From Amyelois transitella (Eukaryota > Arthropoda > Insecta > Lepidoptera > Pyralidae): a stretch of DNA of 64,000 bases. The position numbers were made by a program, and so were the translations under genes. The stretch lies in the NCBI RefSeq assembly GCF_032362555.1, contig NC_083506.1:1535501-1599500 (forward strand), read 5' to 3'. Every line of letters starts with the position of its first letter. The first letter of the stretch is position 1. The notes below the pieces were generated by a model, which saw only the letters and a list, made by a program, of their open reading frames with translations, had not been told where the DNA came from and did not search any database. Of the stretch, positions 1 to 64,000 are shown in pieces.

Positions 1-129
1 TCAAAAAAAGGTATATTTTGAATATATTTTTTACCGCTAATATGTTATTACAATTTTTCTGAAGAACCAACAACATTGTCCCTAGCGTAATGTGGATCTT
101 TGTCTAATTTAAAAATGTTTTGCTTTTAG

Positions 130-3100
130 AGATGAAAAACCTACACCACAAGACTGGGCCGAGCTGCTCAAAGATATTCTTGAATTACAATCGACACTGT
201 TAACTTGCGTCACTAAAGAAGAATGTTATGAGGTGTGTACTAGAATATAAGATTATAATTGAAATGATATTGAATTTCGTCTATGAAAACTTAGTACCAT
301 TATATGAGATTTCTTTAGTTTTTAAGTATGCAGAGATCGTGGCAAGTCGAAAGAGGTAGTCTCTGCCTACCCCTTCGGGAAAGAGGCGTGATCTTATGTA
401 TGTATGTATGTAGTTTTTACAGCAGAATTATGAAAAGGAAATTGGATCAAAAATATTTATTCTTCTGGCTTGTTCACTGGACTTCTGTAACACAGGCCTT
501 GCCTTCATCAGTCTCCAGTCTCTATCAATTGGTGTTGGTAACAACAATTTATTATATACCTATGTATTTTTCAGGTACGATTGTTGGTTGGGGGAAATAA
601 AAGATTTTTTACTTTAGTTTACTTTTATTTATATCAGCGCCGTGTGGTTCCCGGCACCAATACAAAAAAGAACGGGACCACTCCATCTCATTCCCATGGA
701 TTTCGTAATAGGCGACTGAGGTATAGGTTTACAAACTTAGTATTCTTTTTTAGGCGATGGGCCAGCAACCTGCCACTATTTGAATCTCAATTCTAACATT
801 AAGCCAAATAGCTGACCGTGGCCATTCAATTTTTTTAAGACTGGTGGCTCTGTCTACCCCGCAAGGGATATAGACGTGACCATATGTATGTATGTATTAT
901 TTCTATCTAAACCTAAATATCCTATGTCATTTTCTCATATACAATTCTAGATCTACGCGTCATCCCTGCTGACATCGGGCGATGCGAACAGTATTCGTTT
1001 AGCTGCCGATGTTCTCACGTGTAGTACTGATAACCGCGAGCCGAGGCGCAACGGCCCACAAGTCCCTTACGAGCGGAGCGTACAACTCGCGACAGCTGCT
1101 TCCAAGGAATACTTCAATTCTGCGTCTTCACTGTCCGACCCGGCCCTGGAACTCGCCAAGTAGGTGAATTTATATCGACAATGTCTTCTAGGGAAATGTC
1201 AGGTCAAGAGAACCGTGAACTTACGTACTCGCATGAGAAGACTGATAGATTTGAATGAAACAAAATAAGTAAGCGGGGATTGTTGCAAGTAGGAAGGTGT
1301 AGGCGCTCTCTGCCGGTCCAAAGAAGAGGGGTGTATTTATGTTAAACTATTCTATCGGTTAATGTACATATAGTTTTAATGACCGCGAGCCAAGGCGCAA
1401 CGGCCCACAAGTTTCTTACGAGCGGAGCGTGCAACTTGCGACAGCTGCTTCCAAGGAATACTTCAATTCTGCGTCTTCACTGTCCGACCCGGCCCTGGAA
1501 CTCGCCAAGTAAGTGAATTTATATCGACAATGTCTTCTAGGGAAGTATCAACTCGCATGAGAAGACTATTTGAATGAAGCAAAATAAGTAAGCAGGGATT
1601 GTTGCAAGTAGGAAGGTGTAGGCGCTCTCTGCCGGTCCGATGAAGAGGGGTGTATGATAGATGATTCTATCGGTTAATGTACATATAGTACTGATAACCG
1701 CGAGCCGAGGCGCAACGGCCCACAAGTTTCTTATGAGCGGAGCGTGCAACTTGCGACAGCTGCTTCCAAGGAATACTTCAATTCTGCTTCCTCACTGTCC
1801 GAACCTGCTCTGACACTTGCTTAGTTACTACAATTAAATTTATATCTCACACTTATAACTAGACTATACTACAACTTGATAAAATCGGGAATTTTTTTTT
1901 TGTAATAAATAAATAAATAAATAAATATATATGGGACAAATTACACTGATCGAGTTAGCCTCGAAGTAAGTTCGAAACTTGTGTTACGAGATACTAACTC
2001 AACGATACTATATTTTATAATAAATACTTATATAGATAAACATCCAAGACCCAGGCCAATTAGAAAAAGTTCTTTTCTCATCATGCCCTGACCGGGATTC
2101 GAACCCGGGACCTCCGGTGTCGCAGACAAGCGTACTACCGCTGAGCCACAGAGGCCGTCCATGTAATGTTAGGTACTTAAGGTTAAGGGGCCTGTACGAT
2201 ATAATTGGTGAATAAAATTTTTAGTTATTAAATTATTGTAAATAACTAGAGGCTGTCCGCGACTTCGTCCGCATGGAAACCCTATTAATCCCGCGGGAAC
2301 TCCGGGCTAAAAAGTAGCCTATGTGTTATTCTGGGTCTTCAGCTACCTACATACCAAATTTCATGGTAATCGGTTCAGTAGTTTTTGCGTGAAAGAGTAA
2401 CAAACATCCATACTGACATCCTGACATACTCACAAACTTTCACATTTATAATATGAATAGGATTGTCTGTCTGTTCGTCCGAGAAAGAGGCGTTATTTAA
2501 ACTATAAATTATAAAAATGAATAATTTTCAGATGCTGTTTGTCGCTCATAAAAGACGGGAATGCGGAAATAGAAGAAGAATTGGATCTCATTGCGGCGTT
2601 ACAAATATTGAACTCCTTCGAATTGACCCTACTCCCTATTCAAGGTAAGTAATATGTGTTTTTTTAGCACGTATTGTTAAATATCTGAACACTATCTTCA
2701 CCGTGTGGTTCGCGGCATCAATAGAAAGAAGAATAGACCAATCCATCTTTTCCCCATGGATGTCGTAAAAGGCGACTAAGGGATAGGCTTATAATCTTGG
2801 GATTCTTCTTCAATGCAATGGGCTGCGACCTATCAGTGTTTGAATCTCAATTCTATTATTTAGCCAAACAGCTGAACGTGGCCTATCGAGTCTTTTCAAG
2901 ACTGTTGGCTCTGTCTACCCCGCAAAGGATATAGGCGTGCTTAGATGTATGTACGTTATACACTATCAACTATCAATAGGTGTATAATAAAAAGTTATAT
3001 TTACTAAAACTAGTATACATAATTCCGATAGAGTCATTGGTACATGGCCGAGATAGGATGTAAACCTGTGTCTCCAGGCGCATAATTTACGCATTTTAGT

Positions 3101-6100
3101 CGTGCCACATAACTATTTGACCACCGACGCTCAAATGATTGTATTGTATTCTTATAGACACTGACGAAGCGTCTGGATAACTTCAAATCTATACTAATAT
3201 TATAAAGCAGAAGAGTTTGTTTGTTTGTTTGAACACGCTAATCTTAGAAACTACTGGTTCTAATTGAAAAAATATTTTTGCGTTGAATGGACCAATTATC
3301 TAGGAAGGCTTTAGGCTATATATCATCACGCTGCAACTATTAGGAGCGAAGAAGTAATGGAAAATGTGAAAAAAATCGGGGAGAATTATTTATCCTTGAG
3401 GGCTTCAATGATGCCACAAATAACTATTCCACGCGGACGAAGTCGTGGGCACATCTAGTTAGAAATATTAATATAACAATACATTATCTTGGTTCCAGTC
3501 CGTCTGTGCGAAGACAGAATGAGTTTGATAGAAGACTGTCTCAAGGCGGACTCGAACGCGTACCTCGCCAGTCACAAACTTTTGAAATTGGCAAAGTTGC
3601 TGAAAATCGCCGGCGATGATGAACAAACTCGGTGAGTGAACTTTCCATTTGATACAATATATCTTAAATAAAAAATAAAAATTATTGTTATATATAGGTT
3701 TATACGATATGTTTCTCGCATGTTTCTCGGGTTTCTCACCGACATTTATTTTACATAAATGTAAATATTAGTGTTTAAAAATCAAAAATGTATAAACCAT
3801 TGCTTTGTAGTTGTTTCACATAAATTTTTCATGTTTTTAAACGAAGTGACTCCCGTCTGTCCTCCGAGATCTTTGCAGAGGATATAAAGGATGCAAAGCA
3901 TATTGAATCATGGTAAAAGTTGCACTTAATTAATGTGTAATGATCAAACATGTGGCTCTGAAACCAGTGTTATGGCATTTTTTCCCATTTGAAATGGCAA
4001 TGCTGTCAGCCTTCTGGGCACACTCCCGCAAGTTGATGCTATTCAGGGACTGTACAATTTGTAAATAAAATTTTAATATGTTATCATCTTTTTTTACTTT
4101 GTAATCATTAAGTCGTTTAGATATTATATATTGTAAAGTATATGGCAATCATCAACTTCTATGTAGGGACTGTACAATTTCTAAATTTAATTTATATATA
4201 CATATGTATATGTAATAGTATGTAATCGTTTTTTTTTTATAAGTAAGTTTATTTTCATAAAGTTATTTAGATATTTTAATATTGTATACCTAGTTAGTTG
4301 ATGGCGATCATAATTTTAATTGCTATCTACACTGACGTTAGCCACCATATTCCCCCCCAGCGAGGGCCAAGTGCTGGTGCTGGTCGGGGAGTACGCGCTG
4401 CAGGCGGGGCGCGCGGGGCGGGGCGCGGCCGCCGACGCCGCGCACCGGCTGGCCGCGCTGCGGTACGCGCCCGCCGCCGACCTCATGGCCAGGGTCGCCG
4501 CCAGGTGATACACGAACAGATACATGTACATAACACCACACCGCTGGCCAGGGTCGCCGCCAGGTGATACACAAACAGATACATGTACATACTACTCTGT
4601 CAAGAAAGTAGCAGGAAAAGATCAATAATACACAAACTGTTTGTTATTCATCCAAATTTATTTTATCACCTTCAAAATATGCTCCTTTAGAAACGATACA
4701 CTTACGCCAACGAATAATCCAATCATCAAAACATTTTTTAAACGCTGTTTCCGGAATTGAGGTCAGTTCTCGCCGCGAATTCTCTTTTATGTCTTCTACC
4801 GATTGAAAACGGGTGCCACGAAGTGGTAATTTGAGTTTAGGAAAAAGAAAAAAGTCGGCTGGAGCCATATCTGGTGAATATGGTGGTTGCTCGATGGTAT
4901 TTGTTGAGTGTTTGGTTAAAAATTCGTTCACAATGATGGCCTTGTGCGAAGGTGCATTATCATGGTGCAAAATCCAAGAATTTTCTTTCCACAAATCTGG
5001 CCTTTTTCGTCGGATTTGCTCTCTTAAACGCCGCATAACACTCAAATAATATTCCTTATTTACCGTTTGACCTTCCGGCAAGAATTCCGAGTGCACAACA
5101 CCGCGATAGTCAAAGAAAACAGTCAACATGACTTTGACTTTTGAACGACTTTGGCGTGGTTTTTTCGGTTTCGGTTCAGTTGGAAGGCGCCACTCCGAAG
5201 CTTGTTGACTAGTTTGCATGTCAAACTCGTAAACCCACGTCTCGTCACCAGTAACAATGCGTTTCATGAATGTTGGGTCGGAATTGACTCGTTCTAGCAT
5301 GTCCTCAGCGACTCTCATGCGATTGAGTTTTTGAAAAAAATTCAGGTCTTTTGGGACTAGCCGAGCGGCAACATGTTTCATACCCAAATTATTAGTTAAA
5401 ATGGTACGGATCGACTCGTGAGATACAGAAAGTTCGGTGGCTATCTCTCTCAAAGTTGAATGAGGATTTTCAGTCACTATTTCCTTCACTTTTGCGATGT
5501 TAACTTCAGTTGCAGACGTTGATGGCCTACCAGAGCGAGGCAAATCTTCCATCACATCTCGACCGCTTTTGAACGCTTTGTACCACTCATAAGCACGAGT
5601 TTTTGATAAAGTCGATTCACCGTAAGCCTTCTGTAACATTTTCAGTGACTCCGAACACGATATTCCATTGGCAATGCAAAATTTAAGACAAACTCTTTGT
5701 TCGATGTTTTTATCCATTATGAAATTAGCAATACACACTAGATATGATATAACTAAAATTAGCACTGTATTTAATGTAAACAACAGATGCAACTCAAACT
5801 CCGCGCCAAAATGGAAAACAGTTGTGCCAATCTAACAACAACAAAAAAAACAAAAATTTGAATTTGGAACCATAAATAAATAATCCATTCCCGATACTTT
5901 TCTGACTGAATGTATAACATACACCGCTGGCCAGGGTCGCCGCCAGGTGATACACGAACTGCTGGACTGTCGCGGCCAGGTGATGATGATGACACGACTA
6001 GACACATGCACTAGATACATGTACCTATACTGCTTACTTGCTCTGCTTGCTGCTGCACTGAATTACTTGTCTACGGAGTGAGATACGGACGTCTGCCTCG

Positions 6101-9100
6101 AAAATTTCTCACGTTATACATACATACATATGGTCACGTCTATATCCCTTGCGGGATAGACAGAGCCAGTCTTGAAAAGACTGATAGGCCACGTTCAGCT
6201 ATTTGGCTGAATGATAGAATTGAGATTCAAATAGTGACAGGTCGATAGCCCATCGCCTAAAAAAGAATCCCAAGTTTGTAAGCCTATCCCTTAGTCGCTT
6301 TTTACGACATCCATGGGAAAGAGATGGAGTGGTCCTATTCTTTTTTTGTATGAGTGCCAGGAACCACACGGCACTCTCACGTTTATTATCACTCATGGCA
6401 TTACGAGTATTATCACTCATGGCCAAGGTGGTTCCGTAAATATTATACCGTAAGTTTACAAGGATATGAGTTACAGGCGTCCGTTGGCCCCCTGTTAAAA
6501 ATCAGTGACGATAGGAGGTTAATGTTATAAGTAATGTAGAACTAAAGGTTAACTAGAAATGACGTCCGCCCGCAAACAAACACCCGCTGATCTCATGGCC
6601 AGCGTCGCTGCCAGGTGCGTAGATAATTTGCATGTGTTACGAAAGTAGCGCGTTTCAATTTCTCTGTAGCGTGATTTGGTTCGCGGAAGCGATAAGCTTC
6701 GAAAACGACTTAACCGATTTCGATGGCCCACGAAGTCCAAAATTTTATTAGAAGATCCTTTATATGTTTTAAATTTGATCAAAATCAGACATACAGTTCG
6801 AACATCGCTTTAAAAACAATATGTACTTTATATAAATAATATACAAAAATTTGTGTTCGCTCCAAGTTGATTTGTATTTTACGGTTCGCGCGATTAATCA
6901 TCAATTAGTGTTCATGTTGAAAACTGTTGTAATGTTATCAGGGGCGGCACAGATCGCGCCTCAATCAGGAAGCTGCTGGCCGCGTCGGCTGCGCACGCGC
7001 CACCTGAAGCTATCGAGTTTGTGCTGCGCGGCAGGTAACATGGCTACTTGCAATGACCATTTACATATAGATGTATCTCGAAACTCTTTCACATTGATAT
7101 ATAGAGCCTCTGGTAATTATAATTCGGATGAACATCCCAGTAGCTAAATGTCAATCGACAAACGAAAGAGCAGCGTCAAAGAGATAGCCATAGATAAATT
7201 TATCACTAGATGGAGTAATACTATACAATCATCGCTTCAAAATGCGGGTAATGGTTTTTATTAAAACTGCTACGCGGTATCTAATGTGGTATTTATCTAA
7301 GACGTTAGTGGCTCATAACAGAAACGCTTTCGAGCGTTTGACATTTGGCTAAGGGCCTGGTGTTCAAAATCATGATAATCGTTCATATTTACAGAACTTC
7401 CTTCTTAAATAAAACAAATTGATTTTTGTATGAATTAATAAAATTATTACCCAAAAAAAGTTTGTCTGGTTACAAGGCCGTAAGACATTTTGATTTTAAC
7501 AGAGAGAGTGAGAAACATAGAAATCTGAATGAGTGTCAGATTTTATCCTCTCCTCACTGTCTTATCAAAACTCAAAAACTAGTATCACCACGACAAAATG
7601 GCGCCATTTTATCTTTTAGGTTGGAACTAGAACTTGAAGGCCTTTACCAAATGGGAGCCGCGCTGAAGGAGCAGGGTCGGCTGGAGGATCACCGGTGGCC
7701 GTCCACCGATGACGACTTCGCCGATGCCATCACCACGGTAATTTTGCAATGTTTTATGTGTTTATAAATCTCAATTCCATCATTGAGTCATAAAGCTGGA
7801 CATGCCCTTACAGTCTTTTGAAGACCTTTGGTTCTGTCTACTGAAGGCAGACGTGATTGTATGTATATGTGTATGTTTATCGTGGTATCTCATTTTCTTT
7901 CCATGACACATTCTCACATTCTTTCCATGAACAGACAAAATTATGCGTTTTTTGTGTATATGTATGTTTCAAATAATGATTACAGAGTATTCTTTGCTAT
8001 GTACAGTACCCCGACAAAATTTACATCACGAGTCATCTTGTTTATCTTTGAAGACTAAAATGGACTGATGCTAATTCAAATAGTATTTTTTTTATACCAA
8101 CCGACGTATTCCAATCTTTTACTTTGTAGTAACATTTAATTTGTCTTTGAAAAATATAATAATTAATTAGGCCGTGTTTGTTACAGCCTATCATCGAGAA
8201 AAAAGATTTGGTAGCTCCTGATGAGCCGGAGAAGAAGCCTCTGTTCAATTATTTGCTCGATACATTCCAAAGCAAGTTCTATCAAAGGTAATATCTTAAA
8301 TATATACGGTAAGTATAGTAGATGGTTTTTATAGGACAAGTTTATAGCTAGTAGCGAATCACACTTTCTTTCTATAATGTTAGTGAGCTGTAAAATTTGC
8401 TATGTCTTTACTGGTTTCTTATTTTTTGGCGCTTTATTTAAGTTACAATAAGTTTGCTTCTTTTTTTCTAACTACCTTCCTTATCTGATCAATCGCTAAT
8501 CAGCTGGATTATTTCGCATATACTTGTCTAGGCATTGTAATTAAAACTTAACTCTTTATTTCAGCGAAAACAAGAGCTCAAGCCCAGACCAGACCGAGCG
8601 TTCAGTTCACGTGCAAGAATTCTACCGCTCATTATACCCGTCCCACGACGTTTCCACTTCGTACTATGGCTACGATCGGTTCTCGATCCCCGACAGCGGC
8701 GACGCGAGTTCTGGCCACGCCGCGCTCAAGTGGTACTACATCCAGAACTGTCTAGAAGACGGTGAATACGCTCAGGACGAAATTGAAGGTAATTGAGTCA
8801 ATGTTGGACATATTTCTCCCCAGAACTTCACGTGACGTTTCAACTTCTTACTACGGCTACGATCGGTTCTCGATCCCCGACAGCGGCGACGCGAGTTCGG
8901 GTCACGCCGCGCTCAAGTGGTACTACATCCAGAACTGTCTGGAAGACGGTGAATACGCTCAGGATGAAATTGAAGGTAATTGAGTCAATGTTGGACATAT
9001 TTCTCCCATAGAGCTTCACGTGACGTTTCAACTTCTTACTACGGCTACGGTCGGTTCTCGATTCCCGACAGCGGCGCTGCGAGTTCGGGTCACGCCGCGC

Positions 9101-12100
9101 TCAAGTGGTACTACATCCAGAACTGTCTGGAAGACGGTGAATACGCTCAGGACGAAATTGAAGGTAATTGAGTCAATGTTGGACATATTTCTCCCTAGAG
9201 CTTCACGTGATGTTTCAACTTTTTACTACGGCTACGATCGGTTCTCGATCCCCGACAGCGGCGACGCGAGTTCTGGCCACGCCGCGCTCAAGTGGTACTA
9301 CATCCAGAACTGTCTGGAAGACGGTGAATACGCTCAGGATGAAATTGAAGGTAATTGAGTCAATGTTGGACATATTTCTCCCATAGAGCTTCACGTGACG
9401 TTTCAACTTCTTACTACGGCTACGGTCGGTTCTCGATTCCCGACAGCGGCGCTGCGAGTTCGGGTCACGCCGCGCTCAAGTGGTACTACATCCAGAACTG
9501 TCTAGAAGACGGTGAATACGCTCAGGACGAAATTGAAGGTAATTGAGTCAATGTTGGACATATTTCTCCCTAGAGCTTCACGTGATGTTTCAACTTCTTA
9601 CTACGGCTACGGTCGGTTCTTGATCCCCGACAGCGGCGACGCGAGTACTCACCACGCCGCCTTCAAATGGTACATTGGTTGTAATGAAAAAAGAACTGAA
9701 TTGAGTGCTCTGGCAAACGAAAAAGACTTTGAACCAACTAAGAGTGTTATATAAATGATTTCCTCCTCCTGGCTTTTGTCTCGATTACATCCTCATCACT
9801 CAGGAGAGGAGCGCGGTGTATGCTTTTTACTATAAATCCTGGATTGGGACAGTTTTTTACAAGAAGCGACTGTCATCTAACCTCCGTAACCTTTGCAGAT
9901 AAACCTAACCCGTATTGGATTGGAAACCTAAACATTCAGGCAACTTGTTTCCTCAAGATGCTTAGCCTCACCGTAAGAACATCATGTTAGATAAATGATT
10001 AGTGGTACTTCAAAGAGAAAGTCTCACTTACTTTTTAACCCTTTTTGTATTAATGATTGAACATTACCTCCACAGTGGTCCAAAAGTGCGCCGAGGAGTT
10101 GCTGTACAAGGACACCCCTCTGAGCATTGCGTGCCTGCTGCGCAGCGCTCAGACGCCGGCCGCCATGAGCGCGCTGGTGACGTCACAGCAGCCGGCCGCC
10201 GCCGCGCTGTACGCCGCGCTGGTGCGCTGCAACGCGCCCGAGCTCCGCGACTACGTGTACCTCGCGAGGCCGGCCGAGGTGATGTAGCACGTGCAGCAGT
10301 TACAGCTCAGCGTGACGTCACAGCAGCCGGCCGCTGGTGCGCTGCAACGCGCCCGAGCTCCGCGACTACGTGTACCTCGCGAGGCCGGCCGAGGTGATGT
10401 AGCACGTGCAGCAGTTACAGCTCAGCGTGACGTCACAGCAGCCGGCCGCTGGTGCGCTGCAACGCGCCCGAGCTCCGCGACTACGTGTACCTCGCGAGGC
10501 CGGCCGAGGTGATGTAGCACGTGCAGCAGTTACAGCTCAGCGTGACGTCACAGCAGCCGGCCGCTGGTGCGCTGCAACGCGCCCGAGCTCCGCGACTACG
10601 TGTACCTCGCGAGGCCGGCCGAGGTGATGTAGCACGTGCAGCAGTTACAGCTCAGCGTGACGTCACAGCAGCCGGCCGCTGGTGCGCTGCAACGCGCCCG
10701 AGCTCCGCGACTACGTGTACCTCGCGAGGCCGGCCGAGGTGATGTAGCACGTGCAGCAGTTACAGCTCAGCGTGACGTCACTAACACCTGACCGTCATCA
10801 TTCGAATGGTTTCCATCTAGCTCTGTTGGAGGCGACTTGCATCTAACGTTTCTCCCCAGATTTCACCAGGTCATCAGTCCATCTCGAGTGAGAAAAAAAT
10901 CTGAGTAAAGTTAAAATGTTGTGAACGGAGTGTGTTTTCATCGGAACCTTTGAAGGAGAGTGACAGTTTTACAGAGAGTTCCGGTGCGCGAGAAAGCTGT
11001 TTAAAAACATTGCTAGAAAAAGTTGGCTTATATACTTGGGATTCTTTTTTTAGACGATGGGCTTGTAACCTGTCACTATTGGAATCTCAATTCTATCATT
11101 AAGACAACCAGCTGAAAGTAGCCTTTCAGTCTTTAGGAAGACTGTTGTCTCTGTCTACCCCGCAAGGGATATAGAAGTGATTGTATGTATATATTCCTAT
11201 TCAACAGATGGCGCGCACTACCCTAAAAGAGAAGAACGCTTCAGAAGAACAAATGGAAGTGATAAAGCAATGTATAGCGCGGCTCAGTGGCATGGGGGAG
11301 GTAGACCGGCTGCGGAGACTCGGGTTCCAAGTCAACGGACTGCTGTACAACGCTGACGAGGACTATCGAAACGAGATGATTTACAGGGTCGCTAGGTATA
11401 CGTTTTGTATAGTGATACTCTTTAAATTGTACTCTTTTATTGTTGAAGAGGAAGGCTAAGGCGATCATACCTTGATTAAATCCGGTACGTCCTGGTGGAA
11501 GTTCAGGTTGAGAGTACCCTTAACCGACGAGCTACATGAAGAGATTTGTGAATTTAGTTGAATCGAAAGAAGTATGCAGGGATCACAGTCCTTTGCCACG
11601 GCAAGTCTATGCCTACCTCTCCAGTAAAGGAGAGTGATTTTATGTCATATACTCTTTTACTTATATGAGAGCGTCGGTGGTCGAATCGGTAAGGTGTCTG
11701 GTTAAAAATGCGTGTGACGCAAAAAGGTACAGGTTTGAATCCCACCTCGGCCATACATACTCGTAGTTTTGAAAATAGTCATTCATTAGTTTAAATACTA
11801 ACCAATGCTCTAACGGTGAGGGATAAAATCGCGAGGAAACTTGTACATTCAAGCAACTGGATGTGTAACTATCTGTCTACCCCGCAAGGGATATAGACGT
11901 GATTATATGTATGTATGTATGCAATTTAAAATGCTGTCAGTGTCATGGGCACCTTACCTTCCCATCATTAACGATTCGGGGCGGACTTATTGACAAATGA
12001 TATATTGACATTTTATTGTTTTATGTTTAACAAATTTTATTAATATTGATATATAGTATATACATTTAAAGAATTAATTCAATTACAAGATGTATTTTAT

Positions 12101-15100
12101 AAAAAAAAAACTTGTTTATCAGATCAACGGAGCCGGAACACATCCGAACTGCGCGCGCGCTCGGCACCAAGTACGGGCTGGACGAAGTGGAGCTGTGGCT
12201 GCAGCACGCCGCCGCCAGTGCGCAGGGCTCGCCGCCGTTCGCTGACTTGGCGGCCGACGTGTTGCCTACAAGCAGACCCGATGCTCACACTCGGTATGAT
12301 AATTTACAGGATTTCACCCGAAGCTGCGCCCGCGCAAGTACAGCGCCATCTACAAAATAATATAGTTTCATCGCATATTCCACGATAGCTATATTTTTTA
12401 CCAGGGTTAAAGGTACCCTATGTCCTTGTCCTATTAATTATGTATTTCAGGAAAATTGGTTCAGTAGATAACACGTGAAGGGACAACTTATAAACTTACT
12501 TTGGAATAATTATTATTAGTTAGGATTTATATACATATATTAAAACGTCTCTCGATTGATTCACGGTTCAAGGTAAGTTCTTTTGCAGGGTCGTGGAGAG
12601 TAAACGTAAATTGAATCGCCTTATTTCAATTACCCACGCCAAGATCGTGGTCATAAGTGGAACCTGAATCTAGTGGAGAAAAAGAAACATTTTATGACAT
12701 TCATATAATCACGTCTAAATCCCTTGCGGGATAGACAAACAGCCAACAGTCTTGAAAATATTGATAAAATTGAGATTCAAATAGTGACAGGTTGCTAGCT
12801 CATCGCCTACAAGAAGAATCTCAAGTTTATAAGCCTATCCCTAATTTGCCTTTTAAAGACATCTGTAGGAAAGAAATGGAGTGGTCCCATTGGTATTTTA
12901 ATAGGTGCCGGGAACCACACGGCATTGTTTAGTATTTGTTTGAATTACCTTCTATTTTTATCGATTGCAGTATAAAAGACACGCTATGGCCACTGATACG
13001 GGGCAACGACCACTCGGCCTTGATCAGCTTCTTCTCAGTTCTGCGCAGCGTGGACGAGAAACCGCTTATATATGGCCTGACTGCAGCAGACCATATCAAG
13101 CTGCTTAAAAAGGCTAAGGCGGCTTCTACAGGTAATAAAATAGTTATAGATAAAATGTTTATTAACTATTACATTAACATGCTTCGAGGCTAACTCAGTG
13201 TAATTGTTTCGTTTATAGCGAGCGCATTGTAAATATGTACTGTAAATATTTATTGTATTATACGTGTACGAACGACCAAATATAGACTGTGAAATGATTA
13301 GCCGCCGAAATTGAATTAAAAGTATTTTGTGAAAAGTGCTGCAAATATGAGAATGTTATTTGACATACGGGTACAAGGGATTGAGAATTTAGGCGAGAAA
13401 CACTATAAAATTACTGAGGAACGGTTCTTTTATATACCTATACATATGAATTTACTTATCATTTATTAGCCAGTAAGCACAAAGCTGCTCTTGCTTAATA
13501 AAGGTTAGAGCTTCATTACATTACATAAAGAATAAAAATTATTCCTTTTAAAAAAAAATATGAATCGATAATCATTTCCAATGTTATTGTGGTTGCCTTA
13601 AAGAGTCTTTTTTGCATCGTCCAAACCAAAATAAAAAAATAAAGGCTATTTAAGTAATTATACATACATAAAATCACGTCTTTCCCGGAGGGGTAGGCAG
13701 AGACTACCTCTTGCCACTTGCCACGATCTCTGCATACTTCCTTCGCTTCATCCGCATTCATAACTCTCTTCGTGCAAGCTCGGCGTAAATATTCGTACAA
13801 TGATTAACATATATTTTCGATCTTCTACAGAACTGGACTACAAGATGCTAATGGAACAATCACCCTCGCTGGCCGACCACCTGGTGGACATAATGCGAGT
13901 GGAGACGGTGGGCATGCTGGGCAAGTTCCTGCGCGCCCTCCCCGCCGCCGTGGCTACGCCCCTGCCGCCCAACCAGCTCTACGCCAAGTGGCTCACGCGA
14001 CACTTGTTCTCTGTCAGTTGTTGCCTCACTCACTTCTTCTTCTTCTTCAGCCCATATTCATCCACTCATATGGCACGTCTATATCTTTCACGGGGTAGAC
14101 AGAGCCTAATAGTCTCTCTCACATCTTATGGCCTCTGGCAACACTGGAGATCACTTGTCAATTTTGTAGCTCCGTAATTAATTAAATTAAATAAATGCAG
14201 CACTTCTCGACCTTAAAAACGGAGAGAGAGGAAAAAGAAAGATTACTTTCGGAAAGGGCCCCGAATTAATTTCGAGATATGTGTTACGAGATATTATACT
14301 ATATTATATAATAAATACTTATATAGGTAATCATCTGAGATCCAGGCCAATGTATATATATATATATATAATATATATATTTGTATTATTAATTTTCAGG
14401 TGCCCGAGGGCGCCAGTAACAAGAAGTGGATGCAACAGTACCGACAGTGCGCCAGCTACTTCAACAAGCTCAGCAAGGCCGACCTGCTGTGTTTCTTGCG
14501 AAAGGCATGTTTCTCGCAGGAAGCTATAGAGAGGTACATACATACGTATAGACACTTTTATATCCCTTAATGTTCTGCGCAGACACATCAGTGTAACTTA
14601 TAAAGGTGCTAATACTATTATGATATGTTTTACAGGTTCATGTATTTTCGTGCCGTGTGGTTCCCGGCACCAATACAAAAAAGATTAGGACCACTCCATC
14701 TCTTTCCCATGGATGTCGTAAAAGGCGATTAAGGGATAGGCTTATAAACTTGGGATTCTTCTTTTAGGCGATGGGCTAGCAACCTGTCACTATTTGAATC
14801 TCAATTCTATCATTAATCCAAATAGCTAAACGTGGCCATTTAGTCTTCAAGACTGTTGGCTCTGTCTACCCCGCATGGGATATGTGACCATATGTATTTA
14901 TGTATTTTCGTGTCATAATGTCTTTGTTTTATGTCACTTTTTTTACTGTCAGGATTCCCGCCAGCACTCGCAACCTGATGCTGCTGCAGGCGGTGGACTA
15001 CTGCCAGCAGGAGCATGACCACGAGATCAAGGTCAGCAAAAGGTCAGTTATGTCTGTGTACATTTTTTATGCATGCACTTAACATTTATAATACATTAAC

Positions 15101-18100
15101 TAAAACCTTGTACAATCAGAACAGGGCATATAAGACGACGCAATGGTAGTACTCTAGTCAGTGGCACAGGAGAGACACACGCCCACTTCCCGGGTTCAGA
15201 TCCCGGCTAAGGCATGATGAGAAAAGAACATTTGCTAATTGGCCTGGGTTTTGGATGTTTATCTACTATATCCTACAAATATTATAAATGTGAAAGTTTG
15301 TGAGTATGTCAGTATGGATGTTTGTTACTCTCACGCAAATACTACTGAACCGATTACGATGAAATTAGGTATGTAGGTAGCTGAAGACCAGCATATAAGC
15401 ATATAATAATCCCGGAATTCCCGCGGGATTGATTCCATGCGGACAAAGTCGCGGGCGGCCTCTCTAGTATAAGAATATATTATTATAATATATAGTATCG
15501 TTGAGTTAGTATCTCGTAAGACAAGTTTCAAAGTTTTTTAATTTCACCGATTCCGAAGAGCATTTACAATTTACTTTCAATTTCAGTGAGCCGACGTGGT
15601 GGAGCCAAGTGGGCCAGGAAGTGAGTCTGTGGGCTCGTTTCCTGGAGAATTTTCATTCGCCCCCCGTCCAGAACATTATCGATAGTAGTGACGTGCCACG
15701 TTCGATTGTTTGGCCGTGAGTATCCATCATTTTACAATGAATTTAACTGACAGACATTTTATTTATTTTTATTCTAATGTTTCAAAATAAAGTCATACTA
15801 ATATTGTTGAAATTAAAGGTTGTTTTTAAATACTAGCCAAACATTTCTGAACAAATTTATTTCAATAAATCTGATTAACTTAACAAAGAAATTGTAATTG
15901 AAAAATCTTGTCAACCCTTACAAATTGAGCGATCAGCTGTATACGGAAATTCTTCATTTGACGTTTTCGAAAGACCAAAAGTGAATACTGGAAATTTTCA
16001 TGTCCCATATATATAAAAATTTTTTTTATTTTGATAATTTGTCTTAAATCCAGCCTGTATATATTTTTGTAACAGCGACATCGAGATGAGTTCCGGCGAT
16101 CGTTCGCGCCTGTCGCTCGAGATCGGCCATCTCTTACTCTCGTCTCCGGGGGGAGTGAGACGCACTGTGTTGACCGCGTTGCTGAACTGTCTCCACGCCG
16201 ACTTCCCAGTGGAGTATGTGTTTGAAAGGCTCGCTGAAACCGTCGATGATCCTCAGTAAGAATTATTTAAATGTTCATTTATTTATTTATTTTATTAGCA
16301 CTAATCATCTTTATCTGATCCGCGAAAATTCACTTAATAATTTATTATTGTTGTGAACGCAAAAGATTTGAAACCTTGAAACATAATAACGTTGAGAACC
16401 AACAGGCTTTTCAATCTGAACGATTTAGCGAAGATGCTAACATTGACGTTCAAACGCCATTATGTAAGCGTTCAAAGGTCAAAATGCGCAGGTTTCTACA
16501 CGCTATTTTTCCTTAACGCAAGATATTCATGATAACATAAGAGCGCGCCCAAGACAAGAAGATCATAAAGATCGAAAAAAATAACGATCCAAAAAAATAA
16601 AACCTGTTTTAAATTTTCAGCGAACTCCAAATCCTAGTGGACCGCATGATTCAATACCACAAGGAGGGCGCGAAATTCCCCGTAGACCTCCTCGAGCGGA
16701 TCTCGGCCAAAGCGGCCTCGGCCGACTTGCCGGCGGGCGCGCAGCTGGCGCTGCTGGCGCTGCGGCCGCGGGACCCGCGCCGCGCGCCCGCGCCCGCGCC
16801 GCCCGCGCTGGCCGCCTTCTCCGCCGGCGTGCTGCGCGCACAGTGGCCAGGCCTTGAGCTTGTCAGGGACCTCACGGGTCAGTGCTATAGGCTGTATAGG
16901 TTAATATACATATATATATATAGTCACGTCTATATCCCTTGCGGGGTACACAGAGACGACAGTCTTGAAAAGACTGAGTGGCCACGTTCAGCTGTTTGAC
17001 TTAATGATAGAATTGAGATTCAAATAGTGACAGGTTGCTAGCCCATCGCCTAAAAAGAATCCAAGTTTGTAAGCCTAGCCCTTAGTCGCCTTTTGCGACA
17101 TCCATGGGAAAGAGATGGAGTGGTCCTATTCTTTTTTGTATTGGTGCCGGGAACCACACGACAATATAGGTTAATATGAGAGGCAGTAATGTGATGGGTC
17201 GTATAATATTGTTCGCAATGTCTCAATGAAAGCACTCCATAGGTGAATCAGTATTTTTTGTATTTTAATTTCCTTTAAAACTCTAGAGTTACCTATCAAA
17301 AAGCAAGATCCCACTTCTGCCACCAAATTATGTATTCTACAGAACCTACCATCTAAGGTATTATCTAGACTAAATTTAAGGACCTAAATAAGCTGCAAGG
17401 ATAGTTATAATATACTATGCGGCCTCATATGAGCGAGATCTGAAACGCAAATAATTATATTTGACTATGTATTTGATTCCAGATGACATGTTAATGACGG
17501 AAGAAGGCCGCCGCTCGGCGGTGGCGGCTTGCAGCGCTAGCGCCACCTCGTGGCAGCAGAAGAAAGCGCTTATTGAGCTGCTCAGCTGCTGGCCACACCA
17601 GCCAGACAGGTAACTTATCACGGCTTTCATCCTTACGAGGTAGACAGAGTCAATAGTGGAGACAAAGTTTATTTGGATGGCATTGAGTTTGAGATTCAGA
17701 GATAGTGTTATATCATCAGCTCAGTATACAGTCTCTAGTGTTTAGATATCGGCTCCGCTTTCCTTATTTGACCGACCGTTGTGATCCTGACCGTCCGTTT
17801 GGGAATATAGGTTGTGTGCTACTACCGGTTCTAAAGAGGAGGCTATAAAATACGATTGCCTCACTCACACACGCACTGATAAGTGAGTCGGTGTCAGTAA
17901 CATACGCAACCTAGTTGTCACTTTACGTCGTGTACTAAGCTCACAAACTTTACACAGAACTGCTCTCTTTTTTTTACTAATTTATGTACACAGAAAACAT
18001 CGAGACTGATAAACACAAGAAACAAAATTACAAAGGTTCTGCTTATTTCAAAAGAAATCTCTTCCAGCAGATACTCTCTACTATAGAAATAAGCAGGGAC

Positions 18101-19864
18101 TACACCAATCTAGTATGATTGATATTTTACTATGCTTATAATTACAGTAACGGTAAAAGTATTCAGTACGAGCATCTGGAGTCTCTGCTTAAGAATCCAG
18201 CCGAGCAGAAACAGAACTTGGTGCTCATCAAGCTTTTGCTTACAAGTCCCGTGCTCACTGATGAGGTAACTCACTACTACTGGATTTAGAATGATTTAAC
18301 GAGAATCCATCTCAAGAAACATAGTTCTCACCAACGACTTCATATCAAGTGGTTTGCTGCTGTGAAAATTACGAAACAAAATGTCGAACAAGTAAATAGG
18401 ACCGCTCTATCACTTTTTTTGGATGTTTTAAGAGGCGACTAAAGTACCGCCAACTGATTGACAGGCGACTCTCGCCTGAAATCCTACTACTATTATAAAG
18501 GCGAAAGTTTGTATGGATGTTTGTTACTCTTTCACGCAAAAACTACTAAACCGATTACCATGAAATTTGGTATGTAGGTAGCTGAAGACCCAGAATAACA
18601 CATAGGCTACTTTTTATCCCAGAGTTCCCGCGGGATTGATAGGGTTTCCATGCGGACGAAGTCGCGGGCGGCCTCACTACTATTATAAAGGCGAAAGTTT
18701 GTATGGATGTTTGTTACTCTTTCACGCAAAAACTACTGAACCGATTACCATGAAATTTGGTATGTAGGTAGCTGAAGACCCAGAATAACACATAGGCTAC
18801 TTTTTATCCCAGAGTTCCCGCGGGATTGATAGGGTTTCCATGCGGACGAAGTCGCGGGCGGCCTCTAGTAAAGAATAAGAAAGCTGTCACGAAGGATTGG
18901 GAGGAGTATATGGAACCTGTAATCCGTTTCAAAAATAACAAAACTGAGTGAAAATTTAAGACTTCACCTGATTGTCTCTTGTTTTTCTAAACCTCATTTC
19001 ATATTGTGTTATTTTACATTATAGGAGGTGAAGTCATTGTCAGAAAAGGCTACTTCAGATTCGATCATCAACGTTCTTTGGATAATCCTGTTGAACAAAG
19101 GAGACAATATGCAGGAGATGGTCTTGAATTTGCTGCAACAACACAAGGTTTTCAATTATAGAAATTTTTTTTAATGTTTTTATATTCGAAATGTTTTAAA
19201 TTTTTGTTCTGTGTTATGTGATCGTGTTGCTCTTGTAAACGGAATATTTATGGAAGACATAAATAAAGAGTCACGTCAAGATTACTTATTAAGCCATACA
19301 GAACATGACATTTGAGTTTTTTCGAGGCTGTTGGCTCTTTTTACCCCGTGGGATGAACGTGACGGAGAACATGACATTTGAGTTTTTTCGTGGCTGTTGG
19401 CTCTTTTTACCCCGTGGAGTGAACGAGACGTGATTATCTGTACGTATATTCAAAGAATCATTCAATTTTTGTATTTTCCTTAACAATTCCTAGCTGCAAA
19501 ACTTTTCATTTATTTTTTTTATATCAAAAAAAAGACTTCTTTTTACTGGTATTTAATTTTGTTCCAGGATAAAAAACAGAAGCAAGAAATGGACGACGAA
19601 CTCATTAAAGAGTTATTAGACAGCGGAATGTTTATGAAACTAGTTTCCACACCGGTATACTGTTCCATCATCAGCTACATCATAACGCATGCTGGGGATC
19701 CTGAACCGAACCCATACACCGTAGAATGGGCCACTAGTCAACTACTCAACGCTAACTACTTAGCCGAAGCGGGTCATCTTAACCTCCTATCTATTGGCGT
19801 GCCCTCGGCTTTGCGCGGCTTCACACAATCTATACTGTATTGCAAAAATATGCTTCAAAACTAA
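130..19864 (+). CDS. NBAS: NBAS (neuroblastoma-amplified sequence) homologue, C-terminal half, 23 exons
   Basis: NBAS (NAG) is the large Sec39-domain subunit of the ER tether it forms with ZW10 and RINT1, which captures Golgi-derived COPI vesicles; NBAS is also reported as an NMD factor. Exons read: 130-232, 951-1159, 2532-2644, 3499-3631, 4361-4504, 6942-7034, 7620-7737, 8187-8287, 8565-8788, 10076-10278, 11208-11395, 12123-12293, 12971-13131, 13831-14012, 14400-14533, 14953-15042, 15587-15715, 16076-16255, 16621-16877, 17483-17609, 18148-18265, 19025-19147, 19568-19864 (stop TAA). All have GT-AG borders and matching phases, giving 1,198 codons plus stop; the 5' half lies outside the window. 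The exon at 12971 carries the Sec39-like stretch HIKLLKKAKAAS. The identification rests on recalled family similarity, not a search. Odd: four exons (951, 4361, 8565, 10076) are followed by tandem copies of their own 3' ends with splice donors. Exon 16621 is very GC-rich (alanine/proline run). Confidence 0.85.
639..896 (+). repeat. Interspersed repeat A (~260 bp), full copy
   Basis: Starts CCGTGTGGTTCCCGGCACC, contains CATGGATTTCGTAA and GGGATATAGACGTGA, and ends in a TATG repeat. The commonest repeat here. Other near-full copies: 2698-2955 (+), 6117-6376 (-), 12701-12930 (-), 14650-14908 (+), 16910-17165 (-), 33220-33525 (+, with insert), 50499-50732 (-), 51868-52138 (+), 59044-59305 (+). 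Confidence 0.88.
1029..1825 (+). repeat. Triplicated 3' end of NBAS exon 951-1159
   Basis: The last ~130 nt of the exon recur at about 1378-1508 and 1693-1823, offset 349 and 315 bp. Copies 1 and 2 include the donor (GTAGGT in the real exon, GTAAGT in copy 2) and following intron, which holds a worn LINE 3' tail (about 1199-1340, 1540-1655). Copies 2 and 3 lack the exon's acceptor and first ~75 nt, so they are not complete alternative exons. Copy 3 has lost the donor. Reading past the donor gives TAG at once. Confidence 0.9.
1903..2159 (-). mobile_element. tRNA-headed SINE, full length
   Basis: On the minus strand it starts GACGGCCTCTGTGGCTCAG with an A box (TGGCTCAGCGGTAGTACGC) and B box (GGTTCGAATCCCGG), and ends in an ATTT repeat tail. 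Nearly identical to the copy at 43691. Confidence 0.88.
3189..3460 (+). mobile_element. Lep1-like non-autonomous Helitron
   Basis: Begins CTATACTAATATTATAAAG and ends with ACGAAGTCGTGGGC and CTAGTT. Other copies: 2244-2463 (-), 15266-15466 (+), 22348-22819 (+), 23112-23370 (-, different subfamily), 41906-42177 (-). Confidence 0.8.
4592..5914 (-). mobile_element. mariner (DD34D) element with intact transposase
   Basis: A 1,323-bp element in an NBAS intron, flanked by a duplicated TA (4590-4591 and 5915-5916). The boundaries are fixed by comparing the interrupted tandem repeat with its neighbours. The ends are imperfect inverted repeats (CTACTCTGTCAAGAAAGTAG on the left; about 25 bp alignable with several mismatches). 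Confidence 0.88.
4644..5717 (-). CDS. mariner transposase, 357 aa, uninterrupted
   Basis: Cut-and-paste transposase of the Tc1/mariner superfamily. I place the start at 5717 (MDKNIEQ), not at the upstream in-frame ATG at 5792, because the extra 25 residues are hydrophobic and unlike the family. The N-terminal ~110 residues are the paired helix-turn-helix DNA-binding part. The catalytic triad is visible: GDETW (Asp ~158), HDNAPSH (Asp ~253) and PDMAPAD (Asp ~288), with 34 residues between the second and third, the DD34D signature. The VPKDL stretch near 121 matches the family linker. No stop or frameshift was found in 357 codons, which is near the usual mariner length (~345-355). It reads opposite to its host gene. 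Sound catalytic residues suggest recent arrival, but the ends are poorly matched, so activity is uncertain. Confidence 0.92.
   Translation of the reverse strand: MDKNIEQRVCLKFCIANGISCSESLKMLQKAYGESTLSKTRAYEWYKAFKSGRDVMEDLPRSGRPSTSATEVNIAKVKEIVTENPHSTLREIATELSVSHESIRTILTNNLGMKHVAARLVPKDLNFFQKLNRMRVAEDMLERVNSDPTFMKRIVTGDETWVYEFDMQTSQQASEWRLPTEPKPKKPRQSRSKVKVMLTVFFDYRGVVHSEFLPEGQTVNKEYYLSVMRRLREQIRRKRPDLWKENSWILHHDNAPSHKAIIVNEFLTKHSTNTIEQPPYSPDMAPADFFLFPKLKLPLRGTRFQSVEDIKENSRRELTSIPETAFKKCFDDWIIRWRKCIVSKGAYFEGDKINLDE
8640..9700 (+). repeat. Six-copy tandem array of NBAS exon 8565-8788 end (187/188-bp unit)
   Basis: Donors GAAG/GTAATTG stand at 8789, 8976, 9164, 9351 and 9539, spacings 187, 188, 187, 188. 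A sixth copy (9570-9700) diverges and lacks the donor. Only the first copy has the true upstream exon. Copies 3 and 5 share variants (an Ala codon for Asp, an A-to-G, a C-to-T) absent from 2 and 4, so the higher-order unit is a 375-bp dimer. Units are joined by ~35 nt that begin with the donor and end in an AG (CCCAG, CATAG or CTAG). Confidence 0.92.
9765..9985 (+). repeat. SINE-like repeat (CCTGGATTGGG family)
   Basis: Diverged copy following the exon array. Other copies: 20627-20822 (+), 33025-33150 (+), 52170-52330 (-), 56655-56935 (-), 62868-63058 (+). Marks are ATCCTGGATTGGG, TCTGACCT, ACACATTCAG and TTTCCTCA. Confidence 0.65.
10164..10790 (+). repeat. 115-bp tandem array of NBAS exon 10076-10278 end
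   Basis: The exon end with its donor (GCCGAG/GTGATGTAG) recurs exactly every 115 bp; the GATGTAG mark is at 10281, 10396, 10511, 10626 and 10741. Intron copies are close to identical to each other. They differ from the exon by missing a stretch around codons GCC GCC GCG CTG TAC, so they derive from one deleted copy and then spread. Each donor is followed in frame by TAG. Confidence 0.93.
11665..11880 (+). mobile_element. Second tRNA-headed SINE family, copy 1
   Basis: Head GGTGGTCGAATCGGTAAGGT with a B box GGTTTGAATCCCACC, then a tail (CGGTGAGGG, GAGGAAAC) shared with another SINE-like repeat family in the window. Confidence 0.75.
14352..14378. repeat. TA microsatellite
   Basis: An uninterrupted-looking run of TA/AT in the NBAS intron before 14400. 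Also a CAAA repeat at 57147-57170 directly beside the alpha-arrestin exon 5 donor. Confidence 0.8.
15120..15262 (+). mobile_element. tRNA-headed SINE, diverged
   Basis: Contains a CAATGGTAGTACTC A-box relic, the B-box-like GGGTTCAGATCCCGG and the family body GAGAAAAGAAC; a Lep1-like element follows directly. A further tail fragment, minus strand, is at about 14262-14350. Confidence 0.75.
18484..18869 (+). mobile_element. Tandem pair of Lep1-like Helitron copies
   Basis: Two almost identical copies, 190 bp apart (CTACTATTATAAAG at 18487 and 18677), each ending GACGAAGTCGCGGGCGGCCT; the second ends CTCTAGTA. Confidence 0.85.
19299..19435. repeat. Two-copy ~71-bp tandem repeat in the last NBAS intron
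   Basis: GAACATGACATTTGAG starts each copy and CCCCGTGG lies near each end; six or so differences between copies. Confidence 0.8.
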
Positions 19865-20291
19865 TGTGTAAGCGAAACGATAAATAGGTGTTATGTGTAC
19901 GAATTATAATCAAATATAAATTAATATATGTCAATGAAAAAGTTTTTTGTTTTATTGTTTTATTTTATTACTTATTCAACGGCACTAGATAAATGGCCAC
20001 TATTTCGATACCCGTCTCTTACGATATCCACAGGAAAATGATGTTGACTGTTCTAAACATGTTATGATGATAAAATGTCTTTGCTTGCCAAGAGATCTAA
20101 AATGACATTGACAGCGTCCGTCCGTCATACTTGTTGACAAATAAATTTTGAGGTTATTTTTTTAAAGGGTTAGTTCTTTTTTTTATTGAAATTGGAAGTT
20201 TGATTAAATGTAATAAATCTAATTGTATGTTTTCTTGAAAAACAATTCAATAACTATTACTTATTTCAGTGCTCTTAGATAATTACTCAAA
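19865..20291. other. NBAS-DAP3 spacer
   Basis: A 427-bp AT-rich spacer between two genes on the same strand. No canonical AATAAA was found soon after the NBAS stop. It must hold the NBAS 3' end and the DAP3 promoter. No repeat was recognised. Confidence 0.5.
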
Positions 20292-23200
20292 ATGATGTCT
20301 CGCAACTTGAGGCATTTATGTCGGCGATATTCAACATTTCGTACCTCTGAAACTTCTCCAGTGAGTAAATTTTGAGATAGACAGAGTAAAATTAATATTG
20401 CCTAAAAATTGAGTATGAAAAGAATTTGTAGAAATGTTATTTAAGATTTTATTTCACATTTAACTCATTATTTCCAAATATTCCAATTAGTTTTTTGTTT
20501 TTTAAGGTCTTTAAGAATTCCAACTTCGAAAAGAACTTGCATACAACTACATTGTTGTGGAGCTTCCGCCTCTTACTAAAGATTTACCACTTTTGTCCAG
20601 ATTTTGTTTGACCAAAATGGGCAAATAAGTCGTCCTGGCTGAAGTCCAGATTCCTCACCTCTCTGTAGAGGAGTCTAGGCTATGCCTTTGGCCATGGATC
20701 CTAGATAAGGTCAGGTTTTCACTCTAACCGACTCCCATCTGACCTAACCCGAAATTGAATCCGTGGTTACACATCCAGTTGCCTGAATGTGCAGGTTTCC
20801 TCACAATGTTTTCCCTCCCCATAAGAAAATGGACAAATAAGTATATGAATAATTTACTAAATAACCACATCAAATTGTCAGGGTCAACACAACCAGAAAC
20901 AGATTGGTTTGTTCTACTCCTTGGACAAGGACCTTGTGAAGCAGCTCTATGGTCATGGAGGATTTCCCAGGAGTTTTATGAAACAGACGAAAACATTCAC
21001 AGAGACTACCATAATGGTGCGGCAGCCCGCTCTTGACTTGATGGACTGCATCAAGGCTACAGATTTCAATAAACCTGTCAACAGATATGTCCTATGTATC
21101 CTTTTTAATATGAATGTTTTATTAATTGCTGAAATGATAATGATATAACACAAGTTTCAATGTTACTTTGAGGCTAGCTCAATTTGTGTGATTTGTCCCC
21201 TGAATATTTATGTTAATAATGTAATTGAAAACTATAATCCAGATCCGGAACTGTGAGTTATATGTAGTTAATTAATGTCTCCACACCTAAATCAGCATGT
21301 TATGAAAAATATTTGATAAGACCTGGGGATGAATTTCCTTGACATGATGAATTCAGATGGCGAGAAAGGTGTGGGTAAATCTATGACTCTGGCCCATTTA
21401 TTGCACTTTGCACATGAAGAAGGATACCTAATTGTTCACGTGCCATGGGGTAAGAGAATTTAAATTTATTATTTTCTGTAATTTTTCACCACATTACATA
21501 GATGTCAACATTTACAAAGAAATTAATGGTGATGGTCTGAACTTTTTAAATAAGATTGATCTTACTAGAGCACTCAAGCAAAATAACATCCTCTTATGAG
21601 CCTAGCCAACATGCATAAATAACAAAAATAGATTAATATATGTTAAATGTATAGATTCATAAATTAAATGCAGTATTATAGTTGATTGAAAGTTAAACAA
21701 TGCAATATAATAAAATGCATAATTGGTAATATTTCAGTGTCCGAGTGGTTACGGCGAGTGACGCGGCTGAAGGAGATGTCCAATTCTCAGACAAAAGAGG
21801 GCTTCGTCGACCTGCCCCTCGATGCGGCGGCCTGGCTGCTCCACTTCAAGAGTCAGAACCACACTCTACTTAAAGCTGACACTGTAAGTAATAAAATTAC
21901 ATACATAAGTATAAAAAGGTCCAAAGTAAGTTCAGACTTATGTTAGGAGAAACTTACACAACAATTATTTTAATTACTATAAGTATAATAATAGGTACAA
22001 ATATACATTCATTATGCCTTTGATCAACTCACGGGAATGGAATCCCTGTATTATTTATGTATAATATTATTATAAGGGGTGTTATTTATACAAATTTTTA
22101 ATTATTTATAATTATAACCAATTGCATAATATTCAATTTCAGCTGAAGACATCCAAGCAGTATGTGTGGAGCAAGCGAGAGGTCACCGAAGCAGGCTCGC
22201 CGCTGCTGCAGCTCGTGGACCACGGCATCAACCGCGTCAAGTACTCCTGTGACGTCATCGAGGCTCTCCTGCAGGAGCTCAAACACCTTTCGACCACCAA
22301 ACAGTGAGTGGACCAGACCAGACTAGTTATTTTTGGATTTTAAATCTATACTAATATTATAAAGCTGAAGAGTTTGTTTTGTTTGTTTGTTTGTTTAAAC
22401 GCGCTAATCTCAGAAACTACTGAACCGATTTGAATAATTCTTTCACTGTTAGATAGTCTATTTATCGAGGAAGGCTATAGGCTACATTTTATCCCGGATT
22501 TCCTACGGGAAACGTCAACCAACCAATTTTCTTAAATTCAGTATTAATCCTTATCCAAATAAATTTTAATATGTTTATTACTTTCGGCTTTTCATGTAGA
22601 CTAAAATTGCCATTTACAGTATATAAATCAGACGAATAGGTTTTGAGATATAGTCGTTATAAGCAATTTGCAGCGAAACATTTAATACGGCGAACCAGCG
22701 TTCTTTCTGACGCGTTTCATACGCGTGACCGCCAAATTGATAAAGCCGAGGAGGATGTTTAAATAAATATGATGCCAAATAACTATTCCACGCGGACGAA
22801 GTCGCGGGCACAGCTAGTTTAACATACTTGTAATAAGGTCATTATTTTATTTTGTTTTAGTTTCGCGTTTAGGTAAGTCGCGCTATTCTGCGCCGTCAAA
22901 GTTCGTGATAATAGTACTAAGCTATATTTTTATTTATTCATTACAGATGCAAAACCTTTGTAGCCATCGACGGTTTCAACGGTTTCTTCTACCCTCTGAC
23001 ACGCCTGAACACGCCCACCAAGAGGAAGGTGAAGCCGGAAGAAGTCACGCTCACTAACTCCTTCTTAGAATTAACCAAGAGTGACTGGGTGGGTTACAGT
23101 ACACTTATAGAATTTACTAGCTTTTACTCGCAGCTTTGATCGCAATTTAGCGCCACCTACATGAAAGCGACGAATTTACCGCCACCTACAAAGGAATACA

Positions 23201-23976
23201 GGTTTTACCAATTCCCAAAGAAACTACAGTTTTAACCTGGATGTAAGGTATCCTATATTCTTCTCCAGATTCTTAATATATATGAGAAATTTCAAGAAGA
23301 TTGGTTCAAAAGGTGACGCGTGAAGTAAAAACAAACAAACATACTAACTTTCGCATTTATAATATTAGTTTCGCTCGCCAAATAAAAATCATCATTCAAC
23401 TGACGAATATAATATGAATAGTAATTTACAAAGATTTTAATGTAGTAATGACAATTTTCAGAACAATGGAGTGATTGTGGTGACAGCAGACCAATTGGCT
23501 GTACCAGATGAACATCAAGAAAGTTTCCTTCCAAAATATTTATTGTACAAAAAGGTAAGTGTAAAATATAATTTATTTGTCATTGCTGCCACCCACTTTT
23601 ATTTGTTAATTTTTATAAGGGCTCTTTTATCCCACCTAAAAACCTAGTTAAATCATAGATATACGTCTGAATGTCGCCTTTTGGTCTTTTCAAGATTGTT
23701 GGTTCTGTCTACGGCAAGGCATATAGACGTGACTATACTGTATGTATGTAAGTAATTTTAATATTATGTTTATGTGTTTTATTACAGGGTTTCGAGCACC
23801 TAGATCCTTTTGTCCCAATTGAAGTTACAAGGTATAATGAAAAGGAGTTCCTGTCATGTGCGTCCTACTACAGGGATCGGTTGTGGCTGCGCGGACCTCC
23901 AGAGACCGAAATGGAATTGAAGTTCACCAGTGCATGCAATCCTTATAGGTTTATGGAACAGTGTGCTCCATTGTAA
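20292..23976 (+). CDS. DAP3: DAP3 / mitochondrial ribosomal protein S29
   Basis: P-loop GTP-binding protein of the mitochondrial small ribosomal subunit. Exons: 20292-20360, 20882-21095, 21357-21449, 21738-21883, 22143-22303, 22947-23088, 23462-23554, 23788-23976 (TAA), 368 aa, close to family length. The first exon gives MMSRNLRHLCRRYSTF, arginine-rich with no acidic residue, as expected for a mitochondrial presequence. The Walker A motif GEKGVGKS opens exon 3 (about residues 96-103), followed by a hydrophobic strand and VPW. FVAIDGFNGFF in exon 6 is in the Walker B position. Two ATGs stand in tandem (20292, 20295); I took the first. The gene starts 427 bp after NBAS ends, on the same strand. 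A polyadenylation signal AATAAA is at 23999-24004. Confidence 0.95.
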
Positions 23977-24311
23977 ATAGTGTTCAAATATAGTTTTTAA
24001 TAAAATAGTTTATAGTATTTGTAGCAGTTTTATTTTAATGTTTTGGTGGTTGTCCAAATACAATGAGAAAAATCTGGACTTCTATACAATCAAAATCCAT
24101 AATATGCAAAAGCCATAGATTTAAAAAATAATAAATTTATGGGAGGGAAAATTAACTGTCTTAGAAAAATGTATGCTAACATTTTCTTTCTCTTATGTTA
24201 TAAATCATTTAATATGTTAAATTAAAGAAAACATACACTATTATTAAAGATGAGTTTTGTTTCAATAATTTATTTCACTGATTACAATATCTACAAAGTT
24301 GCTCTTAAAAC

Positions 24312-24852
24312 CTAAACATTATATCCAACAATGTGGCGTTTGCCGATGCACTCTCCCACATAGAACCAGAAGAGGACCTCTGCGCCAACTAGGGTGTTCA
24401 AGGTCGCTTGCTTTACTGTCAGCTGTTTCCATGCTCCGGTCTTTGCACTGTTCAGCAGCTTAGCAATACCAGCTTTGACTTGCGGTATCTCACTTAGTTT
24501 AGGTGGGGCCAACTCCACTCGAGCGTATTTCATGAAAATGTTGAATTTTGGCCTGGCTTGAGCAACGGCCGCTGCAAAAATTAAAACAGTTAACCTTAAA
24601 CTTGTTCAGACTGAAAAGTTGGAAAATGTATTTGGAATTAGACTGTAGCAGATGCTTTTTGATTTGGCTCGGTTTTTTTTTTTAAATAAGAAGTAAAATA
24701 CCGAATACTGTTTTGATAAAAGATTTATTATGAATTACATAACTGCATTGGTTTGTAATAAAACTATATAATTTTGTATTATTATGTGGGTATTTTAAAG
24801 GTTAAAAATACTTACAGCTCAAAAGTGAAGGTAATTTAGCTGCGGCGCTCAT
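24312..24852 (-). CDS. ATPsynG: Mitochondrial ATP synthase subunit g
   Basis: Small membrane subunit of F1Fo-ATP synthase, part of the peripheral region that supports enzyme dimers and crista shape. Two coding exons on the minus strand: 24816-24852 (start MSAAAKLPSLLS) and 24312-24571 (stop TAA or similar at 24312-24314). Splicing rebuilds a serine codon across the junction and gives 98 aa, the normal size. The recognisable core is PKFNIFMKYARVEL near the N-terminus and the hydrophobic C-terminal helix LVGAEVLFWFYVGECIG, a single membrane segment with a GxxxG-like pattern. A minus-strand AATAAA lies at 24269-24274. The gene converges on DAP3 (335 bp between stops) and diverges from ribophorin II (384 bp between starts). 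Confidence 0.94.
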
Positions 24853-25236
24853 TTTGGTATTTCGGAAAACACTTGCTCTAAACCGAAAAGCACAAAATTT
24901 TAATTTTGGAATGGAAATCAAGTGACGGATTTGACGGAAATCACCCTTTCTGCTCCTATAACATCTGTCAATTAAATTGTGATTGTCACAGCCCTCAATT
25001 TGTTTGTAATGCACAAGAAACTATGTTTTACAGCCACAACCAGTGGACTTCTTTTGACACTTTTTTCCTATCTGGCAACATTATATGCTACGTCGATCGC
25101 TTTCTGTCAAAATTGGCCGGCTGTCCATTGCAAAATACATTTTAATTTTAAGGTATTTCATGAATATATGTTGTATTACTAGTGTTTCAAACAAAAATAT
25201 TTGAAGTAGAGTTTCCTCAATTTAAACCCTAAGAAA
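24853..25236. promoter_or_regulatory. Bidirectional promoter region, ATPsynG / RPN2
   Basis: Only 384 bp separates the start codons of two divergent genes, so both promoters and 5' UTRs must share it. No TATA box was recognised in a convincing position. Confidence 0.6.
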
Positions 25237-28200
25237 ATGCATTTTTATGGTGAGTATAAAATTATATATTACAACGTTTTTAAAACCAAGAGCGTGGTGT
25301 GATTATATTAATGTTTTTCAATGTTTCCTTTGTTATTTATCAAATAATCATGTAGAAATTATCTAAAGTACTGAAATTCGTGTGGTTTTGTATTACATGT
25401 GGTATAAATCATTCAAAATTCAAATGTTTTGGGACACGTCATTCAATAGCTTCGCCGCACCGGCCTACTCTACGGCATCTTCACCTACACCTAGGTTATT
25501 GGTTTTATCATGTTATGAACCGTCATGACTCCCAAAATATTTGTAAATATTTATAAAATAGGTAGTCTCAGTCTGTCAAATTCAATAATTTTGTTTATTT
25601 TTTCAGGATTATTATTGTTTGCTGTAAGCTTATTAGCATTTAGCAATGCCAGTACCCTGCAAGGCACCATTGACGAGAAGAAGCTCCAGTTAATCCTGCA
25701 GGAAGGCCTGAAATCAAAGGATATTGTCAGCCTTTATTATTCTATCAAAGGGTTAAAGTCAATTAATGTTGCAATCCCTAATGTTTGCCAAGTAAGTGTA
25801 CTGTTTTAAAATATTTTTATTTATTCACCATAATAAGTTATATTTATTCCCTATACAGTAGAGCGTCGATTATCCGAACTAATTGGGGGAAGTGGGTGTT
25901 TGGAAAACTGGTATTTTCGGATAATCAAACTAATGTACATATATATTGATTCAGTCATACAAATTTACGTACAGGTAAATGAAAACCATATTATTTACAG
26001 TGCTGCTAGGCGTTAATTTTAATTAGTGTTTACTAATTAAAATTAACGCCTAGCAGTTACTAGGACGTACAATAACGAAGTGAACAAGTCGCGACAAGTG
26101 TGCGAAAACTGACGCGGGGGTGAGAGGTGGGGGCATTGACCCGCGCGTACTATGTTCGGATGAGCGGTCGTTCGGTTGAGCGACGTTCGGATAATCGACG
26201 CTCCACTGTACTTATTTACCTTTATTCAAATATACCTTTATACCTTTTCCATAATACACTTATGTTCTTGTTAATCATGGTACATTACCAACTATTACAG
26301 CCAAAAGCTCCTCTCTTCCATCTTGTAATATTATCATTTTTATTTCTTATTAGGAAATCAGAGGGTCCAAATATGACCTCAGGAGTGTAGAGCAAGTGTT
26401 CTACCTGACCAATGCGGCAGCTCTCTCCGGCTGCCAGAACGTCCTTACACCAGATGTCATGAACACACCCACACAAATCCTGGACAAGAAGGACGCCACT
26501 CTTCAAGAGCTGTATTATGCCGTGTACTCCCTGAAGGCTCTCGGAAAAGGTTCAATTTATGACAAAGAAGATGGATTGAAGAATCTCATACAAGTGCTAA
26601 AGAAAGATGATTCTCCTGCAAAGTAAGAAGTCTTTTTTTTTTTTCATTAACTGTATAAACAGGATTGTAATAAAAATAATATTTTCTGGTCTACCTTTGC
26701 CTTGCCTTGCCTAAATCAGTGGTTTAGAACTTTGGAAAATTATTCTTAATGCTCTCTTAAGAATGTATACAATGTTTCAATTTTCTACACTATGTATTAT
26801 TTGTGTTGATGTTTGATAAAAATAAATCATCAATTATTATTTTCTTTTATTCTTCATTATTAGAAAGGGGTTTTGTCATGCAGTGACTATATCTCCCTAT
26901 AATGTTTTTTTTGCGAACCTTACAGTAACATAGTAATTTTACCATAAGATGAAACCTTATAATTTCATTATCATTTGCAGCTATGGCTACCTGTTTGCTC
27001 TATGCGAGCACATGGGCTGCGGAGACTGGAGCACCAGTCACGCAGAGGGCGTCCTGCTCGCAGCTGACGAGAGCGACGGCAAGGCACTCCATTTCGAGGG
27101 AGGCCTGCCTGCCACCTCAATGCTGCTCTCTACTATTGCTAGGTGAGTTTAAAATATCAACCTGTTGGCTTGTGATCTTATCCTTGTCCCACAAAATCAT
27201 CATATCTGTCCGCAAAAATCATTCTAATAGAGTGAGAAAACCAGGGTAAATATTTTACATACTACAATCATGACTGAAATGTACCAATGACTTTTTCTGA
27301 ACCATACAATAGTTTGAGTGGTAACTAATGCTTCACATTCAAAATTGTGCCTATAATCATGATTCAATACTGGTTAATTTGCTCTGTAAAAATTAGAGAG
27401 AGATGAGATGGTGGATGGACACTTTAGTGTTAAAACCTGATTCTCACCCCATGTATGATCAAAGGTGCACCTCATTCTCTTGTCCAGAGTAGTGAGAATG
27501 TAACAGGTACTAAACACCAGGAGGAAGAAAAAAGAATTTACAAACTACATAATTTAATGACTAACGGATTGAAGACCATACGAAGAGAAATACATTACAT
27601 ACTCTGTTCCAGAGCCTACAAGAGCCAAAAGAAGCCTTCACCATTGACAGCGGAACAGAAGCTGAAATTCGCAGAGTACCTGCTGTCGCGGCGCTCCGTC
27701 AACTCGCCCAAGGGCGCTGCGCTGCTGCTAGAGGCGGCCTATGCCGTTGCCAATGATGAGGTCAGTTTTCTACTAACTCATAATTGACCTAAAAAATAAT
27801 AGAGATAAATAGATAGAGGCCCCAACTGGTTTCTTCTTATAGCAAGATTATTTTAAAATATTTTTTCATAAGATACCTTTGACATTGCTGAATAAAATGC
27901 TGCATTGTAGTTTATTCCAACTCTTCTTCTTTCCATTTGTATGAGCTCTGGCGTTAAAAAGCGCTTATGTCTTCGCTAATGAGGATTTAGACCAATGACA
28001 AAGTTTAAACTACTTTTATTTTCTTATTGTCAGGTTGGTTGGAAGAAATCCCACTTAGGGATAAGCCCGCCTTTGTACTGTACTGTTTATATTTGTATTA
28101 CTCCATTAGTGAACAATAAAGCATTTACTTACTTACTTGATTATGTATGTAATGTATCGCAACGCGAAAGTTTCAAATCGACATACTACCTTCGTAATTC

Positions 28201-31200
28201 CAACAGCCCACACCAATCGCGATCACAATCAAAGGCAAGAAGTACGTGACAGCCGAGACAGACAACATCGAGATATCCATCACGGACCTACTCCAGCGGC
28301 CCGTCAAGGGCCTGAAACCGGAGGACGTCATCGCCCAATCAGGCACCCGATTAGCTGACGACGTGGTTGTGTTATCCAAACAGCCACTAACCCAGAGAGA
28401 TGCAACCACATTCGTGCTGAATCTGAACAAGATCAAGTCTCAATACGGTTTATATAAAATTGCTTTAAGTGCTGGGAGTAAAACTGCCAGTTTGAACGTA
28501 GCGGTGCTTGGTGAGATTCAAGTGACGAATTGTGAAGTGGGTTTGGGAGATGTTGATGGCACCACGAGCCCGAAGATCACTAATGTGCCGTATCCGGAAG
28601 AGTTACTAGATGAACTGCAGGCGGATCATATGCAAAAGTAAGTTTCTTTATTTACTAGCGACTCGCCCCGGCTTCGCATTGATAGCATTCTATAAAATTA
28701 TGATTTATTAAATGCTACTCGTATTAATGATAAATTTCATAAAAACTTTCCATTTTATAATATATAATGTCCTATGTTAGAATGCGGGTTGTTAGTTAAC
28801 AATACGTTACAAACGTATAGTTAAACGCACACAAAATTTCATTCGAATCGGTACATCAGTTTAGCTGCGGAAAGCGGAACAGACAGACAGACTTTAGCAT
28901 TTATAAATATATGAGTAAAGGATGAACAATTTTAATGTGTCATCATCAAGGCGACATTGTTCGCGTGGAATTGTTGAAAGTTAAACACAATCAAAATCCG
29001 TTGCATAATTTTAAAGATTTAAGCATACAGACAAACAGACTGAAATAGCGACTTTGTTTTATACTATGTAGTAATAGTGAAGTAGGATATTATGGAACCT
29101 TAATGTTCTCCATCCAGGCTGTCGCTGAAGTTCACGGTGCGGGATAGACAGAGCAAGCCGGTGTCGGTGCAGCAGGCGTTCGTGCGCGTCGGGGACCGCG
29201 GGCGCGAGGCCGTGTTCGTGGCGGAGCCCGACAACGCGAAGGCCTACAGGGTCGAGCTGGTGAGACTCCTTTAATTGTGTTGTGATGTTTATTTATACTA
29301 TTAATAGAGAGAAAAGATTTTGGATTTTTGAGTTTATTCATTAGAATAAACTAAAAAAAATATTGGACTGATTTTTTATATAACGAAATTTTGATATAGA
29401 ATAGATCTTTGAGAGTGAAATAAGGATTTTTTTGTTGAAATTCGAATATAGTGAAGAATCGCGTAAAAGCTTGTTTCTTATAAAATTGACTTTTTAGCAT
29501 CATGGAAAAACTTCAAGGGATGAGCATTTGGCAATAGAAACGGGCCAAGTGGCTGTTCCCTACCCAGAATAAGTCCATTCTACGAAATCTGTGGACCGAC
29601 CTAAGAATTCCGAAAAAAGAAACTTGAAATTTTTTTTATACCAAAGAACCCTAAACGGCTGAAATGTTATTTCGGCCATTTTCCTAAGTTACGACTGCTA
29701 TTCAATGCTGGTTGATGATTTATCAATGTGGAAAAACATCGTCAAGATACCTTCAGGCTGCCTGACTGGGTTTTCCTTGTTATGATTTGCTTTCAGTAAT
29801 TACCTGATTTACCAATTCCTTGATAATTGATTATAGATCGGTCTCTGGGCTTTTCCCTAGTGGAACACAGAAGGGCAAAGATCAATAGAATAATATAAAA
29901 ATCAATCTTTATTATAATTTTTATACCAGAATGTGGGCGCCATCGGCAAGCATCTAGGTCATCAATCAGGCGCCTATCAGGTCAGCATCTTCCTCGGAGA
30001 CAGCGCTGTGTCCAACCCCATAGCCTGGGACCTCGGGGAGATCCACTTCAAGTTCGAGAAGGAACCCACTGCCGTCGGTGAGTAGTGTATTAATTTTCCA
30101 AAGTTACTAAAATAATTTCAAATTTATACTTGACCTTGGCCAGAAATTTAACAGATATATCAATGAGGGCTATAGTAGAACCGCCTAAATGAGTCCTCGC
30201 CCGCGGAGTACAGGGGCGCGGGGGTATGACGACGAAGGGGAACGAAAGAGGTGCGGGCGGCGGTCGAGCGTAGCGTGTAATACAAGGGGCGAAATGTTAC
30301 TGGACATTTCTTGAGATATGTGACGTCATAGTGGTTAGCGGCAAACAGGTGAAGATTTTTATTAAAAAAATAATAATGGCTATACAAAATTTGAATGAAA
30401 CAACTGTAAACTATACAACGTGTTCCTTTTGTTATCCCATAACTCCATGGTATCAACGAGACCACGTACATGAATTAAATAGCATAAGCATTTTTCGATT
30501 ATTGTTATTTTCAAATTTTTATTTTTCATACAAAACAATTCGATAAAAATGTGATTTTATGATATATAGGTATGATATGTAGGTAAAAAAAAGGTAATAA
30601 AGTTATGTATGTAATATTTATTTATGCAAAATTTATCAAAATTATAAATCAATCACTTATGTCCATAATATCACTATCACTGGAACTTGATTCTTCACTT
30701 TCACAACAGCCATCATCAGAATCATCAGAATCGTCTTGCACATTAATAATAAAATCAACAACTTCATCTAGGACTCCATCATGTTTGCAATATTCGTCTT
30801 CGATTTTAATCACGTGTTTAACACAATTCTCCCATTTCTCTTTGGGATATTCAGCAAATAATCTCTCTAATATTTCTTTTTTCTGGTCCAAATTAGAGTC
30901 GATACTTTTTTGTGCTAATTGTCCTTTGATATCACCCCAGACCAACTCAATTGGGTTCAGGTCTGGGTGATATGGAGGCAAACGCAATACTTCGTGTCCG
31001 TTTCTTTTCAATACCTCGTCAATTTTGTAAATATCTTCTGTGAAATTACTTTTAATTAATTTATATAAGTCATCCTTTCTAAGTTTTTCATCAAAAGGCA
31101 CGTTATGTCGTCGTAGCCATTCTTGCATAGTTGGCTTGGTAGAAGCCATAGTTGGCTTTTTCTCTTCTCGAACCGAATGATAAGCTGCGTTGTCCATTAC

Positions 31201-33699
31201 TATGACAGAATTTTGCGGTATATTAGGCATGAGCTTTTCATTTATCCATTTACTGAAATTTGCGAAATTCATAGAATCGTGATAATCACCTGTTTTACAT
31301 TTGGATTTGAATATCACAAGGGCTCCGTCTACAAATCCAATTTGACCTCCACAATGTACGATGATCAAACGGTCCCCTTTACCAATATGAGATAGAACGC
31401 CAAGTTCATCCTTTGATTGCCAACATTTTGAAACGTTATGAGACGCGTTTACATAAGTTTCGTCAAGGTATAAAATATGTCTTCCTTCTCTACGATATTT
31501 TTTAATAGTATTTAGGTATTTCCACCTCCACGATGTGATATTTGGCTGTTCGATAAGGAGTTTCCTTCTAGATCCGCATTTCTTAAATTTAAAACCTAGA
31601 TCATGTAATAATAGCCTTAAATATTCCCTGCCGCAGTGTAATATATTCTCTTCTCTAAGTACAGCGTTCAAAGTTTTCAGAGTAGGTATTTTTTTGAAAA
31701 TTGTGTAAAACTGAGTGACTTTTCTTCTTACCACTCCTTTTGTGAAATCGTCTATTTCCACTCTTTTTCTACGAACCTGTTTTGGTTTTCTCGGTGATTT
31801 AAATCTCTCGTTGTCATTTAATGCTTTCCCTTGTTGTACAATTCTAGATACAGTCTTTTCTGATAGTCCAGTAACTTCTGCTACAGTTTTATTTAAAGGT
31901 ATATCTTGTTTATATTCATCAGAATTTGGGTCGAGTTTCTTTTTTCTAAAATATTCATATACGTTAAACGCCATTTGTTTGCACTGACTATTAATTCTAT
32001 GTCCGAAAATATTTCGACTCATCTTGAGAATGTAATCTCATGTATAATTTTCACAAGGCGTCCGCAACTGTCAACACGTGTGATCGCTAACCGCGTAGCG
32101 AGCGAACTGAGTTTTTACAAGAATGCGCCCGCCGCCCGCACCTCTCTCGGTCCCCTTCGTCGTCATACCCCCGCGCCCCTGTACTCCGCGGGCGAGGACT
32201 CATTTAGGCGGTTCTACTATAGTAAGCAACACCAAATAGTTATGTCAAGTTCAATATTAGTGATGTGATTTGACAATAGTGCTTTATTGTAAAAAAATAG
32301 ACTATGCCTACCACCCCTCCGGGGAAAAGGCGTGATTTAATGTGTGTTTAAACAGACTTGTTATAGAAGATACGTAATAAAAGGAAACAAAAGCAAGACA
32401 GATTATTTAATAGTGATGGGTTATGCTTATGTTTGTACAAATATTGTCAGCTAAATATTTTAAATTTACTTTTTAAGCCGCACTATGGTGAAATATATCC
32501 TATATTTCCTATGAAACTTAAGATTGAACATTTGTCTAGGACATAGGCTACTTTATTCATAATTCTTATAAAATGGACTTTTTTAGCATCATGGAAAAAC
32601 CTCAAAGGACTACGGAACGGGTTTTTATTAACTCGGGCGAAGCCTTTGAATCTGAATCCCTTGCAAAACATAATTTTAAAATTTTTATGTATCCCACAGC
32701 AGCCCGCTCCCCGGCCGGGCCGCTGCCGGAGATCCGGCACCAGTTCCGCGAGGCGTCGCCGCGGCCGGCGCGCGCCGTGTCGGACGTGTTCGCGGCGGCG
32801 TGCGCGGCGCCGCTCGCGCTGCTGCTGCTGCTGTGGGCGCGGCTCGGCATCAACTTCGGCAACTTCCCGCTCACTCTCAGCGCGCTCGTGTTCCATTTGT
32901 CGCTTGGAGGTGAGCTGTTGAGATATTTGTTAATGGACATATTTTTACTCGTGTCTTTTGTTTACAGAGGTGAATTCTATATTAAAAACAAAGACGGAAA
33001 GTAAAAATTTAAAACTTTTTCTAGTCCTGATTACATCTTGACCTCAGCACAATTTTTACACGAAACGAATCAACTATAAACCTCCGTATGAGAAACCTAA
33101 TCCATATTGGTTCATGATTATCCAGTTGCCCGTATTGAATTAGTACTTAAAGGTAAAAATCGGTCTTTCATCCCGTCTGAGAGATGAAGACGCAACTAAC
33201 GCCCAGAATGTAGGAATGTGGTTCCCGGCACCAATACAAAAAAGAATAGGACCACTCCATCTCTTTCCCATGGATGTCGTAAAAGGCGACTAAGGGATAG
33301 GCTTAGGCTATAGATCTATGTAAAACATGTGTACCACAATAAAGATGATTTGATTTGATTACATACTTGGGATTCATTTTTAGGCGATGTACTAGCAACC
33401 TGTCACGATTTGAATCTCAATTCTATCATTAAGCCAAATAGCTGAACGCGGCCATTCAGCCTTTTCAAGACTGTTGGCTCTGTCTACCCCGCAAAGGATA
33501 TAGACGTGACCATACGTATGTGTCCTCTTTATAAATGTTTTGGTAACGCCCCGCAGCGTCGCTATCGCTGTACGGCGTGTTCTGGCTGCGGCTGACGATG
33601 TTCGACACGGTGCGCTACCTGCTGCCGCTGGCCGCGCTCAGCTTCCTGTCCGGCCACCGGCTGCTGCGGCGGCTCGTGCGCGACAAGCAGTCGCGCTAG
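25237..33699 (+). CDS. RPN2: Ribophorin II (oligosaccharyltransferase delta subunit)
   Basis: ER-membrane subunit of the oligosaccharyltransferase that N-glycosylates nascent proteins. Exons: 25237-25249, 25607-25791, 26354-26622, 26981-27142, 27613-27760, 28207-28637, 29118-29259, 29930-30077, 32700-32909, 33557-33699 (TAG), 616 aa, near family length. The first coding exon is only 13 nt (MHFY plus one base); joined to exon 2 it makes a signal peptide (MHFYGLLLFAVSLLAFSNA). A long lumenal part follows. Three hydrophobic segments end the protein (a leucine run in exon 32700, one across the last junction, and YLLPLAALSFLSG), then a short basic tail LLRRLVRDKQSR. Polyadenylation signal AATAAA at 33708-33713. 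The exon at 32700 is strongly GC-rich. The intron 30078-32699 holds a complete DNA transposon and that at 25792-26353 a MITE. Confidence 0.93.
25856..26208. mobile_element. Tigger/pogo-type MITE (353 bp)
   Basis: The ends are inverted repeats (CAGTAGAGCGTCGATTATCC on the left and CAGTGGAGCGTCGATTATCC as the complement on the right), start with CAGT and are flanked by TA (25854-25855, 26209-26210), as in pogo-like elements. It has no coding capacity and contains a perfect hairpin at 26003-26056. It lies in a ribophorin II intron. Confidence 0.88.
26003..26056. repeat. Perfect hairpin, 25-bp arms, 4-nt loop
   Basis: Left arm 26003-26027 begins CTGCTAGGCGTTAAT; loop GTTT; right arm 26032-26056 is its exact complement. 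Confidence 0.97.
30173..32219 (-). mobile_element. Complete IS630-Tc1-mariner element with long terminal inverted repeats
   Basis: A 2,047-bp element in a ribophorin II intron, flanked by TA (30171-30172, 32220-32221). Its ends are inverted repeats of about 89 bp: the outer 69 match perfectly, with two mismatches further in. They begin TAGTAGAACCGCC and are GC-rich, unlike the AT-rich interior. It carries one uninterrupted transposase gene. Matched ends, target duplication and open frame point to a young insertion. Confidence 0.93.
30649..32022 (-). CDS. Tc1/mariner-superfamily transposase, 457 aa, DDE with 81-residue spacing
   Basis: Predicted cut-and-paste transposase. Residues ~15-70 form a helix-turn-helix (VAEVTGLSEKTVSRIV) and ~80-140 a second DNA-binding part preceded by a basic patch (RKPKQVRRKRVEID). 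Catalytic acids: LYLDETY (Asp ~187), VIVMDNAAYHS (Asp ~277) and PDLNPIELVW (Glu ~359). There are 81 residues between the last two, against 34-41 in Tc1 and mariner; the insert (about 284-345) reads like a second small domain with EWLRRHNVPFDEKLRKDDL. The last ~30 residues are an acidic, serine-rich tail. From memory, long-spacing groups (named DD82E/Sailor) have been reported and this may belong there. Start chosen at 32022, the first ATG, just inside the left-hand repeat relative to transcription. No stops or frameshifts. Confidence 0.9.
   Translation of the reverse strand: MSRNIFGHRINSQCKQMAFNVYEYFRKKKLDPNSDEYKQDIPLNKTVAEVTGLSEKTVSRIVQQGKALNDNERFKSPRKPKQVRRKRVEIDDFTKGVVRRKVTQFYTIFKKIPTLKTLNAVLREENILHCGREYLRLLLHDLGFKFKKCGSRRKLLIEQPNITSWRWKYLNTIKKYRREGRHILYLDETYVNASHNVSKCWQSKDELGVLSHIGKGDRLIIVHCGGQIGFVDGALVIFKSKCKTGDYHDSMNFANFSKWINEKLMPNIPQNSVIVMDNAAYHSVREEKKPTMASTKPTMQEWLRRHNVPFDEKLRKDDLYKLIKSNFTEDIYKIDEVLKRNGHEVLRLPPYHPDLNPIELVWGDIKGQLAQKSIDSNLDQKKEILERLFAEYPKEKWENCVKHVIKIEDEYCKHDGVLDEVVDFIINVQDDSDDSDDGCCESEESSSSDSDIMDISD
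33310..33361 (+). repeat. LINE 3' tail inserted in repeat A
   Basis: A short stretch ending AATAAAGATGATTTGATTTG interrupts the repeat A copy at 33220-33525. A related tail, minus strand, is at about 58097-58260, where it also follows TTTATTG and a GATTT repeat. Confidence 0.65.
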
Positions 33700-33713
33700 G
33701 CGACCGAAATAAA

Positions 33714-35140
33714 GTCTGGGACATGTTATGATAAGTCTAGCAGTTGATATATTAAGTCTAGATCCCGCAGGTTCTTTGCTTTGACGTGATTGTAAAGGTT
33801 TCATACATGCATATAATTAGGCAGCTTAGGCCGAGGCTACATCTTTCTACTAAAAGGATTTCAATATATTTATAGTAAAAACGACAGTCTCTTTACTGGA
33901 GGGATAGAAAATGTAAGCCAATCAGTTTTAGTGTCCCCAACTTTTCACCAAAACATTATTTGCAAATGCAATTTTTAATATTTATCTACCAATAATTATT
34001 CATATAATAAACTCATCCAGCAGACATGATGAAAATGCTGAAGGCTTGTACTTTGAATATTTGGGATTTAGACAAATGATAGTTAACTTTTAGTTGTTCC
34101 TTTTATTTTACGGAAAGGATTGCTCACACTGTCACAATTTTTTTTTACAACTTCTACATTTTGAAAGACTGGTCCTAGACTTTGAATGCAATGTGAAAAG
34201 GGTGTGTGTGAATTACTTCTAAGTGATGTAGGTATTTACTAAAGAATGTCAGTTTGAGATAACTATTATTTGTACCTACGTTTTGAATGTCGGTTTTAAA
34301 CTTATTTGTCCACACTTGTGTTAAATCATTGAAAGGTCCACTTTTACGTAGTACGTGATAAAAGTGGTCCTTCCAATCTGTATGTAACAAAGAATACCAT
34401 TTTATGCAATAAGATATATCTATTAATAAAAACTGATTTGTTATATTTTTTTCTTTTTATTTAACCTTTCACGACCCAAATGTACACCCAGGTACTAGCG
34501 AAATACGAAACAAATTGTTTAGGATTGAAATTAAGTTTATTGTCTTACATATAGTTACTATCACACAAATACAAATCATTCTCCAATGATTATATCTAAA
34601 TTTACAACGTAAAGAGTTAAAAAAATCTTGCAAAATCTTAAACTTAAATGCATATTAAGCATATAATTATATTTAATTGATATTCCTTATCAATTCATCA
34701 AAATACAGATATCTCTATAATCTTAAGTAGTTGCAAAATGTGTCAGAAAGGCTAAGTCAAGAAAATATATTGGTCAAAAATAAAGAAATTATGGCAATAA
34801 AAATAATGTCTTGGCATTTTATATTCGTGAATTTTTAAAATTTTGTTCTGTTGTAAATTAAGTTTCATTATTTCGTATAATTAAGTTTTATTTATACATT
34901 TTCATTTTAAGAAAAATGTCCAAAGGCGTAATTATTGACTGTGAATTAAATTGTAGTCTAAATCAGTCATTCACAATCAATCCTCTCTGATCCACCTCCA
35001 GGCACTATGGATTGCAGGTACACGTATATAGTCACATGATATTCGGTTCAACCGATACAAAGATCTTAGCGCTTATTTTATCATTGGAATAGTTAATACT
35101 GTAATGTCCAGTCAACACAGACTAGGCACTGTCTTAGAAT
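33714..35140. other. Convergent spacer RPN2 / RnrS
   Basis: About 1.4 kb, AT-rich, between two stop codons. It probably includes a long RnrS 3' UTR. No open gene or clear repeat was seen. Confidence 0.5.
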
Positions 35141-38100
35141 CTAAAATTCAGCGTCCAGAGTGAACACATTGTCCATACGGTTAGCCATGACCCCCCACTT
35201 CTGATACTCGCCCACTTTCTTCTCAAAGAAGTTTGTCTTGCCTTCCAAGGAGATCAGGTTCATGAAGTCGAATGGGTTCTTTGTGTTGTAGTGCTGCAAA
35301 ATAAAGAAGTATTGAATAGTCACTACATATTTCAAAGGCAAAGCCGTTTCCCGCGTCTGTATGTATATTTGCTTGGATCTATAAATCTACATAACAGATA
35401 CATGCAGATTTTTTTAAAGATACTGTTTTAGAGGAACGTTTATAGCTACCCATGCGAAGCCGGGGCGGATTGCTAATGTAAGATTAATAGAAATCTAACA
35501 AGTGATCGTGTATAAAGTTGTCTTTGCACGTTTATGTAGAGCAAGATTACGTTAAAAAAATTTAAGATAACAACAATTTATCTTCTGCCCTAATAAAATT
35601 TAAAACTTTTGATAACATTTGGCCTAAAACATGTAAACAACTAGCAACTCAGTAAGCGTGCTTATCGAATTCAGAGAATCCAGGCTACAATTCCTCCATA
35701 CAAAATACAAAGCCTCTTGTTGATGATTTCATAAAAATACCTACAAAGAACAATAGAAGTTATACTGCTATTTAAAATAAAACCTAACCACACAATGTGT
35801 TTTTCAACTGTTACTATTTAGGTATAGTTTAAATAGAACTAGCCTATAAACCAAGCTATTGTTTTTAAGACTAATAACCTAATTACGCAGGATGTGACCT
35901 TACAGTCTTTAAGACTGTCCTATCTACCCCACAAAGGATATAGACGTGATTGCATGTATGTATATAATGCTTACCTTCTCCCCAATGAGATCTACCAGCA
36001 GCCTGTCAGCCACAAACTCTATGTACTCCGACATCAGGTCACAGTTCATGCCGAGCAGACGAACAGGCAGGGCGTCTGTGAGAAACTCCTGCTCAATCAC
36101 CACTGCATCTTTGATGATCTTCAGCACATGCTCCTTGCTCGGCTTTTGTACCAAATGCTTGAACATCAGGCAAGCAAAGTCTGTGTGAAGACCCTGTTAA
36201 ATATGTTTTCATTATTATCAAATTTCATCATAAACATATTTTCGATAACGTAAATGACCAGGGACAACTTTTGTATAATATCCTCCTTTTATGAAGTTGG
36301 TTTAATTTTTAAAACGTTCTCGTAAGTGTAGTAAGCATTTTTCTGTAGACAGCATCAAAATCGTTTCCGCGAAACGAGAGATAATCGCAAACTAACATAC
36401 AGGTCAAATAGAGAACCACCTTTTTTATGAAGGCGGTTAAAAAGAGAGTAAAATGTTACATTTTTAGCAAACTTAGCTGTAATCTGATAATTTAATAATA
36501 GGCCACATTACAGACAAGTATCTATCTATCCGTGTGAAGCTGGCACTTTGATGCTAATATCATAACAGAACCTCACCTCATCTCTAGAAATCAGTTCATT
36601 GCTGAAAGTAAGCCCAGGCATGAGCCCCCTCTTCTTCAGCCAGAAGATGGAAGCAAAACTGCCCGAGAAGAAGATGCCTTCGACTGCTGCAAAAGCCACA
36701 ATGCGTTCTCCGAATGTGGCAGTCTTGCTGGCGATCCACTGCAATGCCCAGTCGGCCTTCTTCTTCACGCAGGGCAGGGTCTCAATGGCATTGAACAGGA
36801 AGTCCCTGTTGCATTTACTTGTTTTACTTAACTATACATACACACACACATATATCATCACACAGACACATCTATATTATATCCCTTACAGGGTGGACAG
36901 AGCAGGAGTCTTGAAAGGCTGATACCATGGCCAGGCCATGTACAGCTGATAGGCATAATGATGGAATAGAGATACAAATAGTGACAGGTTGCTAGCCCAT
37001 AGCCTAAAAGGAGAATCCCAAGTTTATCCTAGTCCTATCCCTTAGATATTGTTCATAAGCATATTGCTATAGGTTGTTGTATAGAATGCTTTGATTTATT
37101 ATATTATTAATGTTTGTTACCGCTTCTTCTGCAGTTTTTAAGTAATTTATTTGACGTCAACCAATGTTGTTAAACCATATGACAATTATTAAGCGATATA
37201 TAGTATCCTATAATAATGAATAAAAATTTTGAATTTTAATTTGAATTTGGTACCTATCCAATGCAGACATAGCATGCATATACTGCATAGTGGCATGACT
37301 CATAACAGCACCCTGATAACACTTACGTGCCTGCCGCCACATGCTCTATCTTATCAAACTTAATCCCATAAATACATAGCTTCTACTACTCCGCCCAAAA
37401 GCAGTCCCATGCCACATACTTGAACTTATAAGATGGGAGGAGAGAATTTCAGCCTATGCTATTCCTCAAGAATATGTCCTTTTGCCAAATATTATCAAAA
37501 TTGGTCCTGATTTTATTTTTTCTTGTCACATACAAAAATACAAATCTATTCTTATCATTATATAAGTATCTAAATCATTCTGATTAAATATCTAGAAACT
37601 CAATGTGTCGTAAAACTGCTATACAGTTTTACGACACATTGAGTGAAAATGTAAATATTATCAATTGCTCATGCTTGTTGCCCATCCCGACTGAACCAGA
37701 AAAAAAAAAAACCGTCAATTGAGGGAGTGCTAGAAGAGCATTGCCATGGGCAGTGATAGCATGAGTAACCTTACATGGATACTCTGCTACTTCCATACCA
37801 AATAAGGAACAATGTAAATGTGGCTATAAAATGTTATTAGTAGAAAATTGGTTACAAGGCTTCACATCACTTATAGTCATCACATAATTTTAATCTAATA
37901 GTCAGTCTTACCTTTCTTTCGGGTCCCTGATATATGTGTCAATAAGTAAGGAGTACATCTCAGAATGTACATTTTCCATAGCAATCTGGAACCCATAAAA
38001 AAATCTAGCTTCCGTCACTTGGACCTCTTGTGAGAATCTTTCTACTAGGTTTTCATTGACTATTCCATCTGACGCTGCGAAAAATGCTAGCACATGTTTG

Positions 38101-38735
38101 ATGAAATGTCGTTCGCAGTCTTTCAGTGTATCCCAGTCTGATAAATCCTGTGTACAAATAATGTATTAAGGTTAATAAATTTGTTATAATGAATTGCAAT
38201 AGGTTTGTAATATGATGCAATCCCAAAAAGCTATATAAATTGAAACACAAACTTCCAAACAAATATTCTGTTTTTATTTTTTCGCCTGTGAGTGGGTAGT
38301 AAAAACATTGGGCGCAGCACAGGTGCAGGTATTAGGTTATGTCTACTGTTACCTTTGATAAATCCACTTCTTCCACCGTCCAAAATGATGCCTCTGCCTT
38401 CTTATACATTTTCCATATGTCGGGATACTGAATGGGGAATATTACAAATCGTCTTGGGTTGTCCCGAAGCAATGGTTCCAGTTGTGGATCAAACTCCGTC
38501 GTCGTGGTGTTTTCATTTTTCTCAACTTCCATTTTCTCCTCGGTCACGTTACCGTTACGCGGAGTTAAAACAGTATTTTTAACGGGAGACTGTAAATAAA
38601 TAAATTATAGACATTGAAAAAACAACGCAAAAATATTCGAACTAAAGCCGCTTCAAAATTTGCCTATATACAAACCTTAATGTGAACACTATTAATTGCA
38701 TTGGTAATATTTTCTTTATCATTAACTAGAGACAT
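35141..38735 (-). CDS. RnrS: Ribonucleoside-diphosphate reductase small subunit (R2)
   Basis: Di-iron/tyrosyl-radical subunit that, with R1, reduces NDPs to dNDPs for DNA synthesis. Exons in transcript order: 38676-38735, 38353-38589, 37912-38147, 36577-36805, 35975-36193, 35141-35293 (TAG), 377 aa. The metal ligands and radical tyrosine are all present: Asp in [11 protein letters not shown], Glu-x-x-His and Tyr in [12 protein letters not shown], Glu in [11 protein letters not shown], and Glu-x-x-His in [11 protein letters not shown]. The C-terminus FTLDAEF is the conserved peptide that docks into R1. The N-terminus has a KEN box (NDKENI), the APC/Cdh1 degradation signal known in animal R2. 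The start at 38735 gives the family-like MSLVNDKEN. Three E2F-type sites lie upstream. It converges on ribophorin II (1.44 kb between stops) and diverges from CSN2. Confidence 0.97.
36862..37035 (-). repeat. Interspersed repeat A, partial copies
   Basis: Diverged copy in an RnrS intron. Other fragments: 7768-7880 (+), 11038-11196 (+), 11872-11922 (+), 14040-14115 (-), 23677-23752 (+), 44298-44395 (-), 48982-49045 (+), 58366-58500 (+). Most keep only the 3' end, as expected of 5'-truncated retrocopies. Confidence 0.7.
37598..37644. repeat. Perfect hairpin, 21-bp arms, 5-nt loop
   Basis: Arms 37598-37618 (ACTCAATGTGTCG...) and 37624-37644, loop CTATA, in an RnrS intron. Confidence 0.97.
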
Positions 38736-38902
38736 TATGTTTGACTAAGTTAATCCAGAAAATATAGGAAATAAAATTATGGTTCGACGACGCTGAAGTG
38801 GACCAGACAGAATCACGAAATAATTAATACAAATAATGAAGACCTTACTAAAACTTGCAATCAAGTGACTTGACAGCTGAGCAATTTTGGTAAACAACAA
38901 AA

Positions 38903-38912
38903 GGCGGGAAAA
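38903..38912 (-). promoter_or_regulatory. E2F-type site, 168 bp upstream of RnrS start
   Basis: GGCGGGAAAA on the plus strand (TTTTCCCGCC on the gene strand) fits the E2F/DP consensus TTTSSCGC. E2F control of ribonucleotide reductase is established in animals; binding here is inferred. Confidence 0.6.
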
Positions 38913-39177
38913 ACTGCTGTTCCAAATGATTTCTAGGTACACTTAAAACAATAACAATACGTGACATTTTACAGATATTGTATTCAACTACAGAATATTG
39001 ATTAAAAAAATCTTTGCTTTAAAATTACTTTATAAATTAATTAATTAATTGTGCCCTTTCTTAGGTTCAATCGCTTGATATTAATTTTATTATTGGTGTT
39101 CAAAGATGCCACTCGGAACAAAAAACAAAATTTAAAAAATAAAGATTATCAACCAATCGTGGCAATTTTTACATAAT

Positions 39178-39187
39178 GGCGCGAAAA
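39178..39187 (-). promoter_or_regulatory. E2F-type site, 443 bp upstream of RnrS start
   Basis: GGCGCGAAAA (TTTTCGCGCC on the gene strand) is a full E2F/DP consensus match. A CCAAT box (39152 region) lies 25 bp away on the side of CSN2. Confidence 0.6.
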
Positions 39188-39352
39188 TATCTATCCCTTC
39201 CTTTTGTAAAAGTTATCGAGTAGAACTATCACAAAAAACTTTGCAAAGTTCACAAAAGCAACAATTCTAGAATTGTATTTCATATAGGCAGACATTACAT
39301 GAGTAAGTTAACAATATAAAAAATAATTGCGATTCATATAACGCAAAATTCG

Positions 39353-39360
39353 TTTCGCGC
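39353..39360 (+). promoter_or_regulatory. E2F-type site, 618 bp upstream of RnrS start
   Basis: TTTCGCGC fits TTTSSCGC. It is less extended than the other two sites and may be chance. Confidence 0.35.
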
Positions 39361-39619
39361 TATAATAATTCCCTTATTGTGTCATTCATTCTATTGGTAT
39401 TTTAAATTGACCAATCATATAAACGTTTTTGTTTCATAAAAGGATTATGTGCGTCAGATAGAGAAAGTAAACCACAGAATTTAATAAGACTGAATGGAAG
39501 AGGCGCCTCACTTCTCAGTAGATCATACAGTGCAGATCTTTACATGCAGGGTCACTAAATTCACGTTACTTATTCACACTAGGTACACAAAAACGTAGGC
39601 AAACAATCAAAACAGTGTA

Positions 39620-40125
39620 TGTTTTCGTGCTTCATCTGCCGTTCCCAACTTTCTCCCAATACATTAGTGTTGGGACGGCCCTACCAAACTCGTTTATTTG
39701 TATGTATATAACAGCGAAAAAACACACTTATTGATTACGAATTCTAAAAAACTACTAAGCCAATGGCGATAAATTTTGGCAGGAGAGAGAGATCCTTATT
39801 CTATTCATGATTCACGACTTATATCGTCATTTTGTACTATGACCTTTACAATATAATTCTGAATATAAAATAAGTAAGTAAGTTCCTTACGCGGTCTCTA
39901 CACGAAACACATCCAGCACATTATGTTAATCTCCGTGACACACTGCTCCTGCTTGTGCCGCTCAAACACTGGCCATGTCTCACTACCATATGAAAGGACA
40001 GGTCTAATGACAGATTTATAGTCCTGCTTTTTAAGCTAAACTGGTATTTTGGGGTCGCAGGTGAAGCCGTTTTCAACCTTCACGGGGTGTCATATTCTAG
40101 GAGTTTGCACGACGCACCAGCCTCT
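39620..40125 (-). mobile_element. LINE reverse transcriptase C-terminal remnant
   Basis: The complement of 39901-40020 reads YKSVIRPVLSYGSETWPVFE and then RHKQEQCVTEINIMCW, the part just after the RT domain in LINE proteins. About 39640-39670 resembles the same region of the larger LINE at 46490-46560. Heavily decayed. Confidence 0.7.
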
Positions 40126-40503
40126 CCCCATCCGAATCCACCAGCGCGATTTCAACAGCATACTAAGTATCTACATATAAATAAATACCTAATCTAGATG
40201 GGCCCCACATTCAGGAAATTCGTTTTTCCCATAATATATGTGATTCCGTATGAAATGGTCGCTAGAGATCGATAATCCGCCCCGAGACTATAAATGTTTA
40301 AGCGTTACGAGATTGTTTACCTACCTTTATTTCTGAAATTAAGAAACGGACTATTGGTAATAGCGTTGGGTTATGCATGGGCTATGCTTTTTAATGTTTG
40401 TCCTTTTTTTGCCATGTCACATAATTCACTTTTTAAGTTTATGGCGATGTCGACTAAGTTTCTGATCAACGTAGTCAACACATATGCAGTCTGAGAAACA
40501 AAG

Positions 40504-40637
40504 TACCAAGATAAATTTATGACTCCAAAGTTATGACTCAAAAGTAAGACTTTTGAGTCATAACTTTGGCTCGCTTATCTCTCCTCTATAACATTTAAGG
40601 CATATTATATTTCTTTGGTTTCAAATTTATCTTGGTA
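40504..40637. repeat. Nested inverted repeats upstream of CSN2
   Basis: Outer arms TACCAAGATAAATTT at 40504-40518 and complement at 40623-40637 (15 of 15). Inside is a perfect hairpin, 21-bp arms 40525-40545 and 40549-40569 (CCAAAGTTATGACTC...) with a 3-nt loop. No target duplication seen. Confidence 0.95.
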
Positions 40638-40802
40638 TTCTGGGATTCGTCAACCTTTTCGCCAAATGTCAATGTCAGTCAATTGTCAAATCAGTTTAGT
40701 CTTTTAGTCATTTCAGAATCGTCTCGTCTGCTATGAAATAAATAACAAATACCTATTTTAATTAAATAGAGGAATAAACTAAAGATATAATTAAAAATTA
40801 AC

Positions 40803-52961
<12,159 letters not shown>

Positions 52962-53907
52962 GGCACGGCACCACATTGACGCTGCGGGGGACGCTCGGCG
53001 ACGAAACGTTAGCTATACTACGTGCAAGGCTGATAACATTCACCCTACTACAACATTTACGGCTGATTTACGACCATTCATCATTTTATTTGCTACCCTA
53101 AAAAGATTTTTAACGATGCTTAATTTATTAACCTGGTAAAATAACAAAACAGCCACGCCAACAAGTTGACGTAGGTCTAGATGTTTCTCACGTTAGGCTG
53201 AAATGTTTGTAAGCTCACCTTCACTCTAGACACTACAAAATTAAAGAGAAAAATCGCAAATTTCAAATATTTCTGGATTCTGAATTTTTTTTACACGTGA
53301 TACTAGATAATACTATGTACTTTTATGATACACTTTCATTTAAGGCTTAAAAATAAATTCTACCTTTTATTTTTAGTAAAAAACCGATGAAGCATCAACT
53401 AAAATTATTAATGGCATCGAAAAGATAAATACTTGTCTACAATAAACAGCCCTAACATTGCATCGCGAAAATATTAACATGTCACTCATGAGCTAACCAG
53501 AGATACGCTATGCGTTTAAATATACAGATATTAAGAAACTTCAGGTGTGACATGAAGACACCAAAACTCTATTCGTGACTTTGGCAAATTATTTGTCTCC
53601 ATATGTAAAAACTCTTGATGTAATTAAAGTCGTTTCTGTGAACAATAACTAAATGCTTAATCAAATGGCGCAAAGTTGAACAATGTATATTTTGTCAATT
53701 TGAGAAAATAAATAAAACTGCTCATTGATGGTTATCATTGAGCGGTTTTATTTTAGTTAAAAAAAATTGTCTATAATGTATTGAAAATGATAAATACCAA
53801 CAATTAAGTGACTATTACAAGATCTAAAGTAAATTTTGATAAGCATCTGATAAGAGATGTTTTCCTGAGTCCACTGCATGTTTCAAACCATTAATTAAGA
53901 GACTATT

Positions 53908-53967
53908 TGAATGTAAATCTTCATAAAGTTATTGCGAAAATTACTTTATGAAGATTTTTTACATTCA
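53908..53967. repeat. Near-perfect hairpin
   Basis: A 22-nt left arm (TGAATGTAAATCTTC...) pairs with a right arm ending at 53967 that has three extra bases in an A/T run; the loop is 13 nt. Confidence 0.9.
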
Positions 53968-55690
53968 TGATTAGGCCTATAAAGTCCTACTCCTCTCTTT
54001 GCTTTCGTGAATGAAAAATACAATGTTAATTAATTTAAATGTCTAAGGCGTGACCTTTGCTTACCAGTGGGACACACAACTGACTAATAACAAATAGTTG
54101 TACGACAAACAGGTGTAATGTGAAAATAAGTAAAAATTTAAAATCTGTTTCGTTTAAAATGCCAATTTCGCAAAATGTCATCTTTTAAATGAGTGAAATA
54201 AGTAGTTTTTCACTATGGAAAAACCTCTTAACATTCACGAAATCTTAACCATTTATAACAATATAAAAATAAAATAATTTATAGCATTTCGCGATTATTT
54301 ACTCCAAGATGGCATTTTGCTACTATATGCAATTTAGTACGCCGTTTTTCGTATCGTAGTGCGGTAAATGCGATACTGTGTTGTAACCGCCCAGTTAAAT
54401 AAGTGTAAGCGATTGTCATGTCGTTAAATTAATCACTTTTGTAAAATATTTTTAGAACAGCAATATTGTAAAAAATAATATAACTCCAATATGTTTGAAC
54501 ATTAAATACAGGAAATACAATACTATGAATTTATTATATTTGTTTCATTAAAACTCATCCATTATGAATATAGTCTTTATTGTGTAAACATTGTATAGAC
54601 GATGTACAGTTGGACGGACTGATATATCACAGGTTAGTCTCATATTCATCATTATTAATACAAAAAATAAGTCAATTCGGATCTGTAGTAGGTTTTACCT
54701 ACTCCATATTATAAGTTATTGCAAAGATTTATCAATATACATTTAGGAAATTTTATGAACAATGTTCAAGTAAATACAAAATGGCACTAAATATATTAGA
54801 AAAAGATATAAGCTATATCATTTTTGATAAAATTAGATATGTCTCATTGATATGTGTTATATCATTGAACACAATTTTTAATAATAGCCTCAAAGCTATT
54901 TCATAAATATACGAATTTTTAAACACCATCATAAAGCATAGAAAAATATAAATAAGATAATATAAAAAAAATTACTATATATGTCATCACAGAATGTCTG
55001 ATTCGCAAAAGGTCATATTTTGTTTAATTTATTTCTTCTCCAATTCCTTCCTCGTTTTCCATAACAAACTTTAATATACTATTCTTCCTTGAAAATAACA
55101 ATTCCACGAATCCATACTAACCACTATCATTTATAATAATGGCATAAAAATGCATAAAATATTATGCAAATACTATTTTTCCATGACGTCTTGCGAAACT
55201 GACATTTTATAGTAAATTTTTAAAACTGGGTGAGTTTCTTGTTAAAGACCTATTAGATATCACTTAGTAGATATCTATAAAAATATGAAAAAGTAGTGCT
55301 TAGAACTAAATACTTTTATATTAAAATTACATCTATTATACCATTTCTACTATACAAGAGTTATTATATAGAGTTTCGGCACATAATATTGTTTAAATAC
55401 AAAATTATTCCAACGATTAATATCAACTCTGGAAGATGTAGAGTTACTTAATCCTAGAATTTCACAAGTTAGACTTTCATTTCATTAGAATACATTAACA
55501 ATATGATGTTGCAATGGATTTGTTTATTTTGTGAGGACAATCTACCAAATCCAGTGGGATGATGATGAGATGGTGGGGTCTTGTGGTGCCTATCTTTAAC
55601 AAGTTTTTCTTAATCAATTTCAGACAAGCATGTAAGCTTGTGGTAGATCAATGCTCCTATTTCCTCAACCATGATTGATCGTGTCCAGGG

Positions 55691-55734
55691 AAAAGCTTAA
55701 TACTTTAATGAGTACATTAAAGTATTAAGCTTTT
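55691..55734. repeat. Perfect hairpin, 20-bp arms, 4-nt loop
   Basis: Arms 55691-55710 (AAAAGCTTAATACTT...) and 55715-55734, loop AGTA, in the CSN2/alpha-arrestin spacer. Confidence 0.97.
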
Positions 55735-55823
55735 GATTGAATTCCGAGATGTTACCTAATTAGCTCTTCATAATTAATAACTTATTAATTAGACGTGATT
55801 ATATGTTATGTATGTATGTAGAT

Positions 55824-56470
55824 CTTCATCAACTGGCCTCTTTCTCGTGCAGTCAAAGTCTGAAGATGGCAGTTTACTTGGGTACATAATAGAGAAATAC
55901 AGAGATTAATAATTATCTGTATGAATAAAATACACTCAGATGTACAATTAACTCTTCACCTATTGGCCGGTTTCTCATCTAACCAACCAAGGTCTTTAAA
56001 ATGGGCCGCTTACTGGGGTAAATGGAAGGAAAATAGTAGAGATTCTTTAGTCTCCCAAACTAATAAAGTTATGTGTTACATGGCCTGCTTTAATAACTCT
56101 TCATCAGTTGGCTGGTTTCTCATGTACCCAAGATTTGAAGATATGGTAATATACTCAGGTAAATGGTAGTAAAGTACGGAGATTTCTTAGTATCTGAACG
56201 TATTAAATTAGTGTTACATTTCAGATCGCATCACTACCATAAAATTTCTTCAGCAATTGGCCGTTTTCTCATGTAACCAAAATCTGAAGATGGCAGTATA
56301 CTCGGGTAAATGGTAGAGAAATATAGAGATTCTTAAGTATCCGAACGAATTAAATAGTTATACATTTCAGATCAAATCTCTACCTTAACATATCTTCATC
56401 AATTGGCCGGTTTCTCATGCAGCCAAGGTCTGAAAATTGGCAATGTACTGGGATAAATAGTGGGGGGATG
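55824..56470 (-). repeat. Decaying ~145-bp tandem array of the alpha-arrestin terminal exon end
   Basis: The plus-strand mark CTTCATCAATTGGCC and variants occur at 55824, 55954, 56099, 56248 and 56394 (spacings 130, 145, 149, 146). The copy at 56394-56470 is the real end of the coding exon with its stop; the rest are downstream. On the gene strand the copies still read like YPSxLPSSDFGYMRK, with substitutions and small indels. Confidence 0.88.
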
Positions 56471-59400
56471 CGGCGAGTCGTCGTTGTCTCTGAACGGGTA
56501 CGTCCCCAGCAGGATAGGCAGTTGTAGCTTCACTTCCTTCTCGAGACTCTTCGGCTCGATTATGAACTGGAATTAGGAAGGCGTATGAATACATTTCTTA
56601 GGACAACACACAGTGAATGTGCAGCTTTAGGTTGACTTATCGATCACCCTTCTTCTTCTTCCTCCTGGCGTTAGCCTCAATTACAATCATTTTAAATTAA
56701 CCTTACTATTACTACTAACTGATACTTTAACGGTGAGGGAAAACATCGTGGGGGAAAGCTGCACATTCAGGCAATTGGACGTGTTACCATGATCTAAAAC
56801 GGATAAGTTCCCCTGCAACGGTTGAGATCAGATGGGAGTCCGCTTCCTGTAAAAACCTGACTCACCCAAGCCAGGATTATGATCATAAAGGCGTATCCCA
56901 GGCTCGTCTCAAGAGAACAGGATATAACCGGAACTCACACCGTTTCGTCCCGTTTCACTTCATAAATAAAAAGCGAAACAGCGCGATGCAAACAGCGTCG
57001 CGCGTGCCAAACTACCCACAGAATCATGAAAACAAGAAGAAGATAAAACAAGAGGCTTTTGCCATTGCTAGTGATTTGTTTACTTTATAACTTTGTACTA
57101 TTTTCTTGTTACTGTGTAAATTTCTATGCAATAAAGATATTACAAACAAACAAACAAACAAACAAACAAGGGGTACTCACAAACACGTCGTACTGCACGG
57201 ATATGAGGTGGCAGCCGCGCAGGTTGGTGGGCGGCAGCGGCGGCACGTACAGCAGCTCCCGCCGCCACGTGTCGCTGTCCCCGGGCCGCGTCTTCCCGTG
57301 GCGGAGCTCCGCCAGCGACCGCACCTCCTTCGCGGCTATTTTGCCGTGGGCCGAGTATTGGATGGTCTGTGATGAAAATAAAAATAGTTCATATACATAT
57401 AAACTACTAGCGGCCCGCCACGCCTTAGCACAGGTAGCATTCGTACATTTTATTGACATATCTCTTGAATCACTCTATCTAATAAAAAAAATTGATCTAA
57501 TCCGTCAAAATCCGTTGTGTTTTAAAGAAAACATAACGGATTTTGATCCATTTTCTTCGGATTCATACCTTTAGAGAAAGGAATGGACGCGGGAAGCTAC
57601 TTTTATACTTCTTTTAATGATAGTGAGAATCAATACCTATTGCTGCGCATTATGATTAGTTTACAACGGCCAAAATTTAGATCTACATTTACCAGACTCA
57701 TTATGTGAAATTTTCTACTTCTTTGTAACAGTCTCTTGTACAATGGACACATCGACACAATTAGCCGGCCAATAGCGTCACAGTTTCCAAATCGCGCAAG
57801 CAAAGTTTCCACGGACTTATTCAAAACATCGTTCCTGTTAGAGCTATCACCTCACCTCGGTCAGAGATGCCCTTGTGGACCTGATGGTGGTCTTGGAGTT
57901 GTTGACGAGGTGCGCGGTGAGCAGCACGGTCTCGCCGGGCACGTAGGCGCCGCGGTCCAGCGACACGCGGCACGACACGGCGCCGCCGCCCACGCAGCCC
58001 ACGCCCAGCCGGTGCTCCACGCTGCACTCGAACTCTTGCTGTTAAAAAATACACGGATAAATTCACTATATACTCGCTCAATAAGAATTACTGAACTGAA
58101 ATCAAATCAAATCAAACATCTTTATTGTGAAACACAGGTAAAAACAAAAAAAAATTGGTCAACAATAAAATTATAGGTATCACTGTGACCAACCAGCAAG
58201 TTCAAAAGCACAAAATTGCAGGCTCAAAATAAAATCTTACATACCAATAAACTTTAAAAACTTAAATTTTCAATTTAAGAACCGGTACCTTTTCTGTTAC
58301 AATTATTTAATAAAATATTGATACAAATATAAGGAAACTATTTTGTTTATTTGTATTTGTATAGTGCTGTGTGGTTTCCGGTACCAATAGAAAAAAGAAC
58401 AGGATTACTACCTCTCTTTCCCTTGGATGTCGTAAAAGGCGACTAAGGGATAGGCTTATAAACTTGGTACTCTTCTTCCTCAATTCACAATAAAGCCAAA
58501 CAGCTAAAGTGAATATATTAAGCAAACAACTATTGAATAAAATATTGAATTTAAAGAAACAACAGTTGTAAGATACAGTTGAATAGTGTTAAATAGTTAA
58601 GCATGATCTAATGACATTCAAGGCCTACTACTTAAGGGCGAGTTTGTTTACTCTTTATAAAGTATTTCGTTCTTCTATATATATGAAGAGGTAACTGACA
58701 TACATCTGACATATTATTTAGAATTTTTCCCATAGATAGTTCTAAATATATTTCTTGAGAAGCTGAAGGTAAAGTTAAGGAATTATAGATTTTATTTCAA
58801 AATTTATCATAAATTGATTTTCCAGCTTTTTTAACACTAAATTAACTATTTTGATGAATTTAGTAAAACTATGAGGAGGTAAGGAGTTTCATAATTATTT
58901 AAAAAGTTGATGATCATTTCTACACATTCAGACAACCTGTAATTAAATTTATTTTTGGCTTAATTCCCAAAACAAAATGATTTTTTAAAGAATTATCCTA
59001 CTTCTTTTAGGAAATTTTTTTTTTAGTAGATGACAGACATTACACATGGCTGTGCCGTGTGGTTCCCAGCACCAATAAAAAAAAAAGAATAGGACCACTC
59101 CATCTCGTTCCCATGGATGTCGTAAAAGGCGACTAAGGGATAGGCTTATAAACTTGGGATTCTACTTTTAGGCGATGGGCTAGCAACCCGTCACTATTTG
59201 AATCTTAATTCTATCATTAAGCCAAACAGCTGAACGTGGCCTATCAGTCTTTTCAAGGCTCTGTCTACCCCGTAAGGGATAAAGACGTGATCATATGTAT
59301 GTAGATGACATCATCCTAATTATCTGAAGCTGTTCCATAAATATTTAATTAGTCCGTCAACTATACATTTTATAAACAAAAATCTGCACTATCTCAATAC

Positions 59401-60997
59401 TCACAGACAGTACAGGGGGCTCCATATTCAGATCAATTGGATTCATCACTATAAACACTTGTTGATTCTTGTGCGTCAGGCCGTTGGGTTCCCTCAATGC
59501 GGCCTTGCAGTAGTACTGCACCCAGCCGTGGGTGCCTAGGAATGTGGACGGTAGGCCCATTGGTAAACCAAGCTTGAACGGGAAGCTGTGAATGCCTGGA
59601 GAGAGGATGGATGTGCCATGACCTGTGGAGGAGGAATGTTGGTATGTTAATAGTTAGGTTTTGGTGAATAAAATTTAAAATAAATACCTCTTTAAGGCAT
59701 CTGAATATGGATGACTTATAAAAATATTTGTATAATTTTCTATGTGGCACACTGTACCTATGCTTAGCTTAGAGTCATCAGGTACTAATAAATTTATTGC
59801 ACATGTATTAATAATCTGCAATAAACAGTTTCATTCTAAAATCCTACTAATATTATAAATGCAAAAGTTTGTGAGTATGGATGTTGTGGTTTAAGAACTT
59901 TATTTCTCATAAAGAATTACATTCACAATACAATGAGAACATTTAAAAAACAAACATTTATGTACAATGTTAAAGTGCGCTTACTTAAATAAAATCGAAC
60001 ACTTAGTGGGTAGAAAATAAAATAATTGTAGTTCAAACAGCAAAACATGATGTTTGTTACTCTTTCACGCAAAAACTACTGAACTGATTACAATGAAATT
60101 TGGTATGTAGGTAGCTGAAGACCCAGAATAACATATAGGCTACTTTTTATCCCAGAGTTCCCGCGGGATTGATACCAAGCAGACAATCCTTAAATTTTAA
60201 GGCGGTGTACCCACTCATCCTGACAATATATTAGTTAAAATTTCAAATAATGCATTTGTATTTGTGTAAACCAGTTAAAGTTCAGCAATATAATGAAAGG
60301 GAAATAATACACTTACCAGGCTCTCCCAACAGACGCATCCTGAAGTCAATATAATTTTCTTTATCATAAAGTCGTTCATGGCGACCTGACCCCACCCTCA
60401 CAACGCCCTCACCAATCACATGGAAATGGAGACCTGCAATTACAAAACTCATTATAAATTTATGATAAAACTGACATAATGTGCTACTTATTTTTTTTTC
60501 TGCCTTTATTGTAGGACAATTAAGGTAAGGCAAATGTAAACAACCCCTTTGCCACTAACAGGGTAGACTGAGCATAATAATAAATATATTTATCTGTGAC
60601 TGAGCCTTAGGTTGCTAAACTCACATTTTCAGCATTTCTGGGCTTATAGAATATAATTATAGCTTAAAAATAGTGGAACATTGCAAACCTTAATAGTATG
60701 GAAGTTAGCTCTTCCATATAAATTCAGTTAGTGAGAAATTCAAAGAATGGTTAAGGCACAGAAAGTTTGTATAATAAGACCTTAAGAATGCACATTTCTT
60801 AAAAATTATTAAACCCAAATAAGAATAGGTAATGAAATATGTGACTTGAGTAATGTTTGCAGAGTTTTGACCTTACCTAACACAGGTGTGTCGTCTTGTA
60901 GCTCCATCAACACTTTTCCTGATAAAAACTGACCAGGAAAGTAGAGTAAGGAAGTGTTGTCAAACACGATAAGGAACTTGAGTAGTTTTCTCGGCAT
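56399..60997 (-). CDS. Arrestin domain-containing protein (alpha-arrestin)
   Basis: Alpha-arrestins are adaptors that link membrane proteins to ubiquitin ligases and endocytosis. Exons in transcript order: 60877-60997, 60317-60433, 59405-59622, 57856-58038, 57181-57366, 56399-56566 (TGA), 330 aa. The N-terminal arrestin fold is seen in FLIVFDNTSLLYFPGQFLSG and WVQYYCKAAL with FVIVMNPIDLN-like text after it. The C-terminal fold has SVSLDRGAYVPGE-like (CRVSLDRGAYVPGETVLL) and VPPLPPTNLRGCHLISVQYD. It ends PPTIYPSTLPIFRPWL. No classical PPxY motif is seen, so it may be one of the short insect arrestin-domain proteins. I took ATG at 60997; the GTG just upstream is not a start. The last exon's end is echoed five-fold downstream of the stop. 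The gene diverges from gamma-tubulin. Confidence 0.88.
59843..60178 (+). mobile_element. Lep1-like Helitron split by a nested insertion
   Basis: CTACTAATATTATAAATG at the left and the usual body after 60049. A 163-bp sequence (59886-60048) interrupts it, flanked by GATGTT on both sides (59880-59885 and 60049-60054). Confidence 0.85.
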
Positions 60998-62058
60998 TTT
61001 CACTGTCTATTACCGCGTCCGACTGTATTATTTATGCTGATGAATAATACAACATTGAAGTTATTCAGTTTGATTAATTAACAAAGATGAATTTTTAGTG
61101 TAAAAGTTATTGCAGATAGATAATTTCTATTTTTAAGAATTGCAAGTTTGACTGAAAAATGTCTTTTATGGGTATAAAACAATTAAAAGAACCTTGTGGT
61201 TACGAAAGTCCCACCCACGGTAACTTATTAGTAAAACTTCTCACACGGCGACCGTAGGTTGCGGACAACAAAGTTGAGAAATAATGTGTATCGAAGGCCA
61301 TCAACTTAGTCGTAATGTCTACAAGCAGTACTTGTTGGACGAATTACTTACCTTAAAAAACAATGAAATGAATATTGGGTGTAGATTATTGTAAAATAAC
61401 AAGATAATTCACTTTATTTCATGTTTGAAAATAACAAAACTAGTTAAAAATTAATAAAACATATAACTTCCGACAAAGAAGCAACAAACTTTTGACAATT
61501 CTCATTAATTGTCAATTGAGAGTCTGGCAGCTGACAGTAATTATTTTTTATCGGCCGGATAAACAAAGATGTTGTCCCTCTTTTACTAACAATACCTACT
61601 CACAAATGTACAAACACAAGTTTGTTTTTTCTTGTTTGTAGGTACATTTGTTAACCTTCTCCTTTCATATAACCGTCCATCGACCATGTCTCTTCAAACC
61701 ATAGTACAAAAAAAAGAAAGAAAGATGTTGACTCTGTCCGGTGGAAGCCATAATATAGAAAAGAAAGAAGAACCTCTGCAATCGCGAGATTGTTTCTTTT
61801 TGGAGTTTTTCAACAAAACTTAGCTTAGTTTTCATTTGTCTACTAAATGACAGTCCATTTTGACATTGACGTCGTTAATTTTTCGATTCGATAAGTCAGT
61901 TGCGTCAGTTCCAAACCAAAGCAAAAGTAATCAAACTGCAAAATATGAAAACAAATTGTTGATTGGCGGTGAAGGCGGTTGGAAATATTTGTTCATTTAC
62001 AATAGGGTTTAAATATTATATATTATCTATTTAGGAAAATCAGAGAACTAGAATCAAA
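60998..62058. other. Divergent promoter region alpha-arrestin / gamma-tubulin
   Basis: 1.06 kb between two starts. A short open frame at 61632-61823 shows no recognisable domain and is probably chance. No repeat identified. Confidence 0.5.
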
Positions 62059-63780
62059 ATGCCCAGTGAAATGATAACGCTCCAACTTGGCCAGTGCGGC
62101 AATCAAAGTAAGTTGTAAACCGTTAGCATCTATTACTAAAAAGTAACAAACGTTAAATTCTTTTTTTACATTATTGCAGTTGGCTTCGAGTTTTGGAAGC
62201 AACTATGCATAGAACATGGGATATCTCCGGAGGGTATCCTGGAGGAGTTCGCGTCCGCTGGTTCTGATAGGAAGGACGTGTTTTTCTACCAAGCGGACGA
62301 TGATCACTACATCCCGCGCGCTGTCTTGTTGGACTTGGAACCTCGTGTTATTCATACTATAATGAATTCCCCGTATGCTAAGGTACACATAACACCTCTT
62401 TTCCAGAGAGAAACTATACATCTACTTTCCATGATCATTGCATTCTTCTTAACATTACGACTATTTAATGAGTGATTTGATTTTCTTTGAGCAGTATAAT
62501 CTGTAAGTAGATCTACCTGCACATATCCATATTATTGTATCTATGGTTGACAGCATATAAACCTATCCAATCAAATTCACTGCTAATTTACCTCTATTAC
62601 CACTTTAAAATAGATCTATGCAGGGTAATCTGACATAAGATTAGTACTAATAATACAGCTAAACTTTAAATTTTATTTCAGCTGTATAACCCTGAAAATG
62701 TATACTTATCAAAGCATGGCGGTGGAGCAGGTAACAACTGGGCTTCAGGGTTCGCTCAAGGGGAGAAACTGAATGAGGAGGTGTTTGATATCATCAACAG
62801 GGAAGCTGATGGCAGTGATAATTTGGAAGTATGTACCTAGCTTCATTGAATTTCTTTATAAAGTCTTGTGTCTACTTCCTACTGGCTTTAATCCCAGTTG
62901 CATCCTCACCTCTCTGGAAGGCCCGTGTATGCCTGTGACCATAGATCCTGGATTGGGTGAGTCTGACCTCCACAAACTTTGGTAAGCCTTATGTATTGGA
63001 TTCATAGTTACACATTCAGTTGCCTGAATGTGCAGGATTCCTCATGATGTTTAACATACAACACAAGTCAAATATTATGTTTATTATGTTTTTAGAAATC
63101 AAATATGTAGTCTCAAAACACTGGGTTATATTGTACCACTCTGTTACAGAAAAAGAAAAAACAATTTTTATTGCTAATTTGAATACTTAATTTGGCTACT
63201 TAATAGTGATGAGTAGATTTGTGTTAATTACTCTTTTCAGTTAAAACTGTTGTGAAGAACTGCATCACTTGTTTTCCTTTTCAGGGCTTTGTGCTGTGTC
63301 ACTCAATAGCCGGAGGCACTGGCTCCGGCATGGGTTCTTACATACTGGAGCACCTCTCAGACAGGTTCCCCAAGAAGCTGGTGCAAACTTACAGTGTGTT
63401 CCCTAACCTGGACGAAATAAGGTATTTCTTTCTTTCTTGCCAGCTTTTTAACAACAACAAGAAAGGGGGTTATCATATCGAGTACACCATACGAGTCACT
63501 GGTAACAAACTGCCTGGTGCCACAAAAATTAAACATTTCATTCTGGAAATGTCTGATATAATGTCAAAAATGAATTGTCTTACAGTGACGTGGTGGTCCA
63601 GCCCTACAACTCGCTTCTCACCCTGAAGCGGCTCACAGAGAGCGCCGACTGCGTCATGGTGCTGGATAACACTGCTTTGAACAGGATCGCCAGCGACCGG
63701 CTACATATACAGAATCCTTCGTTCGCGCAAATCAATACCCTTGTCTCGACTATTATGAGTGCCAGCACTGCTACACTAAG
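62059..63780 (+). CDS. TUBG1: Gamma-tubulin, N-terminal part (runs off the window)
   Basis: Gamma-tubulin nucleates microtubules at centrosomes as part of ring complexes. Coding exons in the window: 62059-62107, 62180-62382, 62682-62828, 63285-63421, 63586-63780, 243 codons with matching phases; a donor follows 63780, so the rest lies beyond the window. Features: the N-terminal GQCGNQIG nucleotide-binding loop (about 12-18), the gamma-specific [12 protein letters not shown], the tubulin signature [10 protein letters not shown], and [11 protein letters not shown]. The start [11 protein letters not shown] matches the family and has a clean AAAATG context. The intron after 62828 contains a SINE. 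The gene diverges from the alpha-arrestin gene with 1.06 kb between starts. Confidence 0.97.
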
Positions 63781-63832
63781 GTAAGGTTTTGTTTGTGTTT
63801 TCTTATTTGTATTCACATATAAAAAAAAATTA

Positions 63833-64000
63833 AGTACGTCCTGGTAAAGGGTCAGGTCAAAAGTACCCAAAACCGCCGAGCTTGCATGAAGAGAGTTATG
63901 AATGTGGATGAAGCGAAGGAAGTATGCAGAGTTCGTGGCAAATGGAAAGAGGTAGTCTTTGCCTACCCCTCCGGGAAAGAGGCGTGATTTTTATGTATGT
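63833..64000 (+). mobile_element. LINE 3'-end copies (RRACMKRVMN tail)
   Basis: Reads NRRACMKRVMNVDEAKEV and then AYPSGKEA and stop, the C-terminus of the same LINE type, followed by an ATGT tail. Other 3'-end copies: 317-415 (+), 11488-11650 (+, decayed), 13661-13797 (-), 49815-50012 (+). Confidence 0.8.

Follow-up and report, generated by a model that had tools for sequence, protein, structure and literature searches.

Tandem copies of exon 3′ ends and their splice donors in introns of NBAS, and a donor-side bias shared with other genes

At several exons of the NBAS gene, the 3′ end is duplicated together with its splice donor inside the intron that follows. In the window (the whole 64,000-nucleotide stretch of Amyelois transitella DNA analysed here) four exons carry such arrays, and the polarity recurs elsewhere; across 314 kb on three contigs, 13 of 204 introns contain donor-side copies of the flanking exon, compared with 1 of 204 on the acceptor side. 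The reading we favour, with a probability of roughly 0.6, is that small tandem duplications arise recurrently and are filtered by selection through splicing at the first donor, a view drawn from the genomic sequence.

The gene had been recognized as NBAS in a preliminary description of this DNA, which is borne out by a match of the first 1,150 amino acids of the product to the Nbas_N profile (E = 3.2e-38); a further 601-residue piece matched no Pfam family. In the exon model the NBAS frame is uninterrupted over 2,204 amino acids when the first donor of each array is joined, while reading through beyond that donor encounters a stop at +4 to +9 nucleotides in five of the six array-bearing NBAS introns and, in the one remaining, at +123. 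The copies appear to sit within existing introns, the frame requiring no additional one. Exon models outside NBAS derive from our own simple gene finder.

All four arrays described initially, trailing the exons that end at 1159, 4504, 8788 and 10278, are present. In each the repeat begins within the exon and includes the donor, and the spacings of donors or copies agree with the reported unit lengths of 349/315, 59, 187/188 and 115 bp. The exons and their copies lie on the plus strand, and the first occurrence in each array, placed by the exon model, is taken as the functional copy. Exon 21 (951..1159, donor CAA/GTAGGT, intact frame) is followed by a second copy of its 3′ end with the donor GTAAGT (1371..1550, +212..+391 past the donor, 93% identity), giving two intact donors spaced by 349 bp, and a further 315 bp downstream by a third copy that has lost its donor (1686..1820, +527..+661, 90% identity). 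Exon 24 (4361..4504, donor CAG/GTGATA) has three intact donors. The second copy (4545..4591, +41..+87, 98% identity) lies at a first spacing of 59 bp and is separated from the third (5928..5959, +1424..+1455, 100% over 32 bp) by a mariner-type transposase open reading frame of 382 amino acids from a TTG start (4644..5792, minus strand); a fourth, diverged copy of the exon end occupies 6584..6617 (88% identity).

The claim of up to five donors in a row holds at both remaining exons. Exon 28 (8565..8788, donor AAG/GTAATT) contains the first unit of a 187/188-bp array (8647..9673) with five intact donors at spacings of 187, 188, 187 and 188 bp, for which a 375-bp dimer is a better fit than the monomer. 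The possibility that the diverged copy of the exon 28 end derives from an NBAS paralogue elsewhere was rejected, as the copy and its tail had no reported match beyond the locus. Exon 29 (10076..10278, donor GAG/GTGATG) gives rise to 4.9 copies of a 115-bp unit (10217..10781), again with five intact donors, here at 115 bp spacing. The copies of this array are mutually 100% identical, so that the argument from distinct substitutions between copies does not extend to this array. The 10-bp sequence GTGACGTCAC is common to the exon 29 source and the end of the 115-bp array, a pattern that would fit homology-mediated tandem duplication. In the recent NBAS arrays the exon end and the adjoining intron are repeated in register, and in old copies the intron portion is mostly beyond recognition.

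The phenomenon is restricted neither to the four exons first described nor to NBAS. Two NBAS exons upstream of the window (ends at −7823 and −871) are also followed by copies of their own ends, bringing the total to 6 of the 41 NBAS introns in the window and the upstream part of the gene. Exon copies likewise occur in introns of an SMC_N gene, a GSAP gene, a dynein heavy-chain region and an SNF2-type gene; a gene on a fourth contig, chosen as a candidate, provided two further donor-side cases beyond the 204-intron sample. Overlapping profile matches were considered as a whole-genome proxy but, with one case excepted, were dropped as too ambiguous without sequence.

The survey of exon ends suggested in the preliminary description, run on the 204 introns, supports the bias to donors that it was meant to detect. 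With a 120-bp query, 12 introns scored on the donor side and 1 on the acceptor side, of 204 each (Fisher p = 0.003); the thirteenth donor-side case, C17:3917943, scored 32 with this query, which is below threshold, and passes with a 250-bp query. Among 4,710 mismatched exon-intron pairs the maximum score was 38, attained by 0.02%. The lone acceptor-side case is a doubtful minus-strand gene call lying antisense within the GSAP donor array. In NBAS the six donor-side introns scored 50-280, compared with no acceptor-side case in the 41 introns (scores ≤28, as were those of antisense comparisons). The four exon ends in the window scored 83-280 against their own introns and mismatched exon-intron pairs in the same comparison ≤32, leaving out three pairs equal to array-derived values (38, 61 and 86). 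The share of introns with copies is higher in NBAS (6/41) than in the other genes (6/163; p = 0.017). Of the 13 donor-side copies, 9 are aligned across the donor. The remaining four were not seen to reach it: the alignment of C2:1622298 extends to −19, that of C2:1651271 covers 26 bp inside the exon, that of C17:3931923 likewise lies in the exon interior, and the copy at C17:3917943 was lost from the copy alignment when trivial self-matches were masked. Trivial self-matches between query and target (‘+31..+60, identity 1.000’, and +31..+53 for exon 29) were ignored.

Identity between copy and exon ranges from 100% to about 73%, and the mismatches are structured by codon. Pooling one hand-picked copy for each of 8 of the 13 events, third codon positions account for 50 of 101 exon-copy mismatches, a share that differs from one-third (p = 0.0006) and not from one-half (p = 1.0). 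Events with more than one open frame (exons 19, 24 and 29, C2:1625679 and C17:3917943) were left out of the pool. Exon 8 is represented by its copy at +482 (9/22 mismatches at third positions) in preference to that at +170 (2/5), and exon 21 by its +212 copy (4/9) in preference to that at +527 (10/13). Counting every listed exon copy from these eight events gives 91 of 180, although such copies are non-independent. The pattern fits a functional exon paired with a freely decaying copy. The alternative view that the bias reflects copies that were formerly coding was rejected, since the pooled one-half share fits a functional exon and a neutral copy; the first copy of exon 28, with 7/7 mismatches at third positions, is more lopsided than the expected one-half. 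By eye, the donor GT has been lost in some older copies.

We propose that small local tandem duplications (units of about 60-350 bp in NBAS) are generated repeatedly in genes of this genome. Duplications over an exon 3′ end and its donor would persist because the 5′-most donor is used, so that the second copy leaves with the intron. Where a duplication spans an acceptor, the copied acceptor and partial exon would precede the real one, and the resulting mis-splicing would lead to its being purged. Surviving copies would be functionless and decay freely; some may have been expanded into arrays by unequal exchange, and one array was struck by the mariner element. That duplicated donors persist in this sample and duplicated acceptors do not is as expected if the site presented first is used, and the asymmetry may thus serve as a natural experiment on splice-site choice. 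Acceptor-side purging is not absolute elsewhere; a passage of PMC4974935 describes an acceptor-spanning duplication in potato that survived as a new intron and exon.

Selection through first-donor splicing may not be the whole explanation. If intron-only duplications were equally tolerated, intron-only repeats should outnumber donor-side ones; counter to this, exon-end arrays account for 8 of the 13 local repeat clusters found at ≥85% identity, whereas 10.6% of the unmasked sequence falls in donor zones (binomial p = 1.3e-5). Five of the eight contain a tested donor by script and three were assigned by hand, namely a 62-bp repeat just past exon 8 (itself intronic), the exon 24 array and the GSAP array; p is 1.4e-4 for 7/13, with the exon 8 intronic cluster out, and 0.008 for the five script-assigned clusters only. 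Cluster C2:1479947-1482647, in which there are two minus-strand predicted donors and the best repeat is 42 bp with its copies ~2.7 kb apart, was left uncounted. Intron-only windows were positive in 46 of 1,289 cases, most of them in donor arrays or in the large repeats C2:1608331 and C2:1610861. By manual grouping, separate intron-only repeats amount to 2 in NBAS and about 7 elsewhere (these two large repeats included), that is about 9 per 1,289 windows versus 12 of the 204 introns with a copy on the donor side. The excess of donor-side over intron-only repeats is not accounted for by tolerance alone, and some mutational preference may be needed as well.

In its strongest form such a preference would make the exon-donor junction a mutational hotspot, owing to transcription or splicing or to GC-rich exon DNA, with selection only clearing acceptor-side copies. 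Beyond the cluster and intron counts, this is consistent with the array-bearing exon ends being richer in GC (0.57 vs 0.51, p = 0.004) and the exons themselves longer than others. The sample is small, however, and conservation of one partner keeps an exon-copy pair detectable over a longer time than an intron-intron pair; we regard a primary hotspot as rather unlikely. Extended to the lineage, the idea is a tentative one of comparable standing: exon-donor junctions would be hotspots of transcription- or splicing-coupled local duplication, genome-wide and continuous, fossil copies of the upstream exon's end would stand at the start of several per cent of introns, and the one-sidedness would be a natural measure of the 5′-most site winning at donors and acceptors alike. 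If donor ends are true hotspots, this would point to a mechanism of duplication tied to gene expression.

It is improbable that the arrays are retained for a function, as backup donors, poison exons or a means of regulated unproductive splicing in NBAS and other genes. As many as five intact donors stand in series with stops close behind the donors, and the exon 28 units carry an acceptor-like pyrimidine-AG, two of them being called as full exons of 152 nucleotides each by the gene finder. Inclusion of a single such unit, however, shifts the frame, donors have decayed in some older copies, and the mismatches fit neutral copies. The donors of array-bearing exons are also not weaker than others (p = 0.34), on which ground the idea that arrays compensate for weak donors was rejected.

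An assembly artefact, such as haplotypes joined end to end, is very unlikely. Although the complete identity of the 115-bp copies would fit this explanation, the codon-structured mismatches argue against both assembly error and a function of the copies, one array contains a mariner, divergence varies widely, and further genes, including ones on other contigs, show the same donor-side polarity. Equally hard to credit is that local repeats are as frequent everywhere and that NBAS happens to have several beside exons, for although 5 of the 13 clusters lie elsewhere and NBAS has its two intron-only repeats, the survey asymmetry and all three binomial tests stand against it.

In tandem exon duplication, including mutually exclusive exons, exon sequence is repeated downstream within the same gene, as it is here. 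The NBAS copies, by contrast, comprise a partial exon only, mostly the 3′ end and donor. None of the 41 NBAS introns holds a copy with the exon's own start and acceptor, and the 152-nucleotide units do not keep the frame, unlike mutually exclusive exons. PMC4974935 and PMC3443670 cite Gao and Lynch (2009) on duplicated segments inside genes, which are described there as common. NBAS resembles such internal duplication in having similar segments within one gene and, in the recent arrays, in the duplication of local DNA that includes intron; it differs in its strong donor polarity, in arrays of up to five units and in the involvement of 6/41 introns of one gene, and the passages on internal duplication in these two sources make no mention of donor polarity. 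Splice-site sequence is likewise duplicated in the short tandem duplications treated in parts of PMC3443670, PMC4974935 and PMC2891723, whereas NBAS gains no new intron and its copies are intronic. Introners, as presented in a portion of PMC9860276, also place repeated sequence bearing splice sites inside introns. The NBAS copies, however, adjoin their source exon, and rather than recurring in many introns of unrelated genes the exon 28 unit gave six genome matches among the best candidates, each of them within exon 28 or its array. Our literature search listed no report of donor-biased exon-end arrays.

The decaying copies provide snapshots of older exon sequence. They also place annotation pipelines at risk, as illustrated by our own gene finder, which mistook array units for exons.

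NBAS occupies a span of the forward strand that opens ~12.1 kb before the window and reaches window position 19864. Its 42 exons, which were placed by reading the sequence and checked with a simple gene finder, form a single open frame of 2,204 codons when each array is spliced at its first donor, and this frame points to first-donor use. Nbas_N matches residues 1–1,150 (E = 3.2e-38), the one place reported for this domain in a search of the genome (327 Mb, 33 contigs). A later 601-residue piece matched no Pfam family, and the gene name is therefore based on the N-terminal domain. The preliminary description held that four NBAS exons are trailed by arrays of their own 3' ends and donors, and this was borne out: tandem copies of the 3' end, the donor and adjoining intron lie behind the exons ending at 1159, 4504, 8788 and 10278, with 2, 3, 5 and 5 intact donors, respectively. 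Two further cases lie upstream of the window, behind the exons ending at −871 (one copy, 94%) and −7823 (old copies, 84% and 73%).

The arrays preserve traces of their histories. The spacing of the 187/188-bp array alternates and a 375-bp dimer is the better fit (96% vs 94% matches), pointing to a possible exchange of dimers. At 9584–9754 the final, incomplete unit of this array continues into an open frame that ends in TAA at 9752–9754; in the genome search this tail gave no reported match at any other place. The unit of the 115-bp array lacks 20 bp of exon, and the 10-bp palindrome GTGACGTCAC is common to the exon source and the intron end of the array, for which we infer a duplication followed by a deletion and finally by amplification. 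An uninterrupted mariner-type transposase frame (Transposase_1; 4644–5792, minus strand, 382 aa from TTG) sits between copies of the 4504 array, behind exon 24, and so this array probably predates the mariner insertion.

If they came from sequence errors or a dead gene, about one third of exon–copy mismatches would fall at third codon positions; a constrained exon compared with a freely decaying copy would, by simple reasoning from equal rates, place about one half there. In the eight events with a single open frame, represented by one copy each, third positions take 50 of 101 mismatches (p = 0.0006 vs 1/3; p = 1.0 vs 1/2), and 91 of 180 when all listed copies of these events are used. This share of about one half marks the first copy as the apparent working exon, while the remaining copies are not maintained. 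The first copy of exon 28 is more one-sided, with 7/7 mismatches at third positions. By eye, the donor GT has gone from some older copies and is retained in others. As a stop lies 4–9 nt past the first donor in five NBAS cases, and 123 nt past it in the sixth, splicing at a later donor would carry a cost.

The polarity of the copies was assessed by aligning each exon end (≤120 bp, extended by 25 bp into the intron) with the following intron and each exon start with the preceding one. Downstream copies were found for 6 of 41 NBAS exon ends (scores 50–280), in contrast to upstream copies for none of 41 exon starts (scores ≤28). Antisense alignments in NBAS scored ≤28, and mismatched exon–intron pairs ≤32, with three values equal to array-derived pairs (38, 61 and 86) set apart. 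A survey of 204 gene-finder introns, including NBAS, covered the window with 200-kb flanks, 40 kb of contig 17 (a dynein heavy-chain region) and 10 kb of contig 19 (an SNF2 region). With 120-bp queries and repeats masked, donor-side copies occurred at 12/204 introns (NBAS 6/41, rest of contig 2 5/97, contig 17 1/53, contig 19 0/13) and acceptor-side copies at 1/204. Queries of 250 bp gave 13 and 1, with mismatched pairs reaching at most 38 (~1 in five thousand among 4,710). The earlier suggestion that duplication is biased to donors thus holds for these 204 introns, a sample rather than the whole genome. The sole acceptor-side case is a minus-strand prediction, probably not a gene, within the exon-end array of a GSAP gene. 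The genes with donor-side copies include this GSAP gene and one SMC_N gene, and NBAS has a larger share than the rest (6/41 vs 6/163, p = 0.017). For 9 of the 13 donor-side copies the alignment crosses the donor; at C2:1622298, C2:1651271 (26 bp only) and C17:3931923 (contigs 2 and 17) the copy matches the exon interior, while C17:3917943 was unrecovered in the donor-crossing alignment, the copy extending by eye to the exon end. A contig 3 stretch, picked for two overlapping SNF2 profile hits and excluded from the counts as a chosen case, contains two exons with decayed copies downstream.

Scanning 314 kb for local direct repeats (≥85% identity, ≥40 bp, dispersed repeats masked) yielded 13 clusters. 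Eight of them were counted as exon-end arrays (5 assigned by script, 3 manually), although zones around the tested donors make up just 10.6% of the unmasked sequence (p = 1.3e-5 for this excess; p = 0.008 if only the script-assigned clusters count). Of 1,289 intron windows away from a donor, 46 had a copy further down, most of them within donor arrays or two large repeats; by our grouping this leaves ~9 distinct intron-only repeats, including 2 in NBAS.

Short tandem duplications most probably arise recurrently within genes. Those spanning a donor would be harmless if splicing uses the first donor, those spanning an acceptor would not, and only the former would build up. We give recurrent duplication with donor-side tolerance a probability of roughly 0.6 as the best explanation, slightly lowered because 4 of the 13 copies were not seen reaching the donor. 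Tolerance alone does not account for the excess of donor-side over intron-only repeats. Longer detectability of exon-derived copies helps but is hardly enough, which keeps alive the alternative of a mutational preference for exon DNA that is GC-rich or transcribed. Comparing 13 with 191 introns, array-bearing exon ends have higher GC (0.57 vs 0.51, p = 0.004) and their exons are longer (p = 0.006); weaker donors were not found (p = 0.34).

Earlier work has established both internal gene duplication and the gain of introns through tandem duplication (PMC3443670, PMC4974935, PMC2891723). In these reports a new intron is the point, whereas in the exon-end arrays nothing new appears to be spliced. 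In potato, a duplicated intron–exon stretch including the acceptor was retained, giving a new intron and a new exon (PMC4974935); acceptor-side duplications are therefore not always lost. The literature searched, with subscription papers mostly outside its scope, contained no report of donor-polarised exon-end arrays.

Other elements lie in and near the window. A 120-bp array of 6.7 copies at C2:1610861–1611694 (window coordinate 75361 on) precedes a probable coding exon; its units all carry CTCCG|GTAACT, by eye possibly a 5'UTR exon and donor. A DDE_3 transposase frame (30649–32022, minus strand, 457 aa) lies inside an element at about 30170–32220, with inverted ends matching at 88/90 bases, which we place between exons of a neighbouring gene. 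The strongly strand-asymmetric stretch at 46000–48000 (GC skew −0.37) reads to us as what may be left of a retroelement's reverse transcriptase, in antisense orientation. A 190-bp element, present as two tandem copies at 18486–18865 (99% matches) and reversed at about 2250–2460, is a dispersed repeat that was recently duplicated in tandem.
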